This document shows positions 1 to 64,000 of a stretch of DNA of 64,000 bases, in pieces (the stretch's first letter is position 1; each line of letters starts with the position of its first letter). Below the pieces are notes generated by a model, which saw only the letters and a program-made list of their open reading frames with translations, was not told the DNA's origin and did no database searches. This DNA is from Candidatus Bathyarchaeota archaeon (GTDB lineage Archaea; Thermoproteota; Bathyarchaeia; 40CM-2-53-6). Position numbers and translations under genes: made by a program. Where the stretch lies: NCBI GenBank assembly GCA_005888755.1, contig VBBQ01000027.1, forward strand, positions 1 through 64,000, written 5' to 3'.

Positions 1-33
1 GAAGTTGAAGAGAGTTCTGATATTCCTGCACAT
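1..33 (-). CDS. DUF2277 family protein, N-terminal tip only
   Basis: Read on the minus strand from the ATG at position 33, the first eleven residues are MCRNIRTLFNF. This is the characteristic N-terminus of DUF2277, a family of small proteins of about 85-100 residues with unknown function. The rest of the gene lies outside the window to the left. Only the start is visible, so the call rests on the distinctive opening motif. Confidence 0.8.
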   Translation of the reverse strand, partial: MCRNIRTLFNF

Positions 34-275
34 ACTTAGAGCCCTAATGATCGTAACTGAAAGCTGGTTCTAATGTAGCTATCTGAAAGCACCAGACTCG
101 TGTATTTCCCTACGACACTGTGGTGTCCGCAATTTGGGCAGACAGGCGCTTCACTCAGGGTTCTCGATCCAACGACAACTTGCGAGGGCGCGAAATAAGA
201 GAGCTGACAAGCCGCAAGACCATCTCCAGAGCGTCCGCGTCTAGTGAGGTGCCCACAAGGTTGATATTAACAGAA

Positions 276-300
276 TAGTTATATAGCCATATGGTTATCT
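276..300 (+). promoter_or_regulatory. TATA box and ArsR-type palindromic operator before the AHSA1/ArsR pair
   Basis: A TATA-like box (AGTTATATAG, about 278-287) lies some 25 bp before the ATG at 308, which fits a leaderless or nearly leaderless transcript. Overlapping its downstream edge is an imperfect palindrome, ATAGCCATATGGTTAT (283-298), with a perfect CCATATGG core. ArsR repressors bind such AT-rich palindromes and the operon encodes an ArsR protein, so autorepression is the natural reading. The rest of 34-307 holds no gene I can support. Confidence 0.55.
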
Positions 301-307
301 AAGAACT

Positions 308-796
308 ATGAAAGCTTCTCAATCCGTCTCGAAACCCGCCGTAATCACAACCCCTAACGATACAGAGATCCGAATAATGCGGACTTTCGAGGCGCCCCGC
401 GACCTAGTCTTCCGCGCATACACCGACGCCAAACTCCTTTCCCAGTGGATGGGCCCCAGAAAATACAAGATGACAATCGAACAGATGGATGTCCGCCCCG
501 GCGGTAGATGGCACTTCACCCACATCGACACTGATGGCACCAAATACGGCTTCCACGGTGAATTCCGCGAGATCGTGCGCCCTGAGCGGATAGTGCAGAC
601 CTGGAACTTTGAAGGCATGCCAGGCGAGTCCCTTCAAACAGCCCTCTTCCAAGAACATGATGGCCGAACCACGGTCACATCTATCGTCAAGTTCGAGCGC
701 AAGGAGCACCGCGACGGTATGCTAGCCAGCGACATGGAAAGCGGCATGAACGAGGGCTACGACCGCCTCGACGAGCTCCTGCGGACTATGCATTGA
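308..796 (+). CDS. SRPBCC / AHSA1-like domain protein
   Basis: A 162-residue single-domain protein of the START/SRPBCC superfamily, AHSA1-like group. Family hallmarks are visible: TFEAPRDLVFRAYTDA near residue 28, LLSQWMGP near 45, RPGGRWHF near 62 and a C-terminal GMNEGYDRLDELL helix. These helix-grip proteins form a hydrophobic ligand pocket; the bacterial and archaeal members paired with ArsR regulators have no established substrate. The ATG lies about 22 bp after a TATA box. The stop overlaps the TTG start of the downstream ArsR gene (TTGA), so the two are translationally coupled. Family call secure, function unknown. Confidence 0.88.
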   Translation: MKASQSVSKPAVITTPNDTEIRIMRTFEAPRDLVFRAYTDAKLLSQWMGPRKYKMTIEQMDVRPGGRWHFTHIDTDGTKYGFHGEFREIVRPERIVQTWNFEGMPGESLQTALFQEHDGRTTVTSIVKFERKEHRDGMLASDMESGMNEGYDRLDELLRTMH

Positions 797-1140
797 ACAA
801 CGACAACCTCTCCACGACCTTTCAAGCCGTAGCCGACCCGACACGCCGCATCATCCTCGCCCGGCTTGCGCACGGCGAGGCCACCGTTCAAGAACTGGCG
901 AGGCCCCTGCCAATGAGCCAACCCGCTGTATCCAAGCACCTCAAGGTTCTAGAGAGAGCCGGCCTGATCGAGCGCCGACGCGAAGCACAGAGGATTTGGT
1001 GCCGCCTACAAGCCAGACCCTTGCACGACGTAGCCGTATGGGCCACGGAGTTTCAGCAGTACTGGGACGAGAGCTTCGAACGATTAGACTCATTGCTGGA
1101 GAAAGAGAAAGCGCGGAACGGTGATGACAAGCGACACTGA
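793..1140 (+). CDS. ArsR-family winged-helix transcriptional regulator
   Basis: A 115-residue ArsR/SmtB-type repressor. The winged helix is clear: an N-terminal AVADPTRRIILARLAHGEATVQELA segment is followed by the recognition-helix region PMSQPAVSKHLKVLERAGLI (about 35-60) and a wing RRREAQRIWCRL. I see no CxC metal site in the recognition helix, so this is a metal-independent type like those usually paired with AHSA1 proteins. It starts at TTG overlapping the stop of the SRPBCC gene. It probably binds the CCATATGG palindrome at 283-298 and represses its own operon. Confidence 0.9.
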   Translation: MNNDNLSTTFQAVADPTRRIILARLAHGEATVQELARPLPMSQPAVSKHLKVLERAGLIERRREAQRIWCRLQARPLHDVAVWATEFQQYWDESFERLDSLLEKEKARNGDDKRH

Positions 1141-1155
1141 AGACCGCGTCGGCAA

Positions 1156-2001
1156 TTAGCGAAGGGCGCGAGGCGTCACTAGGAACGAACCTGCCCTGAT
1201 CACAAGTCCTTCTCTCAGCAATTCTTCCTTGACATCCTCCATGTCTGCATTCCACTGGAACCATTTGCGGACTTGATCTTCACGGGCAAGAACGCAGGCG
1301 TCAATAGTTTTCTCTAGGAGTTTCGCCAGCGCTTTCTCATAGAAGAGGCCACTACGATCAATTCCACTGCGCGTTCTCGTTTCCCATGTCTGCCAGATGT
1401 TAGCGTGCAGATGTGTCTCCGGATGGGGATCCTCAACACCGATTATCAACGCGTAACTCTCCAGATTCGTCAGCGCTCGATGAAACCTGGAATTGTTCTC
1501 TTTCCCATCCAGCGCTAGCTTCTTTCTGAGCCGGTCAGTCCGAATTGAACTCTCACCGCCGATGGTCTTGAGCAATTGCTGTTCGATGTCAGAGAGTATC
1601 TCTCCTTTCTGGACGAGTCTTCTGTGGTGCTTCACGACAGGGTCGAGTATCGGCCAGAGTCTGCTAGATACGAAGGTCTTAGTCCGTCTGAATAGCCTGG
1701 TGGCAAGAATGTCCTCTTTGCCTTCGACCTCCCTAGAGATTTGTGCCACTGGCTGGCCGGAGATCTTGACCGACCACCAGTCCATCCATCCGGTGAAGCC
1801 TTTAGCAGATGGTTTCCATGATCTTCCGAGTATCGCGCTGATGAAGCTTGGGAGTTCATTTCCTCCCAGGAATGAGACGAGGCCCTCATCATTGATGAAT
1901 CTGTAGATTTCCTCCTTCGTCCTGAGCCGGAGGCTTAGCTTCAGCTTGTGTTCTCTGACCCGGATTTCCTCTGCTTTCTCTATCAAGTGTTTAGCTTTCA
2001 A
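1156..2001 (-). CDS. AlkZ/YcaQ-related winged-helix protein
   Basis: A 281-residue soluble protein. Its middle has the order seen in AlkZ-related proteins: an N-terminal segment with FINDEGLVSFL and ELPSFISAILGR, then ILDPVVKHHRRLVQKGEIL, then a winged-helix stretch with IGGESSIRTDRLRKKLAL. AlkZ/YcaQ enzymes are DNA glycosylases that release crosslinked or alkylated bases; the related archaeal proteins lack a proven activity, and I do not see a clear QxQ/QxD catalytic motif here. It starts at TTG. The gene faces the ArsR operon and has no obvious partner. Confidence 0.5.
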   Translation of the reverse strand: MKAKHLIEKAEEIRVREHKLKLSLRLRTKEEIYRFINDEGLVSFLGGNELPSFISAILGRSWKPSAKGFTGWMDWWSVKISGQPVAQISREVEGKEDILATRLFRRTKTFVSSRLWPILDPVVKHHRRLVQKGEILSDIEQQLLKTIGGESSIRTDRLRKKLALDGKENNSRFHRALTNLESYALIIGVEDPHPETHLHANIWQTWETRTRSGIDRSGLFYEKALAKLLEKTIDACVLAREDQVRKWFQWNADMEDVKEELLREGLVIRAGSFLVTPRALR

Positions 2002-2065
2002 GTTAGAATTGAAGGCAATAGTCCTCCTTGTGACAACTGAATATGGGTTGGGGAGGTCTGCTCAA

Positions 2066-3439
2066 CTAGGGAACAAATATTGTGTAGAGGAGGAAGCTGT
2101 TGAAAGCAATGATCAAGGCGACAGTAATAATGGCAAGAATTATAGTGATCCTTCTGTTAACGAAGCCTGCCATGAACTTCTTCTTTGAAGTATAGTAGAC
2201 GATAGGAATCATTGGGAGGGGAATCATGAGACTCAAAATTACCTGACTGTAAACGAGCAGACTGAGCGGATTGAGTCCAAGTAGTATTGCGAACGTGGTC
2301 GGAAACACGTTGATAAATCTCGTCACTATTCGTCTCGCCCACACGTTCCAGTGCTTTCCTATCAGACCCTCCATTATGACCTGCCCAGCTATTGTCCCAA
2401 GCGCCGACGAGGAAAGCCCTGACATGAGCAGAGTCAGAACAAAGACGACGGCAATCGCCGGCCCGAATAGCAGGCCTATTCCGCCAACAAAATCGCTGAC
2501 CGTGACGTTCGCGTTCGGATAGAGCGGTACGGCGATGAGGATTATTCCCGCATTGACCACAGACGCAATCGTCAGAGCAATCACGGTTTCCTTGAGATGG
2601 AATTTCCTCGTCCTCTCTATCTCCCCGATCGAGAATCGGTGGTGAGATGCTAGTTTCATCGATTCGGTGACTGAACTGCCTAGGTTTCCCCCGTTGATCC
2701 TTCGTGCCAAGAGGTCCATCTTGTTTTTCGAGAGCCAAGAGTGAACAAACAAGGCGTGCGGCATCACGGTTGCACCGATGATCCCAACTACGATCAAGAG
2801 GGCAGCGTTAGTCGACGCAAGGGGCACTACGGAGTGATAGGCGATCTGTGTCAAGTCGGGTTTGATCACTACCAGATTGTAGAGAATGCCAATGACGAGA
2901 ATGCTAATCAACATCGCGAAGTATTGCTCAATGAGACGGAATCTTCTTCCCATCATCATTAGAAGGAGGATTACGTCAAGGGCTCCGAATATTGCGGCAT
3001 ATAGAAGTGGGACCCCAAAGAGCAGGTTGAGACCCAGTACCGTCCCCAGGTATTCCGCGAGATCAGTTGCTGCTACGGCAGCCTCGGCAGCGAGCCAGTA
3101 GGGAATAACATATCTGCGCTTTACAAGCGACTTCCTGAGCAGTTCTGGTAGCGAATAGCCGGAGGCGATTCCGAGTTTACCGGAGAGATATTGCAACAGC
3201 ATGGCCATTCCTCCGGCAAACCAGGCGGCCCAGAGTAGATCGTACTTGAAGCCGGCACCAGCTGCGATATCGGTGCCATAGTTGCCAGGATCCATGTATG
3301 CTATGGACACCATGAGTGCAGGTCCTAGCCAAAGCATGAAACTGCGCAGAGAAGCGCTAGTTTTTGCTGGTTGAACCGTGGTCTCCACGGAGACCTCGCG
3401 TTGTGTAGTCCTCCTGTTCCAGGGGAACCATGCACCCAA
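2066..3439 (-). CDS. mntH: NRAMP-family divalent metal (Mn2+/Fe2+) transporter
   Basis: A 457-residue polytopic membrane protein of the NRAMP family, which takes up Mn2+ and related divalent metals by proton symport. The TM1 metal-binding motif DPGN is present (AYMDPGNYGTDI, about residues 48-59), as is the unwound TM6 motif with the metal-ligand Met and His (VMPHALFVHSWL). About eleven hydrophobic segments follow, the usual number. The start is TTG at 3439; the nearby ATG at 3431 is in another frame. A TATA box and palindromic sites sit directly upstream (3461-3507), suggesting metal-dependent repression. No regulator gene lies next to it. Confidence 0.92.
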   Translation of the reverse strand: MGAWFPWNRRTTQREVSVETTVQPAKTSASLRSFMLWLGPALMVSIAYMDPGNYGTDIAAGAGFKYDLLWAAWFAGGMAMLLQYLSGKLGIASGYSLPELLRKSLVKRRYVIPYWLAAEAAVAATDLAEYLGTVLGLNLLFGVPLLYAAIFGALDVILLLMMMGRRFRLIEQYFAMLISILVIGILYNLVVIKPDLTQIAYHSVVPLASTNAALLIVVGIIGATVMPHALFVHSWLSKNKMDLLARRINGGNLGSSVTESMKLASHHRFSIGEIERTRKFHLKETVIALTIASVVNAGIILIAVPLYPNANVTVSDFVGGIGLLFGPAIAVVFVLTLLMSGLSSSALGTIAGQVIMEGLIGKHWNVWARRIVTRFINVFPTTFAILLGLNPLSLLVYSQVILSLMIPLPMIPIVYYTSKKKFMAGFVNRRITIILAIITVALIIAFNSFLLYTIFVP

Positions 3440-3460
3440 AGAAATACGTCCGTTAGGCGA

Positions 3461-3507
3461 GTGTTTGGGTGACTATATAAAGTTCGGGTGACCGAACAAA
3501 GTTCGGA
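3461..3507 (-). promoter_or_regulatory. NRAMP promoter with overlapping palindromic operators
   Basis: Upstream of the NRAMP start, the minus strand carries a TATA box (CTTTATATAG, complement of 3472-3481). Around it are a perfect palindrome CCGAAC-TTT-GTTCGG (complement of 3492-3506), an overlapping inverted repeat TTCGG-GTGA-CCGAA (3483-3496) and a direct repeat of GGGTGAC (3467-3473 and 3486-3492, 19 bp apart) flanking the TATA box. Manganese/iron repressors of the DtxR/MntR type bind palindromes over NRAMP promoters, so this is a strong candidate operator. The regulator is not in the window. Confidence 0.6.
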
Positions 3508-3561
3508 ACCACTAAGAATCGAGAGACCGCGTTCTTCACCCTTTCGTCTCGTCCATGTCTG

Positions 3562-4501
3562 CTACTTCTTGGGTCCTCTCAGCCAGCCTTTGACTCCTAG
3601 CTCCTTTTCTTTCGAAGACTGTTCAGGTCCTGTCTCTTTCACTCCCAGGAAACGCCGCGTCTCGACCAGAAAATCCTTCCACGCTGGCTCGTCTTCTAGT
3701 AGAATATGGTTCCTGCTTTCCAGCGGGATGAAGTGGGCTCCAGGGATCAGGGTTGCCAGATCCCTTCCGTCCTCGAACCGGTTCACTAGGTCGCCTCGGG
3801 TATGGATGACGAGTGTTGGCGCTGATACTTTTGCGAGTTGATCGAGGACATCGATTTGTGCAAACTCCATCAAGTAGCGTACAGCGGTTTCTGGCGATGT
3901 AGATTTTCGCTGCAGCTCGTTAAACCAGTTGGCCTGTTCGGCGGTCCCACCAGGGACGAATATGGACGTGAAGAGTTGGCGATACTGCGGGTTGTCTTTT
4001 CCCCATCCTGCCTTCGTCAGAGTCAGAATAGCCATTCCCTCTTGTAGATCCTCGGGCGAAGTGTGGATCTTCGACCAGCCTAACGCGCTCGTGCCGTATA
4101 GAATTAGATGACTTACCCTGTCAGGATGGCGAGCAGCGTAGGCGATGCAGACCGCGCCTCCCTGAGACATTCCCAACAATGCAAACTTCTCAAGACCAGC
4201 TGCATCAACAACGGTTTCTAGATCGTGCACCCAATCATGAAAGGTAGAGCTGGTTACATCGCGGTCCGATAAGCCGCATCCACGGTCGTCATAACGTATG
4301 TACTGGTGGTATCTTGATAGCTCTCGGGTCCAGTGACGAAAGATCGGACTGTCTAGATCGAACTGCAAATGCCCAAGCCAGTTCGCAGCCTTGACAAGAG
4401 GTGGTCCATGGCCCAGTGTGGAATAGGCCAGTCTGACGCCGTCTTTTGTAGTGCAGAATCTGATCTTCTGGTCCAGACGAACTATCCCACTTTACCGTCA
4501 T
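3562..4501 (-). CDS. alpha/beta hydrolase with a broken or unusual N-terminus
   Basis: The long frame (TTG at 4368 to 3562, 268 residues) encodes an alpha/beta hydrolase: nucleophile elbow GMSQGG, oxyanion-side segment YDDRGCGLSD, and a late acid/His pair (HTRGD near 190, SRNHILLEDEPAW). It lacks the first strands of the fold. These are found upstream in the same frame (IRFCTTKDGVRLAYSTLG from about 4464) but that frame has no ATG, GTG or TTG before a stop at 4492-4494. An ATG at 4499-4501 opens a second frame that runs into the same region, so a one-base frameshift near 4460 would restore a normal protein. Either a recent frameshift, an assembly error, or initiation at a rare codon. Confidence 0.75.
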
Positions 4502-4539
4502 TTACGCGTGGTTTAAGATTACTGAGCAAATGCTCAATG

Positions 4540-5400
4540 CTATTTCTTGAGGTGGCGAAGCTCCAGACTCATGTCAATGGCTTTGGCCGAGTGAGTTATC
4601 GATCCGACGGAGATCACGTCCACGCCCGTCTGGACGTAGTCTGCAAGATTTTCTCGTGTAATACCGCCGGACACCTCGATCAGAAGACGGTCTCGAAGCT
4701 TTCTTGCCTCCAGTAATCTCACTGACTTCTTCGCTTCCTGTGGCGTCATGTTGTCCAGCAGGACGATATCAGCCCCAGCGAGCGCTGCTTCCACTGCGTG
4801 ATCCGGGGTTGTAGCTTCAACTTCGACCTTCCTCGTGAAGCTTACCTTGCTCTTCGCTTTTCGAACTGATTCGGTTATGGAGCCGGCTAGCGCTAGGTGA
4901 TTGTCTTTGATCAAGACAGCGTCATCAAGCCTTAGACGATGCGTATCGCCACCGCCCAGCTCGACCGCTCTCTTCTCGAAATACCTGAGACCGGGAAGAG
5001 TCTTCCTCGTACATGCTATTCTCGTCGAGCTCCCGTTCTTCTTGGCAATGTTGACAAGTTCAGCGGTCGCGGTTGCTACACCTGACATGTGAGATAACAA
5101 GTTCAACAACACTCGCTCCACTTTGAGGAGAGAACTCCCCGAACCACTTGCGTCGAGAATGATTGTACCGGCCGGGACCTTTTGTCCGTCCCGGACCTTG
5201 GGTTTTCCCTCGCAGCCTAGGAGCTTGAGGAGAATAATAGACTCAGATAGGCCAGCAACAACGGCTCGTTCTTTGCAGATCACAGTCCCAGTCGCCTTTG
5301 CTTTCGGATCAACAAGCGCATCCGTAGTAATGTCTCCATGACCGATGTCCTCGTCCAGAAATCCTCTCAACGCGTCTTCGATCAACATTCTACACGTCAC
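4540..5400 (-). CDS. nadC: nicotinate-nucleotide pyrophosphorylase (carboxylating)
   Basis: Quinolinate phosphoribosyltransferase, which converts quinolinate and PRPP to nicotinate mononucleotide, CO2 and PPi in NAD synthesis. The 286 residues match the family throughout: DEDIGHGDITT near the N-terminus, ERVLLNLLSHMSGVAT, the active-site RKTLPGLRYFEKRAV and GGGDTHRLRLDDAVLIKDNHL, and the C-terminal barrel strands ADIVLLDNM and EVSGGIT...DVISVGSITHSA. The listed start is GTG at 5400; an in-frame ATG at 5388 is equally plausible. The other pathway genes, nadA and nadB, are not in the window. Confidence 0.95.
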   Translation of the reverse strand: MTCRMLIEDALRGFLDEDIGHGDITTDALVDPKAKATGTVICKERAVVAGLSESIILLKLLGCEGKPKVRDGQKVPAGTIILDASGSGSSLLKVERVLLNLLSHMSGVATATAELVNIAKKNGSSTRIACTRKTLPGLRYFEKRAVELGGGDTHRLRLDDAVLIKDNHLALAGSITESVRKAKSKVSFTRKVEVEATTPDHAVEAALAGADIVLLDNMTPQEAKKSVRLLEARKLRDRLLIEVSGGITRENLADYVQTGVDVISVGSITHSAKAIDMSLELRHLKK

Positions 5401-5436
5401 TTCACAAGAGGAAATGATTCGCTCATCAATAATGAG

Positions 5437-5838
5437 CTATGCTTCTGTCTCGATTTCTCCGCGGTGGACCTCGTGGCCGCATGAGCCTAGAAAAATGTCC
5501 AGTCCGTCCGGGACTGCATCCCTTCGATAGGGACTTACGTGGACGAACACTCCTTCGCGGTGATCGATAGGACACTCTGCTTTGATGAGATTCTTCGCCT
5601 TGGTTCTGGGACGCTGTCTGGAAACCGGATCCAACCTCGCGGACAGTTTCTCAATCTTGAGCCCTAGAAGTCCCGCATATAGGCCTCCGATGCAGAAAAT
5701 TCCGCTTCCCGCTAATAGTCCTATTACACCTGTCTGACCAAGAGCGTCGCTAGATGTCATTGCAAAGTAGAGAGTCACTAGAGGGGTGATTACGGCTACT
5801 CCGATAATTATCTTGCCCATGATGGAGAGAAAGCCCAT
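5437..5838 (-). CDS. hypothetical two-TM membrane protein
   Basis: A 133-residue protein I do not recognise. Two hydrophobic segments (about 7-26 and 36-60) are followed by a basic soluble tail containing a Cys and His pair arrangement (CPIDHREGVFVHV and GSCGHEVHRGEI). The tail could bind a metal, but this is only suggested by the spaced Cys/His residues. It lies 36 bp upstream of the nadC start, on the same strand, and about 50 bp after the B12-binding gene, so the three could share a transcript. Confidence 0.6.
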   Translation of the reverse strand: MGFLSIMGKIIIGVAVITPLVTLYFAMTSSDALGQTGVIGLLAGSGIFCIGGLYAGLLGLKIEKLSARLDPVSRQRPRTKAKNLIKAECPIDHREGVFVHVSPYRRDAVPDGLDIFLGSCGHEVHRGEIETEA

Positions 5839-5888
5839 GTTTTTCCAGCTCCCAGCGACGATATCTCTAGATAGAAATGTCTTGGTTC

Positions 5889-6335
5889 CTATCGCTTCTT
5901 CTTAGAGTCTCTCTCGTTTACAACCATCTCAACGTGTTCAATGATTGTTTTGAGAGTGGTGCCAGGGCCGAAATTGCCAGTGATACCCTGCTTCTCCAAG
6001 AGCGGCTTATCCTCATCTGGAATAATTCCGCCGCCCACCAGCAAGATATCGTTTCCACCTTTCTCCCTGATGAGCTTGGCAACCTTAGGAAAGGCGGTCA
6101 TGTGAGCGCCGTTGAGAAGACTCATAGCTACAACGTCAACATCCTCGTCGATAGCCATCTGCGCAACCTGCTCGGGCGTCGCCAGAAACCCGGTGTATAT
6201 TACTTCCATGCCTGCGTCCCGGAAGGCCCGTGTCAGAACTAGAGCACCTCTATCATGGCCGTCCAGTCCAGGCTTCGCCACAAGGATTCGAATCCTCTTG
6301 GAGGGTTTGATGGTCGGCTTCCTTTGCGAGGGCAT
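5889..6335 (-). CDS. cobalamin-binding subunit of methylmalonyl-CoA mutase type
   Basis: A 148-residue stand-alone B12-binding domain, matching the small (C-terminal-like) subunit of archaeal methylmalonyl-CoA mutase, which interconverts methylmalonyl-CoA and succinyl-CoA. The cobalamin motif DxHxxG is present as GLDGHDRG, with the lower-ligand His at residue 27, followed by SLLNGAH and a GGG loop (LLVGGGIIPDED). A short basic N-terminal tail precedes the domain. The large catalytic subunit, the epimerase and the MeaB chaperone are not in the window. The neighbouring nickel/cobalt transporter may supply cobalt, but that link is inference. Confidence 0.92.
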   Translation of the reverse strand: MPSQRKPTIKPSKRIRILVAKPGLDGHDRGALVLTRAFRDAGMEVIYTGFLATPEQVAQMAIDEDVDVVAMSLLNGAHMTAFPKVAKLIREKGGNDILLVGGGIIPDEDKPLLEKQGITGNFGPGTTLKTIIEHVEMVVNERDSKKKR

Positions 6336-6390
6336 TGGAGCGTTCTGATCTTCGGATGAACCTTTCCGCTAATAAGGACTATCGGGTTTG

Positions 6391-7482
6391 CTAGTTGTAC
6401 AGTTCGTCATATCGCTTGTATTTCCAGTATGCTATTGATGCAATCCATGATACTACAAATATGCCGATTATTCCGAATCCCATTGTCTCAAAGTCTAGGG
6501 TCCCAAGCGAGCTCCAAAACGGACCGGTCAGCTTCAACTCACTGGAGAGTACCTGAAGGAGTTCAATTCCGCCGATCGCAAAGGCGACCGCGACGGAGAT
6601 GATGGTCACGGTCAGGTTGTAGTATATCTTCCGAATCGGCCGGAGAAACGCCCACCCGTACGCGGTAAGCATGGTGATTCCATCGGTCATGTCGACCAGT
6701 ACCATTCCACACGTGAACATGAAGGGAAGTACCAGGATCATCCATAGGGGAACGGCGGATGAGACTCCGACCCCAACGGTGATGGCTATCAAGGCGATCT
6801 CACTGGCTGTGTCGAAGCCGAGTCCGAACAGAACACCTATGGGATAGATCTGCCAGGGTTCACGTACGATCTTGAATAGTCCTTTGAAGTAGCGGTTTAG
6901 GAATCCCCTATTTTCCAGGAGACTTTCCAGTTCCGACTCGTTCATTTTCCCCCTTTTCAGGGTTGTGAACATCCGATAGATTCCTAGGACAATGACGACG
7001 TTGATGAGTCCGATGAGAAAGAGGAAGATTCCGGAGACTGTTGTTCCGATTATCGCGCCGCTGGTTCGGAGTGCCGGGATCTGGTCTTTTATCGCGTTCG
7101 TAGCGAGAATGAGGGAGATAATGAGACCGACAACGACGGTCGAGTGTCCGAGGGAGAACCACATGCCAACAGTAAGAGGACGCTTACCCTCCTGGAGTAA
7201 CTTGCGAGTTGTGTTGTCGATCGCGACAATGTGATCTGCGTCAACCCCGTGGCGCAATCCGAACGTGAAGGCGAGGACTCCGAGTCCGGCGAGCAAGGCG
7301 GATAGTTGTCCTATGATAATTGAGGCAGCGAGGCCGATGAGGGTGGCGACGCCGAGGACGGAGTATATGATGGAGATTCTGATCTTCTCCGCTGTTGAGA
7401 GTCCAAACGTTGAACGATTTAACTGGGTTTCAGTCAAACTAGGAGACGCCCACGCCTCTCCAAGAGCCATTACAGCTCCCAC
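6391..7482 (-). CDS. NiCoT-family nickel/cobalt transporter
   Basis: A 363-residue membrane permease of the NiCoT (HoxN/NixA) family, high-affinity importers of Ni2+ or Co2+. The TM2 signature HX4DH is intact (RHGVDADHI, H78, D83, H84), and TM3 carries FSLGHSTVVV. Eight hydrophobic segments are spread along the protein, with a long charged loop (KRGKMNESELESLLENRG) in the middle as usual for the family. It is divergent from a NikR gene across a 118-bp region with a TATA box and a direct repeat, so nickel-dependent repression is likely and nickel the favoured substrate. Confidence 0.92.
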   Translation of the reverse strand: MGAVMALGEAWASPSLTETQLNRSTFGLSTAEKIRISIIYSVLGVATLIGLAASIIIGQLSALLAGLGVLAFTFGLRHGVDADHIVAIDNTTRKLLQEGKRPLTVGMWFSLGHSTVVVGLIISLILATNAIKDQIPALRTSGAIIGTTVSGIFLFLIGLINVVIVLGIYRMFTTLKRGKMNESELESLLENRGFLNRYFKGLFKIVREPWQIYPIGVLFGLGFDTASEIALIAITVGVGVSSAVPLWMILVLPFMFTCGMVLVDMTDGITMLTAYGWAFLRPIRKIYYNLTVTIISVAVAFAIGGIELLQVLSSELKLTGPFWSSLGTLDFETMGFGIIGIFVVSWIASIAYWKYKRYDELYN

Positions 7483-7523
7483 CGAATATCGACAGGTTGT
7501 CTCGACCTGATCCTTCGATGAGG

Positions 7524-7595
7524 TAATATAAAGTCTTAAGTTAGTAATACTTCTAGTCGACTCGACTCATGTTGAGTAATACTGTGAGGCGAGTC
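7524..7595. promoter_or_regulatory. divergent NiCoT/nikR promoter with repeated AGTAATACT site
   Basis: A TATA box for the transporter is seen on the minus strand (complement of TAATATAAAG, 7524-7533), 45 bp before its start. Two copies of the near-palindromic nonamer AGTAATACT lie at 7543-7551 and 7575-7583, 32 bp apart, about three helical turns. A GACTCG/CGAGTC inverted pair (7559-7564 and 7590-7595) frames the second copy. These are candidate NikR operators; their positions fit control of both directions. Confidence 0.5.
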
Positions 7596-7600
7596 AAGGT

Positions 7601-8026
7601 TTGGTATTGAATGATGAAGGAGTTACCAGAATCAGTATGTCCCTGCCACCCGAGCTTCTCGAAGCCTTCGACAAGGCCTCCCAGCAGAGTGGTTACAGGG
7701 ATCGATCCAAGGCTATCCAAGCGGCAATGCGATCTTTCATATCAGATTTCGAAACAGGTATCAGAGGAGGCCACATTGTAGGCTCCATTGTCATGGTCTA
7801 CAACCATGAGACTCATGGTGCTGACGAGGGAATCACGGAAACGTCCCACCATCACAGACAGTCAATCCTCTCCTCACTCCACGCCCACATCGATGCAGCA
7901 CATTGCCTATGCGCACTACTTGTCCGCGGCAAGGTCCAAGACATCACGAGACTCGAAGGAGAGCTGAAGCGCCAGAAGGGAATCATGCAAGTCAAATCAT
8001 CCTATCTCAAAACAGAATCCGTATAA
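7601..8026 (+). CDS. nikR: NikR nickel-responsive regulator
   Basis: A 141-residue protein with an N-terminal ribbon-helix-helix DNA-binding domain (RISMSLPPELLEAFDKASQQ, then DRSKAIQAAMRSFI) and a C-terminal ACT-like nickel domain. The four square-planar ligands known from E. coli NikR are conserved with identical spacing: H83 in SHHHRQ, H94 and H96 in LHAHID, and C102. NikR binds Ni2+ and represses nickel uptake genes. It starts at TTG (7601) with no clear leader and is divergent from the NiCoT gene, its obvious target. Confidence 0.93.
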   Translation: MVLNDEGVTRISMSLPPELLEAFDKASQQSGYRDRSKAIQAAMRSFISDFETGIRGGHIVGSIVMVYNHETHGADEGITETSHHHRQSILSSLHAHIDAAHCLCALLVRGKVQDITRLEGELKRQKGIMQVKSSYLKTESV

Positions 8027-8054
8027 GATTCCACTTTTGAGAGGGAGAATTAGC

Positions 8055-8580
8055 ATGAGAGAACTGGTCGTATCAGAGTTCGTGACCCTGGACAGGGTGG
8101 CGGAGGAACCTGGCAAGTGGTTCCTTCCCGTTCTGGAATGAAGAGATCAGCTAGTTCAAATTCGATGAGCTGTTTTCGAGAGACGCTCTTGCCCTGAGAC
8201 GAGTAACCTACCAAGGTTTCGCAGCAGCCTGGCCATCCATGATTGATGATGCAGGCTACGCTAAGAGAATGAACACTCTTCCCAAGCATGTTGTTTCAAG
8301 AACACTGGAAAAGCTTGAGTGGAATAATTCACATCTGATGGAAGGCTATATTCAGAAAGAAGCATCCAAGCTGAAACCTCTTGATCTTTGGAAGCGGCCA
8401 ACTCGTAAACGCCCTAATGCATCATGACTGATTGATGAATATCGGCTCTTGGTCTACCCGATTGTTCTGGGCAGTGGGCGTCTCTTCAGCGACTCCAACA
8501 AAGCGACCTTGAAAGTTGTAGAAGCAAAGACGTTCGGGTCCGGAGTTGTGCTGCTTCGCTATCAACCCAACAGAAAGTAA
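8055..8580 (+). pseudogene. decayed RibD-C/dihydrofolate-reductase-like gene (COG0262)
   Basis: Translation in shifting frames rebuilds a protein of the DHFR-like RibD C-terminal family: MRELVVSEFVTLD, then SFPFWNEEIS, FDELFSRDALALRRVTYQGF, AAWPSMIDDAGYAKRMNTLP, KHVVSRTLEKLEWNNS, FGSGQLVNALMHHD, YRLLVYPIVLGSGRLF and a normal end SGVVLLRYQPNRK before TAA at 8578-8580. It is broken by a frameshift near 8125, an in-frame TAG at 8152-8154, a frameshift near 8385 and a one-base loss near 8425. Four or so lesions make it a true pseudogene. A good ribosome binding site (GAGGGAGAA) still precedes the ATG. Confidence 0.85.
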
Positions 8581-8581
8581 T

Positions 8582-9493
8582 CTAAGCGGCGATTCTTGTT
8601 GCCGATGTCAAATACGCTTTGCCACCGTTGGCGTGGAGTCGGGTGGCGAACAATGCATCTCGAATGTAGTTGATATCGAACAGCGGGGAGAACGTTGATT
8701 CGATCTCCTCCCTGGTAACCCTTCTCGGTCCGCCCCAGTTGATTGGCTCCTTCTCACTGAAGCAGAGCATGAAGTATTTTCCTCTCCGGGCTAGGACCCA
8801 AGCGACTTCCCGCGCATAAACTGGCCTGTCATAGTCGGGGAACGTGTGGAAGAGTCCTGAATCAATGACATTGTCGAAGACGCTATCTTTGATGTCTAGC
8901 GAGAGCGCGTTTCCCTCTCGGAAGTTGACTTTCAGCTTTCTCTCAGCAGCCTTCGCTCTTGCCGCAACAATCGCGCGGCTTGTCAGGTCGACTCCGATCA
9001 CTGCGAATCCTTTCTCGGCAAGATAGAGCGCGTTCTCCCCTGTTCCGCAACCAACCTCAAGACCCTGCCACTTTTTCAGTCCTGCAGCACTCACGAGATC
9101 GATAAATGCCGGCGGCGGAAGGCCGGCACCCCATGGCAGGATAGTATGGTCTTGTAAGCGTCTTCCGGTTCCGTCAAGTCTCCGGTTGCTCGAGGGACCA
9201 GACTTGCTCTCATCAACTCCGGGGATTACCGTCGTCGTCGGGTTCCCCTTCACAGCTTCAACTGAGAGCCCTTGCGCCATAGAGGCCCATAGCCTCTTCT
9301 CGGCAGTGAACGGTCGAACCTCAACCGCCCCCTCACGCCCGTAGCGTGGTAGCTTGGCCCATTGCCAGGCAAGGATTTTACGGTGGCCAACCAACCATCT
9401 ATCCCAGTTCAGACCTGTCACCACGTCAGAGTCACTCCCCTCATCCCAACGTGACAGGCTCATACGACGACCGCCTAACGTGTAAAGAGTCAT
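8582..9493 (-). CDS. class I SAM methyltransferase, N-terminus replaced by tnpB-derived sequence
   Basis: Residues from about 120 to the end are a class I methyltransferase: LPWGAGLPPPAFIDLV, then motif I LEVGCGTGENALYLAEKGF, motif II VIGVDLTSRAI, and FDNVIDSGLFHTFPDYDRP. This resembles small-molecule/thiol methyltransferases. The first ~95 residues are not methyltransferase; they match the tail of the TnpB protein at 28120-29322, including VEAVKGNPTTTVIPGVD. The usual ~20 residues before LPWG are missing. The working start is uncertain (ATG at 9280 is in frame inside the relic). It is therefore a chimera, possibly inactive. Confidence 0.7.
   Translation of the reverse strand: MTLYTLGGRRMSLSRWDEGSDSDVVTGLNWDRWLVGHRKILAWQWAKLPRYGREGAVEVRPFTAEKRLWASMAQGLSVEAVKGNPTTTVIPGVDESKSGPSSNRRLDGTGRRLQDHTILPWGAGLPPPAFIDLVSAAGLKKWQGLEVGCGTGENALYLAEKGFAVIGVDLTSRAIVAARAKAAERKLKVNFREGNALSLDIKDSVFDNVIDSGLFHTFPDYDRPVYAREVAWVLARRGKYFMLCFSEKEPINWGGPRRVTREEIESTFSPLFDINYIRDALFATRLHANGGKAYLTSATRIAA
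9211..9415 (-). mobile_element. relic of the 3' end of a TnpB (IS605/IS1341-type) element
   Basis: Positions 9211-9264 match 28152-28205, the 3' end of the intact tnpB, at about 50 of 54 bases, and weaker similarity continues to about 9415, covering the last ~70 codons of tnpB. The match stops abruptly at 9211, the same point where the flank of the intact copy begins to differ, suggesting the element's right end. No transposase or left end remains. Confidence 0.7.
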
Positions 9494-9697
9494 ACGGCGA
9501 AAATAACGATTAGAGACGACCGAAGCTATCGCCTAACAACAACCGAAGAGTTGGCAGTGTTCGTTCTCCCAAGAGCTCAAGGGCGGTCGAACGCGCTCAT
9601 CGATGCCCGATTCAAGTACGTTGTGGAGCGGGAGTATTGGTCAGAGCACACTTGTCAGGCTTGAGTTGCAAAAAGACTCTTTAGAGGAGCATGCGAC

Positions 9698-10780
9698 TTG
9701 ATTCATGAGCCTGATTTGGAACAGCTTCAGAAAGAAAGCCTGGTCTCACCAACTGTCTCGAGATGGTTGCTCGAAGAGAACGAGCCCTCCAGTCAATACT
9801 TCACTCTCACCGAGCTGATGGATCGCGACAAGCGAGACGTCGCCGTCCGTAGGGCAGGAGAGAAGATTGGAAAAGAGGGATGGGCGGCAAGGATTTTTGC
9901 GAAGCAGAAAGAGAATACTTACTGGGAGAACAAGGAGTCCTGTTATGTTCCAAAGTTCACCGGTACAGGATGGCAGCTACCGGTTCTAGCCGACCTTGGA
10001 GTATCCTCAGAGGATCCGAGATTTGCGAAAGCTGTAGACCACTTTTTGGAGCTTCACAACGTTGAGTCCGGCGGGTTTTCCATCCGTCCTAGAAATCAGA
10101 AGGGGTTCGAGCCGCATGTCTGCAACACGGGCAACATGGTCCGGGCCCTCGCGAAGGCAGGATATTCGAAGGATGATAGGGTTCGGAAGGCCATGAGCTG
10201 GCTTCTCTCCAAGCAGCTATCCGATTCCGCATGGAACTGTGCCCCATCTGGCAAGCACGGATCCTTCCTTGCTACTGTGGAGCCTATGTGGGCCCTCTCC
10301 GAGATGATCAAGCACGAACCGAGAGAAGAATGGAAAGAGGCTGCAGCCAAATCCTCCGAGTTTGTTCTCAGACACAAGGTCTACAAGTCCGACAGGGACG
10401 AGTCGGTTGTTCTCTTCGATTTTCTGAAGATACACTATCCTACGCACTACTGTTACGATTTCCTTCATGGACTGAGGGTTCTAGCGGAATTGGGAATTGC
10501 TCGAGACGAGAGAATGGATGATGCGCTCAGAATGTTACGCGCGAAACAGCTCGTAGATGGGAGGTGGCCCCTGGAGGCGGTGTACCGAGGCTGGCGTCAA
10601 TCCCATCCAATGCATGGAACAGAAACAGTGTCAAGACCTGAAGAGCGAGAGCTCGTGACGGAAGGATGGGGAACCGACCATACTTCACAATTGGAAGAGG
10701 CGGGCAAGCCAAGCAAATGGGTGACACTCCAAGCGTTGCTCGTTATGAAACGATTCGGACTGCTTGACTCGTCATCCTAG
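9698..10780 (+). CDS. alpha/alpha-toroid (squalene-cyclase/prenyltransferase-like) repeat protein
   Basis: A 360-residue soluble protein with helical repeats of the terpenoid cyclase/prenyltransferase toroid type: GTGWQLPVLADLGV, FLELHNVESGGFSIRPRN, KAMSWLLSKQLSDSAWNC and MLRAKQLVDGRWPLE are QW-like units. An N-terminal helix set (TVSRWLLEENEPSSQYFTL) is shared with archaeal and bacterial proteins annotated as prenyltransferase-like. I see no DxDD cyclase motif and no transmembrane segment, so enzymatic activity is unproven. The TTG start is preceded by AGAGGAGC (about 9683-9690), a good ribosome binding site. Conserved family, unknown role. Confidence 0.65.
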   Translation: MIHEPDLEQLQKESLVSPTVSRWLLEENEPSSQYFTLTELMDRDKRDVAVRRAGEKIGKEGWAARIFAKQKENTYWENKESCYVPKFTGTGWQLPVLADLGVSSEDPRFAKAVDHFLELHNVESGGFSIRPRNQKGFEPHVCNTGNMVRALAKAGYSKDDRVRKAMSWLLSKQLSDSAWNCAPSGKHGSFLATVEPMWALSEMIKHEPREEWKEAAAKSSEFVLRHKVYKSDRDESVVLFDFLKIHYPTHYCYDFLHGLRVLAELGIARDERMDDALRMLRAKQLVDGRWPLEAVYRGWRQSHPMHGTETVSRPEERELVTEGWGTDHTSQLEEAGKPSKWVTLQALLVMKRFGLLDSSS

Positions 10781-10783
10781 GAT

Positions 10784-11578
10784 CTAGAATACAGATCTGA
10801 TCAATCCCCCGTCGATTGCGAGCATCGTTCCGTTGATGTAGCCCCCCTTGTCGCTCGCCAGATACGCGACGAGATAACCAACTTCCTCCGAAAGTCCATA
10901 CCTACCCGCAGGCACGTCGTGGAGCATCTGTTTCATCGCGTCATCCACGCTCTTTCCCGATCTTGATGCGAGATCGGTTGCGACCTGTCTCTGCCTGTCC
11001 GTGAGTATGTGTCCCTGCATGATACCGTTCGAGGTTATTCCCTTTGAACCGTACTCTAGTGCAAGAGATTTTGACAATCCGGCAAGGCTCAATCTTATCG
11101 TGTTGGACAAGACCAGATTCGGGACAGGCTGCCGCAGGGTTGAGGAAGTGATGTAGATCAATCTCCCCCACTTGTCTTGAACCATTCCGGGAACAACCCG
11201 CTTCGTCAGCAATACAGCACTCATCAGAAGCAGCTTCACACCGTTCTCCCAATCTGAGTCGCCGAGGTCAGCGAAGGTCCCGGGTTTCGGCGGGCCAGTA
11301 TTGTAAGCAAGAATATCTATGGTCCCAAATCTGCTGGTTGCGATATCAACTAGGTGATCAATATCCTCTTTGAGAGTCAGGTCTGCTTTCATCGCAAATA
11401 CATTGTTGTTTCCAGTTTCCTTTACAATGACTTCACGAGCCTTTGAGATAGAGTCCTGATTGCGGGAAGAGACTACAACTTTGCATCCTTCTGCGGCGAG
11501 AACTTTTGCAACACCGAGCCCTATTCCCTTGCTTGACGCCGGGACCAGGGCCACCCTGTTCTTGAGTCCAAGTTCCAA
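10784..11578 (-). CDS. SDR-family protein with altered active site
   Basis: A 264-residue Rossmann-fold protein of the classical short-chain dehydrogenase size. The cofactor loop is PASSKGIGLGVA (GxxxGIG), the acidic/basic pocket VVVSSRNQDS suggests NADPH, and it ends with NGTMLAIDGGL as FabG-like proteins do. The catalytic YxxxK is absent: the aligned residues are SNTIR, so Tyr is Ser and Lys is Arg. The NNAG motif also reads YNTGPP. It belongs to a subgroup often labelled 3-oxoacyl-ACP reductase, but normal SDR chemistry is doubtful. Its end is only 3 bp from the convergent toroid gene. Confidence 0.82.
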   Translation of the reverse strand: MELGLKNRVALVPASSKGIGLGVAKVLAAEGCKVVVSSRNQDSISKAREVIVKETGNNNVFAMKADLTLKEDIDHLVDIATSRFGTIDILAYNTGPPKPGTFADLGDSDWENGVKLLLMSAVLLTKRVVPGMVQDKWGRLIYITSSTLRQPVPNLVLSNTIRLSLAGLSKSLALEYGSKGITSNGIMQGHILTDRQRQVATDLASRSGKSVDDAMKQMLHDVPAGRYGLSEEVGYLVAYLASDKGGYINGTMLAIDGGLIRSVF

Positions 11579-11635
11579 GATGGCCCCTGCTCATGATCTG
11601 ATGAGATTAAAGTTGATACTAGTTGTGGGATTGTA

Positions 11636-12391
11636 ATGGATCCCAGGGCCTACCTCGAACGAATCGGGTATAGTGGGTCAACCGGACCGACCGTGAATGT
11701 TATGCGCAAACTTCACAGGAAGCATCTGCTCTCAATCCCGTTTGAGAATCTCGACATACACTTGCACAAGCCGATTGTCTTGAGCCGGGCAGCCTTCTAC
11801 GACAAGATCATCAGACATCATCGCGGAGGGTTCTGCTACGAGCTGAACGGGTTATTTGCCACGCTACTAAGAGAGCTGGGTTTCAAAGTGTCCATGCATT
11901 CAGCGCGCGTCGCCGGGAAAGACGGAGGCTTCACTCCGGACTTCGATCACATGACCCTTCTTGTGCAACTCAAGGAGCCATGGCTCGCCGACGTTGGGTT
12001 CGGGGACTCTTTCACGGAACCAAAACGACTCGACATATCAGGCCCTCAAACCGACCATGGAAGAGACTACCGCGTCATTAGCAAAGGAAGTTGGACATTA
12101 TTGGCTCGGAGAAATGAGGAGAATGGTCTATGGGAAGCTCAATACAAATTCGGCCCCAGGCCACGAAAGCTGAGTGAATTTGCCCAGCGATGCGTCTGGC
12201 AACAAACCTCTCCAAGATCTCATTTCAAAAAAGGTCGGGTGTGCACTCGCCTAACTTCCAACGGAAGACTGACGCTTACCGACACGAAGTTCATCGTGAC
12301 ACGAGGCAGCAAGAAGGATGAGCGACTGCTCAGGAATGTTGATGAGTTTCCTGTACTGCTTCGCAGGCATTTTGGTATCAGCTTGAACTGA
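11636..12391 (+). CDS. nat: arylamine N-acetyltransferase
   Basis: A 251-residue NAT, transferring an acetyl group from acetyl-CoA to arylamines or related small molecules. The cysteine-protease-like triad is complete: C67 in RGGFCYELNG, H105 in FDHMTLLV and D119 in LADVGFG. The N-terminal LLSIPFENLDIH is typical. Length is at the short end of bacterial NATs. NATs are uncommon in archaea, so transfer from bacteria is possible. It starts at ATG 57 bp from the divergent SDR gene. Confidence 0.93.
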   Translation: MDPRAYLERIGYSGSTGPTVNVMRKLHRKHLLSIPFENLDIHLHKPIVLSRAAFYDKIIRHHRGGFCYELNGLFATLLRELGFKVSMHSARVAGKDGGFTPDFDHMTLLVQLKEPWLADVGFGDSFTEPKRLDISGPQTDHGRDYRVISKGSWTLLARRNEENGLWEAQYKFGPRPRKLSEFAQRCVWQQTSPRSHFKKGRVCTRLTSNGRLTLTDTKFIVTRGSKKDERLLRNVDEFPVLLRRHFGISLN

Positions 12392-12397
12392 CAGGAT

Positions 12398-13888
12398 TCA
12401 GTTCATTGCAAGGTACTTGTTCTCGAGATAACCTACGAGTCCCGATGGATCATATCCCTTGCCGAACACGCGGTTTAGCAGTTCCTTTGGAGAGTATGTT
12501 GATCCGGGCTTGTGGATGTTTTCCGCCAGCCAGCTCTTCAGCGGTGCAATGCTCTTGTCACCTTTCACCGGGAGCAATCCCTTCTTCGTCAGAGCGCTCC
12601 ATAGCATTCCGGCAATGATGTTTCCGAGAGAATAGCCGGGAAAGGTGGCGAACTGTCCCCAGCTCCAGTGAATATCCTGGAGAACTCCTTCCGCATCAGT
12701 TTCGGGTCTCTTGCCAAGATAGTCCTCAATCATATCATCCCATACAGACGGGAGCTCTGAGACCTTGATTTTTCCCTCAAGGAGCTTCTTCTCAAGCTCG
12801 TATCGCATGGCGACATGGAAGTTGTAGGTCAGCTCGTCCGCTTCCACTCGGATGAGGCTTGGTTTTACAGTATTGAAGTAAGAGTAGAGTTGCTTCTGGT
12901 CATAGCGGGATACAAAGCTCAGATTAGATTTGAGGAGCGGGTAGACGAGTGGGACGAACGCTTTGCTCCTTCCAACGACATTCTCCCAGAATCGGGACTG
13001 CGACTCATGAACTCCCGCCGATACGCCCGAGGCCGTAGGTGTAAACTGTAGATCATGGTCTACTTGAAGCTCGTAGAGTGCGTGGCCGCACTCGTGCATT
13101 AGCCCGAACATTGATGCCTTGAAATTTTTAGGTTCGTACCTCGTCGTTATTCTCACATCATCGCTCCCAATCCTGATCGCAAAAGGATGAGTGGAAACAT
13201 CCTGCCGGAACCTCTTCTCAGGCATGCCGAGCAGTCGCAGAATTTTCTCGTTCACCTGTTTCAGCGAATTAACATCGTAATCTACGTCCTCCAAAGCGTG
13301 TTTCTCTGGAAAGACCCCTTGAGAGAGAGTCTTGGCCAAGATCTTCTTGAGCTGTGGGATAAGTACGGAGAAAATCTTGTCAAGATCGGTGACAGTTAGC
13401 CCCTCCTCCGAAATATCTAGGAGCGCATTGTACGGGTTTCCCTTGGGGTCAAGATGACCCGCCTCTTCCCGTTTCAGCTGAGTTATTTTTTCCATGTGAG
13501 GCTTGAAGATACTGAAGTCAGATTTCTTTCTCGCTTCTCTCCACGGGATATTCGCATCGATCGTGGCCTTTTGTAATTCCTCAACGAGTTTGGGCGGGAC
13601 TTTCTGGAAGTAGTTGAGTTCTCTCTTGACAACCCGGACAACGCCCTTTTCGGCATCGTTAAGCGCTTTCAGCCTCTCAGCCTTTTCAACCGGACCCGTC
13701 AGGTCAAGGGTCATCTTCTGGCGGAGCAACTCGATCTCGGATTGCGCCTGGCCTCGAGCGCTGGCTCCAGCCTCAGGCATGTTGATCTCGAGGTCCCAAC
13801 CCAAGAGGGAGGAGGCGTGAGTCATCGCTGCGATCGACTTGTACCTGGCTAGAAGGTCGAGGACAACAGGATTATTGAACGGGCTCAT
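12398..13888 (-). CDS. carboxypeptidase Taq, metallopeptidase family M32
   Basis: A 496-residue thermostable-type metallocarboxypeptidase releasing C-terminal amino acids. The zinc motif HExxH is at 265-269 (MHECGHALYE), and the M32 hallmark HPF (234-236, STHPFAIRIGSDDVRITTRY) is present, as are HESQSRFWEN about 25 residues after the zinc helix and a C-terminal IHWSWGQFATFPGYSLG. Full length for the family. It is cytoplasmic, with no signal peptide. It ends 6 bp from the convergent nat gene; no operon partner. Confidence 0.95.
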   Translation of the reverse strand: MSPFNNPVVLDLLARYKSIAAMTHASSLLGWDLEINMPEAGASARGQAQSEIELLRQKMTLDLTGPVEKAERLKALNDAEKGVVRVVKRELNYFQKVPPKLVEELQKATIDANIPWREARKKSDFSIFKPHMEKITQLKREEAGHLDPKGNPYNALLDISEEGLTVTDLDKIFSVLIPQLKKILAKTLSQGVFPEKHALEDVDYDVNSLKQVNEKILRLLGMPEKRFRQDVSTHPFAIRIGSDDVRITTRYEPKNFKASMFGLMHECGHALYELQVDHDLQFTPTASGVSAGVHESQSRFWENVVGRSKAFVPLVYPLLKSNLSFVSRYDQKQLYSYFNTVKPSLIRVEADELTYNFHVAMRYELEKKLLEGKIKVSELPSVWDDMIEDYLGKRPETDAEGVLQDIHWSWGQFATFPGYSLGNIIAGMLWSALTKKGLLPVKGDKSIAPLKSWLAENIHKPGSTYSPKELLNRVFGKGYDPSGLVGYLENKYLAMN

Positions 13889-14006
13889 GATAGCGACCCG
13901 GCCTCCCGACTCCTGATTACCTAAAAACGTTGAAGCATATGAACCCGCCCGACCGGCAAAAGATAATACTCATCAGAGTCAAATTGTCAAAGCCGGGAGA
14001 AGGACC

Positions 14007-14318
14007 TTGTCTGATTTCATCCGTGTCGCTTCTACAGGTGAGATTCCTGAAGGCCGGATGAAGAAGGTCACTGTCGGCAATCAACAGGTTCTAGTTGTCA
14101 ACTTGAAGGGCAAGTATTACGCTATTGGAAATGTCTGTACTCATCTGGGTGGTCCTTTGGACAGGGGTATTCTTGAGGGTAACGAGGTGGAGTGCCCCTT
14201 GCACCATTCACATTTTGATGTCACCAGTGGGCAGGTGAAGAGAGGTCCCGCCACGAGGGCTGAGCCATTCTATGAAGTCAAGGCTGAAAACGGCAATATC
14301 CTAGTAAAACCGAAGTAG
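14007..14318 (+). CDS. Rieske-type [2Fe-2S] ferredoxin
   Basis: A 103-residue soluble Rieske protein. Both cluster-binding boxes are intact: CTHLGG (Cys-X-His) and CPLHHSHFD (Cys-XX-His), 17 residues apart. Such small proteins pass electrons to oxygenases, nitrite reductases or other redox enzymes; no partner gene is adjacent. It starts at TTG with GGGAGAAGGA just upstream as a ribosome binding site. The 150 bases after it hold no gene I can support. Confidence 0.93.
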   Translation: MSDFIRVASTGEIPEGRMKKVTVGNQQVLVVNLKGKYYAIGNVCTHLGGPLDRGILEGNEVECPLHHSHFDVTSGQVKRGPATRAEPFYEVKAENGNILVKPK

Positions 14319-14470
14319 TAGCAGGAGTAATCCCCAGTGCGCCTGAGCCTACGACTGTTTGGCACCACAGTTGGTGTGGAATGCAGCCGCACTAGGAAAC
14401 CTGGCCCCACATTAGAAACAGAATTTCCACTCGACCGGAGGTTGTCGCGGTGGAGTAGCTGGGCGGGATG

Positions 14471-15589
14471 CTATTCTTCTTTCCAGTTCATGAGTACGCT
14501 GCCGAGGGCGATGAAGAATGCGGCTAGGCCTAGGGCTATGAGGGTGTTGGTAAGGGCTTGGGCTGGTTCAGCGTAGATCAGCGCATCTCTTAGTCCGTCG
14601 TTCACGTATGTTAGTGGCATGAACTTGGCTATGATCTTCATGATATCGGGCAATGACTCGCGGGACCAGAAGGTCCCAGCCAAGAACATCATTGGAAAGG
14701 TTATCGCGTTGGCTGCTGCATCTGCGCTCTCTGCTTCCTTTACGAAATTTGCCAGCACCATTCCGATACCTGGGAATAGGAGAGAGGCTGCGACAACCAA
14801 TCCTACCGTGTAGATATCTATGGTTGCCGTTACTCCGAAGATGGCGTAGCCGAAGAAGAGTATGACGACGAGTGATATGGTGGCCAGTATCAGCTGGTAG
14901 CCGACCATGCCGAGGATCCATTCGATCTTGCTGAGGGGTGTGGTCGCGAGTTTCTTGATGATCTTCAGTTCACGGTAGCGTCCGTTAGTATTCACAGCAC
15001 CAAAGACGCCTGTAGTGAGAAGGGTCATGCCGATTACTCCAGGTATGAAGAAGTCGATGTAGCGGATGTTCCGAGTTACTATGCCGACTTGTTGGAGAAA
15101 TAGGTGGTTCGGGGAACCAGCGATGGAAGCTGCATATGAGATGGTGACTGAGCGCACTATTCCCGCGAGCGATGCGGAGGCTTGATCGCTTTGATCCATG
15201 TAAAGTTGAACGGTAGCGTTACCTCCATTCTTCAAAGTCTGGTTGAAACCTAATGGTAGGACGAGCAGTCTCTGTCCACGATTGTGGGGCTGAGCGTCAT
15301 TTTTCACATATGTTAACGGATCTGGTTGCTCAGCTGGGACCATGTGGAGGTTGAACGCTCTAGTATTGTTCAGGACCGTGATGTACCCTTGAGAGTAATA
15401 CGTTGGCACGTTCGCGTTGAGGTCTTGGTTCTGAAGGTAAAGGTCAAACTTGGTGCTTCCGCTGCCGAAGATTGCTCCGAAGAGGACGATAAGGAGTAGC
15501 GGGAAAGCGATAGTCCAGAATATGTTGCTCTTGCTGCGATACCAGCTCTTGAAGTGCCCACTGATTATGGTGTAGATCCGGCTCCTCAT
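14471..15589 (-). CDS. ABC-2 type exporter permease
   Basis: A 372-residue permease of the ABC-2 superfamily. One transmembrane helix near the N-terminus (IFWTIAFPLLLIVLFGAIFG) is followed by a ~150-residue extracytoplasmic loop and then five further helices, including FFIPGVIGMTLLTTGVFGAV and the family motif MMFLAGTFWSRESLP. The topology fits drug- or polysaccharide-type exporters. It starts 2 bp after the end of the ATPase gene upstream and clearly forms a transporter with it. Substrate unknown. Confidence 0.92.
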   Translation of the reverse strand: MRSRIYTIISGHFKSWYRSKSNIFWTIAFPLLLIVLFGAIFGSGSTKFDLYLQNQDLNANVPTYYSQGYITVLNNTRAFNLHMVPAEQPDPLTYVKNDAQPHNRGQRLLVLPLGFNQTLKNGGNATVQLYMDQSDQASASLAGIVRSVTISYAASIAGSPNHLFLQQVGIVTRNIRYIDFFIPGVIGMTLLTTGVFGAVNTNGRYRELKIIKKLATTPLSKIEWILGMVGYQLILATISLVVILFFGYAIFGVTATIDIYTVGLVVAASLLFPGIGMVLANFVKEAESADAAANAITFPMMFLAGTFWSRESLPDIMKIIAKFMPLTYVNDGLRDALIYAEPAQALTNTLIALGLAAFFIALGSVLMNWKEE

Positions 15590-15591
15590 GT

Positions 15592-16551
15592 TTAGTTTCC
15601 CTCCTCCGAAACTCTACGCCCGGTAAGATTGAGAAACACGTCGTCTAGTGTAGGACGCCTTACTTCTATCTCCTTGTCGTGCAAAGGGGTCTGTGCTAAG
15701 CTCATGAGGATGTTTGTGAGTTCACCGTTGTGCAAGGGGATGGCAATGTCTCCAGCGTTTCTGAGCTCTGCCTTCGGGAAACCTGGGAGTAACTGTTTGA
15801 GCCCTTCTTCACCCGCATCTCTGATGATGAGCGTCTTCTTTCCACCATGAGTGTCAATCAACTGGTCGGACGTTCCCGACGCGATTATCTGTCCGTGATC
15901 GATGATCGACACGATGTCCGCCAAGTATTCCGCCTCGTCCATGTAATGGGTTGTTAGAAAGACTGTTTTTCCCTGACTCTTCAATCGCTCAATGACGCCC
16001 CAGACATCTCGTCGAGCCCTAGGGTCCAAGCCCGTGGTGGGCTCGTCGAGGAAAACGACATCAGGATCGTTTACCAGAGATACCGCAAGTCCAACTCTCT
16101 GCTTGAGACCGCCTGATAGCTTCTTGAACTGTTCATCCCGCTTATCCTTCAGGTCAACTAGCTCGATGAGCTTGTCCGCGTCGAGCTGATGCTTGAACAT
16201 CGCCCCGAAATAGTTGATATTCTCTCGGACAGTAAGACGGTCGATGGCGTTGAAGTCCTGTGGTAGGACCCCGATTCGTTTTCGGATCTCAGCTTGATCA
16301 GAACGTTTGCTAACATCATAGCCTAGGACCCTTGCTCGGCCACCGGTCGGGTTCCGGAGACATTCCAGGATCTCAACTGTTGTAGTTTTTCCGGCGCCGT
16401 TGGGGCCAAGGAAAGCGAAGACTTCGCCTTTGGTAAGGTTGAACGATATGCCGTTGACGGCAACGTTGTCACCATATTTCTTGGAGAGTTTGTCTACCTG
16501 GACGACCCTGTCGGATTGTCCGGGTAGAGATGCTGGCAGGTTGTCGCTCAT
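15592..16551 (-). CDS. ABC-2 exporter ATP-binding protein (DrrA type)
   Basis: A 319-residue ABC ATPase: Walker A GPNGAGKTT, Q-loop LPQDFNAIDRLT, signature LSGGLKQRV, Walker B VVFLDEPTTGLDP and H-loop TTHYMDEAEYL. A ~90-residue C-terminal extension (with LHDKEIEVRRPTLDDVFLNLTGR) is typical of DrrA-like drug exporters. Its ATG overlaps the stop of a small upstream frame (ATGA at 16548-16551), and it is followed after 2 bp by its permease. The set may share a transcript with the SDR gene at 16774-17646. Confidence 0.95.
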   Translation of the reverse strand: MSDNLPASLPGQSDRVVQVDKLSKKYGDNVAVNGISFNLTKGEVFAFLGPNGAGKTTTVEILECLRNPTGGRARVLGYDVSKRSDQAEIRKRIGVLPQDFNAIDRLTVRENINYFGAMFKHQLDADKLIELVDLKDKRDEQFKKLSGGLKQRVGLAVSLVNDPDVVFLDEPTTGLDPRARRDVWGVIERLKSQGKTVFLTTHYMDEAEYLADIVSIIDHGQIIASGTSDQLIDTHGGKKTLIIRDAGEEGLKQLLPGFPKAELRNAGDIAIPLHNGELTNILMSLAQTPLHDKEIEVRRPTLDDVFLNLTGRRVSEEGN

Positions 16552-16772
16552 GGGAGCGGGACTCCTACCGCGCGATTCTCAAGAGGTTCGCAATGATCTT
16601 CGTCGCCGTGATTTCTTCCGGCTTCGATCGACTGTAACATTCCATCCGATTTCACCACAATCATCGTATTGCTCCCGTTATTGCTTCTAATGGTCAGGCA
16701 CGTTTCGTAGTCACATGATGTGATTACATCTCGCTTAGTCGCGAGATCTATTCCGTTCATCTGATGGAACAA
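16548..16772 (-). CDS. small unknown ORF between SDR and ABC exporter genes
   Basis: A 74-residue frame from TTG at 16772, beginning 1 bp after the SDR stop and ending with a TGA that overlaps the ATG of the ABC ATPase (ATGA). The tight spacing on both sides is typical of a real operon gene. The protein (CDYETCLTIRSNNGSNTMIVVK in its middle, with three Cys) resembles nothing I know, and it may be chance. I rate it as possible only. Confidence 0.35.
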   Translation of the reverse strand: MFHQMNGIDLATKRDVITSCDYETCLTIRSNNGSNTMIVVKSDGMLQSIEAGRNHGDEDHCEPLENRAVGVPLP

Positions 16773-16773
16773 C

Positions 16774-17646
16774 CTACGAAAGACGAGTCAGTTTCGTGCT
16801 GACATCCCATAGTCGCTGGGCGATCTCTTCGTTATAGGATTCGTCTGAAGACTTCTTCACCTTCAGCTTCTCCAGGTATTCTCCGTTGAGATCTTTTGCG
16901 TTAGGTGAGAAAGCGAGATAGACAATAGTCTCGGCACCCCGCTTAGGGCTTGTCATGAACAATTTCGGCAGGGCCATGATGAACCCTACTGGGCCGAGGG
17001 GTCTACTCCAGATATTGGTCGCAACAGTTCCAGGGTGTACCGCATTGACTGTTACACTGGTTCCTTGGAGCTTCTTGGCGAGTTCATGGGTGAAGATGAC
17101 GAGGGCGAGTTTCGATTGTCCGTAGGCTTTCCATCCACCATACTCTTTCTCCAGGTTGAGATCGTCGAAGTTGATGTGGCCATTGTAGTGTCCCACAGAT
17201 GACACATTGATAATTCGACTCGGAGCGCTGGCCTTTAGCAGGTCCAACTGGAGGTTCGTCAAGAGGAAGGGAGCGAGATAGTTTGTGGCGAAAGTATTCT
17301 CGTAACCATCCATTGTGACATGACGTCTTTGGTTGAAGAGTCCAGCGTTATTGATCAGCACGTGTAATTTAGAATACTTTCTTTGGAATTCTGTCGCGAG
17401 CCGCCGCACCGACTCAAGAGACGATAAGTCGGCGAATAAGAGATCAACTGAATCGTTCTGCGATTCTTTGACTATTTCTGACCTTGCAGCTTCGCCCCTC
17501 TCCTTGTTACGCGCGACCATGACTACTGTAGCCCCCATCTTGGCGAGAGCCAGACTGGCCGCTCTTCCGATGCCGGAATTGGCTCCGGTAACCAGGACCA
17601 CTTTGTCCTTCATTGTTGTCTTGTCGGAGATGTTTTCGTTCTGCAT
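16774..17646 (-). CDS. short-chain dehydrogenase/reductase (retinol-dehydrogenase-like)
   Basis: A 290-residue NADP-type SDR with all motifs: TGANSGIG (cofactor loop), NNAG (LINNAGLFN), the catalytic Ser in INVSSVGHYN and YxxxK as YGQSKLAL, then PGTVATNIW. The resemblance is to the WWOX/retinol dehydrogenase-like SDRs; substrate unknown. It is divergent from a TetR gene, 91 bp away, with a TATA box (17681-17690) and a TGAC-N6-GTCA palindrome between them, so TetR control by a hydrophobic ligand is likely. It may lead the ABC exporter operon. Confidence 0.92.
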   Translation of the reverse strand: MQNENISDKTTMKDKVVLVTGANSGIGRAASLALAKMGATVVMVARNKERGEAARSEIVKESQNDSVDLLFADLSSLESVRRLATEFQRKYSKLHVLINNAGLFNQRRHVTMDGYENTFATNYLAPFLLTNLQLDLLKASAPSRIINVSSVGHYNGHINFDDLNLEKEYGGWKAYGQSKLALVIFTHELAKKLQGTSVTVNAVHPGTVATNIWSRPLGPVGFIMALPKLFMTSPKRGAETIVYLAFSPNAKDLNGEYLEKLKVKKSSDESYNEEIAQRLWDVSTKLTRLS

Positions 17647-17659
17647 ATGTTATCGCGTA

Positions 17660-17712
17660 GTTAAACTGACTGGCAGGTCATTATTTAAACGCGTCGGTCA
17701 TTTTTAAATACT
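17660..17712. promoter_or_regulatory. divergent SDR/TetR promoter with palindromic operator
   Basis: Two TATA-like boxes are visible: TTATTTAAAC (17681-17690) for the SDR gene on the minus strand and TTTTTAAATA (17702-17711) for the TetR gene, about 27-36 bp before its ATG. Between the SDR TATA and start lies the palindrome TGAC-TGGCAG-GTCA (17667-17680). A related half-site, TCGGTCA (17694-17700), lies between the two TATA boxes; GGTCATT followed by a T/A-rich box occurs twice. This is the expected place for TetR binding. Confidence 0.55.
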
Positions 17713-17737
17713 ACGCGCCACATGTTGTAGTAGAAAG

Positions 17738-18352
17738 ATGCCACGGGTCGTCCCAGAATACAAAGAAGAAGCCAGAACCCGAATTCTGACAGTTGCAAAC
17801 CAGGTGTTTGGCGAAAAGGGATACCGACAAGCCACAATGGATGACTTAGCCAAGAAACTAGGCGTCAGCAAGGGAGCGCTTTACCTCTATTTCGCCAGCA
17901 AGGAAGAACTGTTCGAAGAAATCTGCCGGGCAGAACCCTTAGCTTTCAAAGAAATCCTATACTCCACCTTCGGCGAGAACAAGAAGCCGCTAGAGAGCGC
18001 TGGCGAATTCTTTGACAAAATGTTAAGGCGCTACGGATCGAACTCGGGACTAAGCTTCGAAATATTCTCAGAGGCCTCACACAACGCTGGTCTTCGACGG
18101 ATCCTCAAGAAGACTCAGGACGAGTACGCCGCGACTCTGATGAACTACTTGGAGGAAGGAAGAAAGAGGGAGATTATCGATAAAGACTTGAACTTGAGGT
18201 CCATAACCTACGCCCTGATTGCCTTGTGGAACGGTATTGAGACAATCATTGTTACCGGGCTGCCGGTCGAAGATGCTAGACGAGCATGGCTGGAAGGATT
18301 CAAAGCCATATTTCTGCCCAAGAATGGGATTCACGCTTCACGAAATCTCTGA
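17738..18352 (+). CDS. TetR-family transcriptional regulator
   Basis: A 204-residue TetR repressor. The N-terminal helix-turn-helix is typical: RILTVANQVFGEKGYRQATM, then DDLAKKLGVSKGALYLYFAS and KEELF. The C-terminal ligand domain is all helical and includes IETIIVTGLPVEDARRAWL. It probably represses the divergent SDR gene and its own promoter, and is released by an unidentified small molecule, perhaps one exported by the ABC system downstream of the SDR gene. Confidence 0.92.
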   Translation: MPRVVPEYKEEARTRILTVANQVFGEKGYRQATMDDLAKKLGVSKGALYLYFASKEELFEEICRAEPLAFKEILYSTFGENKKPLESAGEFFDKMLRRYGSNSGLSFEIFSEASHNAGLRRILKKTQDEYAATLMNYLEEGRKREIIDKDLNLRSITYALIALWNGIETIIVTGLPVEDARRAWLEGFKAIFLPKNGIHASRNL

Positions 18353-18466
18353 GACAAGATCTTGTATCAGAGTGTCTGAAGCGTAGTCAGGCGGCATAAT
18401 CAAGCCTGCATTCGCGTCATCTGAGGTAGACATAAAACCGATTTCTCGGAGCTTCCTCTGCTTCAC

Positions 18467-19129
18467 ATGTCTGCGGCGAAGCGACCGCTTGGCGCCATAG
18501 CCTCTGGTGAGGTCGATCACGTAGTGATTATTTTCAAGGAGAACCACACTTTCGACAATTACTTTGGCACTTTTCCGGGAGTTAACGGGATGACTATGCC
18601 GAGGTCTCCTAATCCGCCCCCACAGGACCCGGATCACCGGCACAGCGCCTGGCTGACTCGCCAGACGACTTCGGTCCGCCAACAGTTCGTTGAGGCTGAC
18701 ATTCCAGCATACTTTGCCTACGCGAGAAAGTTCACCCTGTGCGACCAGTACTTCACGGACGTTGCGGGACCATCCACGCCCAACCACTCGATGGTATTAG
18801 CTGCCGGTTCTCCCTTCATCGACAACCCTCACCCCGGAGACCCGTCCAGAATCGCTTCATCGCTCCCCCTGAGCATCGAGTCGCACAAACTGAGCTGGGG
18901 AAACTACGGCGGATACGCGTTTCAATATCTGAGCGGCGTTGGAGGGAGAAACAAGTTCACCTCCGACCAGTTCGCCAAAGATGCGGCCGCAGGAAAACTG
19001 CCGAACGTCTCATGGGTCTATGCCACGAGTCGGTTTAACGAGCATCCTCCGGACCCCGGGAAGGGTCCGATGGGGAACGTGACAACCGGTACGCAATCAT
19101 CAACTGACAAAGAGAGCCTGCGCGGCTAG
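18467..19129 (+). pseudogene. C-terminally truncated phospholipase C / acid phosphatase-type phosphoesterase
   Basis: The 220 residues match the N-terminal half of the PF04185 phosphoesterase family (phospholipase C, AcpA): VIIFKENHTFDNYFGTFPG, then FTLCDQYFTDVAGPSTPNH and LPNVSWVYATSRFNEHPP. Family members run on for 150 residues or more, including the second metal-binding region with paired Asp; here the reading stops at a TAG (19127-19129) soon after NEHPP. No continuation is recognisable before the next gene. No signal peptide is seen. Half the active site is missing, so it is most likely a decayed gene. Confidence 0.7.
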
Positions 19130-19242
19130 CGCTTGAACGATCGTAGGACGATTCGAGCCCTGCTCCAAGAGCCTTGGAGATTTCACGTTAAATAGAAATT
19201 GAATCGAGCCGGGTGCTTTGTTGGAGGAGTCTAAGAACCTCA

Positions 19243-20934
19243 ATGGAACACTCTTCGCCTCCGAAAAGGGAGGGCACGAAACAAGTGCCGGTTACTGCCG
19301 CTCAACTTCTCGTTCAATGCTTGGAGAATGAGGGTGTCAAGTACGCTTTTGGTATCCCTGGCGAGGAGAACATACATGTCATTGACGCGCTAGACAAATC
19401 GTCTATCCACTTCGTTCTTGTCCGTCACGAACAAGCTGCGTCGTTCATGGCCGACATCTATGGTCGTCTGACCGATCAAGCAGGTGTCTGCATAGGGACC
19501 CTGGGACCCGGGGCCATCAACCTCTTACTGGGAACAGCGGACGCCAACACCGACAGCGTCCCGCTAGTCGCCATCACCGCGCAAGGGGGCTTGAACCGGA
19601 TCTACAAAGAATCCCACCAGATAATCGATCTCGTCAGCATGTTCAAGCCCGTCACAAAGTGGGCTGAACTAATCCCGAGACCGGAAGCTGTGCCGGAGAT
19701 GGTCAGGAAGGCCTTCAAACTTGCCCAGACAGAACGTCCTGGCGCCGTCTATCTTGCACTTCCAGAGGATGTCGAAAAAATGGTCGTTCCTACAGGTTAT
19801 CCCCCACTAGAGATCAATGTGGTGCGCGACACCTCTCCGTCTCCCGCTCAGATATCGCGTGCTGCAAAAGTCTTGGAAGCTGCGAAGAATCCTGTGATGC
19901 TTGCGGGACACGGTGCCGTGCGCAATCACGCGAGTGAAGCACTTGTCCGTTTCTCCGAGCGTCTTCACATCCCTGTCGCGACGACTTTCATGGGTAAGGG
20001 AGTCTTTCCGGACAACCATCCAAACGCGCTCGGTACGATAGGATTCATGGTACACGACTACGCCAATTTTGGCTTCGACCAGGCAGATGTGATTCTGAGT
20101 GTCGGGTATGACATGCAAGAATTCGATCCCGTGAAGATCAATCCGACGGGTGACAAGCAGATCATTCACATCCATCGTTATCCTGCACAGGTCGACGCCC
20201 ACTATCATCTCGCTGTCGGTATCCAAGGTGACATTTCAGAATCACTCGACGCTCTCGCCCGCGAGACCAAACCCAAACCAACAGCGAATTCAATTGGTCA
20301 GAAGATTCGTCACCTGCTAAAGGAGGAGCTTGAGATGGGAAGAAACGACAACTCCTACCCAGTAAAACCTCAGCGGCTTGTCGCGGATATCCGAGCAGCG
20401 ATGGGTGCCCAAGACATAGCGCTGGTTGACACGGGGGCGGTAAAGATGTGGATGGCCCGGCTTTACCCGACATATCAGCCGAATACTTGCATCGTCTCAA
20501 ACGGTCTTTCAACGATGGCCTTCGCTCTGCCCGGAGCGATTGCTGCAAAGCTCGCTTTTCCGGATCGTAAAGTCCTCGCGATTGCGGGAGACGCTGGTTT
20601 CTTAATGAACTCGATGGAGCTCGAGACCGCTGTGAGAGAGAAGATACCGCTTGTAGTATTGGCCTGGGTGGACGGGTCATATGGCATGATCAAGTGGGAG
20701 ATGGACTTGGAGCTGGGACACCACTCGCATGTTGACTTTGGCAACCCGGACTTTGTCAAGTTCGCTGAGAGCTTCGGCGCCAAAGGCTACTTGATAACGC
20801 GAGCTGGAGATCTACTTCCTACGCTGAAGCGCGCGTTGGCCGATAATCACGTCTCGGTCATCGCCTGTCCCGTTGACTATTCACAGAATGCTGCGCTGAC
20901 GAACAAGCTGGGAAAACTTACAGAGCCAATGTAA
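19243..20934 (+). CDS. alsS: acetolactate synthase, catabolic AlsS type
   Basis: A thiamine-diphosphate enzyme of about 563 residues that condenses two pyruvates to acetolactate and CO2. The catalytic Glu is in VRHEQAASFMADIYGR; the ThDP/Mg2+ site GDAGFLMNSMELETA and the segment VDGSYGMIKWEMDLELGHHS match AlsS better than biosynthetic IlvB, as does the terminal VDYSQNAALTNKLG. I chose ATG at 19243; GTG at 19213 is in frame, and GGAGGAG (19223-19229) lies between, 13 bp before the ATG. No IlvN regulatory subunit or acetolactate decarboxylase is nearby, so its end product is unclear. Confidence 0.88.
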   Translation: MEHSSPPKREGTKQVPVTAAQLLVQCLENEGVKYAFGIPGEENIHVIDALDKSSIHFVLVRHEQAASFMADIYGRLTDQAGVCIGTLGPGAINLLLGTADANTDSVPLVAITAQGGLNRIYKESHQIIDLVSMFKPVTKWAELIPRPEAVPEMVRKAFKLAQTERPGAVYLALPEDVEKMVVPTGYPPLEINVVRDTSPSPAQISRAAKVLEAAKNPVMLAGHGAVRNHASEALVRFSERLHIPVATTFMGKGVFPDNHPNALGTIGFMVHDYANFGFDQADVILSVGYDMQEFDPVKINPTGDKQIIHIHRYPAQVDAHYHLAVGIQGDISESLDALARETKPKPTANSIGQKIRHLLKEELEMGRNDNSYPVKPQRLVADIRAAMGAQDIALVDTGAVKMWMARLYPTYQPNTCIVSNGLSTMAFALPGAIAAKLAFPDRKVLAIAGDAGFLMNSMELETAVREKIPLVVLAWVDGSYGMIKWEMDLELGHHSHVDFGNPDFVKFAESFGAKGYLITRAGDLLPTLKRALADNHVSVIACPVDYSQNAALTNKLGKLTEPM

Positions 20935-21030
20935 CAACCGTAAAGTCATCTCTATCCAGCGTGAGCTAGGCGCAAGGGTTTAGCTATCCCAAGTATAATT
21001 GTTTGAGCGATCATACATCTGGTTCTTGTC

Positions 21031-22215
21031 TTGAAAGAGAAAAAGTTCAAGGATATTGAAACTAAGCTGATTCATTCCGGTGAGCCGGACCCTAGGGTTC
21101 AGGGGGCTGTTAGTATGCCGATTTTCCAGTCGGCAATGTTCGAGACCCGGAAAGAAGAGGGATATCATGATATTCAGTATATTCGTCTAAACAACACACC
21201 GAATGCTCAGGCGCTCCACGAGAAGCTTGCCGCGATCGAAGGCGCAGAAGATGCCCTCGTAACATCGAGTGGAATGGCCGCAATCTCCACGACACTACTG
21301 ACCTTTCTTCACAACGGGGATCACCTTCTCGTCCAGAACTGCTTGTATGGTGGGACCCACGATTTTGTCACGAAAGACCTCCACACGTTCGGCATATCCT
21401 ATGATTTCATCGATGGCAACGACCCGGAGTCATGGGAGAAGAAACGCCGGCCCAACACGAAGGCGATCTATGTCGAGACCATGACGAATCCGATGCTGGA
21501 GGTGGCCGACCACAAGGCCGTTGTCACCTTCGCCAAGAAACATGGCCTCGTATCTATGATCGACAACACCTTCGCGAGCCCGATAAACTTCCGTCCCATC
21601 GAGCACGGATTCGACCTCTCACTCCATAGTGGAACGAAATATCTGAACGGGCACTCCGATATCGTTGCGGGAGCGGTCATTGGAAGCTCGGAACTAATTA
21701 GCAAAGTCAAACATCGACTGGACCATCTTGGTGGTAGTCTGGACCCGCATGCGTGTTTCCTGTTGCACAGAGGAATGAAGACACTGGCTTTGCGCATGAA
21801 ACAACACAATGAGAGCGCTCTCAAGATCGCGAGATTTCTAGAGGAGCATAACGCGGTTGCGAACGTCAACTATCCAGGGCTCATGAGCCATCCCCAACAC
21901 AACCGGGCGGGACAGTTGTTTGACGGGTTCAGCGGCATGCTAAGCTTCGAACCGAAAGGTGGCAAAACAGCGGCCGAGCAATTCATGAAAAACGTCTCCA
22001 TCCCGATCATCACGGTGAGCCTCGGCGGAGTCGAAAGCCTACTCACTAGACCAGCGGCCACCTCACACTCAGGAATGTCTCCGGAAGACAGGAAAAAACT
22101 CGGGATCACTGACGGACTAATTCGAGTATCGGTCGGAGTCGAGGCGACAGAGGATCTGATCGAAGACTTCGCAGAGGCGTTCGAGGCGATCAGGACCATA
22201 GCCAGCATCTCCTAA
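21031..22215 (+). CDS. Cys/Met-metabolism PLP-dependent enzyme (cystathionine/methionine gamma-lyase type)
   Basis: A 394-residue fold-type I PLP enzyme of the MetB/MetC/MGL family. The PLP lysine lies in SLHSGTKYLNGHSDIVAG; the upstream ETMTNPMLEVAD and MIDNTFASPI motifs bind PLP phosphate and ring nitrogen; SLGGVESLLTRPAATSHSGM near the C-terminus is the substrate-carboxylate region. Gamma-lyase, gamma-synthase and methionine gamma-lyase share these motifs, so the reaction cannot be fixed from sequence alone. Start is TTG at 21031. It follows alsS by ~95 bp; a link through 2-oxobutyrate and branched acids is possible but unproven. Confidence 0.9.
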   Translation: MKEKKFKDIETKLIHSGEPDPRVQGAVSMPIFQSAMFETRKEEGYHDIQYIRLNNTPNAQALHEKLAAIEGAEDALVTSSGMAAISTTLLTFLHNGDHLLVQNCLYGGTHDFVTKDLHTFGISYDFIDGNDPESWEKKRRPNTKAIYVETMTNPMLEVADHKAVVTFAKKHGLVSMIDNTFASPINFRPIEHGFDLSLHSGTKYLNGHSDIVAGAVIGSSELISKVKHRLDHLGGSLDPHACFLLHRGMKTLALRMKQHNESALKIARFLEEHNAVANVNYPGLMSHPQHNRAGQLFDGFSGMLSFEPKGGKTAAEQFMKNVSIPIITVSLGGVESLLTRPAATSHSGMSPEDRKKLGITDGLIRVSVGVEATEDLIEDFAEAFEAIRTIASIS

Positions 22216-22232
22216 GAAATCCGGGTGATCGA

Positions 22233-22716
22233 TCACATTTCTGTTTCAGATAGGCGTTTCAAATCTTCGCCCGTAATCTGCATGATTCGCCAATGCTCTC
22301 GGAACCGAGCCCCTAGCTTCTGATACACTTCTATCGCAGTCGTGTTCCAGTCGAGCACTTCCCATCTCATCCCGTAACAATGCTCTGCGATCGCGATCTG
22401 TGGGAGATGAACCATGAGGGCCTTGCCGATGCCTTTGCGTCGGAGCTGTGGCCTGACAAAGAGATCTTCTAGGAAGAGTCCCTGCCTGCCCTGCCACGTG
22501 GAGTAGTGGTGGAAAAAGAAGGCCATTCCGGCTGGGTTGCCCATCCGACTCTGCAATGATCACTCTGAACTTGGGATTCGCTGAGAAGCCATCTCTACGC
22601 GAGTCGTCTTCTGTAGCTCGAACCGCATTGGGTTCCCGCTCATACTCCGCCAATTCGCGGGTGAAAGACAGAATCAAAGGAACGTCTTCAACACCTGCCT
22701 CGCGAATCCTCAGCAT
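22233..22716 (-). pseudogene. GNAT acetyltransferase split by a one-base frameshift
   Basis: Two overlapping frames give one GNAT protein of about 160 residues, similar to diamine/spermidine-type acetyltransferases. The first (from ATG 22716) supplies MLRIREAGVEDVPLILSFTR and KFRVIIAESDGQP; the second supplies AGMAFFFHHYSTWQGRQGLF, LEDLFVRPQLRRKGIGKAL (acetyl-CoA loop RRKGIG) and NTTAIEVYQKLGARF. Removing one base from the GGG run at 22534-22536 restores a single frame. With only one lesion, this may be an assembly error or a very recent mutation. Confidence 0.8.
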
Positions 22717-22719
22717 GAT

Positions 22720-23262
22720 TCAAGCTCCCGCTACTCTCTGCCGGACCTGCTTTTGATCACTTGAGGGAATGATCTCGACCTGTCCATTTGGAAAGACTTT
22801 GTCGAAAGCCCGATGCTGAAGATGCCAGTCGAGGAAGACGGCGAGGGCGGCGACCTCGCTCATCGGCTGGTTCGTCACTGAGACATTCCAGTCTGCGAGT
22901 TTGAAGACTTCTCCAGGCATCTTCTCCGACCCCACGACGACTAGAATATCTCCAGTCGCATTATTGACTTCTTGGATCACGTCAGGTAGCCTCAATCCGT
23001 ATGCGGTCAGGTGAACAACCTTTCCACCATCGTCGCTCCAGTCGCGAATAGTCTCTCGCCATGGTTTTCCGGACTCGATCGAAAAGTTTCCGCCGAATCT
23101 CCTAGCTACTTCTCTGATAGTGGCTTCAACCGTCTTATCCTCCCTATCGGCTATGATTACCCCGTCGGCCCCGAGCGCTCGGGCTGTGAGGCAAACGTGG
23201 GTCGTTACTCTTGAATCCCTGAAGAACCTGTGCCCCATTCGGAGCACCATCAATCTCTCCAT
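22720..23262 (-). CDS. trm56: tRNA (cytidine(56)-2'-O)-methyltransferase
   Basis: A 180-residue archaeal SPOUT methylase that 2'-O-methylates C56 in the T-loop of tRNAs. Family motifs run through the protein: VLRMGHRFFRDSRVTTHVCL at the start, ARALGADGVIIADRED, and the knotted C-terminal region VVVGSEKMPGEVFKLADWNV followed by NQPMSEVAALAVFLD. Length is normal for the family. It is divergent from tfe, with DUF2110 next, a neighbourhood I recall from other archaea. Start at ATG 23262. Confidence 0.94.
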   Translation of the reverse strand: MERLMVLRMGHRFFRDSRVTTHVCLTARALGADGVIIADREDKTVEATIREVARRFGGNFSIESGKPWRETIRDWSDDGGKVVHLTAYGLRLPDVIQEVNNATGDILVVVGSEKMPGEVFKLADWNVSVTNQPMSEVAALAVFLDWHLQHRAFDKVFPNGQVEIIPSSDQKQVRQRVAGA

Positions 23263-23341
23263 AGGAAAAGGGGTCCAGAGCCTAATAGATTAAATTGGAG
23301 AAGCGCACAATATAGGGTGTTAACGAGGGATTTTTGAGAGT

Positions 23342-23878
23342 ATGGGGTCTAATCATGATGATCTTGCACGACTGGCAAGCTTCTTCGGAGGACAGGAAGC
23401 TCTCAGCGTCGTCCAAGCACTATCCGACGCCGGGACAACTACTGACGATATTATCGCAGTCAATGCAAACGTCAAGCTGAACGCTGCCCGCCGAGTTCTC
23501 TACAAGCTCTACAACCACGCCCTAGTCACCGTTGTCCGGAGTCGGGATGAGAAGACAGGCTGGTTCATCTATCACTGGAAGCTACAACCAGATCAGCTAG
23601 ACGCGTTCGTTCGAAGCAGGAAAAAGAAGGCTCTGGAAAAAATGCGGACCCGCCTCGAATATGAAAGGGGACATAGTTTCTTCATGTGCAAAGGCTGCCT
23701 CACAGTCAGGGTGACCTTCGAGGAAGCCATGGAGTCTGCCTTTCGGTGCAGTAGCTGCAACGGCCAACTAATCAGCGAAGACAACTCTCGGACAGTCCAA
23801 GTGCTAGAGGATCTATCGCGAAAACTAGAGTCAGAACTCCAGGAACGACCCGCTGCATTCCACCCTGACAAGATCTGA
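23342..23878 (+). CDS. tfe: transcription factor E, alpha subunit (TFIIE-alpha homologue)
   Basis: A 178-residue archaeal TFE. An N-terminal extended winged helix (about 5-90: DLARLASFFGGQEALSVVQA, NAARRVLYKLYNHALV) contacts promoter DNA and the RNA polymerase clamp; a coiled linker KKKALEKMRTRLEYERG leads to a zinc ribbon with CKGC and CSSC pairs (about 117-142). TFE stimulates open-complex formation. It is followed 21 bp later by DUF2110 and is divergent from trm56. Confidence 0.94.
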   Translation: MGSNHDDLARLASFFGGQEALSVVQALSDAGTTTDDIIAVNANVKLNAARRVLYKLYNHALVTVVRSRDEKTGWFIYHWKLQPDQLDAFVRSRKKKALEKMRTRLEYERGHSFFMCKGCLTVRVTFEEAMESAFRCSSCNGQLISEDNSRTVQVLEDLSRKLESELQERPAAFHPDKI

Positions 23879-23899
23879 TTTTTCAGAGGCAAAAGTGAA

Positions 23900-24658
23900 T
23901 TGGTAGAGGAGTGGCATGTCGCCACCCTCGCCGAGAAAATCCCCCCGCAAGCTCTCAAGCAACGCTCACAGATAATTGGAAAAATTCTAGCCGCGCGGGC
24001 CAAAGGCCTCAAAATGATATCGGACTTTAGCCTCCAAGGACAATGGCTCCAGATCAGGGCCAAAGGCGACGATGCGGACGCGTTTCTCAACCTACTCAGA
24101 CAAGAGCAAGGCGAAGCTCCCGTATCACGCGCAAATTTGGAAAGGTGGGATACCGTCAAAGGTTTCGTCGCAGGTGCGGGTCGGATAGGCTACGGCGTCT
24201 ACGTCGACATTGGAATTCAGGACCCTGCGCCAAAAGACGCTCTTTATCCGCTCCACAGAATGAGGGCGCAATTGGCAGATGGAGAGGCTAAGTCGGCTAG
24301 AGAAATTCTGGATAGTAATGCACTGGTCGATTATGTACCGCTAAGGATGACTGTGACGGAATTTCAGGGGGAGAACATCTCCGTCGAAATGGAGGACGAG
24401 GCTAGAGACCGTATTGTCTCGTGGAGAAAGTATCCCTTTGATAGGGTAATAGTGGTTGGAGCGAACAGAACGCAAGCGGAGAACGCTGTAAATGCATCAG
24501 GACTTCAGAGCGACATTGTAGAAGTCGAAAGCCTATCTCTATTTGTCCAGTCCTTAGTGTGCAAGATTGGCACAGACGCGCCAGGAGTAATTGCAAAGAT
24601 CGGAGGCAGTCTCAGAGGGATGGGCTTGAAATCCTACCGAACCCCAACCAAGCTGTAG
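23900..24658 (+). CDS. DUF2110 family protein
   Basis: A 252-residue archaeal protein of DUF2110 (PF09883). Recognisable stretches include WDTVKGFVAGAGRIGYGVYV, ALYPLHRMRAQLADGEA and a C-terminal small ligand-type domain ending DAPGVIAKIGGSLRGMGLKS, which resembles an ACT-like fold. Function is unknown, but its frequent position after tfe, as here, suggests a part in transcription or RNA handling. Start is TTG at 23900. Confidence 0.8.
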   Translation: MVEEWHVATLAEKIPPQALKQRSQIIGKILAARAKGLKMISDFSLQGQWLQIRAKGDDADAFLNLLRQEQGEAPVSRANLERWDTVKGFVAGAGRIGYGVYVDIGIQDPAPKDALYPLHRMRAQLADGEAKSAREILDSNALVDYVPLRMTVTEFQGENISVEMEDEARDRIVSWRKYPFDRVIVVGANRTQAENAVNASGLQSDIVEVESLSLFVQSLVCKIGTDAPGVIAKIGGSLRGMGLKSYRTPTKL

Positions 24659-24663
24659 CCAAG

Positions 24664-24786
24664 TCACAGCCTGTTCTCATCAATTGGGTTGCCGAGCAGG
24701 GACGTTTCCAAGTCGTCGTAAAGCATCTCAATGGTGTCGCGACCCTTGCGAGCCTTCTTCTCTCCACGTCTATCGGGCTTTGACAC
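24664..24786 (-). CDS. small basic protein, 40 residues, unknown
   Basis: A short minus-strand frame starts at GTG (24786; an in-frame TTG lies one codon earlier) and ends at TGA (24664-24666). It reads SKPDRRGEKKARKGRDT and then IEMLYDDLETSLLGNP, a basic half and an acidic amphipathic half, which looks like a real protein rather than noise. GAGGG about 10 bases upstream could serve as a ribosome binding site. It fills a gap that otherwise has no gene. Family unknown; convergent with DUF2110. Confidence 0.4.
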   Translation of the reverse strand: MSKPDRRGEKKARKGRDTIEMLYDDLETSLLGNPIDENRL

Positions 24787-24898
24787 CAAACTAGACCCTC
24801 AACGTCCAGGAGAGAATGGTCTGAAGTAATAAGCTAGTTTCGCCTTTAGGGCAGAACGCGTTGAGGCCAGTAACAAAGCGACCAGATTCTCAGGGTTC

Positions 24899-25345
24899 TT
24901 AGGGTCTAGCGAGTTCTTCTTTCTCACGAGCAACCCTGACCCATCCGTACCACAGAAGACCATGGTAGGGAGCGCCGGTGAACAGTCCAAAGACAGACTC
25001 CAGCGTTGTGAGTCCGAGGACCAACATGAAAAGTCCAACAATTGATGAATATCCGTTTGGTGCTGGGACAAGGACTCCACCGACAATACCGAAGATGAAT
25101 AACCAGCCACCAAGAAGAGTGAGGACAATGCCTGACAAAAGTCCAGCTATTGCTCCCCTGTGAAGTCTTCCCCTCTGTTCACGGTCCAGACGCAGATCAC
25201 CGGCTTGCTCTTTGACATAGGTTTCCAACTCGATCTGTTCCAGGCTCTCGTCCGTTGATCGGACATCTAGCAAGCTAGCGCCGCAGACGCCACACTGGTC
25301 ATCCGCGTCAGAAGAGATGGACCCGCAGCTAGGACATTTTTTCAA
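24899..25345 (-). CDS. zinc-ribbon membrane protein
   Basis: A 148-residue protein with an N-terminal zinc ribbon (CPSCGSISSDADDQCGVCGA, two CxxC pairs) linked by a charged helix to two hydrophobic segments (about 70-95 and 102-122). This is the zinc-ribbon plus membrane-helix design common in archaea, with unknown function. It follows the zinc-ribbon/RDD gene by 15 bp on the same strand and probably shares its transcript. Confidence 0.72.
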   Translation of the reverse strand: MKKCPSCGSISSDADDQCGVCGASLLDVRSTDESLEQIELETYVKEQAGDLRLDREQRGRLHRGAIAGLLSGIVLTLLGGWLFIFGIVGGVLVPAPNGYSSIVGLFMLVLGLTTLESVFGLFTGAPYHGLLWYGWVRVAREKEELARP

Positions 25346-25360
25346 TCTAAAATCTTCTTT

Positions 25361-25960
25361 TCAGATCCGGTCGGGAATGATTCTGCTGGTGGTGGTTGTT
25401 TCGACAACGGTTCCTATGTATCGGTCGCTGTACTTTTGCCGGCCGTCTCCATGGGTCCCGAGACCCACTGCTACGTCAACTATCAGGAGCATGAAGGCGA
25501 CCTTGGAGAGATTTCTTACAAACGAGGACCATAAGTCTAGTCGTTTATTGTCCAACCTTACCACTCTCAAGCCCATCAGCTCCTTTCCAATCGTCCTCTC
25601 GGACAACGCTTCAGCGAGAACAAAGTAGGCAAGTATGATCAACGGTGCGACTCCGCCCAGCCAGAATCCCCAGAACCATGCAAAGGGAAATGATTGTCCA
25701 AATAAGATCGAGGGAAGAGCCGGAAAGGCTACAATGAGCAAGAGAATGTAGGCCGCGATCGAAACGATGGCCACGTCGATTATGTAGGCGATGACGCGTT
25801 TCGCCCAGTGGTCCTGGAATCCTCTATCATCTTTCAGCCGGTCGAAGCCTGTTTGCGCACCGCGAGCCACGTTCGGGGAGGGTTTGGCGGCTGCTCCACA
25901 GCTATGGCAGAAGGAGGAGCTTTCGTAGAGTTGAGCGCCGCATTTCCAGCAGTAAGCCAT
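25361..25960 (-). CDS. zinc-ribbon RDD-family membrane protein
   Basis: A 199-residue protein: an N-terminal zinc ribbon (CWKCGAQLYESSSFCHSCGA) followed by an RDD domain with WAKRVIAYIIDVAIVSIAAY, a central pair of helices and ERTIGKELMGLRVVRLDNKR. RDD proteins are small membrane proteins, some linked to ion transport. It stands at the head of a possible pair with the gene at 24899-25345. Start ATG at 25960 is well supported by the zinc ribbon. Confidence 0.85.
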   Translation of the reverse strand: MAYCWKCGAQLYESSSFCHSCGAAAKPSPNVARGAQTGFDRLKDDRGFQDHWAKRVIAYIIDVAIVSIAAYILLLIVAFPALPSILFGQSFPFAWFWGFWLGGVAPLIILAYFVLAEALSERTIGKELMGLRVVRLDNKRLDLWSSFVRNLSKVAFMLLIVDVAVGLGTHGDGRQKYSDRYIGTVVETTTTSRIIPDRI

Positions 25961-26033
25961 TTTTTCTCAGTCGCTGATAGCGTGTGAATTCCTCTATATC
26001 ACTGTAGGGCTTGCGAGAACCGCTTCAACCAGT

Positions 26034-26792
26034 CTATGAGAGGGCATGTGCTTCTACGAGGGCGCGGAATTTGCTGTTCTTCGTCATTTCGTCCGCGATC
26101 GTGTCGTCTTCTTTGCCCTCGCGGTTCCAGACAATATACCGTCTCTCTCCACCACGAGAGAGTTTTGCAATAAAATAGGGCATGTAGAACAAGGTCCCAT
26201 CCAACAGCTCCAATCTATCGAGGTCTAGCTTAGGTGGAAGCTGCAGCCCATCGGCGAACATCTTCCATCGCAACAGTTTCGTCTTTCTCAAGAACTCAAT
26301 ATTCTCTTTCAGACTTTCTCTCGCGGGACTCTCCTTCGGGAGAGCCTCATACTGTTTCGACCTTTCCTCCGACTGTACTTCATAATCTCTCAAGAGATTT
26401 TTGAGCTCTGCTAACCGTTCGCTCACCAACACCGTGGAGTCAACACCCCTAACGACCAACGAAGAGTCTTCTTCCATATCGGTAAGCATTGGAGCCAGCG
26501 CTACCAGCCTGGGGTCGAAGCCGAAGTTCGCCTCTCGCAAGGCCAGGATTGTTGACCGGCCTTCGCTGATCACCGTCTGCTTTGACACGAAGCCTTTTTC
26601 CGCTGGATAACGGTACGTGAAGTCCAGATAGGGCAGAAAGATCGTTTTCGCGAATACGATCTTCTCCTCCGTTCCTCCTAGGATACCTTTCTTGGCCCTT
26701 TTTCTGTCGGTATCACGCAGGAAAACCTCCTCCGGTATCGCAAGAGGGACAGTCCTAACTGTCATCTTTTCAGGAGCCGCTTCCTCTTTCAA
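26034..26792 (-). CDS. hypothetical soluble protein with coiled-coil centre
   Basis: A 252-residue protein I do not recognise. The first half is beta-rich (TVRTVPLAIPEEVFLRDTDR, KIVFAKTIFLPYLDFTYRYP), the middle is charged and helical (LAELKNLLRDYEVQSEERSK), and the end is again mixed (LFYMPYFIAKLSRGGERRYI). There is no signal peptide or membrane segment. It lies 34 bp downstream of the DUF996 gene on the same strand, so it may act with that membrane protein. Confidence 0.6.
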   Translation of the reverse strand: MKEEAAPEKMTVRTVPLAIPEEVFLRDTDRKRAKKGILGGTEEKIVFAKTIFLPYLDFTYRYPAEKGFVSKQTVISEGRSTILALREANFGFDPRLVALAPMLTDMEEDSSLVVRGVDSTVLVSERLAELKNLLRDYEVQSEERSKQYEALPKESPARESLKENIEFLRKTKLLRWKMFADGLQLPPKLDLDRLELLDGTLFYMPYFIAKLSRGGERRYIVWNREGKEDDTIADEMTKNSKFRALVEAHALS

Positions 26793-26826
26793 CTGCTTTA
26801 TTTCTGAAGATAGTCTTGGAGACCGT

Positions 26827-27471
26827 CTATTGTGCCGGGGTCAGAGAAGGAGGCATTGGCGCAGGCGGCGTTGGTGGCCCCCAGACTTGCTGCGGTGGGG
26901 ACTGCGACGGAAGCTGTTCCGGTATTGAGAAGAAGGCTACGATCTGAAGGATTGCGGCGATGAAGAGTATCACAAAACCTACGAGGACGATCAGCGTGGC
27001 GGCCCCGATGAGGAATAGGAGACCGGTGGTCCGAAACATGTCAACTCTCAATTTCGTGGCTATAGTATCGTAGCTTCTCTTGACGAAGACCGTCGAGATC
27101 AGAATGCAAACCCAAAGTATCACGCCCGCTAAGACCACAAACCCAAGGGCGGCAAAGAATCCGGAAGGAATGGTCATCGATCCGGGTGTGAAACCGCTTA
27201 AAGCGCCAAAGAATGACGCAGCCGCAGCGAGTAAGACCACCGTGGCAATAATTGGTCCTATGATTGCCAAGATAACGGAGTACATCATGTTGCTAAAAAT
27301 CACCTGGTCTCCCACGATGTCAGCAATATTCTTCACAGCGAAAAGCATCAAGACGAGGCCTGCAACCAGCAGGACAATGCCGACGTGAGCGGGAACCCAG
27401 AACAGGAGAGCAAGGATTGCCCCTACTCCGCCGAGCGTCTTCGCCTGCCCTAGAGAAGCCACACGCGCCAT
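26827..27471 (-). CDS. DUF996 family membrane protein
   Basis: A 214-residue protein opening with the DUF996 signature SLGQAKTLGGVGAILALLF and containing five to six hydrophobic segments. The C-terminus is a proline/glutamine-rich tail (PPTPPAPMPPSLTPAQ) that is probably exposed. DUF996 is found mainly in archaea and has no known function. It sits between aMBF1 and an unknown soluble gene, all on the minus strand with short gaps. Confidence 0.82.
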   Translation of the reverse strand: MARVASLGQAKTLGGVGAILALLFWVPAHVGIVLLVAGLVLMLFAVKNIADIVGDQVIFSNMMYSVILAIIGPIIATVVLLAAAASFFGALSGFTPGSMTIPSGFFAALGFVVLAGVILWVCILISTVFVKRSYDTIATKLRVDMFRTTGLLFLIGAATLIVLVGFVILFIAAILQIVAFFSIPEQLPSQSPPQQVWGPPTPPAPMPPSLTPAQ

Positions 27472-27528
27472 AGCGATTTCAGAGTAGATAATGCTTTACG
27501 GCAGCCGCTGAGCGCACTCTTTCTCTTG

Positions 27529-28041
27529 CTACTTGCTTTGCGGTTCCTTGTGTCGTACGATGGCAATGTCGCCGAGGGTCAGCTCTCTGGGCCCCGCTTG
27601 CCTGACGGGAACGGTGGAAACCTCGAGCTCTGCTCTCGGCGCAAGCAATTTCACACGCAGAATGTGTTCCAGTTCCTTTGTCAACCGCATCGTCGGAAGT
27701 ATCTTGCCCAGCTCTATCTTCTGGATCACGGTCAGCTTTTCTTTCGCCTTGAAGGCTAGATCCGTCTGCGACAAGCCTAGTTTCTCCCGGGCATCCTTCA
27801 CAATCCGGTGATAATCCTCGACTAGATCCGAGTCTTCGACCGCTTTCGGTAGGCTCTCTATCGGAGTTCGAGTATGGGATGGCACGGAACCAAGCCGGGC
27901 TGCTCTAGGTCTTCTCTCGGGAAAACCGGGAAGCTCTTTGCCCAGGCTCGAACATGATTGGCAGACGATCAGGGTTGCGCCTTCGACAAGGGACCGGCCG
28001 GGCTTACCGACTATCTCGTTCCCGCAAACCTCGCAGTACAA
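27529..28041 (-). CDS. archaeal multiprotein bridging factor 1
   Basis: A 170-residue aMBF1. The N-terminal zinc ribbon has Cys at 3, 6, 27 and 30 (YCEVCG...CQSC), characteristic of the archaeal form and absent from eukaryotic MBF1. After a proline-rich linker comes the Cro/C1-type helix-turn-helix AREKLGLSQTDLAFKAKEKL to KIELGKILPTM (about 82-125). In archaea MBF1 binds ribosomes and links transcription or translation processes. The downstream end overlaps no other gene. Confidence 0.92.
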   Translation of the reverse strand: MYCEVCGNEIVGKPGRSLVEGATLIVCQSCSSLGKELPGFPERRPRAARLGSVPSHTRTPIESLPKAVEDSDLVEDYHRIVKDAREKLGLSQTDLAFKAKEKLTVIQKIELGKILPTMRLTKELEHILRVKLLAPRAELEVSTVPVRQAGPRELTLGDIAIVRHKEPQSK

Positions 28042-28119
28042 TGGCTGTTACAAGACCTCGCGGCGAGAAACAGCAGAAATAGCCTCAGACCCAGCTTAAT
28101 TAGCTATCGGAAGGTTCTG

Positions 28120-29322
28120 CTAACTTATCGGTGGATAGGTTAGCTTCGGGGCATCGACTCCAGGGATTACCGTAGGCGTCGGGTTCCCCTTCACAGCTTC
28201 AACTGCTCCGCCTTGCGCCTCATTGATTGGAGGCCGGGAACGTGCGAACCTCACCCGTCCCCGCCGAGCCAGGTTTATCGCTGCTACCCTGTCCCGGTCC
28301 ATCACCATTCTGCACTTTTCACACCAGAGCTTGCGTTCCAGTCTCTTATCCCCTTGGAGTCTCTCCCCGCATCTCGGACAAGTCAGACTGGACCCTCTGG
28401 TCTCACGCTTAGACAAACGGATTACCGGAAGGCCTGTCCATCGGGCCTTGTACTCTATCTGCTTCTGAGCTTGACTGAAAGACCATGCGTTCATCTTATC
28501 CCTGTGTTTTCTGCCCTGCCAGTTGCCTCTACGGTAGAGACTTCGTATTCCTCGAATATCTTCGAGGACGATTGCTTCTCTACGCTCAACAGCCTTTGCG
28601 ACTATTGTCTTCGTGGTGTTATGGAGTATCTGGCTAGTTCTGTCCCTCCTCCGCTCTCCATACTTGGAGGAGACCAGACGCCGAAGACGAGCATCATCCC
28701 GTTTGAAAGAGGCCACAATGCGCCCTGTGGTTCTGACAATTCTCACGGTTTCTGAAAGGTCGTAGCAGGATACCCACTCGTCGTTGCCCGCTGTGAGATT
28801 ACGAAGATTACGGTCCACGCCCACTGTATGGATGCATTCTATCTCCGGAGGTTCACGAGCGATACTGAGACTCAGGCTGTGAGGGGTAAGCGTGAAGGAA
28901 CGGACTGTGACGCCCGTTTGGGAGATAACCGCCAGGGTATGGTTGGTCAAGGGTATTCTGAAACGTTTCCTTCTCGATACTGGAATACGCAAAGACCTGT
29001 TCTCTATTTTGAAACCGTAGCAGGAGATGAGCTGTGGTTTGACGGAGTACGGGGTCTTGGAAGCGTAGCCTCTACGGATAGACTTTTTCCTAGCCGCAAG
29101 TATTCCTGCTGCTCTGCTTATAGCGCAGAGCTTGTAGTAGCTGGGTGAATCGTAACGAGATAATTGGCTGTAGGCGAGCAGCGAGAGTCCTCTGAGAGAG
29201 CTAGTATCGTTGGTGAGACCTTTCCGTATCGAGTCGTTCACCATGCTCCGGAAAACATCCAGCAACCCTAGAAGACATTCTGGTGGAGCAAAGTTCTGCC
29301 GGACAGATTTTACAGCGAACAC
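28120..29322 (-). CDS. tnpB: TnpB, RNA-guided nuclease of an IS605/IS1341-type element
   Basis: A 400-residue intact TnpB. The RuvC residues are all visible: D in VGVDRNLRNL (about 190), E in IVLEDIRGI and D in MDRDRVAAINLA. The zinc finger CPRCG...CEKCR lies between the second and third. TnpB proteins are ancestors of Cas12 and cut DNA using an omega RNA made from the 3' end of their own element. No tnpA transposase is adjacent, so this is a tnpB-only element, immobile by itself. It lies between aMBF1 and the PUA/NAC operon. GTG start at 29322. Confidence 0.93.
   Translation of the reverse strand: MFAVKSVRQNFAPPECLLGLLDVFRSMVNDSIRKGLTNDTSSLRGLSLLAYSQLSRYDSPSYYKLCAISRAAGILAARKKSIRRGYASKTPYSVKPQLISCYGFKIENRSLRIPVSRRKRFRIPLTNHTLAVISQTGVTVRSFTLTPHSLSLSIAREPPEIECIHTVGVDRNLRNLTAGNDEWVSCYDLSETVRIVRTTGRIVASFKRDDARLRRLVSSKYGERRRDRTSQILHNTTKTIVAKAVERREAIVLEDIRGIRSLYRRGNWQGRKHRDKMNAWSFSQAQKQIEYKARWTGLPVIRLSKRETRGSSLTCPRCGERLQGDKRLERKLWCEKCRMVMDRDRVAAINLARRGRVRFARSRPPINEAQGGAVEAVKGNPTPTVIPGVDAPKLTYPPIS
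28152..28330 (-). ncRNA. candidate omega RNA at the tnpB 3' end
   Basis: In IS605-type elements the guide RNA covers the end of tnpB and stops at the element's right end, with the guide read from the flank. Here 28152-28205 is almost identical to the relic at 9211-9264 and both matches end at the same base, minus-strand ...GGAGT(C/T)GATG. If that is the right end, the guide would begin at 28151 and read CCCCGAAGCTAACCTATC. The 5' limit of the RNA is not determined. Confidence 0.4.
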
Positions 29323-29405
29323 GGGGGTGAGACATAGAAAACCAAAAACCTACTTAAGCCATAGAGGCAAACGACGATAAGTTTAGCGGAGCTATCGGAA
29401 GAAGG

Positions 29406-29897
29406 ATGCCTCTTCAACCCGTCAAGCCGCAGCTCCACGAGCTGCGAAGGATCAGAGCTGTAGCTGCCTATCAGTTCGGCAGAGGAGCTGAGAAGGCCTT
29501 TCCCACGTCAATACTAATCGTTCGATCTCCGAACACGCACAGAATACGCCATGTGTACAATGACGGAAAATTACTCGCCACCTATCGTCCCAAGGACGGG
29601 CTTCTGGCCTTGACTGTGAATGGAGGCGTCGCATTGAAGCGGATTTTCAAGGCTCCAAAGCTACGAGTCAAGGTTACCCCCGGTGTAGAGTCGTTCATCA
29701 GAAAAGGTGGAAACGTATTCGCCAAACACGTGATAGGGGTGGACCCTGAGCTGCGGCCTGAAGAGGAGGTCCTGGTTGTGGACAAGAAGGACCGCTTGTT
29801 GGCAGTTGGGAGATCCTTCTTCAATGCTATAGAGATGCAGAGTTTCGAGATCGGGATAGCTGTGAAGGTTCGGCACGGAGCTGCCGATTCTGAATAG
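29406..29897 (+). CDS. PUA-domain RNA-binding protein
   Basis: A 163-residue protein whose C-terminal half is a PUA domain (VTPGVESFIRKGGNVFAKHV, then VDPELRPEEEVLVVDKKDRL and AVGRSFF). The N-terminal half (RIRAVAAYQFGRGAEKAF) resembles the pre-PUA region of archaeal tRNA-guanine transglycosylase C-terminal proteins. PUA domains bind structured RNA such as tRNA. It precedes the NAC gene by about 46 bp in the same direction, an arrangement I recall from other archaea. Confidence 0.85.
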   Translation: MPLQPVKPQLHELRRIRAVAAYQFGRGAEKAFPTSILIVRSPNTHRIRHVYNDGKLLATYRPKDGLLALTVNGGVALKRIFKAPKLRVKVTPGVESFIRKGGNVFAKHVIGVDPELRPEEEVLVVDKKDRLLAVGRSFFNAIEMQSFEIGIAVKVRHGAADSE

Positions 29898-29943
29898 GCT
29901 TAACAATCACCGGACAGGGTGGGAGGAGAATGATTTCGCGTTG

Positions 29944-30294
29944 ATGCGTCGAGGAAAGGTCAATCCCCGCGAAGCAAACAGAATGATGCAACGCATGGGC
30001 ATGCAAGTCCAGCAACTAGACGATGTTACCAAGGTGATAATGGAAACCCCGACCAGAAGGATTGTCATCGACAACCCCGAAGTCGCAACAGTAACAGTAC
30101 AAGGACAGACCATCTACCAGGTCGGAGGGGGAACTATTCGGGAGGAGGGAGTAGGCGGAGGCTCCGACGATGACGCGAAACTTGTCGCCTCACAGGCAGG
30201 AGTATCTATGGAACAGGCGACGAGCGCGTTGCGACAATCCAACGGCGACTTGGCACAGGCTATCATCCTGCTCAAACAGAAACGCAACCCTTGA
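29944..30294 (+). CDS. nac: archaeal nascent polypeptide-associated complex protein
   Basis: A 116-residue homologue of NAC-alpha that binds emerging polypeptides at the ribosome. The opening is typical (NPREANRMMQRMGMQVQQLD), followed by the NAC beta barrel (VIMETPTRRIVIDNPEVATV, GQTIYQVGG) and a C-terminal UBA domain (VSMEQATSALRQSNGDLAQA). The ATG at 29944 follows an in-frame TTG at 29941. It is 9 bp upstream of a NUDIX gene and probably co-transcribed with it and with the PUA gene. Confidence 0.95.
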   Translation: MRRGKVNPREANRMMQRMGMQVQQLDDVTKVIMETPTRRIVIDNPEVATVTVQGQTIYQVGGGTIREEGVGGGSDDDAKLVASQAGVSMEQATSALRQSNGDLAQAIILLKQKRNP

Positions 30295-30303
30295 TCTGTC
30301 TAT

Positions 30304-30768
30304 ATGACCATTCAGGCGACACTGTGCTTCATCCTTCACGATAACAAAGTTCTCTTGCTGAAGAAGAACCCCGGCCTCTTCGGGGCCGGCAAATGGAACG
30401 CGCCAGGCGGAAAACTACAACACGGGGAGACTGCTGAACACTGTGCTAAGAGAGAAGTCTACGAGGAGACGGGTCTAGAAGTCCAGCCCAGGAAGATCGG
30501 AACTCTCGAATTTTTCAAGTTTGACAAGCGTCAGGACCCGGACTGGATAGCACACGTATTCTTGACGAACGAATTTCACGGGACAATTAAGGAGGGCAAA
30601 GAAGGCGTTCTCCGATGGTTCCTGATTGACCATCCTCCGTTCGACGACATGTGGGAAGACGACAGATATTGGTATAGACACGCGGTCGAGGGCAAGAGTT
30701 TTCGTGGGAATTTCTACTTTAGAGGAGATTTTGAGAAACTGGTCGAACACAGGATCGAGCTTCTCTAG
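30304..30768 (+). CDS. NUDIX hydrolase (MutT/8-oxo-dGTPase-like)
   Basis: A 154-residue NUDIX enzyme. The Nudix box is complete: GGKLQHGETAEHCAKREVYE followed directly by ETGL (about residues 37-60), giving GX5EX7REUXEEXGU. The remainder resembles the MTH1-like 8-oxo-dGTP diphosphatases (FFKFDKRQDPDWIAHVFL, MWEDDRYWYRHAVEGKSFRG), which clean oxidised nucleotides, though other nucleoside diphosphate derivatives are possible. It follows NAC closely in the same direction. Confidence 0.92.
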   Translation: MTIQATLCFILHDNKVLLLKKNPGLFGAGKWNAPGGKLQHGETAEHCAKREVYEETGLEVQPRKIGTLEFFKFDKRQDPDWIAHVFLTNEFHGTIKEGKEGVLRWFLIDHPPFDDMWEDDRYWYRHAVEGKSFRGNFYFRGDFEKLVEHRIELL

Positions 30769-30825
30769 CCCGCTTGACTATTAAGGAGACTCGGATGGGA
30801 GAGAACCGAGCAGGAGACATCATTA

Positions 30826-32367
30826 TTGCGGATAGTCGAATGTGTTCCCAACTTCAGTGAAGGCCGGAGGAAAGAGGTCATCGAATCGATTGCTGACGCC
30901 ATTCGAAAGACGCCTGGGGTAACGCTCCTCGATGTGGAATCCAACTCTGATCACAACAGGTCCGTGATAAGCTTCGTCGGCGAGCCGGGGCCCGTGAAGG
31001 ACGCTGCTCTAGCTGCTAGCCAAAAGGCGATTGAGCTGATCGACCTGAGACATCACAAGGGAGAGCATCCAAGAATGGGCGCGGTCGATGTTGTTCCTTT
31101 CGTGCCGTTGTCCGGCGTAACCATTGACGACTGCGTTTCGCTAGCCCGTTCTTTCGGGCAAGAGTTTGCCGAGAAATTTCACGTGCCTGTTTTCCTCTAT
31201 GAGGAAGCAGCGACTACCGCAGAAAGACGGAACCTCGCTGACGTCCGTGAAGGAGAGTTTGAAGGCCTCCAAGACAAGATTGGCAAGGACCCGGCGAAGA
31301 AGCCGGACTTTGGTCCCGAGAAGATCCATCCCACTGCAGGCGCGACGGCTGTTGGAGCCCGAGAGATTCTGATAGCCTACAACGTAAACCTTGGGACAAG
31401 TGATCTAAACATCGCGAAGAAGATCGCCCACCAACTGCGAGCAAAAGATGGCGGGCTCTCGTTCGTAAAGGCGCTCGGGTTCGAGCTGAAGGAGCGCGGA
31501 ATAGTTCAGGTGTCGATGAACCTGACGAACTATCGCAAGAGCCAGTTGTTCAAGGCATACGAGCTGGTCAAGCTCTTCGCTGATCGCTACGGCGTCCCAG
31601 TCGTAGGGAGCGAGGTGGTGGGGCTCGCACCTATGGATTCCCTCGTCGACTCAGCAGAGTTCTACTTGCGACTGGAGAACTTTAGCCGAGACCAAGTCCT
31701 AGAGAGGAAACTCTTCGCTCCTACGCCTTCAACACTGACCGACCAGAGCCTGGCAATGTTCAGCGAGGAAGTCGCGTCCAAAAAGGCCACCCCGGGGGGC
31801 GGAAGTGTCTCCGCATACATGGGAGCACTCGCCGCAGGACTTCTCTGCATGGTCGCCCGGATAACGCTGGGAAAGAAGGATCCCCCGCCCAGTGCAGAAA
31901 AACTCAACGAGGTGGTGAAGGAGGGTGAGGCTCTTCGCCAGAAACTTCTACGCCTTGTAGTGGAGGACACTGAAGCCTTTGACCTGGTGATGAAAGCGTT
32001 CAAGCTCCCGAAGGACCAGCCTGAGACTCGGAAGAAGGCGATAGAAGAAGCAACCATCAAAGCATCTGAGATACCACTCTCAACACTCAACTGCTCAGTC
32101 AAAGTTCTAAGACTGGCTCACGAGGTCGCAGAGAAAGGGTCCACGAATGCATTGTCGGATGTCGTCACCGCTGTCTCTTCGGCGCGTGCGGCCGTTGAAG
32201 GGGCCGCAAGCAATGTCTTGATCAACCTTGCAAGTCTTAGCGATCAAAAGTACGTGGAGAACATCTCAAGACAGGTCTCTGATCTTCGAAAGGAAGCTGC
32301 TCAGCTTGAGGAACGGGCTGGAAAGCTTGTCGAGTCTAGAATTAGGAATCCTAGGATTCCAGCCTGA
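30826..32367 (+). CDS. ftcD: fused glutamate formimidoyltransferase / formimino-THF cyclodeaminase
   Basis: A 513-residue bifunctional protein. Residues 1 to about 300 are the formiminotransferase (ECVPNFSEGRRKEVIESIAD, VESNSDHNRSVISF, catalytic-type His at 81 in GEHPRMGAVDVVPF). Residues from about 315 are the cyclodeaminase (FSEEVASKKATPGGGSVSAY, MGALAAGLLCMVARIT). Together they transfer the formimino group of histidine breakdown to tetrahydrofolate and release ammonia, giving methenyl-THF. The fusion matches the mammalian and some archaeal arrangement. TTG start at 30826. No hut genes are adjacent. The 3' end overlaps the convergent HxlR gene by 17 bp. Confidence 0.94.
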   Translation: MRIVECVPNFSEGRRKEVIESIADAIRKTPGVTLLDVESNSDHNRSVISFVGEPGPVKDAALAASQKAIELIDLRHHKGEHPRMGAVDVVPFVPLSGVTIDDCVSLARSFGQEFAEKFHVPVFLYEEAATTAERRNLADVREGEFEGLQDKIGKDPAKKPDFGPEKIHPTAGATAVGAREILIAYNVNLGTSDLNIAKKIAHQLRAKDGGLSFVKALGFELKERGIVQVSMNLTNYRKSQLFKAYELVKLFADRYGVPVVGSEVVGLAPMDSLVDSAEFYLRLENFSRDQVLERKLFAPTPSTLTDQSLAMFSEEVASKKATPGGGSVSAYMGALAAGLLCMVARITLGKKDPPPSAEKLNEVVKEGEALRQKLLRLVVEDTEAFDLVMKAFKLPKDQPETRKKAIEEATIKASEIPLSTLNCSVKVLRLAHEVAEKGSTNALSDVVTAVSSARAAVEGAASNVLINLASLSDQKYVENISRQVSDLRKEAAQLEERAGKLVESRIRNPRIPA

Positions 32368-32704
32368 CAAGCCCTCCCATCTTGTCAGCCCAGACCATCA
32401 ACGGAGCCACAAGGATTGTAAGCTCTCTACCCTCACTCGTTAGATGATACTCGACGCGCGGCGGTATCTCGCGGAACGCCTCCCGCTCGATGAGGCCGGT
32501 TCGCTGAAGGTCTTTGAGAACCTCGGCGAGTGTCTTGGCGCTTATTCCTTTGAGCCGCCCTTGTAATTGATTGAACCTCATGGTTCCATTGTTGCCAAGT
32601 TGGGCAAGCAAGCAAAGTGTCCACTTCTTACCTACGATATCGATGAGCCCTTTGCAGGGACAGGGACAAACACAGCATGGTTCTCCTTCTACTAGCCTAA
32701 CCAT
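32351..32704 (-). CDS. HxlR-family regulator with a cysteine-rich N-terminus
   Basis: A 117-residue HxlR/MarR-like winged-helix protein: LIDIVGKKWTLCLLAQLGNN, then MRFNQLQGRLKGISAKTLAE, VLKDLQRTGLIERE and the wing EIPPRVEYHLTSEGREL. The N-terminus is unusual, with five Cys in eight residues (PCCVCPCPCKG, C10-C17); ordinary HxlR proteins have one or two. That density suggests metal or thiol sensing. It is divergent from a 20-residue Cys-rich peptide gene, with paired GTTAC repeats between. Start ATG at 32704. Confidence 0.92.
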   Translation of the reverse strand: MVRLVEGEPCCVCPCPCKGLIDIVGKKWTLCLLAQLGNNGTMRFNQLQGRLKGISAKTLAEVLKDLQRTGLIEREAFREIPPRVEYHLTSEGRELTILVAPLMVWADKMGGLVRLES

Positions 32705-32707
32705 AGG

Positions 32708-32770
32708 GTTACCAAGTTACGTACCAGAAACTTGATTGCTTAAATACTTTGTAATAGTAACTAACGTTAC
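32708..32770. promoter_or_regulatory. divergent HxlR / Cys-peptide promoter with two GTTAC operator pairs
   Basis: A central TATA-like CTTAAATAC (about 32739-32747) can serve both directions. On the HxlR side lie two direct GTTAC copies (32708-32712 and 32716-32720), near the expected start point. On the other side lies a perfect inverted repeat AGTAAC-TAAC-GTTACT (32756-32771), near the expected start of the peptide transcript. The same pentamer on both flanks points to one regulator controlling both genes. Confidence 0.6.
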
Positions 32771-32787
32771 TTACAGAGGTGAAGTAT

Positions 32788-32850
32788 TTGGACGATTGCT
32801 GCCCGTGTTGTTGCGGATGTTGCGGGCCAACTGCTAAGGGAACGCCTTAG
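32788..32850 (+). CDS. 20-residue cysteine-rich micro-peptide (7 Cys)
   Basis: From TTG at 32788 to TAG at 32848-32850 the reading is MDDCCPCCCGCCGPTAKGTP: seven Cys in nine residues apart from one Pro and one Gly. A strong ribosome binding site, GAGGTGA (32776-32782), sits 5 bases before the TTG; an in-frame GTG at 32779 would add three residues but lacks such a site. A T-rich stretch follows at 32885. Too short for ordinary gene finders. The composition suggests metal or metalloid binding, and the divergent HxlR regulator has a similar Cys cluster. No family is known to me. Confidence 0.5.
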   Translation: MDDCCPCCCGCCGPTAKGTP

Positions 32851-32879
32851 CCAAAGCCCTACAGCTTATCGTATTATCG

Positions 32880-32893
32880 TTCCCTTTTTTCCT
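32880..32893 (+). terminator. T-rich tract after the Cys-peptide gene
   Basis: A pyrimidine run TTCCCTTTTTTCC (about 32880-32892) lies 30 bp after the peptide stop. Archaeal transcription commonly ends at such T-tracts without a hairpin. It would give a short transcript of about 120 nt. Confidence 0.35.
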
Positions 32894-33043
32894 CTGAAAC
32901 TGGCTCTCAAGGGTCGGATACGCCGAGAAAGACCGAACCGTAGCCTCCTTTGAGAGAACGGATTCGGAAATTCTACTTTCTCTCTGGATAGTAGCGAGTG
33001 AAAAACGACCTCGACAAGGTAAGACTCGGCCGATACTCACTTG

Positions 33044-33502
33044 ATGTCTGTTACTCGCCTTCTTCGAAAATTGAACCTTCGACCACGAACAAGTCCAGGG
33101 TCATTTGCATACTGTGATGCTCAGTCGGGTTCACATCTTCTGTTCCGATGGGATGGGTCTGGATTGACGAAATCAGATGAGATTGTGCTCTTCGAAGAAG
33201 AAGGGCCTGGGTTTCAGCCGCTTCACATTCAAGGTCACCTAACGCGAGTTTTATTCATGATTCGGTCGGGTGATGTGATCGCAAAACTCGTTTGGGTAGT
33301 TCCTGAAGCTCGATGTCGCGATCTTGACAAGATCGTCTTTTCGTGGGTTCGAATGTGGGAAGCCGCGTTCGGTGGCAGATTTCCTCCGATCGAGTACAGG
33401 AGTGAGAACGGCTCATATCTTGGGTCCTTGGGAACGAGCCAGAATGCAAGACACCATTCAGGACCACCATTAGCGAAGTCTGTTGACTTCGAAGAGCTAT
33501 GA
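33044..33502 (+). CDS. hypothetical protein
   Basis: A 152-residue soluble protein with no family I can name. It reads as a compact mixed alpha/beta domain (SHLLFRWDGSGLTKSDEIVL, LTRVLFMIRSGDVIAKLVWV) and a less ordered C-terminus. The ATG at 33044 follows an in-frame TTG at 33041. It ends 9 bp from a convergent methyltransferase gene. Codon use looks like that of its neighbours, which supports it being real. Confidence 0.55.
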   Translation: MSVTRLLRKLNLRPRTSPGSFAYCDAQSGSHLLFRWDGSGLTKSDEIVLFEEEGPGFQPLHIQGHLTRVLFMIRSGDVIAKLVWVVPEARCRDLDKIVFSWVRMWEAAFGGRFPPIEYRSENGSYLGSLGTSQNARHHSGPPLAKSVDFEEL

Positions 33503-33511
33503 TGGAATAGT

Positions 33512-34267
33512 TTAGGCTTTACGGCCCGAGATGATCATCCAATCTGGAATTTCTAGCCCTTCTCTCACAATACGAGTGCGGTGCTTCTTCCAGAACGAAC
33601 TCTTGACGTGCCAGCTCTCGAAGAGATGTTCTGCCGCGCGGGCTCTTATGATCAGATTGCTCTTGATCCTCTTGACCCGGATGTTTCGAAACTCCGCTCG
33701 CTCTAGTGTTGACACTACCTGGTCTGGTCTGGGAGAGAACCATTCCTTTGGCGGAGTCTTTGTCCAGATCGGGTTGGTGTCAGCTTCTATCAACAATCTC
33801 TGGCGAGGGTTTCTGGGAGTGGGCGAGAGAAATGAATGGATCGTTAGGCCACCATGTCTCAGAACGCGGTAACACTCTGACAGAAACATGGATAGCTCGT
33901 AGGAATCGATCTCGGGCAGAAACTCACTCGATATCACCCCTGCGTACTTGTCGGAGAACTCGCCCCATAGCCAGTCCAGATAATCCGCTACATGCACCTT
34001 GACCCGGCTCTTGAGCATCGCTCTGGATAGAGCCTTGGTCAACTGACTTAGAGTCCCTGCGTACGCGCCGCTGAATGTGTCCACGACATTGAATTGATGC
34101 TGGGGGAGAAGCTTCGCCAGTGGAATGGTCAGCTGGCCTTTTCCGCAACCAATCTCTGCGAGAACCCCACTCCTGTTGGGAACAAGCTTTGCGATCTCTC
34201 TCGCGAGGTCCTCGTATTGCCGAGCGTAGGCACTTTTCACTTCGCTTGGATCTTCAACGATCTCCAC
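33512..34267 (-). CDS. class I SAM-dependent methyltransferase
   Basis: A 251-residue methyltransferase: motif I VLAEIGCGKGQLTIPLAKLL (about 33-52), motif II FNVVDTF, and a post-I region VKVHVADYLDWLWGEFSDKY followed by the motif IV-like SSEFLPEIDS and ECYRVLRHGGLTIHSF. The C-terminal 80 residues are basic, suggesting a nucleic-acid or anionic substrate, but none can be named. It is divergent from the glycosylase gene by 95 bp. Confidence 0.88.
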   Translation of the reverse strand: MEIVEDPSEVKSAYARQYEDLAREIAKLVPNRSGVLAEIGCGKGQLTIPLAKLLPQHQFNVVDTFSGAYAGTLSQLTKALSRAMLKSRVKVHVADYLDWLWGEFSDKYAGVISSEFLPEIDSYELSMFLSECYRVLRHGGLTIHSFLSPTPRNPRQRLLIEADTNPIWTKTPPKEWFSPRPDQVVSTLERAEFRNIRVKRIKSNLIIRARAAEHLFESWHVKSSFWKKHRTRIVREGLEIPDWMIISGRKA

Positions 34268-34362
34268 CGTATCAATTCTCTCTTGCTTTCGCTTCGAAGA
34301 AGGTGCCCTCCGGCCTACCTAAGTAGGCAATCATACAATTTATTCTCGAAGAAGGGTCAAGA

Positions 34363-35262
34363 ATGGGGTTGTACTCCGAAGAGGGTTCACTCAGACCGAC
34401 CCCACCTTTCGACTTTGCAAAGTCACTGGACTTTCTAGGAATGTTTCCACCTATGCGAGAAGACCAAACTGTGAACGAGCTCTCCATGACCAAAGCAGTC
34501 CGGGTCGGAGGCCGACCCATAGTGTTCCAGCTAAAACCGACCGGAACAATCAAGATGCCCGGACTAAAGTATACCATGTTCGCGGAACGCCCTTTCTCCC
34601 GCGGACTAACGGAGGTGGTGATCGATAGGATCTCGTTCTTCCTCAGCCTTACTGATGATCTCGACCAGTTCTATCGCACAGCAATCAACGACGCCAACTT
34701 TGCGCCCACTCTTCAGAAGCTCTACGGGCTCCACCAGGTCAAATTCTTCACTCCGTTCGAATGCGCCTGCTGGGCGGTGCTTTCACAGCGGAACCAGTTG
34801 AGCGCGGCGCAGAAGGCGAAGCAGGCGTTGCTTGAGCGTTTCGGCACAGGCCTCGAGGTAAACGGTCACCAGTACAGGGCGTTCCCGGAACCTAGCCAGC
34901 TAGGAGAAGCCTCCAAACAAGAGTTGAAGGGCCTAATCAGACATGAGCGTAGGGAAGAGTATCTAGGCGAAATAATCAAGGCGTTCAACAAGGTCGATGA
35001 GAGATTCCTGAGAACTGCCGACTATGACAAAGTTGAGGAATGGTTGAAGAATATCAGAGGCATAGGAGAGTTCTCCGCGAAACTCATTCTCCTAAGAGGT
35101 CTCGGCAGGATGGAGAAACTAGCAGTAGAGAAGCGATTGATCGCAGCAGCGGGCAAGGTCTACGGAAAACCAATGACAACTCAAAGACTTCATGTCATCG
35201 CGGAAAAATATGGGAAATGGAAGGGCTATTGGGCCTACTACCTAAGGACCGCGGGAGCTTAG
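34363..35262 (+). CDS. HhH-GPD DNA glycosylase-like protein with Glu at the catalytic Asp
   Basis: A 299-residue protein of the AlkA/OGG1 superfamily: an N-terminal beta domain, then FFTPFECACWAVLSQRNQLS (about 128-147) and the helix-hairpin-helix NIRGIGEFSAKLILLRGLG (GIG at 233-235). In the family an Asp about 22-24 residues after GIG is essential for base release; here the aligned stretch is LAVEKRLI with Glu256. No FeS Cys cluster is present. It may excise alkylated or oxidised bases, or may have lost activity. The start codon is ATG at 34363. Confidence 0.82.
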   Translation: MGLYSEEGSLRPTPPFDFAKSLDFLGMFPPMREDQTVNELSMTKAVRVGGRPIVFQLKPTGTIKMPGLKYTMFAERPFSRGLTEVVIDRISFFLSLTDDLDQFYRTAINDANFAPTLQKLYGLHQVKFFTPFECACWAVLSQRNQLSAAQKAKQALLERFGTGLEVNGHQYRAFPEPSQLGEASKQELKGLIRHERREEYLGEIIKAFNKVDERFLRTADYDKVEEWLKNIRGIGEFSAKLILLRGLGRMEKLAVEKRLIAAAGKVYGKPMTTQRLHVIAEKYGKWKGYWAYYLRTAGA

Positions 35263-35290
35263 AATATACCGAGACCGCGTAACAGCAAAT

Positions 35291-35953
35291 CTAGGGAGTG
35301 TTTGAAATCGTGACACTCGTCAGGAACGGCAGAGGAGGTTTTGGTTGACAACATACGCCACTGGGCGGTGCCGGGTAAACTGGAACAACCCCGATCGCGT
35401 TGACCACGTCCATGCCGCTAATGACACGGCCGAACACGGTGTACTTCCCGTCAAGACTGGAGCTATTCTTGTCAACAAGATTGATGAAAAACTGGGTGCT
35501 ACCACTGTTCGCTGCTCCCGTGTTCGCCATCGCCATATACCCAGCGTAGTTGTGAAGTGAACTCACTATTTCGTCAGGTACTGTTGTACCCTGGTATTGT
35601 CCCCAAGTATTGTTGTTGCCTCCACCATTTTTTGTATTTTCATCTCCGGTCTGGACTACGAATCGCGCCTCGATTCTGTGCCAGACAAGATTGTTGTAAA
35701 AGCCGGATCTCGCTAGGTTCACAAAGTTGTTCACGGTAATCGGAGTTTGGCTGCGATAGAGCTCAACCTCGAAAGTACCCTTCGAGGTATTGAGCGTAGC
35801 GTAGATGATGCCCGGAGGTAGCGACGAGACGTATGCGTACACTCCAACTGCTATGATTACGATGAGTACGACAGCAAGTAGAAGATAGACTACTCCTCGT
35901 CTTTGCCTTTTGCGTGTTTTTTCGAGAACCTTACGTTTCTGGGCAGAGGGCAA
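35291..35953 (-). CDS. membrane-anchored cyclophilin-type peptidyl-prolyl isomerase
   Basis: A 220-residue protein: a basic N-terminus (KRKVLEKTRKRQRR), one transmembrane helix (about 20-43) and an external cyclophilin domain from about residue 52. Domain motifs include VELYRSQTPITVNNFVNLAR, the active-site HRIEARFVVQTGD (R of the catalytic FxxQ/R region), MANTGAANSGSTQFFINL and KYTVFGRVISGMDVV. It should catalyse proline isomerisation in exported proteins. This fits the secreted S53 peptidase and surface proteins nearby. Confidence 0.93.
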   Translation of the reverse strand: MPSAQKRKVLEKTRKRQRRGVVYLLLAVVLIVIIAVGVYAYVSSLPPGIIYATLNTSKGTFEVELYRSQTPITVNNFVNLARSGFYNNLVWHRIEARFVVQTGDENTKNGGGNNNTWGQYQGTTVPDEIVSSLHNYAGYMAMANTGAANSGSTQFFINLVDKNSSSLDGKYTVFGRVISGMDVVNAIGVVPVYPAPPSGVCCQPKPPLPFLTSVTISNTP

Positions 35954-36023
35954 AGGGAACTCGCAAAGCTGTGAGATGGTCCGCTTGTTGAAATATGATT
36001 CGTTGAGAGCCCTTCCAGACGCT

Positions 36024-37145
36024 TCACAGAGCGAGCGATTGGTATTCTGTCACACATGGCGACCCGACTGTCGCCCACAGTTTTCTTGCATACAGATCCA
36101 TTACTATCGAGACTACTGTCTCGTATCTTTCATACTCTGGCAGTTTCATGTTTGAGTGACGACATACCGATTCCGGCTTCCCATGGTGATCTCTCAACAT
36201 GTTCTGTGCGCCAGCTAGACTCAGCTTTTGTCCCACTCGAACCGTTCCGTCTAAGAGCTTCTGAATTCTTCGATATCGTTGAAGCGTCGATAATCGTTCT
36301 TCGTCCAAGACCTGTCTTACGCCGAGTTTTCTAGGGTTGGAGAAATGGTTGGTGTGAGCGAGCGCTCCTCTATCTGGTCCGACTTCGCAGAGTGCTTCGG
36401 GCGCAGACTCGATATCGACGGCCTTTCCCAATCCCATTTTTTTCTGTTGTCCCACGATGAAGTTGGCTGAACAGTTCCTCTGGCCTTGGGCGATGACTTT
36501 GACTGCGCGTCCGAGTGTTTTCGAGCTGAGTATTTCCCAGCATCGTACGTGGAAGGGTTTCTTTAGCCGTGCCCAGTCGTCTTTGCTGGACACAATTCCG
36601 TTAATTAGCAAACCAACCCCTTCAGAGTTCAAACCGATCTTCCCTCCGACCACTCCTGCCTCTGTGAACGACAAGACATCTGGGCCGTTTTCGTTTCTGA
36701 CTTTTAGGAAGAGCCCTTTGACCTCTGGTATCCAGTCCCAGTTCTGCGCCATTATCAAATGTCCATTTTCGACTGCAGTCGGAAGCGCTGCGAAGGCTGT
36801 GCAACCGAAAGTCTTGGGTATAGGCTTGAGTCCAATCTTGGAGAACTGACTGTACATCAATTCGTAGCGAACGTTCAACGCGGTGATATCGAGAATTTCC
36901 TGACTCGAACCCGCGGCGACACCTTTCATCGTCTCAGCGTATTCTGGGCTAGCCTTGGTGATCACTTTCAGGAATTTTGCTGCTCGACTCAGGGCGACGT
37001 CATGTGAGAGTTCGGTTTCGCTTTGGAATCGGCGAAAGTAGATCTCTAGGTTGTGCTGGATTTCTGGACGAGCCTTTTTTCCGTGCTTGTATCCTATCTG
37101 GTGTGGTGAGCCTTTGAGGGTTAGAACAGGGAGCTTCGTTTTCAT
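36024..37145 (-). CDS. C45-family (penicillin acyltransferase-like) NTN hydrolase
   Basis: A 373-residue protein of the acyl-CoA:6-aminopenicillanate acyltransferase / choloylglycine hydrolase-like superfamily. N-terminal GSPHQIGYKHGKKARPEI is shared by C45 proteins; the nucleophile Cys, which becomes the N-terminus after self-cleavage, is C115 in TFGCTAFAALPT. LIMAQNWDWIP and VGGKIGLNSEGVGLLING follow as usual. It hydrolyses or transfers acyl groups on amides; substrate unknown. No signal peptide. Its start lies 6 bp after the tandem GNAT gene, so the two may be co-transcribed. Confidence 0.88.
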   Translation of the reverse strand: MKTKLPVLTLKGSPHQIGYKHGKKARPEIQHNLEIYFRRFQSETELSHDVALSRAAKFLKVITKASPEYAETMKGVAAGSSQEILDITALNVRYELMYSQFSKIGLKPIPKTFGCTAFAALPTAVENGHLIMAQNWDWIPEVKGLFLKVRNENGPDVLSFTEAGVVGGKIGLNSEGVGLLINGIVSSKDDWARLKKPFHVRCWEILSSKTLGRAVKVIAQGQRNCSANFIVGQQKKMGLGKAVDIESAPEALCEVGPDRGALAHTNHFSNPRKLGVRQVLDEERLSTLQRYRRIQKLLDGTVRVGQKLSLAGAQNMLRDHHGKPESVCRHSNMKLPEYERYETVVSIVMDLYARKLWATVGSPCVTEYQSLAL

Positions 37146-37151
37146 TCCTAT

Positions 37152-38135
37152 CTATGCCAGGTTCTTCTCTAAGGTTATCCAGCCAACTTCTCGTTTGAAG
37201 CCGAGCTTCACGTTGATCCCGAGCATCGGTGCGTTGGTCGAGTCGTTCCAAGTCTTGAGCTTCTCGTACTTGTGGCTTCTAGCGAACTCGATGACTTTGA
37301 GTTTCAAAGCAACCGCTATCCCTCGTCCCCGGTATTCTCGAATTACCCCTGTAAGTCCCTGATAGAGGCCTTTAGGATCCTTCTGAGCCTTCCACACCGT
37401 GCTCATCCCCACATAATTGTCACCGTCCTTGGCTATCATGTACCCTTGGGGAACCAAGTTGGGACTCTTCATCTCGAAAGCTGACCACTGCTCAAAGGAG
37501 ACCGGCGTGAACTGTTCAGGTCGGGGAATGTCTTCTGAGACGGCTTGGACTAGAGCATGGAGTTTGCGATAACAATCGGGATCGCTCCTCATCTCATCAG
37601 CCAGTGTGACGTAGTGGATTCGATGCTGAGACGCCTTGTCCACGTATTTTTGGAAAACAGATAAGTTGACCGTGGCGGGGTTGAGACGTGACTCCCAGGC
37701 TCTCATCTTCTCGTGGAACCCTCGATTCGTTGCGAACTTGATTGGAAGGGGCATGTCCTCCCTAACACCAGTCCATGCTGTTACAGCACCAAAATCCTTG
37801 AAGTCTTGCCTTAGTCGCTCGTAGAGTGCACTGCCTATTCCCTTCCTCTGATGTTGTGGATCGACCCAGATATCGAACCAGAGTTTCTTCGGATGATACA
37901 TCCAGGGAACGTGTTGACACTGAGCGAACCCGACAGGTTCTAGGACATCCTTAGTAAGACAGGAGTATCGTTTGAAATGGAATTTCGACCTGTCAAGACT
38001 TTCATCTTCAAACCTCCATTCCTCCGGCGTCCGATCGTAGTCGGGAAAGACCGAGCCGAAGATGTGGGCCAATTTCCCATAATGTTCCGACTTGAATTCT
38101 GTCAGTTCGATGGGGAGTGTCCACTGTCTCGACAT
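37152..38135 (-). CDS. tandem-domain GNAT acetyltransferase
   Basis: About 327 residues forming two GNAT domains. The first has the acetyl-CoA loop PQHQRKGIGSALYERLRQDF (Q/RxxGxG), the second IREYRGRGIAVALKLKVIEF followed by NDSTNAPMLGINVKLGFKRE. Tandem GNATs of this type occur with antibiotic or mycothiol acetyltransferases, but the substrate cannot be read here. I prefer ATG at 38135 over TTG at 38156, because a TTTAA box at about 38159-38165 sits 24-30 bp upstream, giving a leaderless start. Followed closely by the C45 gene. Confidence 0.88.
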   Translation of the reverse strand: MSRQWTLPIELTEFKSEHYGKLAHIFGSVFPDYDRTPEEWRFEDESLDRSKFHFKRYSCLTKDVLEPVGFAQCQHVPWMYHPKKLWFDIWVDPQHQRKGIGSALYERLRQDFKDFGAVTAWTGVREDMPLPIKFATNRGFHEKMRAWESRLNPATVNLSVFQKYVDKASQHRIHYVTLADEMRSDPDCYRKLHALVQAVSEDIPRPEQFTPVSFEQWSAFEMKSPNLVPQGYMIAKDGDNYVGMSTVWKAQKDPKGLYQGLTGVIREYRGRGIAVALKLKVIEFARSHKYEKLKTWNDSTNAPMLGINVKLGFKREVGWITLEKNLA

Positions 38136-38210
38136 GTTGAGTGTACTGGACCGCAACCGATTAAACCTTTGTAAGACCCGTCACCGTCTTTCTAATCGGC
38201 GGAGATTACC

Positions 38211-38628
38211 TTGAGCGAGTCTATTCAGGATTGGATTCTTCAGCTCCCGAATGTCGCAAAAGCTCCTTACAGGTTTGGCGGGACAGAATTCTAGGTCCTA
38301 GGCCTCGAATTCATGCATTCTCATGAGCCAGCGTAATTTGACATCATGCTCTCCAAAGAGGATCAAGAGAGAGTGCTGAAGGAGGCCATGGCTGAGCCTC
38401 ACCGGTTCGCGCCTCAAGCTGGATGGATCACGTTCAGGATCCGGTCAGAAAAGAGATGTTAAAGCGGCGAAGGAACTGATTCGCCTGGCCCATAGCAATG
38501 CGGAGAAGCTGATGGCGGCTCAGGTGTCGTGGCGCGTCCAAAAGGAAGGGATAGCCTCCCATCTAGATCTCTTCTGTTTGGACAAGGGGAGGAGCTTCTC
38601 GCCGATCCTTGGTTTAGCAAAAACCTGA
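38211..38628 (+). pseudogene. decayed luciferase-domain (DUF5519) gene
   Basis: Read with corrections, this gives SESIQDWILQLPNVAKAPYR, FGGTEF, GLEFMHSHEPA, LSKEDQERVLKEAMAEPHRF, APQAGWITFRIRSEK and DVKAAKELIRLAHSNAEKLM, the normal order of the small luciferase-domain family DUF5519. It is broken by TAG at 38292-38294, a TAA near 38333 and a one-base frameshift near 38452. The TTG start keeps a GGAG ribosome binding site at 38201-38204. The rest of 38157-38800 holds nothing else I can support apart from the promoter of the peptidase. Confidence 0.8.
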
Positions 38629-38761
38629 GTACCTTACCCTCAGTCCGACAAAATGTCGTCAATGACGCGAGCACTATGCCCTCAAACTTGCTCGTCAGAA
38701 CACGATAGCGATGTAGCTTCGTGCATCTTTGGAATGACGTGGTTTGCTGCCGACTGCCAAG

Positions 38762-38800
38762 TGTTAAATAGATAAAACTCAAGCGTCGGGGGTCTTCGTT
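38762..38800 (+). promoter_or_regulatory. promoter of the secreted peptidase gene
   Basis: A TATA-like GTTAAATAG (about 38761-38770) lies some 32 bp before the ATG at 38801, predicting a transcript start around 38793 and a very short leader. CGGGGG just before the start could aid ribosome binding. Confidence 0.45.
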
Positions 38801-40729
38801 ATGTCATTACCGAGAATAGTTCTCGCACTGAGTGTTTTAGGATTGATTGTCTCGCTGAACGTTTCGTTTGGAGGCATGTTTGCTCAAGCAGCCAATTCTG
38901 GTCGGTCAACCCTCGTAGGGAGCGCACCCACATGGGCGAACAACAAGAATTACCTGGGTGCTGCCGATCCGACTATTGACGTTGGTTTCCGGGTCTACCT
39001 CGGCTGGAATAACCCTTCGGCGGTTGAAGCTCTTGCCGGGGCCGTTTCCAACCCCAAGAGCCCATCGTATGGTCAATATCTGACACCTCAACAGTTCCGT
39101 CAGCAATTCGCTCCCTCACAATCACAGGTCGGCGCGGTTCAATCTTGGCTCAAGAGCCAAGGCTTCACTGTCGAGTACACGCCGATGAACAATCATTATG
39201 TGTCGGCAGAGGGAACTGTTGCGCAAACGCAGGCCGCATTCGGCAACAGGTTCGGGATCTACAGCGTTGGTGGACTAAGCCTCAGGTCCCCATCCGCTGA
39301 TGTTTCTATTCCCAGCTCCTTAGCAAACATCGTCACAGGTGTCATAGGCCTCGACGATAGCGTACAATTTGTTCACATGGACAGTACTGTTGGAGACGCG
39401 CCTCCGCCACCTGCCTTCGTTAGCGCTCACCCGTGCTCATCGTACTGGGGACAGCTACAAGCTGTAGGTTTTACGAACCCGTATGGGCCAGGAACACTCC
39501 CGTTCGCGCCGTGCGGATACACCCCCCAGCAGGTCAAGGGTGCTTACGGTATCTCCGGGTATGATGGTTCAGGTCAGACGGTAGCGATTATCGACGCCTA
39601 CGCAGCACCTACGATCGTCCAAGATACTAATCAGTGGTCGACCAATCGCGGGCTTCCGACACTTACAGCAAGCCAATTCGTTCAGATTGTCGCACCCGGA
39701 ACTTACAACCATCCCGAGAAGGGGCTCGCACAGGATCCGCAGGGATGGTATGGCGAGGAGACGCTTGACGTGGAAGCTGTTCACGGGATGGCGCCCGCTG
39801 CGACCATTGTTTTCATTGGCGCTCCCAACAACTTCCAAGACCTCGACGCGGCACTGAATCATGTTGTTGACCGACATCTAGCGTCGATTGTCACCAACTC
39901 GTACGGCTTCAATACCGAAATACTACCCGCGGGCTACATCAAGCCACAAGAGGATACGATTCTGCAAGGAGTGGTCGAAGGCATCGGAATCTACTTCTCC
40001 TCTGGCGACAACAGCGACGAGTCACTGGTGCAGGGCTATGTTACCACTGACTGGCCCGCCTCCAGCCCGTTTGTGACGGCAGTCGGAGGGACCAGTCTCG
40101 CAGCAGGCCCGTCGAACAATTACCTCTTTGAGACAGCTTGGGGAACAACTACGTCCTCATGGACTGGCACAACATGGTCCCCTACTCCGCCCGGCTCATG
40201 GTTGTACGGTTCAGGAGGAGGAGTCAGCCGCATCTTCGCAGAACCATCCTACCAAGTAGGTGTAGTGCCCAACTCGGTCTTCCAGGCTCAGGGACGCACC
40301 GGTCGAGCTGTGCCGGACATTTCGGCTGTCGGCGATCCCAACACGGGATATTTGATCGGAGAAACACAGACATTCCCTAATGGCACAGTGGCGTACGCTG
40401 AATATCGTATCGGAGGGACCAGCCTATCGTCTCCGCTGGTCGCTGGAATCATGGCACTAGCAGACCAGGCTGCGGGCCACACACATGGGTTTGCCAACCC
40501 ACTCTTCTACAGTCTCGCAGGCTCGATGGCTTTCACGGACGTCGTCAGCCCCGCCTCAACCGTCGCCGTGGTGCGGGCAAATTATGTGAACAGTATTGAC
40601 GCGAGCGCGGGAGTTGTTTATCGTCTGCGAACCATGAACCAGAATCTGAGTCTCAAGTCTACACCAGGGTACGATGACGTGACCGGCTTAGGAACGCCAA
40701 CCAGCTCGTTCCTGAACGCTCTCAAGTGA
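38801..40729 (+). CDS. secreted S53 family serine-carboxyl peptidase (sedolisin/kumamolisin type)
   Basis: A 642-residue precursor: signal peptide (about 1-31, ending AQA), an S53 prodomain (about 45-200, with PSYGQYLTPQQFRQQFAPSQ) and the catalytic domain. The catalytic residues are E319 and D323 (YGEETLDVEAVHGMAP), the oxyanion D403 (SSGDNSDE) and the nucleophile S541 in GGTSLSSP. The C-terminal calcium site is GYDDVTGLGTP. S53 peptidases digest protein at acidic pH, so the organism probably feeds on external protein in an acidic habitat. Ala/Ser/Thr-rich composition is typical of secreted archaeal enzymes. Confidence 0.95.
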   Translation: MSLPRIVLALSVLGLIVSLNVSFGGMFAQAANSGRSTLVGSAPTWANNKNYLGAADPTIDVGFRVYLGWNNPSAVEALAGAVSNPKSPSYGQYLTPQQFRQQFAPSQSQVGAVQSWLKSQGFTVEYTPMNNHYVSAEGTVAQTQAAFGNRFGIYSVGGLSLRSPSADVSIPSSLANIVTGVIGLDDSVQFVHMDSTVGDAPPPPAFVSAHPCSSYWGQLQAVGFTNPYGPGTLPFAPCGYTPQQVKGAYGISGYDGSGQTVAIIDAYAAPTIVQDTNQWSTNRGLPTLTASQFVQIVAPGTYNHPEKGLAQDPQGWYGEETLDVEAVHGMAPAATIVFIGAPNNFQDLDAALNHVVDRHLASIVTNSYGFNTEILPAGYIKPQEDTILQGVVEGIGIYFSSGDNSDESLVQGYVTTDWPASSPFVTAVGGTSLAAGPSNNYLFETAWGTTTSSWTGTTWSPTPPGSWLYGSGGGVSRIFAEPSYQVGVVPNSVFQAQGRTGRAVPDISAVGDPNTGYLIGETQTFPNGTVAYAEYRIGGTSLSSPLVAGIMALADQAAGHTHGFANPLFYSLAGSMAFTDVVSPASTVAVVRANYVNSIDASAGVVYRLRTMNQNLSLKSTPGYDDVTGLGTPTSSFLNALK

Positions 40730-40801
40730 TACAAGTCTCCAGCGATAGCCGACACCTTCATCCGAGTGCGTTCTCTCTATTGGCTCGCCTAATAGCGAGC
40801 G

Positions 40802-41459
40802 CTAGGGCTTTCCAAGTTTCACCAGAAAATGGGCACGATTTCCACCCTCTTCAACAGGAATCAACCTCTCTTCGAAGGTTACGATCTCGAATTCTCTGAA
40901 ACAGAACTGGAGTTCTTGGCGCGGGAAGAAGTGATGAATTATTCCTCGCTCTTCTCCCTCAGTAAAAACGTAGGTGTTGCGCTCCAGGCATCTTGCCGTT
41001 ACCTTTTCTGAAATCTGCCGCGGACAGAGCCACGACGCAAGCAGAAGAACCCCTTCTCATCACTCGATGAACCTCTCCGACCGCCTTCTTGATCTCGATC
41101 AGTTTGCCGTGGTGGAAAACGTTTGTACATACGACCCCATCGAAATAATTGTCCACGATCGGTAGCTCCCGCATCTCATGCTTGACGAGCGTGATATTGT
41201 CGATGGAAGCACTCTTCAAGCGACCTTCAAGGGTCTTGAGCGCTGTCTCCGAAACGTCAAGAACGACAACCTGAAAGCCGGTCTTGCCTAGAAGTATAGA
41301 GTGTCGACCTGCTCCGCAGCCTAGGTCCAGAACCTTCTTGGCGCCTTCACGTTTCAAGTCTTCGGCGAAATTCACAACCACAGGGAGTGGTGGCGAAGTC
41401 TCCGCCCACCCCTCCTCTCTCCAGACAAGCTCCCAAGGATGAGTCCTGTTCGAACGCAT
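40802..41459 (-). pseudogene. class I methyltransferase split by a frameshift
   Basis: The first frame carries a class I methyltransferase: THPWELVWREEGWAETSPPL, motif I VLDLGCGAGRHSILLGKTGF, motif II VVVLDVSETAL and FDGVVCTNVFHHG. It stops after GAQHLRFY near 40960. A second frame continues the family C-terminus (TYVFTEGEERGIIHHFFPRQ, then FEERLIPVEEGGNRAHFLVK) to a TAG at 40802-40804. One extra base near 40980 explains the break. The likely start is ATG at 41459; a longer frame to 41513 would overlap the phosphoesterase gene. Single lesion, so recent decay or an assembly error. Confidence 0.78.
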
Positions 41460-41490
41460 CAGCGTCAAGCCTTCCTGATTTACGACTACT

Positions 41491-41979
41491 TTACAGCCGG
41501 ATGATTTCTCCACGAATCTCCTTGTCCACTGTCAGAATCCCGTAGGTTTTCTTTGTAGCGGGAAACTTTCCGGTTGCGCTGCCGGGGTTGAACCAGATAA
41601 TACCGTCCCGGAAATCGTTCTTCGTTCGGTGGCTGTGTCCATGAATAATGGCCTGGACCCCGGGGAACTTGGGCCTCAACCTCTGCTCCAAGGAGTGGGG
41701 AGAGCCTCCCTCAGCCGGATGGTTGACCCCGATCTTCAAATCCCCTACTTGGACGATGTCAATTGCCGGCAATTCTTTCCTTACATCTGGCCCATCGATA
41801 TTGCCGTAGACACCTCTGAAGGGGCCGACCTTGCGCAATTCGTCAACCAGCCATTTGCCAGTGAAATCCCCTGCGTGAATGATCATATCGGCGCCGGATA
41901 TCTCGTCAAGGACTTGCCTGGGTAGGTTGTCGATAAAGTCAGTATGGGAATCGGAAATGACGACTATTTTCACGATCAT
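41491..41979 (-). CDS. YfcE/MJ0936-type metallophosphoesterase
   Basis: A 162-residue calcineurin-like phosphoesterase: VVISDSHTD (DxH), IHAGDFTG (GD), VYGNIDGPD (GN) and IIHGHSHRTKN (GHxH) with a final WFNPGSATG. These small cytoplasmic enzymes hydrolyse cyclic nucleotides or phosphodiesters; the natural substrate is unknown. One difference from the standard family is NHPAEGG where THG is usual, which removes a metal-binding His. It follows the phosphotransferase gene by 7 bp on the same strand. Confidence 0.9.
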   Translation of the reverse strand: MIVKIVVISDSHTDFIDNLPRQVLDEISGADMIIHAGDFTGKWLVDELRKVGPFRGVYGNIDGPDVRKELPAIDIVQVGDLKIGVNHPAEGGSPHSLEQRLRPKFPGVQAIIHGHSHRTKNDFRDGIIWFNPGSATGKFPATKKTYGILTVDKEIRGEIIRL

Positions 41980-41986
41980 TATCCCT

Positions 41987-42925
41987 CTATTTCAAGAGCG
42001 CTTGGGAGATCCTTTCCCGGTTTCGATGACTCCACAGGGCGGCTTTTGAAAATAGAGTCGGCCCATAACCGTCCGCTTCCGACCGTTTCGCTCTATCCGG
42101 ATCATTTCTCAGCATCCAAAGCACAAAGGCGAAATCATCCAAGAAACCAGCAGTCATCAGATCTGGAATCAATGCAATATCTCCGTTGGACAAGGGATGA
42201 TATTCCGTATATGACTGGAGGAATTGCTTTGCGGAATCTATGTCTAATTGATGCGTGACCCTCCTATCTCTGCAGCAGTATTGCATCGTTACAGCAATAT
42301 CTTTGACAACTGGATCGTTCGTTCCGCTGACGTGCTCGAAGTCAATAACCCCGGCTAGCTTGCCCTTTTTCCAGATCAGATTTTCGGAGATGAGGTCTCT
42401 GTGAATGGGATATAGCCTTGGTTTCTGGTGCGGACCGCCATCGAAGCCACGCAGTATCAGAATCATCTTTGCGGACTCCTCTAGGAAGGTACGCTCGTTC
42501 CGATTGATCTTGTCCTTTCGCAGAATTTCCGTTCTGTATTCTTCAATCTCCGTCAATGTGACAGTTCTGTTGTACAAGTCTGACGCTGGTTTTCCATTGT
42601 TGAGGGCTGATCGTTCTATCAGCAGGTGATACTCTGCCATCATCTTCGCGAGTTGTGCTAGACGCGACTCGTCAAGTTTCTCAACGACACTCCCTTCGAT
42701 AAATTTGTAGAGCCAATAGTATTGCCCTTGAACAGTTACGAATAAGCCACCTTTCGTAGTTGCAATGGCTGCCGGGATTTCGTATGGGAAACCAGCTTGC
42801 TTGAGATAGTCGAGGTAGGATAGTTCGAACTTCAGGTCGCGAGGGTTTCTGTGATGAGTATGAGAAACCTGTCTTAGAACATATTTTCCCTGCGTTGTTC
42901 TAAGGATGAAATTGCGGTTAACCAC
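41987..42925 (-). CDS. APH-fold kinase (homoserine kinase type II / aminoglycoside phosphotransferase-like)
   Basis: A protein kinase-like fold enzyme. The catalytic loop is HRDLISENLIW and the metal motif GVIDFEHV (DFG equivalent); the N-lobe shows GKYVLRQV. The frame from GTG at 42925 gives 312 residues, but the protein clearly continues upstream in the same open frame (PSEVGDAISAWDIGQVSACA, to about 43013), with no ATG, GTG or TTG there. The upstream codons run to the stop of the LLM gene, so initiation at a rare codon such as ATA or CTG, or loss of the start, must be considered. Substrate not defined. Confidence 0.8.
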   Translation of the reverse strand: MVNRNFILRTTQGKYVLRQVSHTHHRNPRDLKFELSYLDYLKQAGFPYEIPAAIATTKGGLFVTVQGQYYWLYKFIEGSVVEKLDESRLAQLAKMMAEYHLLIERSALNNGKPASDLYNRTVTLTEIEEYRTEILRKDKINRNERTFLEESAKMILILRGFDGGPHQKPRLYPIHRDLISENLIWKKGKLAGVIDFEHVSGTNDPVVKDIAVTMQYCCRDRRVTHQLDIDSAKQFLQSYTEYHPLSNGDIALIPDLMTAGFLDDFAFVLWMLRNDPDRAKRSEADGYGPTLFSKAALWSHRNRERISQALLK

Positions 42926-43019
42926 ACCCTGCTTGGCAAGTGCGCAGGCTGATACTTGACCAATGTCCCAAGCAGATATCGCGTCCCCGACTTCGCTGGG
43001 AATCTGCAGCCTGGTTATT

Positions 43020-43883
43020 CTAGTCCAGCCCTGAGTATGAGGGGATGATGTTCTTGGCGAATTCTCTCAGGTTGTCAAGATAGCCCGTACTTTGAATGGG
43101 TGCAATGTAGAATAGAGATCCGTCCTTTGCCGCTTTCTCCACATCCTGACTTACAGCTTTCAAGTCGAATTTTTGGTCCCGGTTTGCGACAGACCCGGCT
43201 GCAAAAGCTATCTTGTCCTCTCGGTGAAATCTTCGCGCCTCCTGCTTGACGATCGATCGTGCTTTCTCCGTCGGCACATGGACCCACGGCGGGATGTGGC
43301 AGATGTCGGAGTATTGGCCTGCGAGCCGCAGCATTCGTGTCCCGACGCCTCCGAACATAAGAGGCGGATGGGGCTTCTGGACTGGTTTAGGATCCAGAAT
43401 CGCTCCTTTCGCGTGGTAGTATTTTCCCTTGAACTCAACCTGTGGCTGGTGCCAGAGCTGGAGGATCAGCTCTACTCCCTCCTGTGTCTTGTCGACCCGT
43501 GTCTTCGAGTCGTCCCATGTGCTGTAGCCTTCGAATTCTGTCTGGGACCATCCGGCGCCGACGCCGAGGATTGCGCGTCCGGACGATAACACATCCATGG
43601 TAGCTACCATCTTGGCCAGCATTGCAGGTGGACGGAATGGGATCGGGGTGACGATGGTTCCAAGCTTGATTTTCTGGGTCTTGGCCGCAAGATAGGTAAG
43701 TGCGATCCAACTCTCCAAAGTCGAATCTTTCTGCGGCTGCCCGTACGATTCAGCCCACATGTAGTGATCAGGGATCACAGCTCCCCAGAACCCTAGCTTG
43801 TCGGCAAGCTGAACCGCTTGATCTGTCAGGCTCCATCCATTGTACCAATTTCCCAATCCCGAAAGAATGAACCTCAAACTCAA
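43020..43883 (-). CDS. LLM-class F420/flavin-dependent oxidoreductase
   Basis: A 287-residue TIM-barrel protein of the luciferase-like monooxygenase superfamily. Typical stretches: LADKLGFWGAVIPDHYMWAE, KIKLGTIVTPIPFRPPAMLA, ATMDVLSSGRAILGVGAGWS and KPHPPLMFGGVGTRMLRLAG. Archaeal members mostly use coenzyme F420 for hydride transfer. Substrate unknown. It is followed on the same strand, by only a few bases, by the APH-like kinase, so the two may be linked. Confidence 0.92.
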   Translation of the reverse strand: MSLRFILSGLGNWYNGWSLTDQAVQLADKLGFWGAVIPDHYMWAESYGQPQKDSTLESWIALTYLAAKTQKIKLGTIVTPIPFRPPAMLAKMVATMDVLSSGRAILGVGAGWSQTEFEGYSTWDDSKTRVDKTQEGVELILQLWHQPQVEFKGKYYHAKGAILDPKPVQKPHPPLMFGGVGTRMLRLAGQYSDICHIPPWVHVPTEKARSIVKQEARRFHREDKIAFAAGSVANRDQKFDLKAVSQDVEKAAKDGSLFYIAPIQSTGYLDNLREFAKNIIPSYSGLD

Positions 43884-43940
43884 TCCTGCTGTTAGAACTC
43901 TTGCAGCTATTTATTTCAACCCAGAAAGAATGCCTCTGGA

Positions 43941-44471
43941 ATGAAACTCGTCTTCATCTATGGACCCTCAGCATCAGGCAAGCTGACCGTCGCAACTGAA
44001 TTGGCAAAGCTGACAGGGTTCAACCTTTTCGACAATCACATATCGATCCAGTTTGTCCGGTCTAATTTCGAGTTTGGAACAAAGACCTTCTGGCGCCTCA
44101 CGGGCAAGTATCGACTGGAGATGTTAGAAGAGGCCGCGAAAGAGGGAATTGACGTAATTTTCACGTTTGTCTATAGTAGAGGCGAGGACGACCGGTTCGT
44201 GAAACATGTGGTCAGAATGATCAGATCGCATGGGCAAGTATGTTTTGTACGACTCTACTGCGAGCGGAAAGAATTGGTAAGGCGTGTGAAGGCGAATCAA
44301 AGGAGAAGGATGGGAAAAGTGAGTAGCGAGAAAATCCTGATTGACTTGTTTCGGAGACACTCTCTCAACTCAGGAATCCCATTTCATAGTAGTTTAAGTA
44401 TAGATACTGCAAATCGAAATCCAGGGAATGTTGCAAGATCGATAGCGCGACGTTACAGGCTATCTTCGTAA
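43941..44471 (+). CDS. P-loop nucleotide kinase-like protein
   Basis: A 176-residue small kinase-fold ATPase: Walker A GPSASGKLTVATEL at residues 8-21, a Walker B-like DVIFTFVYSR, and a basic lid region RKELVRRVKANQRRRMGK. This resembles AAA_18/shikimate-kinase-like proteins of unknown substrate. It is divergent from the LLM gene and convergent with the acyl-CoA dehydrogenase gene. Lower GC content than its neighbours in the 3' third (for example ATTTCATAGTAGTTTAAG), which could hint at transfer. Confidence 0.78.
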   Translation: MKLVFIYGPSASGKLTVATELAKLTGFNLFDNHISIQFVRSNFEFGTKTFWRLTGKYRLEMLEEAAKEGIDVIFTFVYSRGEDDRFVKHVVRMIRSHGQVCFVRLYCERKELVRRVKANQRRRMGKVSSEKILIDLFRRHSLNSGIPFHSSLSIDTANRNPGNVARSIARRYRLSS

Positions 44472-44519
44472 CACGGTTACAGCAGGTTTGGGCACAAAAT
44501 GCCGACAGAGAGAAGCGGG

Positions 44520-45791
44520 CTAGGACTTCAGTTCTCGCAATAATTGTTTCGCGATGGTAAGTCTCTGAATGTCGTTGGTGCCTTCGTAGGTCTTGATTAT
44601 CTGCGAGTCTCGCAGAAACCGTTCTACAGGATATTCTGTAGCAACCCCATAACCGCCGTGAATCATCATTGCTAGCAACGACAGTTTTTCCGCTGCCTCA
44701 GTTGAAGTAACCTTGGCGATGGACGATGCTTTTACGAAGTCCTTTCCCTGATCCTTCAATGACGCGGCCCAGTAAGTCAACAAACGTGCTGTGTGAAGGC
44801 CCATAGCCATCTCCGCGAGCTTGTACTGTACTTGTTGAAATTCGATCAACGGCGTCTCAAAACTGGTCCGGGTCTGCGCGTAGCTTATGGCCGCTTCATA
44901 TGCGGCCTGACAGATTCCGACGCCCTGTGCAGCAACGTCGATCCTGCCGCGGTCATATGTCTTTACCCCGACATAGAAGCCGTCGCCCTCATTCCCTAGT
45001 AGATTGTCCTTGGGAACTTTTACGTGATCTAGAACTAGCTCTGATGGTTGCGAGCCGCGTAATCCTATTGTCTCGATCTTGCTTGCTGCATGGAATCCTT
45101 CAGTTCCTCTCTCTACCAGAAACGCGCTTAGGCCTTTGTGCCTTTTCTCTCTACTCGGGGCCGGGCTTGTCCTCGCGAAGATCAGGTAGAGATCAGCAAT
45201 CTCGCCATTTGTAATGAAGGTCTTTCGTCCTGATATCTCCCAGTGTGTCCCGTGAAGTTTTGCTGTGGACTTGATTCCTGCTACATCTGATCCTGCGCCG
45301 GGTTCGGTCATGGCGTGTGCCCCGATCTTCTCGCCTGCGACCATCGGGACGAGGTAGCGTTTCTTCTGCTCCTCTGTCCCCCACTCGTTCAAGGGTTCAG
45401 AAACAAGATGGCTGGCAACGAAGACTGTCGAGCATGCGGCTGAGACGCGGGCCAATTCCTCGAGTGCGATAACCATCGATAGTAGATCGGCACCTAGCCC
45501 GCCATATTCTTCCTTGTAGGTAATCGCGGTGAGTCCAAGCTTCGCGATCTGGTTGAGCAGTTCCCTGGGAATGTGGTTCTTCCGATCAATCTCCGCTGCT
45601 ATCGGCCGGATCTGTTTCTCGGCAAAATCACGGATCGTATTGCGCAAACTCTCATGGTCAGGAGTCAGCTTCACTTCATAATCGGCCGAACGTGGAAGAA
45701 TGGTACTCGTCAATGCGAACAGATACTCGGAGCGATTGGGAGCCTGTCGTTCCTTTAAACTTTGAAACCCAAGGAGATCCTCATTTTGCAT
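44520..45791 (-). CDS. acyl-CoA dehydrogenase
   Basis: A 423-residue FAD enzyme (about 380 in the core) introducing the alpha,beta double bond in acyl-CoA. Signatures: MTEPGAGSDVAGIKSTAKLH, the FAD region KTFITNGEIADLYLIFART, YDRGRIDVAAQGVGICQAAY, and the catalytic base Glu in IKTYEGTNDIQRLTIAKQLL. The first ~35 residues are outside the usual family alignment, so a later start is possible. With the mutase subunit at 5889, this points to some fatty-acid or branched-chain amino-acid oxidation. No electron-transfer flavoprotein gene is nearby. Confidence 0.94.
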   Translation of the reverse strand: MQNEDLLGFQSLKERQAPNRSEYLFALTSTILPRSADYEVKLTPDHESLRNTIRDFAEKQIRPIAAEIDRKNHIPRELLNQIAKLGLTAITYKEEYGGLGADLLSMVIALEELARVSAACSTVFVASHLVSEPLNEWGTEEQKKRYLVPMVAGEKIGAHAMTEPGAGSDVAGIKSTAKLHGTHWEISGRKTFITNGEIADLYLIFARTSPAPSREKRHKGLSAFLVERGTEGFHAASKIETIGLRGSQPSELVLDHVKVPKDNLLGNEGDGFYVGVKTYDRGRIDVAAQGVGICQAAYEAAISYAQTRTSFETPLIEFQQVQYKLAEMAMGLHTARLLTYWAASLKDQGKDFVKASSIAKVTSTEAAEKLSLLAMMIHGGYGVATEYPVERFLRDSQIIKTYEGTNDIQRLTIAKQLLRELKS

Positions 45792-45950
45792 GCTAGAACC
45801 GCACCTCAGTTTTTGCTGGCTCTTTCTAGCGCTAGGAAAAGTGTCTAATAATGGGTATTTTCGAGACTGTCACCAGTATCCACCTCGTGAAACATTGGAC
45901 GCTCTTAGAATGCTCTTGAATCCGGGACTGAACTCTTAGGAGATACTGGA

Positions 45951-46907
45951 TTGTCTGTGCCTTCTATTGAAGCTGTAAATCTGTCAAAACGATACGGCTC
46001 GTTTTCCGCGTTATCCAATCTCAACCTCAAGATTGAAGGCTCGAAATGCGTCGGCTTCCTCGGGCCAAACGGAGCCGGAAAGACAACTACTCTGAAGCTC
46101 TTCACCGATATGATTAGAGCAACCGAGGGAAAGGCCCTAATCAACGGAGTCTCGGTGCACGAGAACAAGAAGAAGGCTCTCGCTCCCGTCGGATCACTAA
46201 TCGAGAGCCCAGAGATCTATCCCGCTCTAACCCCAAGAGAAGCGCTCTCTATGGTCGCAGAAATCAGGGGAATGCCCCGTTCAGAGCGGAAGAGGAAGAT
46301 CGAAAAAGTAGTTGCAGAAGTAAAGATGGAAGAATGGCTGGACAAGAAGGTCGGAAAATTCTCCAAAGGAATGAAACAGCGGATCAACATATCCGCAGCC
46401 CTCCTATCAGAGCCCGAAATCCTCCTACTGGATGAGCCCAGCACAGGGCTCGACCCTAGAGGAATGTCCGAGGTTAGAGAGATCGTGAAATCGCTGAAAC
46501 AGAAGAACCGGCTCATCTTCATGAGCTCCCATCTCCTGAACGAGGTTTCTGACATATGCGACGAGGTCGCGATGATCGACCATGGGAAACTCCTTGTCTA
46601 TGACAAGCTTAGCAACGTTGTGTCGCGGTTCTCCGGAGCCGATGGAGGCGCAATCATCATCGACGTGGGATTATCCAGGGAAATAGATGACCAAACAGTG
46701 AGCGGGACCATATCCTCTTTCCCCGGCGTAGTGTCCGCGGAAAAACTGGAAGGAAAGAACTTACGATTGCACTTCTCGGGTGGCATAGAAAACCAAGAAA
46801 AACTTCTCTCAGACCTTGTAATGATGAAAATCGGCTTGATTAGCTTCCACCCATCCTCATCAGCGCTCGAGGACACGTACCTGAATCTGATCAAGGCAAC
46901 ACTGTGA
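45951..46907 (+). CDS. ABC-2 transporter ATP-binding protein
   Basis: A 318-residue ABC ATPase: Walker A GPNGAGKTT, Q-loop region SLIESPEIYPALTPREAL, signature FSKGMKQRI (SKGMKQR rather than SGGQ), Walker B ILLLDEPSTGLDPRG and H-loop SSHLLNEVSD. The C-terminal ~90 residues form the extension usual for bacitracin/multidrug-type exporters. The TTG start at 45951 is followed 7 bp after the end by the permease gene. Substrate unknown. Confidence 0.94.
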   Translation: MSVPSIEAVNLSKRYGSFSALSNLNLKIEGSKCVGFLGPNGAGKTTTLKLFTDMIRATEGKALINGVSVHENKKKALAPVGSLIESPEIYPALTPREALSMVAEIRGMPRSERKRKIEKVVAEVKMEEWLDKKVGKFSKGMKQRINISAALLSEPEILLLDEPSTGLDPRGMSEVREIVKSLKQKNRLIFMSSHLLNEVSDICDEVAMIDHGKLLVYDKLSNVVSRFSGADGGAIIIDVGLSREIDDQTVSGTISSFPGVVSAEKLEGKNLRLHFSGGIENQEKLLSDLVMMKIGLISFHPSSSALEDTYLNLIKATL

Positions 46908-46914
46908 GAAGCAC

Positions 46915-47778
46915 GTGAGCAAGCCCTCTCTCAAATCGGTCGGGCCCGTAGCAGTGCCTAGTCTCCCAACGAGCATTGCTCAAGTAGGAACGATCACCAA
47001 ATACGAGCTGCTGAACTATTTCAGATCGAGAAGGTTCTTCGTCCTTCTGATAATCGGGATAGTGATCAGTGCAATTTTCACAGCGGTAGTAGGGTACTAC
47101 GGGATTACCTACCTGAATCTGACATCAGCTTTAGGATTCTACTCCTTCTGGTGGGGCAACTCCATAACTTTGGTCGTCATACTCTCAGGAATATTTTTTG
47201 GGGGAGACGCAATTTCTGGAGAGTTCCAGAACAAGACAGGCTATTTCCTGGTAGGGAACCCCTTGCGCCGATCCTCCATCTACATCGGCAAATGGATTGC
47301 CGCGCTGACAGCATCATTGATCATATTTGCGATCTATGCCGCAATTGCGGTAGGCAATGGTATCTACTATTTCGGCACAAGCATACCTTACCAGTTCGGC
47401 GATTCTCTCGTCTTCTCAGTGCTCTATCTGGTTGCCGTGCTCGGGTTCACCTTCTTCTTCAGCTCGCTTTTCAAGAGCAGCTCAATGTCCATTCTTGTCA
47501 CCGCAATCCTGTTTCTATTTGCCTTCTCGCTCATCGAGCTGATAGTGTCAAGGCTTGCGCAGATTGAACCATGGTTTATCATCACGTATGGCGCAGGGAT
47601 AATTGGCAACGTGCTGATGGATCCATATCCGTTAACTCAGAGCACTAGAGGACCCGGGGGAAGGGAGGTCTCAACTTTCGCCGTGAGCATTCCTCAGGGG
47701 ATCGCGATACTCGTTGGTTACTTCGTTATCACCGCCGTAATCGGCCTTCTACTCTTTGAGAGAAAGGAATTCACCTAA
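46915..47778 (+). CDS. ABC-2 family exporter permease
   Basis: A 287-residue protein with six hydrophobic segments and the ABC-2 hallmark FGGDAISGEFQNKTGYFLVG between the second and third. The N-terminal 25 residues are cytoplasmic. The start is GTG at 46915, 7 bp after the ATPase stop, so both subunits come from one transcript. This type (YhgE/NosY-like permeases) exports lipids, peptides or drugs. Confidence 0.9.
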   Translation: MSKPSLKSVGPVAVPSLPTSIAQVGTITKYELLNYFRSRRFFVLLIIGIVISAIFTAVVGYYGITYLNLTSALGFYSFWWGNSITLVVILSGIFFGGDAISGEFQNKTGYFLVGNPLRRSSIYIGKWIAALTASLIIFAIYAAIAVGNGIYYFGTSIPYQFGDSLVFSVLYLVAVLGFTFFFSSLFKSSSMSILVTAILFLFAFSLIELIVSRLAQIEPWFIITYGAGIIGNVLMDPYPLTQSTRGPGGREVSTFAVSIPQGIAILVGYFVITAVIGLLLFERKEFT

Positions 47779-47908
47779 ACGAGTCCAAACGCCTGGCCTG
47801 AAATCTCAAACTAGCCAATTCCGGCTTGGCCCGGATTGCATCCGATGCCCAGACAATTTTAGTAGTTCTAGCTCAAGACCCCGAAACACTTGGTCGTGGC
47901 ACCCCTAA

Positions 47909-48035
47909 TGGGGCGGGTGGGATTTGAACCCACGATCACTGGTGCCCGAGACCAGTATTTGTCTGAGCCGGTAGTTGCTGCCGGCTCTCTTAGACCAAGC
48001 TGTCCCCACAGGTGAGTGGTCTGGACCACCGCCCC
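47909..48035 (-). tRNA. tRNA-Pro (CGG) with extra intron-like sequence in the D-arm
   Basis: On the minus strand a complete acceptor stem (GGGGCGG / CCGCCCC plus A), T-arm (GTGGG-TTCAAAT-CCCAC) and anticodon arm (CTGGT-CTCGGGC-ACCAG) are visible. The loop gives anticodon CGG with T33 and G37, as expected for proline. Between positions 10 and 26 there are 71 bases instead of 17-20. The part AGCTTGGTCTA fits a D-loop; about 50 extra bases appear to be one or two introns (near 48008-48028 and 47958-47990), outside the usual 37/38 site. Exact splice sites are not resolved. Confidence 0.75.
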
Positions 48036-48078
48036 TGCCGTGTGCCTCAATTCAATGATTCAAAATGCTTTGGGTCGA

Positions 48079-48156
48079 CCACTAGTCAGGCTAGGCATGA
48101 TTGACCATACCTTACGAAGTAAGCTCAAGGAATTGCTTACTTGACTGCACTAGTGG
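48079..48156. repeat. nested inverted repeat downstream of tRNA-Pro
   Basis: Outer arms CCACTAGT (48079-48086) and ACTAGTGG (48149-48156) are perfect complements and extend with CAG/CTG. Inside them, AGTAAGC (48118-48124) and GCTTACT (48135-48141) form a second 7-bp stem with a 10-base loop. The 78-bp unit has no coding frame. It could be a folded RNA or the trace of a small mobile element. Confidence 0.55.
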
Positions 48157-48209
48157 GGTCCTTAACTCGACGTACGTGACTCGATGTACTGTCTTCGAAG
48201 GAAATCGCG

Positions 48210-48383
48210 TTATTTCGATTGCTTTCGGTCGGATGGGGTTTTCTTGTGTCCGTTGAAGTATGTCCGTACTAGGCGTTCGAAGAAGATGCTGAATCCCCCT
48301 GTCCTACCATAGTAGACTTTGTCAACTTCCTGCCTAACCAGCTGTTCCGCTTCGGACGACAAAGAGATCATCACTTTGCCCAT
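48210..48383 (-). CDS. small ribbon-helix-helix-type regulator, 57 residues
   Basis: A frame from ATG (48383) to TAA (48210-48212) gives 57 residues starting MGKVMISLSSEAEQLVRQEV and continuing VDKVYYGRTGGFSIFFERLV with a basic tail. The pattern (a short strand K-V-M-I-S-L, helix, G-turn, helix) fits a CopG/Arc-type ribbon-helix-helix DNA-binding protein. A TATA-like GCATAAAAC (complement of 48418-48426) lies ~35-43 bp upstream, and a perfect inverted repeat TATCTCT-N8-AGAGATA (48386-48407) covers the predicted transcript start, as expected for an autoregulated repressor. Confidence 0.65.
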   Translation of the reverse strand: MGKVMISLSSEAEQLVRQEVDKVYYGRTGGFSIFFERLVRTYFNGHKKTPSDRKQSK

Positions 48384-48385
48384 GG

Positions 48386-48427
48386 TATCTCTAGACTACC
48401 AGAGATAGCTCTGGGCCGTTTTATGCT
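48386..48427 (-). promoter_or_regulatory. promoter and inverted-repeat operator of the small RHH gene
   Basis: The 7-bp arms TATCTCT (48386-48392) and AGAGATA (48401-48407), 8 bases apart, lie between the TATA-like box (complement of GTTTTATGC, about 48418-48426) and the ATG at 48383. Binding here would block transcription. Confidence 0.5.
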
Positions 48428-48443
48428 TATCCCCTGCAACCGC

Positions 48444-48461
48444 ATCCTTTGGGCAAAGGAT
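48444..48461. repeat. perfect 18-bp palindrome ATCCTTTG-GG-CAAAGGAT
   Basis: Eight-base arms separated by GG, located between the end of the membrane-protein gene (48490) and the RHH gene promoter. It could be a second operator or the stem of a terminator for the upstream gene; no T-tract follows closely on the minus strand. Confidence 0.45.
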
Positions 48462-48489
48462 AAGAGCGAGAACGCGGAAATTTTCGCGT

Positions 48490-48804
48490 CTACGCGAGTT
48501 TCTGCAATAGTCTAGCGACTGCTGTTAACGCGACGACCGCTCCCACAGCTAGGCCTAACTGATCGTTGAGGGCCAGGGCAAGCACTGCTGTGACGCTTCC
48601 CGCGATGAAGTCTCGAAAAAGTCCCTTGCTCTTGTCAGAAGTGTCGAGCACATCTGAACCGAGAACGAGTAGGAGGATCAAAAAGTACACTGGTTCTTGG
48701 CTAATCGCGTTGGCGATGACGAAGCTGGCTACCCAAGCCGCCGACTCGGCCACAGGACGTAGGGCCGGTCGTAGTTCTGCCAGCTTGTACGAGAGATCGC
48801 TCAT
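48490..48804 (-). CDS. hypothetical small membrane protein
   Basis: A 104-residue protein with an amphipathic start (LSYKLAELRPALRPVAESA) and two to three hydrophobic segments (AAWVASFVIANAI, VYFLILLLVLGSDVL, FIAGSVTAVLALALND plus LGLAVGAVVALTAVARLL). No family recognised. ATG at 48804. Next to the small RHH regulator on the same strand. Confidence 0.55.
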   Translation of the reverse strand: MSDLSYKLAELRPALRPVAESAAWVASFVIANAISQEPVYFLILLLVLGSDVLDTSDKSKGLFRDFIAGSVTAVLALALNDQLGLAVGAVVALTAVARLLQKLA

Positions 48805-49020
48805 GTTGAATGGTCATTAGGTTAGGATAGAAAAGGCGACCCGACTTTTTCTACTGCGTCCCAGTCCAGCAATAAAAATGTCAATCCTGCATGATGAGAC
48901 TCAGACCCAAACGCGAGTCCCAGAACGACTGTAGAAGAAGAGCATGGGCAAAGAGCCAAGTACGAACCGCGGCCGTTCTCTGGTATCTTAGCAACGGTCA
49001 AAATCTATGAAGCGATGCCC

Positions 49021-49445
49021 ATGTCTCCAGGAATGGACCAGTCTGAGATTGACATATTTCTAGCTCGTGGCAAGACCCCACTCCGACTCGGAACCACCGA
49101 CTCCAAGGGCGAACCCATCATACACCCAATATGGTACCACTATGCGAACAAAAAAAATCTACCTCATGAGCAATAAGAACACCGTAAAAGAACCAGAACA
49201 AGACGGTCTACTTTTCGGTCGACACGGACGCGATGCCCAACAAAGGAGTGAAAAGGAACCGCCACTATCATCAAGGATCCAGGGAAGGCATTATCGATAT
49301 CAGAAAAAATTGTAGCGAAGTATCGAGGCGATCCCAAAGCAGCATGGCAAAGAACATTCTAGATGAGGTCAAGAAGGGCTCAGAAGTCTTGGTCGAGATA
49401 ACCCCGCACTTCTCGACGTGGGACTACACAAAATCGAAATTCTAG
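49021..49445 (+). pseudogene. decayed PPOX-class (pyridoxamine phosphate oxidase-like, possibly F420-binding) gene
   Basis: In shifting frames the product is rebuilt as SEIDIFLARGKTPLRLGTTD, SKGEPIIHPIWYHYANKK, IYLMSNKNTV, TVYFSVDTDAMPNKGVK, GTATIIKDPGKALSISEKIV, AKYRGDPKAA and NILDEVKKGSEVLVEITPHF. This is the split-barrel flavin/F420 oxidoreductase fold. Lesions: an extra A in the A8 run near 49150, a shift near 49195, another near 49250 and one near 49345. At least four lesions exclude a sequencing artefact. The stop TAG (49443-49445) is retained. Confidence 0.85.
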
Positions 49446-49473
49446 CCCACCGATTGTGAGCCTCCCGAAAGGC

Positions 49474-50910
49474 TCAGACAATCTCAATGAGGTCGAGGGA
49501 CGGATATCCTTTGTCGAAGTTGAAAGTGGCCCCGTGAATATGCGTGAAAGGCTTCACGCCGTAGATCAGTAAATGACCGTTCCAGCTTTGGATTTTTATG
49601 TGATAGTCGGCTTGTCTAAGAAACTCCTCGCGCACCTTAGTGTTCCGGGATGATATGCCGATGCTGAAGGCGCCTTCGTCCCTCAAGCCCTCTCCCACCT
49701 CGGTAAAGCCAGGAAGAGTCAGGTCTTCCCCGTAGACCTGAACGAGCTTGTCGAAGTTCATGGTCAACATCATACCGGACGACGCTTCTTTCAAAGCATT
49801 CCATGCCTTGTAGAACTCGGCCAAATCGCTCATCAGCTGGCCCCTCATTTTTAACCTCCAAGTCTTCGATGGCAATTGTGGGTTGAACTCCGCTATCCGG
49901 ACCCTCTCCGCTAGAGCTTTGTCGCCTACGTAGGGCCTCAATGCCTCTGCCGAGGATTCCGAACTGAAGGTTCCCGTTGAAACACTGAAGCAAGCACCGC
50001 CCTGGCTTATGAAATTGGACCGAATCATGTTGATCAACAACCTCAGCGACTGCGGGGACACATTGCTCTCTGTATCGATCATGAAGAAAGAGCCCTTTCG
50101 GACCCCGCCGCCCCCCAGCAGTTGGTCGAGTTCTCTACTCCCTGTAGAGAAGTGGGTTTCGGTGTGTGGGACTTTCTCTGGACTTCTCACTATGGCTGGC
50201 GGGCCGTTTTCGTATTCTTCGTCCAAGAACGTGAACCTTCCTTTTTCCAAAGAGAATGGGAAGTATTGGCTCTGGACTCTGAATCCTCTTAGCTTGTCTA
50301 TTCCGAGGGACCTGATTCTTCTACCGTCTAGCTCGTTCTGTTCAAGGGTTACGACTCCATCGACCAGGTAGCCGAGGTTGTCGGCCCGTTCTGCCTCGCT
50401 TACGAGGATCACGCTCACTTTTGTCTGATCTAGTTCGGACATGATGGCTGACTCAAGCATTTTGCGCCCTTCGGGCGTGGCGTTTCTCAACGCTCCCTCC
50501 CAGCTATCTACAACGAGGATTGATTTCTGTTTGGCTTGTTTCAGGCGTACGATCTTCGAGAAGACACTGTCGGTGTCGGAGCCTCGGAGGTCGTGGAATT
50601 CGTCATTCCAGCTTGCCTTTGAGGATCTTCCTGACATAGAATCGATAACTTCATCGATCCAGGGAAACTGTATGCGCAGCTTGACGGGTGAGACCCTACT
50701 TGACGCGTAGACTCTGTGTGAGTCACCAATTGCATTCAATATCTCAAACGCGAGAGTTGTCTTTCCGGTTCCGGGGGCTCCTTGTATGAGCAGGACGTTT
50801 CCTGGAACTTCTAGAAACTCCAAGAACATATTCATCATAGGGGACGATGTTGCACGGACTACAGAGGATTCGAGAGCTTGAGGATCAGGTTTTGTCCCCG
50901 AGGCTATCAA
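49474..50910 (-). CDS. KaiC/GvpD-like double RecA-fold ATPase, second domain degenerate
   Basis: A 478-residue protein with two RecA-like domains. The first has an intact Walker A (LLIQGAPGTGKTTLAFEILN, about 38-57) and Walker B (SILVVDSWEGALR); it resembles the GvpD/KaiC-like archaeal ATPases. The second begins FSTGSRELDQLLGGGGVRKG (about 258-277), the usual KaiC-type lead-in, but the expected GxxxxGKT is replaced by DTESNVSPQSLR, so it should not bind ATP normally. Such proteins are sensors or regulators in archaea. It is divergent from the zinc-ribbon/NrdD-like genes, with 150 bp between. Confidence 0.78.
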   Translation of the reverse strand: MIASGTKPDPQALESSVVRATSSPMMNMFLEFLEVPGNVLLIQGAPGTGKTTLAFEILNAIGDSHRVYASSRVSPVKLRIQFPWIDEVIDSMSGRSSKASWNDEFHDLRGSDTDSVFSKIVRLKQAKQKSILVVDSWEGALRNATPEGRKMLESAIMSELDQTKVSVILVSEAERADNLGYLVDGVVTLEQNELDGRRIRSLGIDKLRGFRVQSQYFPFSLEKGRFTFLDEEYENGPPAIVRSPEKVPHTETHFSTGSRELDQLLGGGGVRKGSFFMIDTESNVSPQSLRLLINMIRSNFISQGGACFSVSTGTFSSESSAEALRPYVGDKALAERVRIAEFNPQLPSKTWRLKMRGQLMSDLAEFYKAWNALKEASSGMMLTMNFDKLVQVYGEDLTLPGFTEVGEGLRDEGAFSIGISSRNTKVREEFLRQADYHIKIQSWNGHLLIYGVKPFTHIHGATFNFDKGYPSLDLIEIV

Positions 50911-51061
50911 ACTATTTCATCGTATATCGGTAGGGGTTGTGAAAGATTTCAAGAATTTGTCTCCTTTGTGATGTTCGGTGGGGAACCAATGTGATTGTTA
51001 TGTCGCGTTGACCCTCCACATGATAGTAAGTCGGTAGACCCTAGGCCTCAAAGCCTATAGA

Positions 51062-51334
51062 GTGACACATGATAATGGGCAGGTAACGGTGCCAAAACTC
51101 AAGTTCAGCAAGGACTACCTTCAACGATTGACGAAACCTGTTCCAAAGAAAGACCCGAACACGCGGGCGACAGCATCGACTGAGACTTTATCAGAACCGC
51201 GGCATCCCAGGGGGTTTCAACAATACTGCGCCACCTGCGGAAAAGACCAGCTCTTCAACGTCGATACGTTAGGCTGGAAAACTTGCACGGTCTGCAGACG
51301 TACCGCACCGGACAGAAGCCAGAGCCCAATCTAA
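51062..51334 (+). CDS. small zinc-ribbon protein
   Basis: A 90-residue basic protein with a C-terminal zinc ribbon (CATCGKDQLFNVDTLGWKTC then TVCR, two CxxC pairs) and an N-terminal Lys-rich tail (KLKFSKDYLQRLTKPVPKKD). No catalytic domain. It starts at GTG and precedes the NrdD-like fusion gene by ~80 bp in the same direction; a TATA-like TTTTTTAAAC (51373-51382) between them may give the second gene its own promoter. Function unknown. Confidence 0.6.
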   Translation: MTHDNGQVTVPKLKFSKDYLQRLTKPVPKKDPNTRATASTETLSEPRHPRGFQQYCATCGKDQLFNVDTLGWKTCTVCRRTAPDRSQSPI

Positions 51335-51412
51335 CCTAGGCATACATAGCGCCAAACGTGGTTCAAGTACAATTTTTTAAACAGGATAAGGAGAGGAAAG
51401 ACTTGGTTCTTC

Positions 51413-53656
51413 TTGCAGCGATCCTACGAACGTTTCAGTTCGGACGTTCTGGATGCTGCTTCTGCTCCTGTTAGGCTGCACATTCTCAAGCTCTTGGTTT
51501 CCAAAGGTCCTCTCCCCTATACTGAGATCATGTACGAAGCGAAGTTGGACCCCGTGCGGGATGCCGGAAAGTTCGTCTATCACCTCAAAACCCTTCGCAA
51601 AGCCAGCTTGGTGGCGATCGAAAAAGGCACAAAAAAGTACAACATAACAGACCTCGGCAAGATTCTAGTCGAATTCTCACGCGACCTGGAAGAATGGATT
51701 GCCGTCAAGAGAGGCCGCCTCTTCGTTCGAACCTCCAAGATGACGATAGAAGAATTTGACCGGACTCGAATTGCCTCGTCACTTGTCACTGAGGCGAGTA
51801 TGCCTCAGAGCCTAGCCGACGAGATTGCCGCTGAAGCTGAAGAAAGACTCCTACGCTTTGGAACTACGTACCTAACCGCTCCCCTGGTCCGCGAACTCGT
51901 CAACACGATCCTCGTCGAAAGAAAACTCGAAGAGTATCGTCACAAACTAACCCGACTTGGACTCCCCGTCAACGACGTAACAGTCCTCCTAAAAGAGGCG
52001 GGACAGAAACACCTTGACTCTGATTGGGTCCAATCATCCGCTGGAGCCGCGGTAACCGAAGAATACGTTCTGCTCAACAGCCTCCCAAGACAGCTGGTCG
52101 ACGCGCACTTCTCAGGACAAATCCACCTAGAAGACGCAGAATCATGGACCCTCAAACCAAGCATCTTCTCACATGACCCACGCCCTTTCTTCCGAAAAGG
52201 ATTACCCGGATCGCAACCGCCTGTCTCGTTCGAAAGTGCTCTAGGAACACTCCTCCGATTGGCCAGGGTGACCAAAGGACACGTGTCCGGGGACCAAGTT
52301 TTTGATCATGTGAACATCTTACTAGCACCATTCATCAAGGGTGTCCCGAGTCAAAGAGTCCAAGAAGCAGTCCGACTCTTTCTCTCGCAACTAAACTGGG
52401 ATGGTTTCTCAAACATTCTTCCTTTCCGATCCACCGTGAGTCTCGACCGAACCGCCCCCAATATCCTTGAGCAGTCTGACGCGATTGGCCCCAACGGCAA
52501 GAGAGAAGGGAGGTACGGAGACTATGCTCCTGAAGCTGAAGAATTACTCCGCACTATGATCGATGCAGCTCGGGAAATTGCTCAGGATAATCCGCTTGTT
52601 AATCCCTCGATCAACCTGAGACTCGACCGCGACAAACTTTCCGAGCCCGACGGGCTTCTCTCAATGATCCAGGAGACCTCTTTGAGATATTCGTTCATAA
52701 ATTATCTCATACAAAGTCCGGGAGAATCTTACACCGTTTCTTCGGACGGGTGCATGTTTGTGACTGATAGCATGGGCGATGTCGCTAGAGGAGCGCTGAT
52801 CGGAACGGTTCAAGTCAACTTACCACGAATAGCCTATGAGTCAACAGGAAAAGACGAGCGGTTTTTCCAAGGCGTTACGACTGCTGTGGACGAGGCGCTG
52901 AGGGCCCTGGAGATTCGCGGACAAGCCATTCAGGAGCGAATGAGAGAGGGACTTCTGCCGTTACTATCATGGCAAGCAGATGGGAGCGCGTATTATGGAG
53001 CACAACCCATGGCGGAAGTAAGCCTCCTCGGACTAAACGAGTCAGTGAAGCATCACATGAAGAAAGATGTGGACAACAAGGACTCTCTCGTCTTTATGAA
53101 AAAAATCATCGAGACAGCGAGACGTACCATTTCAGAAAGCGACTCTCGTAAGCTTAGAATTCGAGTCGGGCTCCATCCCTCTCCGGAAGCATCATCTAGG
53201 CTCGCGAGCATCGACGCTGAAAAGTATGGTTTTTCCACCATCGTGTATCAAGGGTCCAAACGATATCCCTACTACACAGACGTCCCCGTGATCCCGCTTA
53301 CACAGAAGATCCCCTTCTCTTCACGTGCCTCTCTTGAGGGAGAAGTTCATAGATTCCTCGACGGAGGATCAATCCTGCCACTCCTGATGGGAGAAAAATC
53401 AACGACTGTAGGCTTGACAAAAGCCTGCCAACTGCTCGGACAATCGGGAGTCAAAGACTTCACATTTTCCAAGACCTTGTCTCGATGCCAATCGTGTTAT
53501 CACGTAGACACAGGCGTCCAGACAAAATGCTCGAAATGCAACTCAGACAAGCTAACGGTCATCGCAAAGTACGCTGGTAGACTGATGCCCATCGACCTAT
53601 GGACAGAGTCGAGGAGAAGAGACCTGGACAGAATTGCAGCGTATGATTTCGCATGA
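51413..53656 (+). CDS. HTH/ATP-cone/NrdD-like glycyl radical protein (class III ribonucleotide reductase-like)
   Basis: A 747-residue fusion. Residues about 5-95 are an ArsR-like winged helix (APVRLHILKLLVSKGPLPYT, KFVYHLKTLRKASLV). About 100-185 is an ATP-cone (VRTSKMTIEEFDRTRIASSL to LVRELVNTILVERKLEEYRH). The rest resembles anaerobic NrdD: the radical-Cys region SSDGCMFVTDSMGDVARG with IGTVQVNLPRIAYES, LLGLNESVKHH, a C-terminal zinc site (CQSCYHVDTGVQTKCSKC) and a Gly in KYAGRLMPIDLW at the glycyl-radical position, where NrdD usually has RVTGY. NrdD reduces ribonucleotides; the DNA-binding fusion suggests dATP/ATP-linked regulation. No NrdG activase is in the window. Confidence 0.8.
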   Translation: MQRSYERFSSDVLDAASAPVRLHILKLLVSKGPLPYTEIMYEAKLDPVRDAGKFVYHLKTLRKASLVAIEKGTKKYNITDLGKILVEFSRDLEEWIAVKRGRLFVRTSKMTIEEFDRTRIASSLVTEASMPQSLADEIAAEAEERLLRFGTTYLTAPLVRELVNTILVERKLEEYRHKLTRLGLPVNDVTVLLKEAGQKHLDSDWVQSSAGAAVTEEYVLLNSLPRQLVDAHFSGQIHLEDAESWTLKPSIFSHDPRPFFRKGLPGSQPPVSFESALGTLLRLARVTKGHVSGDQVFDHVNILLAPFIKGVPSQRVQEAVRLFLSQLNWDGFSNILPFRSTVSLDRTAPNILEQSDAIGPNGKREGRYGDYAPEAEELLRTMIDAAREIAQDNPLVNPSINLRLDRDKLSEPDGLLSMIQETSLRYSFINYLIQSPGESYTVSSDGCMFVTDSMGDVARGALIGTVQVNLPRIAYESTGKDERFFQGVTTAVDEALRALEIRGQAIQERMREGLLPLLSWQADGSAYYGAQPMAEVSLLGLNESVKHHMKKDVDNKDSLVFMKKIIETARRTISESDSRKLRIRVGLHPSPEASSRLASIDAEKYGFSTIVYQGSKRYPYYTDVPVIPLTQKIPFSSRASLEGEVHRFLDGGSILPLLMGEKSTTVGLTKACQLLGQSGVKDFTFSKTLSRCQSCYHVDTGVQTKCSKCNSDKLTVIAKYAGRLMPIDLWTESRRRDLDRIAAYDFA

Positions 53657-53757
53657 CAAACCAAGCGTCCGGCAACTCACGAGACAATTTGGCTAGAGGC
53701 GACTCAGTCGAGTTTGTCTCATCGACCGTTTGACAACGCGGTCTAGGAAGCATAGCT

Positions 53758-54211
53758 TTGACGGAAATCCGAGTTGGTTCTAAGAGGCCGTTCAGAACAG
53801 GTCTACTGACGGGCATTCTCGCGATCGTAGTCGTTCTCGGAATCCAGCTCGTCTTTCTCAGAGAACTATCAGTTTTCAACACGACACTCGGGCTCTGGGT
53901 CCTAGCCCCCGTTACAGTGGCAAAGAAACGCCTTCCTGCAATCAACCGAGGACACACGATTCATTATCACCCCGATCAATGGTACTTTGACTTGGGCCGC
54001 TGTTCGCCTTGTTGAAATTTACAATAGCGCTTCTCAGAACCTCGCAGGTCTCTACATCGCCCCTGCCGGGGCCAATACTGGCCAGATCTACCTGATCAGG
54101 TTCCCTGAGGGAACAGGTTTTGACAACTTGAACAGCAAATCCATTGGGGCCGCGATTACGGTTGTAGCCGACACCAGCACAACCCCCTACACAGCCTTGA
54201 GCATTCAATGA
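53758..54211 (+). pseudogene. small exported protein gene, apparently frameshifted
   Basis: The first frame (TTG 53758) gives a basic start and one hydrophobic segment (TGLLTGILAIVVVLGIQLVF), like pilin-type or anchored archaeal proteins, then becomes His/Cys-rich nonsense. The second frame, open from about 53908, gives a coherent external domain (DTRFIITPINGTLTWAAVRL, VEIYNSASQNLAGLYIAPAG, NTGQIYLIRFPEG). A one-base shift between about 53905 and 53935 would join them into a ~150-residue protein. Family unknown. It could also be two separate features. Confidence 0.45.
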
Positions 54212-54236
54212 GTCGGTAGAAAAAACCGTCCAGATC

Positions 54237-55166
54237 TTAGAGGGCTCCGAACACCAAGCCAAGCAAACCCATTCTTAGCACGACGCCATTCCCGACCTGA
54301 GGGAAATATTTCGCGTGACTCGTCGAGTCAACACTAGAGTCTATTTCATCCACTCTCGGCAACGGATGCATCACAATCGAACTCTTCTTCGCTCGTGCCA
54401 ACTCGTCCGATGTCAGTCGGTAGGACCCCTTGACCTTCTCGTACTCAGCTAGATCCCCAAATCGTTCTTTCTGGACTCTCGTCATGTAGATCACATCCAA
54501 TTCTTTCAGATGCTGCTGCAACGATGTGGTTTCTTCGACATCTATTTTCTTCGAGACCTCTTCCAAGACCTCTTTCCTCATCTTCAGAATCTCAGGAGAG
54601 ATGAGGACTAGTCTCACCTTGTATTTCGCGAGCGCGTACGCGAGCGAGTGAACTGTCCGTCCGTATCGGAGGTCCCCGATTAGCCCTATCGTAATGCCAT
54701 CGATGGCCCCAAGCTCCTTCCTGATTGTGTACAAGTCGAGCAATGCCTGGGTAGGATGCTCCTCCGCTCCTGAGCCCGCATTAATCACGGGGACCCTAGA
54801 GAACTCCGCAGCCATTCTCGCCGCCCCTTCTAGCGGGTGCCTTACCACAAGCACATCAGCATAGTTCTCGACAACACGTACGGTATCTGCAAGGTTCTCA
54901 CCCTTCTCGACAGACGTTCCCTTCGTCTCTGCAAATCCGAGAGCGGTCCCACCGAGCCTCGTCATCGCGGACTCAAAGCTCAACTTTGTACGCGTGCTCG
55001 GTTCGTAGAATAGAGTCGCCATTATCTTCCCATGAAGCATATCCGACCCAGTCTTCATGAGAGGCTCCATGACTTGGGCCATGTCCAGAATCTGGTCGAT
55101 CTCTAATCGGGAGAGGTCGCGGACGGAAACCATGTCTCTGCCAACAAAGTTAGATGTGGGCGACAT
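54237..55166 (-). CDS. pyrB: aspartate carbamoyltransferase, catalytic subunit
   Basis: A 309-residue ATCase catalytic chain, joining carbamoyl phosphate and aspartate in pyrimidine synthesis. The carbamoyl-phosphate motif FYEPSTRTKLSFESAMTRLG is intact (about residues 53-72), as are AGSGAEEHPTQALLDLYTI and the aspartate-binding MHPLPRVDEID. The regulatory subunit gene pyrI, usually adjacent in archaea, is missing here. Start ATG at 55166, overlapping the 5' leader of the divergent receiver gene. Confidence 0.95.
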   Translation of the reverse strand: MSPTSNFVGRDMVSVRDLSRLEIDQILDMAQVMEPLMKTGSDMLHGKIMATLFYEPSTRTKLSFESAMTRLGGTALGFAETKGTSVEKGENLADTVRVVENYADVLVVRHPLEGAARMAAEFSRVPVINAGSGAEEHPTQALLDLYTIRKELGAIDGITIGLIGDLRYGRTVHSLAYALAKYKVRLVLISPEILKMRKEVLEEVSKKIDVEETTSLQQHLKELDVIYMTRVQKERFGDLAEYEKVKGSYRLTSDELARAKKSSIVMHPLPRVDEIDSSVDSTSHAKYFPQVGNGVVLRMGLLGLVFGAL

Positions 55167-55222
55167 TCCAATTACAAGCTGAATCGAGGAGTCCTATAAC
55201 TATCTTCAGAAGCGATGGAACG

Positions 55223-55588
55223 ATGACTGTTCAAGTTCTTGCGATAACGTCAGACCTGTTTCTGCAATCGAGAATCACGGAGGTATCAAAGTCGCTGGGT
55301 GCGAGCGCCAAGCTGGTAACAACCGAGGAAGACTTGCTTAGACAGGCCAACTCGAACCATCCGAACTTGGTCATCCTCGACCTAACCGCGTCAGAGTATG
55401 ACCCATTCTCGTGTGCCCAGAAATTGAAGGCTATGGCCTCTTCACCAAAGATACTGGGCATATTCCCCCACATCAGAGCAGACCTCAAGCTGAAAGCTGA
55501 GAAGGTAATGATTGATTACATTGTTCCCAACTCAGGGTTCCTCAAGACCCTGAAGAGTCTACTAGAGAAAGAGGTCAGGACCAGGTGA
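55223..55588 (+). CDS. stand-alone receiver-domain protein
   Basis: About 121 residues forming one response-regulator receiver fold: VQVLAITSDLFLQSRITEVS, the phosphoacceptor Asp in LVILDLTASEYDPFSC, and ILGIFPHIRADLKLKAEK with VMIDYIVPNSGFLKTL. The usual acidic pair after beta-1 is reduced to one Asp and the conserved Lys near the end is not obvious, so phosphorylation is uncertain. I prefer ATG at 55223 to upstream TTG at 55154. Its stop overlaps the GTG start of the next gene (GTGA). Confidence 0.7.
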   Translation: MTVQVLAITSDLFLQSRITEVSKSLGASAKLVTTEEDLLRQANSNHPNLVILDLTASEYDPFSCAQKLKAMASSPKILGIFPHIRADLKLKAEKVMIDYIVPNSGFLKTLKSLLEKEVRTR

Positions 55589-56058
55589 GCTGGATCGTCA
55601 AAGACCTATGGGACACGCTGGACAAGCGTCGCGGAGAATACGAGAGTCTTTGGCGAGATCGTACACTGCGGGCGTTTGAAATCATCAACTGGATTGCCAG
55701 CGAAGTAAGCGAACGCTGGGGTGTTCTCATACAGATCAACTTTCCACCAGGCCAGGAAAGACCGGAAGCCACAGGTATCGGCCATAGAAACGTGAGCATT
55801 CTAGTAGACAAGAACCGGAAGAAATTGGAAACAATAACACAGGACGATGTCAAGCGAGCAATTCAACTGTTAAACCCTCAGTCTTTCGATCCGGCCCGTT
55901 TCGGCCACGAAGGATTCAGGGCGAATCTTTCCACGGGACGCATCGACTGTTTGCCGAGCGGGATCCATCTATGGTGCGACATTACACCAGAGGTCTTGGA
56001 GTTCCTCGACTGGATATTCGTCAACGGTTACCGGCTGAGATCCGAGTCTCATGCTTAG
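55585..56058 (+). CDS. hypothetical protein, coupled to the receiver gene
   Basis: A 157-residue soluble protein of unknown family. It has an N-terminal helical part (DTLDKRRGEYESLWRDRTLR) and a mixed region (HRNVSILVDKNRKKLETITQ, GIHLWCDITPEVLEFLDWIF). The GTG start overlaps the stop of the receiver gene by the GTGA arrangement, so both proteins are made together and may interact. Convergent with the next gene, overlapping it by 4 bp. Confidence 0.6.
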   Translation: MSWIVKDLWDTLDKRRGEYESLWRDRTLRAFEIINWIASEVSERWGVLIQINFPPGQERPEATGIGHRNVSILVDKNRKKLETITQDDVKRAIQLLNPQSFDPARFGHEGFRANLSTGRIDCLPSGIHLWCDITPEVLEFLDWIFVNGYRLRSESHA

Positions 56059-56393
56059 GAAACCGGCATGAGCTTCTTACCTAGTCTTCTCTCAATGTCC
56101 ATCTTCGCCCGCCTCAACTGCCTTGCCCGCTTTAGTAGCTCGATAAGATAATCGAGGTCGACTATTGGGCGCAGGGCTGTATACTCCCAAGGAGTCTTGT
56201 TAATCTCGTCAGGAAAGATCATGTATCCGTTAGGATAGTGAGTCAGCAGTATCCCCGTTGGATCGGTTTCTAGGACCTTGGAAAACTCGCGTAGGGTGTA
56301 TCCTGCTTTCTTGAGCTGTTCCAGCGCTCTATCGAGCTCGTCGCTGGCCCTCTCCAGCTCGGCAAACATCTCTCCACGGTCGCCATCTCCCAT
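56055..56393 (-). CDS. hypothetical small helical protein
   Basis: A 112-residue protein with an N-terminal coiled-coil-like part (MFAELERASDELDRALEQLK), a central TGILLTHYPNGYMIFPDEIN and a basic helical end (LIELLKRARQLRRAKMDIER). No known family. ATG start at 56393, 157 bp from the MFS gene end. Possibly a DNA-associated or scaffold protein, but nothing in the sequence proves it. Confidence 0.55.
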   Translation of the reverse strand: MGDGDRGEMFAELERASDELDRALEQLKKAGYTLREFSKVLETDPTGILLTHYPNGYMIFPDEINKTPWEYTALRPIVDLDYLIELLKRARQLRRAKMDIERRLGKKLMPVS

Positions 56394-56550
56394 AGAATAT
56401 CCGCTCTACGACCCTTTGTTCGCGAGAAACGGGGCTCGCGGCGGGCATAAGCGTTCTTTAACCCGGACACCCTCTCGCCCGAAACAAGAACCGCTTCGCA
56501 TGAAGAAGAGTGACCAAGCCAAAGGGCCGAGGAACCTGGACACATTGCGA

Positions 56551-58518
56551 TCAGCCGTTCGGGTTTGAACTGGCCTCAGATCGTCTCCGAGTCAGGACAA
56601 GTTTCCATAGGATGAGGGCTCCTCCAACAATCGCGGCTAGCATTGGTCCAACGTACCCTGCCAGAAAGAAGCCGAGGGGCGATGCGTTCTGACTTATCCA
56701 TAATTGGAAGAAATAATTGGACTGGTATTCGTTGGAGATGGCAACGAGCAAGGCCACTGTGATCGCGAACTGCGCGATAATTACGGCGCTCACGGCTTGT
56801 GATGTTTCGCGACTGCCAGCTCTCTGGACAACAGTGGCCTTCGCGGCCTGGGCCGATTTCGGGTTAGGGATGAGCAGTGAGCTGATTGCTCCCAGCGAGA
56901 CGAAGATGCCGGCCGTGAAAGCTGCCCAGCGCGTTCCTTGCGTAATCGCGTCATAAAGGATCGAAAGTACGACTGGTGCATTCCGACCAAAGCTGGCGAT
57001 GAAGGATGGGTCGATTCCGCCAGAGAGTCCTGAATTGAAGGCAGCCACCAGTACGGCCCTTTGTTGGATGCTGAAGTTAGCGGTACTCACCGCGAGGTCG
57101 GCCACTCCAACTGCGGATATTTGGGCTACCAATACTGCGCCGATTACCGCAATTCCGAAGGCTGAGCCGATCTGTCTGACGGTATTGTTGGCGCCAGAGC
57201 CCACCCCGGCTTTCTGCCAAGGTATACTCTGCAACACAGTACTCGTGAGCTGGCTAATAGCTAGACCAACCCCCGCGCCATAGATGACGAGAATGGGGTA
57301 CAGGTAGTAGACGGGATTGTCAACGCTGATTATCTGGGACAGACTGAAGAGCGCAATGGCTTCAAGGATCATGCCTGTGGTGACAATCCACTTGGGTCCG
57401 AACCTAGTTGCTAGTACTCCGGCTACTGGTGCAAAGATGAAGACTGAGATGGCCATTGGCAGGAATGTGAGTCCGGCATTGAACGCGGATAGTCCCTTGA
57501 CTGTCTGCAGGAATATTGAGATGATGAATACTGCTCCGAATTCGCCCATGGCAACGATTGTTACGGTGAAGAGGCCGTACCTGAAGCCCTTGAATCTGAG
57601 GAGGCTGAAGTCAAAGAGAGGGACCCTCCCGCTTCTCAGTCGACGGATCTCGTAGAAAGTAAACAGGGATAGTAGAACAAGCCCGGTTATGATCGCAACC
57701 AAGGGAAGGGAAACGGGGTTTGAGATCGACCATGATAGGCCTGCTACGCCGAATTCACTTGCAGGAACAATCCACCCGTAGGTTTGAGCTTCGATAAACC
57801 CGAACAGTAGACTGGCCAGACCTACCGTGATGAGGACCAGCCCGGCATAGTCTGCGGTGTACTTAGGATCCTTGAACCGGGTCTCCTTGATCGCGAATAA
57901 AGCCCCGACCAAGGCTGTGATCCCTATTGGGATGTTGATGAAGAATGCCCATCGCCAAGTAAGAGTGGGGTCACTCGTGAAGTAGCCTCCCAAGACTGGT
58001 CCCAGAACTGCAGCTGCGCCCGCTGTTGCGCCCCATATTCCGAAAGCGACACTGCGTGCTTTGCCGGTGAAAGTGGTTGTCAGGATTGACAGGGTGGAGG
58101 GCGAGGCCATCGCTGCCCCGAATCCTTGTATTACCCGGCCCACAAGGATCTGGGTTAGATTCTGTGAGAATCCATCGATGATGGATCCGGCAATAAACAG
58201 GGAGATTCCGCTGATGAAGATCCGTTTTCTGCCGAACTCATCGATTAGTTTTCCCCAGGTGAGAAGGAACGATCCGAAGATCAGAGCGTAGAGTGAGGTG
58301 ATCCATTCCAGGTCCTTTAGCGAGATCCCGAAGTCTTTCTGGATTTGGTACTGAGCGACAATCACTATCGTTGCGTCAATCACGATTATTGCGAGGGAGA
58401 GGCTCAGGACGAGCAGAATGAGAAGCTGCTTTCGCTCGATCTTGGCCGATCCTGTAGTTGACGCTGGAGCGCCTCCCGGTGCCGCGCCAGATGGTTTGGT
58501 CTGGCTCTCTCCTGACAT
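56551..58518 (-). CDS. MFS drug exporter, DHA2 (EmrB/QacA) family
   Basis: A 655-residue 14-helix transporter. Motif A lies between TM2 and TM3 (WGKLIDEFGRKRIFISG), VGRVIQGFGAAMASPSTLSI is TM4 with its Arg, and motif C is AAAVLGPVLGGYF in TM5, typical of proton-coupled drug exporters. The N-terminal 25 residues are disordered and Gly/Pro/Ser-rich; a large loop near residue 480-520 is longer than usual. Regulator not adjacent. It probably extrudes lipophilic compounds. Confidence 0.93.
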   Translation of the reverse strand: MSGESQTKPSGAAPGGAPASTTGSAKIERKQLLILLVLSLSLAIIVIDATIVIVAQYQIQKDFGISLKDLEWITSLYALIFGSFLLTWGKLIDEFGRKRIFISGISLFIAGSIIDGFSQNLTQILVGRVIQGFGAAMASPSTLSILTTTFTGKARSVAFGIWGATAGAAAVLGPVLGGYFTSDPTLTWRWAFFINIPIGITALVGALFAIKETRFKDPKYTADYAGLVLITVGLASLLFGFIEAQTYGWIVPASEFGVAGLSWSISNPVSLPLVAIITGLVLLSLFTFYEIRRLRSGRVPLFDFSLLRFKGFRYGLFTVTIVAMGEFGAVFIISIFLQTVKGLSAFNAGLTFLPMAISVFIFAPVAGVLATRFGPKWIVTTGMILEAIALFSLSQIISVDNPVYYLYPILVIYGAGVGLAISQLTSTVLQSIPWQKAGVGSGANNTVRQIGSAFGIAVIGAVLVAQISAVGVADLAVSTANFSIQQRAVLVAAFNSGLSGGIDPSFIASFGRNAPVVLSILYDAITQGTRWAAFTAGIFVSLGAISSLLIPNPKSAQAAKATVVQRAGSRETSQAVSAVIIAQFAITVALLVAISNEYQSNYFFQLWISQNASPLGFFLAGYVGPMLAAIVGGALILWKLVLTRRRSEASSNPNG

Positions 58519-58588
58519 TGAAAAGGGCCCTCACATGTTAGGGGTACTCAAACATTCCCGTAAACGAGGGACGATCAAAGTATGAGGC

Positions 58589-59452
58589 GTGAAACATCTA
58601 AGAACTCGTCCGGAGAGGCAACGTCTCAGCTTGCCAAAGGATCTTCACACGGGCCGCTATAGAATTGAGCCGGGACAAGAAGTTCATCTGAGTGACTTCG
58701 ACCCGAACGATACTTCTGGTTTCGAGGGAAAAGATGAAGATGAACAGAGAGAATCGAAGAAACTCAACGAGAGACTTAGACGGCTTCAGGAGACGCTGTA
58801 TGCAGGGCATGAACAGAAAGTTCTAGTTGTTCTGCAAGCCATGGATACCGGCGGCAAAGACGGCGTCATCAACCGAGTCTTTCAAGGAGTCAACCCGCAA
58901 GGGGTCCGCGTCGCACACTTCAAAGAGCCTACGCCAGACGAGCTTGATCATGGTTTCTTGTGGCGAGAGCACAAACAAGTGCCTGGAAACGGCGAGCTCA
59001 CTATTTTCAACCGTAGCCATTACGAGGGCGTCCTCATTGAGAGAGTTCACAAGATCGTTCCAGAGAAGGTTTGGAATCATCGGTACAGGCAGATCAACGA
59101 TTTCGAGCGGCTACTCTCTGAAGAGGATACTACAATCCTGAAGTTCTATCTGCATATTGACAAGGATGAGCAGAAGAAAAGGCTGCAACAGCGCTTAGAC
59201 GATCCTTCCAAGCGGTGGAAGTTCAGTGGTGACGACCTTCCTGAGCGGAAATTCTGGAATGAGTACATGAAGGCGTACGAGGATGCTCTGAACAAGACCA
59301 GCACGGAATGGGCTCCTTGGTATTTCATACCCGCCAACCACAAATGGTACAGGGACCTTGAGGTCTCCCGGATAATCGTGAAAGCGATGGAAAAGATGAA
59401 CCTGCACTATCCAAAGACGAAGCTGAGTCCGAAGTCGATAGCAATAGAATGA
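58589..59452 (+). CDS. ppk2: polyphosphate kinase 2 family protein
   Basis: A 287-residue PPK2-type phosphotransferase, moving phosphate between polyphosphate and nucleotides. Walker A-like AMDTGGKDGVINRVFQGVNP and Walker B-like IFNRSHYEGVLIERVH are intact, followed by the lid KDEQKKRLQQRLDDPSKRWK and WYFIPANHKWYRDLEVS. The single-domain size matches class I/III enzymes, which phosphorylate NDP or AMP. GTG start. No polyphosphate synthase (PPK1) or exopolyphosphatase gene is in the window. Confidence 0.93.
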   Translation: MKHLRTRPERQRLSLPKDLHTGRYRIEPGQEVHLSDFDPNDTSGFEGKDEDEQRESKKLNERLRRLQETLYAGHEQKVLVVLQAMDTGGKDGVINRVFQGVNPQGVRVAHFKEPTPDELDHGFLWREHKQVPGNGELTIFNRSHYEGVLIERVHKIVPEKVWNHRYRQINDFERLLSEEDTTILKFYLHIDKDEQKKRLQQRLDDPSKRWKFSGDDLPERKFWNEYMKAYEDALNKTSTEWAPWYFIPANHKWYRDLEVSRIIVKAMEKMNLHYPKTKLSPKSIAIE

Positions 59453-59553
59453 TCAGTTAGATCATCTGCCAAGAAATTAGTCTCGAACGGAGAAGAGAGC
59501 TAGGGCAATGTCATCAGTGATCGCCGATTAGAGAATTTCCTGGTGTGGCGAGA

Positions 59554-60471
59554 TTATTTGCCGGTGACTGTTATGGAACCGTTTGTGGTTGCCAGGTTGA
59601 CAACTGCGCTTCCAGTGCCAACTGTAGCGGTAGCGTGATTGGTGAGTTGGACACCTAGCCCTGTACTGGAGATGGTACCGTTTGTTGTGTTAGGTGTAAT
59701 CTTGAAGGAGGCTACAGCAGGCAGTATCAGATTTACGTTCCCGTTCGTCGTTGTCACCACATAAGACCCGCTTAGTGACAGCGTTGATAGGTCCATTGTT
59801 ACGCTTCCGTTTGTCATGGTCACGGTTGCACTCCCACATGCAGCGCATGTGAGGTTGATGCTTCCGTTCGTGTCCGTTACAGTCGTGCTTGTGGCAGTGA
59901 TACCGGAGGCAGTAATGGCTCCATTGGTGTCGGTAATGGTGAGGCTGGTTGCACTAATACTTGAGATTTGGAGGTCGCCGTTCACGGTCACGATCTGTAC
60001 AGTGTTGAACTGGTAAGAGGCCGGCTCGTAGACGTGAATGTCCACTGTGTAAGTTGCGCCGAAGAAGAAGCTGCTGCTCACTGGAAATATTGCCTGGAAG
60101 ACAATGCTCCCGCTAGAGTTCGACTCGACAAACGTGATGACATCGGGAGATGAACCGAACCCTCTGGCCGTGACAGTCCCATTAATCATCAAATATGCCT
60201 GGGACCAGGTCGAGGTGGTGACTCCGCCGTTTGTGTTTGAGACCGTCATCGAGGACGGGTTGCTACTACTCTGAGACACTGGGGTTGTGTATGGCGTGAA
60301 ATTCTTCTTAGTAACCGAAAGAGATGGACCGAGGAACAAGGATCCTGCCACGATTGCAACAACCGCGCCAACGACTACAACTAGAATGGCGATAACGAGC
60401 ACTGTACGGCTAAAGCCGGGCTTCTTGGCCCCTCCAACCGGAACAGGAGCCCCATTGATTGTCATCGACAT
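59554..60471 (-). CDS. membrane-anchored TNG-repeat surface protein (DUF4097-like)
   Basis: A 305-residue protein: short cytoplasmic start, one transmembrane helix (TVLVIAILVVVVGAVVAIVA, about 28-48) and an external Thr/Ser-rich domain. From about 165 the motif TNG recurs every 15-25 residues (DTNGAIT, DTNGSIN, MTNGSVT, TTNGNVN, TTNGTIS, TTNGSIT), the pattern of a beta-helix such as DUF4097. One CxxC (CAACG) interrupts the repeats. Two Pro/Ser-rich linkers follow the membrane helix. Adhesin or sensor-like role is only a guess. Confidence 0.78.
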   Translation of the reverse strand: MSMTINGAPVPVGGAKKPGFSRTVLVIAILVVVVGAVVAIVAGSLFLGPSLSVTKKNFTPYTTPVSQSSSNPSSMTVSNTNGGVTTSTWSQAYLMINGTVTARGFGSSPDVITFVESNSSGSIVFQAIFPVSSSFFFGATYTVDIHVYEPASYQFNTVQIVTVNGDLQISSISATSLTITDTNGAITASGITATSTTVTDTNGSINLTCAACGSATVTMTNGSVTMDLSTLSLSGSYVVTTTNGNVNLILPAVASFKITPNTTNGTISSTGLGVQLTNHATATVGTGSAVVNLATTNGSITVTGK

Positions 60472-60520
60472 GAGCTCTTAGCGAGGAGGCTCGTCAGCAG
60501 CTTTCTTAAGCTTCCCGCCG

Positions 60521-60709
60521 TCATAGCCCTGTCCAAAAAAAGCATACTTTTCTCGATCCCCGGGGTGGTCGATTTTTCCGCGCCCCTTCCTTCGTGAAAA
60601 CTCGCCGAATCCACCGTTCGCCGGCGCTCCTGCCCATCATTCCTTCCTCCATGCCGTCTTTTACCACAATTCCCTGAACCGGTTGCCCATAGAGGCCCGC
60701 ATAGGGCAC
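60521..60709 (-). CDS. possible small protein before hflX
   Basis: A 62-residue frame (GTG at 60709 to TGA at 60521) reads PYAGLYGQPVQGIVVKDGME then a basic tail (GARKNRPPRGSRKV). It is divergent from hflX by about 50 bp and would otherwise leave 285 bp without a gene. Nothing known matches it. The codon pattern is ordinary but not strongly coding; treat as uncertain. Confidence 0.28.
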   Translation of the reverse strand: MPYAGLYGQPVQGIVVKDGMEEGMMGRSAGERWIRRVFTKEGARKNRPPRGSRKVCFFWTGL

Positions 60710-60759
60710 GGGGCCTTCAAATAATCGCGAACCATGATTCTAGGGGTAAGTCTTCTGTG

Positions 60760-61902
60760 ATGCGGACCCTTGTAGCAGAATGTAAGATTCCCTCGGCTCC
60801 CTCCCGGTATGAGGAGGTTGAGACCATGGCCGAGAGCATAGGCTACGAGGTAGTCGACACCATCGTCCAGCATCGTAAGAACCTCCATCACACCTACTGC
60901 ATCGGACCCGGAAAGCTGGAAGAGATCAAGATGCTCGTTGCCGAGAATGATATCGAAGCCGTCGTCTTCGCCAACACCCTCCCCAGCGCCCAAATCTTCA
61001 AGATCCAGCGGGTCCTCGGCGGAACAGAGATCAAAGTCATCGACCGCAACCTCCTGATCCTCGAAGTGTTCGACAAGCGCGCAATGACGAAAGAGGCGAA
61101 ACTACAGATCGCACTCGCCAAACTCCGCTATACCTTCTCCTGGGGCAGAGAATTCCTCAGACTCGAAGGCATCCTAGGCGGACAAGTAGGCTGGAGCGGA
61201 CCCGGAGACTATCCCTACCACGATTACGAGAGGACAGCCAAGAAACGGATCGCGAACATGGAAAAAGAGCTCCGAGATGTCTACTCGAAAAAGACCCTTC
61301 TCCGAGACCACCGACGCGAGCGAGGCTTCCCTATAGTAGCACTAGCAGGCTATACACAGAGCGGAAAAACCACGTTCTTCAACCGCATGTCTGCCGAACA
61401 CAAGGACACTGGCTTAGGACCCTTTACCACGTTGTCCACCTTCGCGAGAAGAATCGACCAGAACAATGGTGGTGATAATTTCAGCTTCATACTCATCGAC
61501 TCCATCGGGTTCATCGAGGATATGCATCCAACAATCCTCAAAGCATTCAACACGACTCTCGGCGAGATATCGAACGCTGACCTAATCCTCCTATTCGTCG
61601 ACGTCAGCGAGGACCTTGAGTCAATCTTCAGAAAGCTCAACGCCTCGAAAGAGATTCTCAAGAAGATAGCAGCTAAAGTACCCCTGGTCATCTGCGCAAA
61701 CAAGACAGACCGTTCCAGTGACTTGCAACTAGAAGAGGGGAAGAAATTGATCTCCCGAACGTTCGAAGGAGTTCCACTCATCGAGCTAAGCGCGCTCAAG
61801 GGAATCAATACCGAAGCGGTTGTGAAAGAGGCCTATCATCACCTCAACGGGTCCGCCTCCCCTACACCTAGTAGCTCTCTAGAGCTACACTCCTCTCCAT
61901 AG
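60760..61902 (+). CDS. hflX: GTPase HflX
   Basis: A 380-residue HflX, a ribosome-associated GTPase that binds the large subunit and can split stalled ribosomes. The N-terminal domain has NDIEAVVFANTLPSAQIFKI and the glycine-rich YTFSWGREFLRLEGILGGQV; the G domain has G1 GYTQSGKTTFFN, G3 LIDSIGFIEDMHP and G4 NKTD. G3 is DSIGF rather than the common DTVGF. ATG at 60760 follows a GTG at 60757. It stands 60 bp upstream of the AbrB/PhoU gene on the same strand. Confidence 0.93.
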   Translation: MRTLVAECKIPSAPSRYEEVETMAESIGYEVVDTIVQHRKNLHHTYCIGPGKLEEIKMLVAENDIEAVVFANTLPSAQIFKIQRVLGGTEIKVIDRNLLILEVFDKRAMTKEAKLQIALAKLRYTFSWGREFLRLEGILGGQVGWSGPGDYPYHDYERTAKKRIANMEKELRDVYSKKTLLRDHRRERGFPIVALAGYTQSGKTTFFNRMSAEHKDTGLGPFTTLSTFARRIDQNNGGDNFSFILIDSIGFIEDMHPTILKAFNTTLGEISNADLILLFVDVSEDLESIFRKLNASKEILKKIAAKVPLVICANKTDRSSDLQLEEGKKLISRTFEGVPLIELSALKGINTEAVVKEAYHHLNGSASPTPSSSLELHSSP

Positions 61903-61961
61903 TAGATCCCGAGAAATCCTAAAATTCTTCAATGCCATCAGTTGGAGATGGGATGTTCTAA

Positions 61962-62930
61962 GTGGAATTACGGAAACTTCAGCGAACACCAGACGGAACC
62001 TTCCTAGTCACCATACCGAAAGCATGGGCCAAACGCGTCGGACTAGACCAAGGGTCCGTCGTTTCCTACGAGGAACGACAAGACGGAAGACTCCTCCTCT
62101 CACCCAGAATTGATGAGGAGAGACCGCCCCTCGAAGTCATACTGGAAGCATCTCCCTTCGTCAGACGAGAGATCATTGAACGATACCTTCTCGGATACGA
62201 CATAATCCGCATCCAATCCAAAGACAGCCTTTCCCCCGAAACAAGGGACGAGGTGCGGAAAACCACAAAACGACTCGTAGGTCTGGAGGTGTTGGAAGAG
62301 GACGCGAAGAAGATCGTCTTACAATGTCTAATGGAGCCATCTCTCCTAAACCCCGAGCGCATCCTCAGACGGCTCGAAATGCTATCCATGCCCATGCAAA
62401 TAGACGCGGTCCAAGCCTTTGTCGAATCCAACACCGAACTAGCCAACGGAGTAGTTGAGAGAGATGAAGAGGTCGACAGATGGTACTTCCTCTTGGTCCG
62501 ACTAGTCAGAGCCGCGATCGCCGACACATACCTGCTTGAGAAGATCAAAGTCTCCTCAGTCGATTGCCTAGACTTCCGTCTCCTGGCAAGCTACATCGAG
62601 ACATTCGCCGACTACGCAGTAACCGTAGCCGAGAACACCCAGGACAAGGTTCCTGTTCCAAAGGAACAACAGATCCTATTCCAGAAGATCGGAGCCTCAG
62701 TAAATACAATGTACAAAGACGCCGTCGGATCTGTTCTCTCACGAGACCTCAAACTGGCCTCATCTGTAAGTCCGAGGTTCAAAGAGACCAAGAAGATACT
62801 TGCCGAGGCTGAGACAAGTATCGCGAAAGCCCCGCGTCCCATGGTAAACCACCTCGTCGCCGCACTCATAGCCCTGAACAGAATGTGCGAAGTCTCCGTT
62901 GACATATCTGACCTCACCATAACAAGATAG
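61962..62930 (+). CDS. AbrB/SpoVT domain plus PhoU-domain regulator
   Basis: A 322-residue archaeal protein: an N-terminal AbrB-type swapped-hairpin DNA-binding domain (KLQRTPDGTFLVTIPKAWAK to GLDQGSVVSYEE) followed by two PhoU three-helix units (AVQAFVESNTELANGVVERD and IETFADYAVTVAENTQDKVP). PhoU proteins sense phosphate status with the Pst transporter; the fused DNA-binding domain suggests direct transcriptional control of phosphate genes. No pst genes are nearby. GTG start at 61962. The ppk2 gene lies a few kilobases away. Confidence 0.92.
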   Translation: MELRKLQRTPDGTFLVTIPKAWAKRVGLDQGSVVSYEERQDGRLLLSPRIDEERPPLEVILEASPFVRREIIERYLLGYDIIRIQSKDSLSPETRDEVRKTTKRLVGLEVLEEDAKKIVLQCLMEPSLLNPERILRRLEMLSMPMQIDAVQAFVESNTELANGVVERDEEVDRWYFLLVRLVRAAIADTYLLEKIKVSSVDCLDFRLLASYIETFADYAVTVAENTQDKVPVPKEQQILFQKIGASVNTMYKDAVGSVLSRDLKLASSVSPRFKETKKILAEAETSIAKAPRPMVNHLVAALIALNRMCEVSVDISDLTITR

Positions 62931-62997
62931 GCAGCGAAATCGCGATAACCGGATAAGCCGCCACCACACGCTAGATAGGTTCTAGAAGGGTCGCCTG

Positions 62998-64000
62998 ATG
63001 TCGGAGGAGAGGAGGAAAGCAATCGGCACCATACTGGAAGCAGGCTTCCAGATGGAAAGCGACGCCTTCAAGGCCCTAATGGAGGTCAGCAGCGCTGGCC
63101 GGTTGGACCCTCTCGTCAAAGAGGTCCTTCGAGTCGCCGGAACCGTGGAGCCGCGGCCCGCGTCGATTAGCAGAGACCTAGTTCTCAGGGCCGCCGAACA
63201 TTTGGACATTTCTGGAAAGAATATGGAGACAGATCAGTCTGGCCTAGGGCACGGACGCCGTTTTGCTGAAGACCTCGAATCTAGACTCGAAGTTGTCTCG
63301 GACCCTACGGGTAAGCTCGGAACCACTGGCTCGTTCGATGATTTTCTCCGCTACTTCAGAAGCCGTTTCGATAAGATGAGCTTGCTCTTCAGACAGAGAA
63401 TGGACACCCGAAACGCCGGTACCATTTCCGACGCATTGTCAGGCGGGTCAAATGGGCGAGGCCAGTTCATCTGCATGGTCCTCGACAAGAGAGAGAAAGG
63501 CGACCGGATATTTCTGACCGTTGACGACTATGAAGATGAAGCCACAGTCCTCGTTGGACAGCAGAACCCTACACAGTATGAGATTGCGAGAAAGATAGTT
63601 AGAGACCAAGTCATCTACATCCAAGCACGAAAAAGCGCAGGTCCTCTACTCGTTGCCGAGAACATTGTTCTCCCGGAGATTCCGGATAGAAAGCCGGCCC
63701 ACGCCAACGACGAGATCTATGCAACACTAATATCGGACGTTCATGTTGGGAGCAAAGTCTTTCTCGAGGACGAGTTCCGCCGAGTTCTAAGCTGGTTGAA
63801 AGGCGATATCGGAACTCCCAACCAGCGTGAGGTCGCCGAGAGAGTGAAGTATGTTCTGATCGGGGGCGACCTTGTCGACGGGATCGGAGTCTACCCTCGC
63901 CAAGAGGTGGACCTAGCTGTTCCAGACATCTACGAACAGTACAGGTTGGCAGCCAAGTTCGTCAGCGAGATCCCAGAGTACATGGATGTGGTCTTGATAC
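62998..64000 (+). CDS. polB: DNA polymerase D small subunit DP1, 5' part
   Basis: The frame from ATG at 62998 runs off the right edge (334 codons). An N-terminal helical domain (ERRKAIGTILEAGFQMESDA) and disordered linker lead to an OB-fold region (FICMVLDKREKGDRIFLTVD), then the calcineurin-like phosphoesterase domain begins: TLISDVHVGSKVFLEDEF (DxH motif) and LIGGDLVDGIGVYP (GD motif). DP1 is the proofreading subunit of archaeal PolD. The C-terminal GNHD and HxH motifs lie beyond the window. PolD is absent from the classical Crenarchaeota. Confidence 0.95.
   Translation, partial: MSEERRKAIGTILEAGFQMESDAFKALMEVSSAGRLDPLVKEVLRVAGTVEPRPASISRDLVLRAAEHLDISGKNMETDQSGLGHGRRFAEDLESRLEVVSDPTGKLGTTGSFDDFLRYFRSRFDKMSLLFRQRMDTRNAGTISDALSGGSNGRGQFICMVLDKREKGDRIFLTVDDYEDEATVLVGQQNPTQYEIARKIVRDQVIYIQARKSAGPLLVAENIVLPEIPDRKPAHANDEIYATLISDVHVGSKVFLEDEFRRVLSWLKGDIGTPNQREVAERVKYVLIGGDLVDGIGVYPRQEVDLAVPDIYEQYRLAAKFVSEIPEYMDVVLI

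Follow-up and report, generated by a model that had tools for sequence, protein, structure and literature searches.

A putative metal/thiol stress module built from an HxlR-family regulator and a divergent Cys-rich micro-gene in soil Bathyarchaeota

A short Cys-rich frame beside an HxlR gene

Can a frame of only 20 residues, seven of them cysteine, be a gene, and if so, what would it do next to a divergently transcribed HxlR-family regulator? Such a frame lies in the window, by which we mean the whole 64,000-nucleotide stretch analyzed here; it comes from a 2.01-Mb MAG closely related to soil Candidatus Bathyarchaeota. A sequence-only reading had described the frame, its GAGGTGA ribosome binding site, and its divergence from the HxlR gene, all of which we find as described, and had taken the pair for a small metal- or thiol-responsive unit. 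The elements of the locus are as follows.

32351–32704, minus strand: HxlR-family regulator, 117 aa, with an N-terminal CCVCPCPC cluster (Pfam PF01638)
32707–32720: putative operator at the HxlR start site, GGTTACCAAGTTAC (GTAAC NNN GTTAC in many relatives)
32740–32749: shared TATA-like box, TTAAATACTT, other strand AAGTATTTAA, from the 16-locus alignment
32757–32770: putative operator at the peptide start site, GTAACTAACGTTAC, that is, GTAAC TAAC GTTAC
32776–32784, plus strand: ribosome binding site of the peptide gene, GAGGTGAAG (contains GAGGTGA)
32788–32850, plus strand: peptide gene, TTG start, MDDCCPCCCGCCGPTAKGTP, stop TAG
32885–32890, plus strand: T-run TTTTTT, the presumed transcription terminator of the peptide gene

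The frame on the plus strand translates to LDDCCPCCCGCCGPTAKGTP, which has no aromatic residue and whose cysteines follow the pattern DDCCPCCCGCCG. Cys makes up about one-third of the peptide, and its length is below the reach of the usual gene finders. None of the other short frames in the window that follow a ribosome site (n = 250) has more than four Cys, and a single frame in 60 Markov-shuffled windows reached seven.

Conservation of the peptide in the Bathyarchaeota family

Sixteen loci are readable, namely the window and 15 further genomes of the family that include the region upstream of the HxlR orthologue. All 16 carry a Cys-rich frame of 17–35 residues with 6–8 Cys behind the same ribosome site, which reads AGGTGAAG or GGGTGAAG throughout. 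The sequence-only reading had suggested searching related genomes for just such a frame and had staked the unit on conservation of the Cys codons and ribosome site beside HxlR; both are conserved. Examples from the family, with the first codon taken as Met, are MGCCCCGCCGPGCCTSEQPTGKPEKD, MSCCCCGPGCGCGGSMERTRETETKETA, MGCCDCCSGGCGCGCCGPLNQQQASRET, and MDGCECPCGCGCCGPGF. The start codon differs among relatives (ATG, TTG, GTG, and once perhaps CTG), and the Cys spacing drifts over the family as a whole. Among six close copies, codons 1–14, which form the Cys part, vary only synonymously, and the tails diverge. Pooling the 19 family peptides gives 26% Cys, 20% Gly, and a single His and a single Phe overall; large hydrophobic residues, like His and aromatic ones, are almost absent.

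One genome (G017) has a damaged HxlR remnant with a stop and yielded no peptide either. In the genus and family, 20 HxlR-like paralogues were also inspected, none of which (0/20) has a divergent Cys-rich frame. An additional peptide in G008 lies at a contig end, so that its regulator is out of view, and the contig of G009 stops within the regulator. Two genomes, G005 and G011, have two tandem peptide copies each. Because of the conservation of the frame, a chance origin is untenable, and the 20-residue frame is genuinely a gene, conserved in soil Bathyarchaeota.

The second tandem copies (L111, 3019–3118, and L112, 2504–2603, in coordinates of the locus oriented with the peptide on the plus strand) keep the ribosome site and frame and have no TATA box. 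It looks as though a cassette of peptide and cluster c7 had landed in the promoter of the older copy. The c7 protein, encoded in the window at 33041–33502 (plus strand), has 153 aa and no Pfam match; five genomes of the genus have it alongside the peptide or a remnant of the peptide locus, and it seems to travel with the first peptide type as a cassette.

No metal gene adjoins the locus within the soil Bathyarchaeota family. P1B-type metal ATPases are encoded elsewhere in 17 of 18 genomes of the genus (above cut-off), a presence that does not discriminate because nearly all control genomes have them too.

Promoter with putative operators and terminator

The intergenic stretch is 78–83 nt long and aligns nearly gap-free across the 16 loci. 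The TATA core is invariant and lies 39–40 positions from the regulator start in 15 loci; in the one exception the regulator is extended upstream. GTTAC stands to the left and GTAAC to the right of the TATA box, at near-fixed distances in most loci, and the GTTAC repeats that had been noted on both sides of a shared TATA-like box are confirmed in the window at 32707–32720 and 32757–32770. The arms of the putative peptide-side operator are kept in most, not all, relatives, with the right-hand arm degraded in several. An archaeal TATA box usually lies about 25 nt from the start site; at this spacing, the left repeat would overlap the start site of the regulator and the right repeat that of the peptide. 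Repeats at both start sites are where a repressor would sit, and from this placement we infer repression by HxlR.

In the whole genome, TAAATACTT-N6-8-GTAAC is present a single time, which suggests a regulator dedicated to this locus. A larger regulon was considered and rejected: GTAAC-N3/4-GTTAC is found at three places in the genome, no more than a reversed control pattern, and the two other sites (C12:44468, within the window, and C42:11941) give no evidence of further targets.

Behind the stop codon, a run of at least five T occurs within 85 nt in 13 of the 16 loci, compared with a mean of 1.9 and a maximum of 5 loci in shuffles. The transcript is therefore probably short and monocistronic. 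A search of Rfam returned no known RNA element at the locus.

Cysteines of the regulator

The regulator matches PF01638 at 2.3e-24 (score 85.5, cut-off 20.8), and its profile matches the solved structures of HxlR, YodB, and QsrR; the NCBIfam models RrpA and RrpB fall below cut-off. Orthologues within the family are 72–79% identical. Five Cys had been counted within residues 10–17, and they are found at residues 10, 11, 13, 15, and 17. The claim that this cluster is unusual for HxlR proteins holds for three of them: Cys10, Cys11, and Cys17 are the only additions particular to the Bathyarchaeota family, whereas Cys15 aligns with Cys11 of Bacillus subtilis HxlR, the usual family cysteine, and Cys13 is invariant together with Cys15 in 24 aligned archaeal relatives.

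The protein thus resembles the HxlR/DUF24 thiol sensors YodB, QsrR, and B. subtilis HxlR (PMC7835342) in its winged-helix fold, as judged by profile, and in the conserved N-terminal Cys before helix 1 (Cys15), but differs from them in the extra Cys13 and three further Cys. In B. subtilis HxlR, the formaldehyde partner is Lys13 (PMC7835342), two residues past the sensing Cys. This position is Cys17 in the window regulator, so crosslink chemistry of the Lys13 type is unavailable, which rules out formaldehyde sensing in the manner of B. subtilis HxlR.

CxC-HxlR loci elsewhere in archaea

Outside the family, archaeal regulators sharing the Cys13/Cys15 pair (CxC) often have one of two kinds of divergent neighbor. 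We considered the best 80 matches listed, which are not an unbiased sample. Among these, 23 of 54 archaeal loci have a divergent small Cys or Cys/His protein preceded by a ribosome site, against a shuffled expectation of 0.4, and none of the 26 bacterial loci does; the 23 include L055, where the small protein is Rdx and not a Cys-rich peptide. Many of these small proteins start MCxxC. Their sources are other Bathyarchaeia, Methanoregula, Methanolobus, Archaeoglobus, Methanoperedens, Asgard archaea, and Thermoplasmatota. Several (L018, L020, L044, L050, L051, L056, L070, and others) share with the window locus the regulator family, the divergent placement, and a Cys-rich protein start, but most of these MCxxC or Cys/His microproteins contain His or end in a helical part, and they cannot be aligned with the window peptide.

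CxC regulators are also divergent from recognizable metal genes: mercuric reductase at L047 and L094 (TIGR02053 above cut-off), Acr3 at L057, a heavy-metal P-type ATPase at L063, and CopD proteins at some loci, with ArsB further along at L076. At L074 there is a heavy-metal P-type ATPase too, but the regulator is without the CxC pair. Together, the Cys-protein and metal-gene neighbors of CxC regulators support metal or thiol sensing independently of composition. In the regulator tree, the peptide-bearing Bathyarchaeota family groups apart from the other archaeal sequences; the tree is based on few columns, its deeper forks are unresolved, and its neighbor labels were assigned by hand.

From these comparisons we propose, tentatively, that a CxC-HxlR with a divergent Cys-rich microprotein could be an archaea-wide and largely unannotated metal/thiol stress module, spread over Bathyarchaeia, Asgard archaea, methanogens, Archaeoglobus, and Thermoplasmatota, in which the microprotein is freely replaced or reinvented. 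The soil Bathyarchaeota version would then be one cut down to a thiolate peptide of 17–35 residues, among the shortest metallothionein-like proteins known.

Three other arrangements were seen in this set. At L040, L044, L048, L061, and L072 (methanogens and another bathyarchaeon), an ABC transporter ATPase (DrrA-like in L044) comes after the Cys-rich small protein beside HxlR, mostly with another co-oriented gene behind the ATPase; these loci are possibly efflux operons with a metal or thiol trigger. Haloarchaeal mercuric reductase genes are divergent from CxC-HxlR at L080, L094, L097, L099, and L104 (an NCBIfam call for L094; the other four are judged from the similarity of their starts), making this regulator a candidate mercury regulator other than MerR. 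Rdx/SelW-like small proteins are directly divergent from CxC-HxlR at L055, L057, L059, and L065 (L057 by Pfam), followed in L057 and L065 by an arsenite-exporter-like gene.

Discussion

What, then, does the pair do? We think it probable, with moderate confidence, that the locus is a two-gene stress module in which an HxlR sensor controls a divergent, monocistronic, metallothionein-like micro-gene that is derepressed by soft metal. At rest, HxlR would occupy the GTAAC/GTTAC sites over both start sites, flanking the one TATA box, and keep both genes repressed. A soft metal, whether Cu(I), Zn(II), Cd(II), Hg(II), or As(III), would bind at the CxC/CCxCPCPC cluster and release the regulator; alternatively, a thiol-reactive compound could act at the same cluster. 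The peptide would then be made in quantity from a transcript of about 120 nt and would chelate the ions in a thiolate cluster. Of the metal- or thiol-responsive unit originally suggested, the pairing of small gene and HxlR and the shared promoter are supported by the 16 loci, the co-loss, the tandem copies, the T-runs, and the synonymous-only variation. The metal or thiol part is a deduction that now has support beyond composition, because relatives with the CxC pair adjoin MerA, Acr3, ArsB, heavy-metal P-type ATPase, and CopD.

Searches of Pfam, NCBIfam, PDB sequences, and Rfam with the peptides came back without a match. No profile or sequence of the known metallothionein families in Pfam, NCBIfam, or PDB sequences matches them, and membership in a known metallothionein or zinc-finger family was rejected for lack of a profile match. 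A Pfam match of one relative to the coronavirus spike tail (E 0.03, below cut-off) reflects composition only. The traits of the metallothionein class are nevertheless present: the peptide is very small, 7 of its 20 residues are Cys (the class has about 30%), and aromatic residues and His are almost absent. We therefore regard it as probably metallothionein-like in functional class, and claim no membership in a known metallothionein family.

The closest likeness is to the copper metallothioneins of Neurospora crassa and Agaricus bisporus (PDB 1T2Y; PMC4755600, PMC13107397), which are likewise small stand-alone thiolate peptides, with about 25 residues, 7 Cys, much Gly, and almost no His or aromatics. 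The fungal pattern, X2-CXC-X5-CXC-X3-CXC-X2-C-X3 (PMC4755600), is not that of the window peptide: fungal peptides have three spaced CxC pairs, whereas those of the family have CC, CCC, and CPC runs. The archaeal peptides further differ in having no detectable homology to the fungal ones, in a length of 17–20 residues for the shortest members, and in their HxlR sensor partner. Among metals, copper(I) is our first guess by analogy, because the fungal 7-Cys, Cys-only peptides are copper thioneins and because all Cys of a CCC run are able to join in Cu(I) binding (PMC4755600, PMC13107397). The Haloferax volcanii zinc-finger micro-proteins, which carry two C(P)XCG motifs and many of which were shown to bind zinc (PMC11241148), are also archaeal, small, and Cys-rich, but the window peptide has by inspection one CxCG only and no CPxCG, is shorter, and is without the residues for a folded core.

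The main rival explanation, which we consider unlikely, is that HxlR senses electrophiles, quinones, or disulfide stress with the peptide serving as a sacrificial thiol sink or redox buffer instead of a metal store. Characterized HxlR proteins do sense electrophile and redox compounds (PMC7835342), and by profile the regulator is nearest to such sensors (YodB, QsrR, and HxlR, with RrpA/RrpB below cut-off). Glutaredoxin-like and Rdx proteins adjoin some distant relatives, and an aldo/keto reductase lies downstream of the peptide in one subclade. However, the reductase apparently has its own start region past the T-run and is missing there in most of the family, the Mer, Ars, P-type ATPase, and CopD neighbors of CxC regulators point to metals, and CC/CxC spacing together with Gly and Pro is a usual trait of metal-thiolate peptides.

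It is improbable that the peptide acts as a feedback partner of HxlR, binding the regulator or passing metal to or from its Cys cluster with no bulk buffering. Strict pairing, co-loss, and the parallel Cys enrichment of both partners in the family would fit such a role, but the drift of peptide sequence and Cys spacing next to a well-conserved HxlR is unlike a specific interface, and two genomes carry a second peptide copy.

Poly-Cys leaders of mycobacteria are attenuators that respond to Cys-tRNA supply, and a Cys-packed frame this short, close to a transcript's 5′ end, recalls them. This explanation is very improbable here and largely refuted: the gene downstream of the peptide is not conserved, differing among genomes and convergent in several, so that there is no conserved co-oriented gene to attenuate, T-runs follow the stop in most loci, and Rfam gives no match. 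A chance open frame within a conserved promoter region, for which the varying start codon and the very small size might speak, is ruled out for practical purposes by the shuffles, the Cys-rich frame at every readable locus, the synonymous-only Cys part, the conserved ribosome site, the tandem copies, and the co-loss.

In the proposed metal-responsive module, the metal/thiol sensor would be HxlR and the metallothionein-like effector a peptide of extreme shortness; we found no description of an archaeal HxlR-microprotein pair in the literature searched, which leaves most subscription journals outside. If the proposal is true, archaea have a widespread metal/thiol defense with effector genes that tend to escape standard annotation because of their shortness, under a regulator family not known for metal sensing in that literature. 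The divergent side of any CxC-HxlR gene could then be searched as a handle for microprotein discovery. The metallothionein-like peptides would be at or under the length of the shortest fungal ones and could be used for testing how few residues hold a metal-thiolate cluster.

Another feature of the window lies away from this locus. At 28120–29322 (minus strand) there is a gene for a TnpB/Cas12f-like transposon protein of 400 aa (Pfam Cas12f1-like_TNB, 1.4e-15), with a helix-turn-helix gene on one side and a PUA-like gene on the other; it looks inserted, because in G009 (L127) the two flanking genes adjoin without it.
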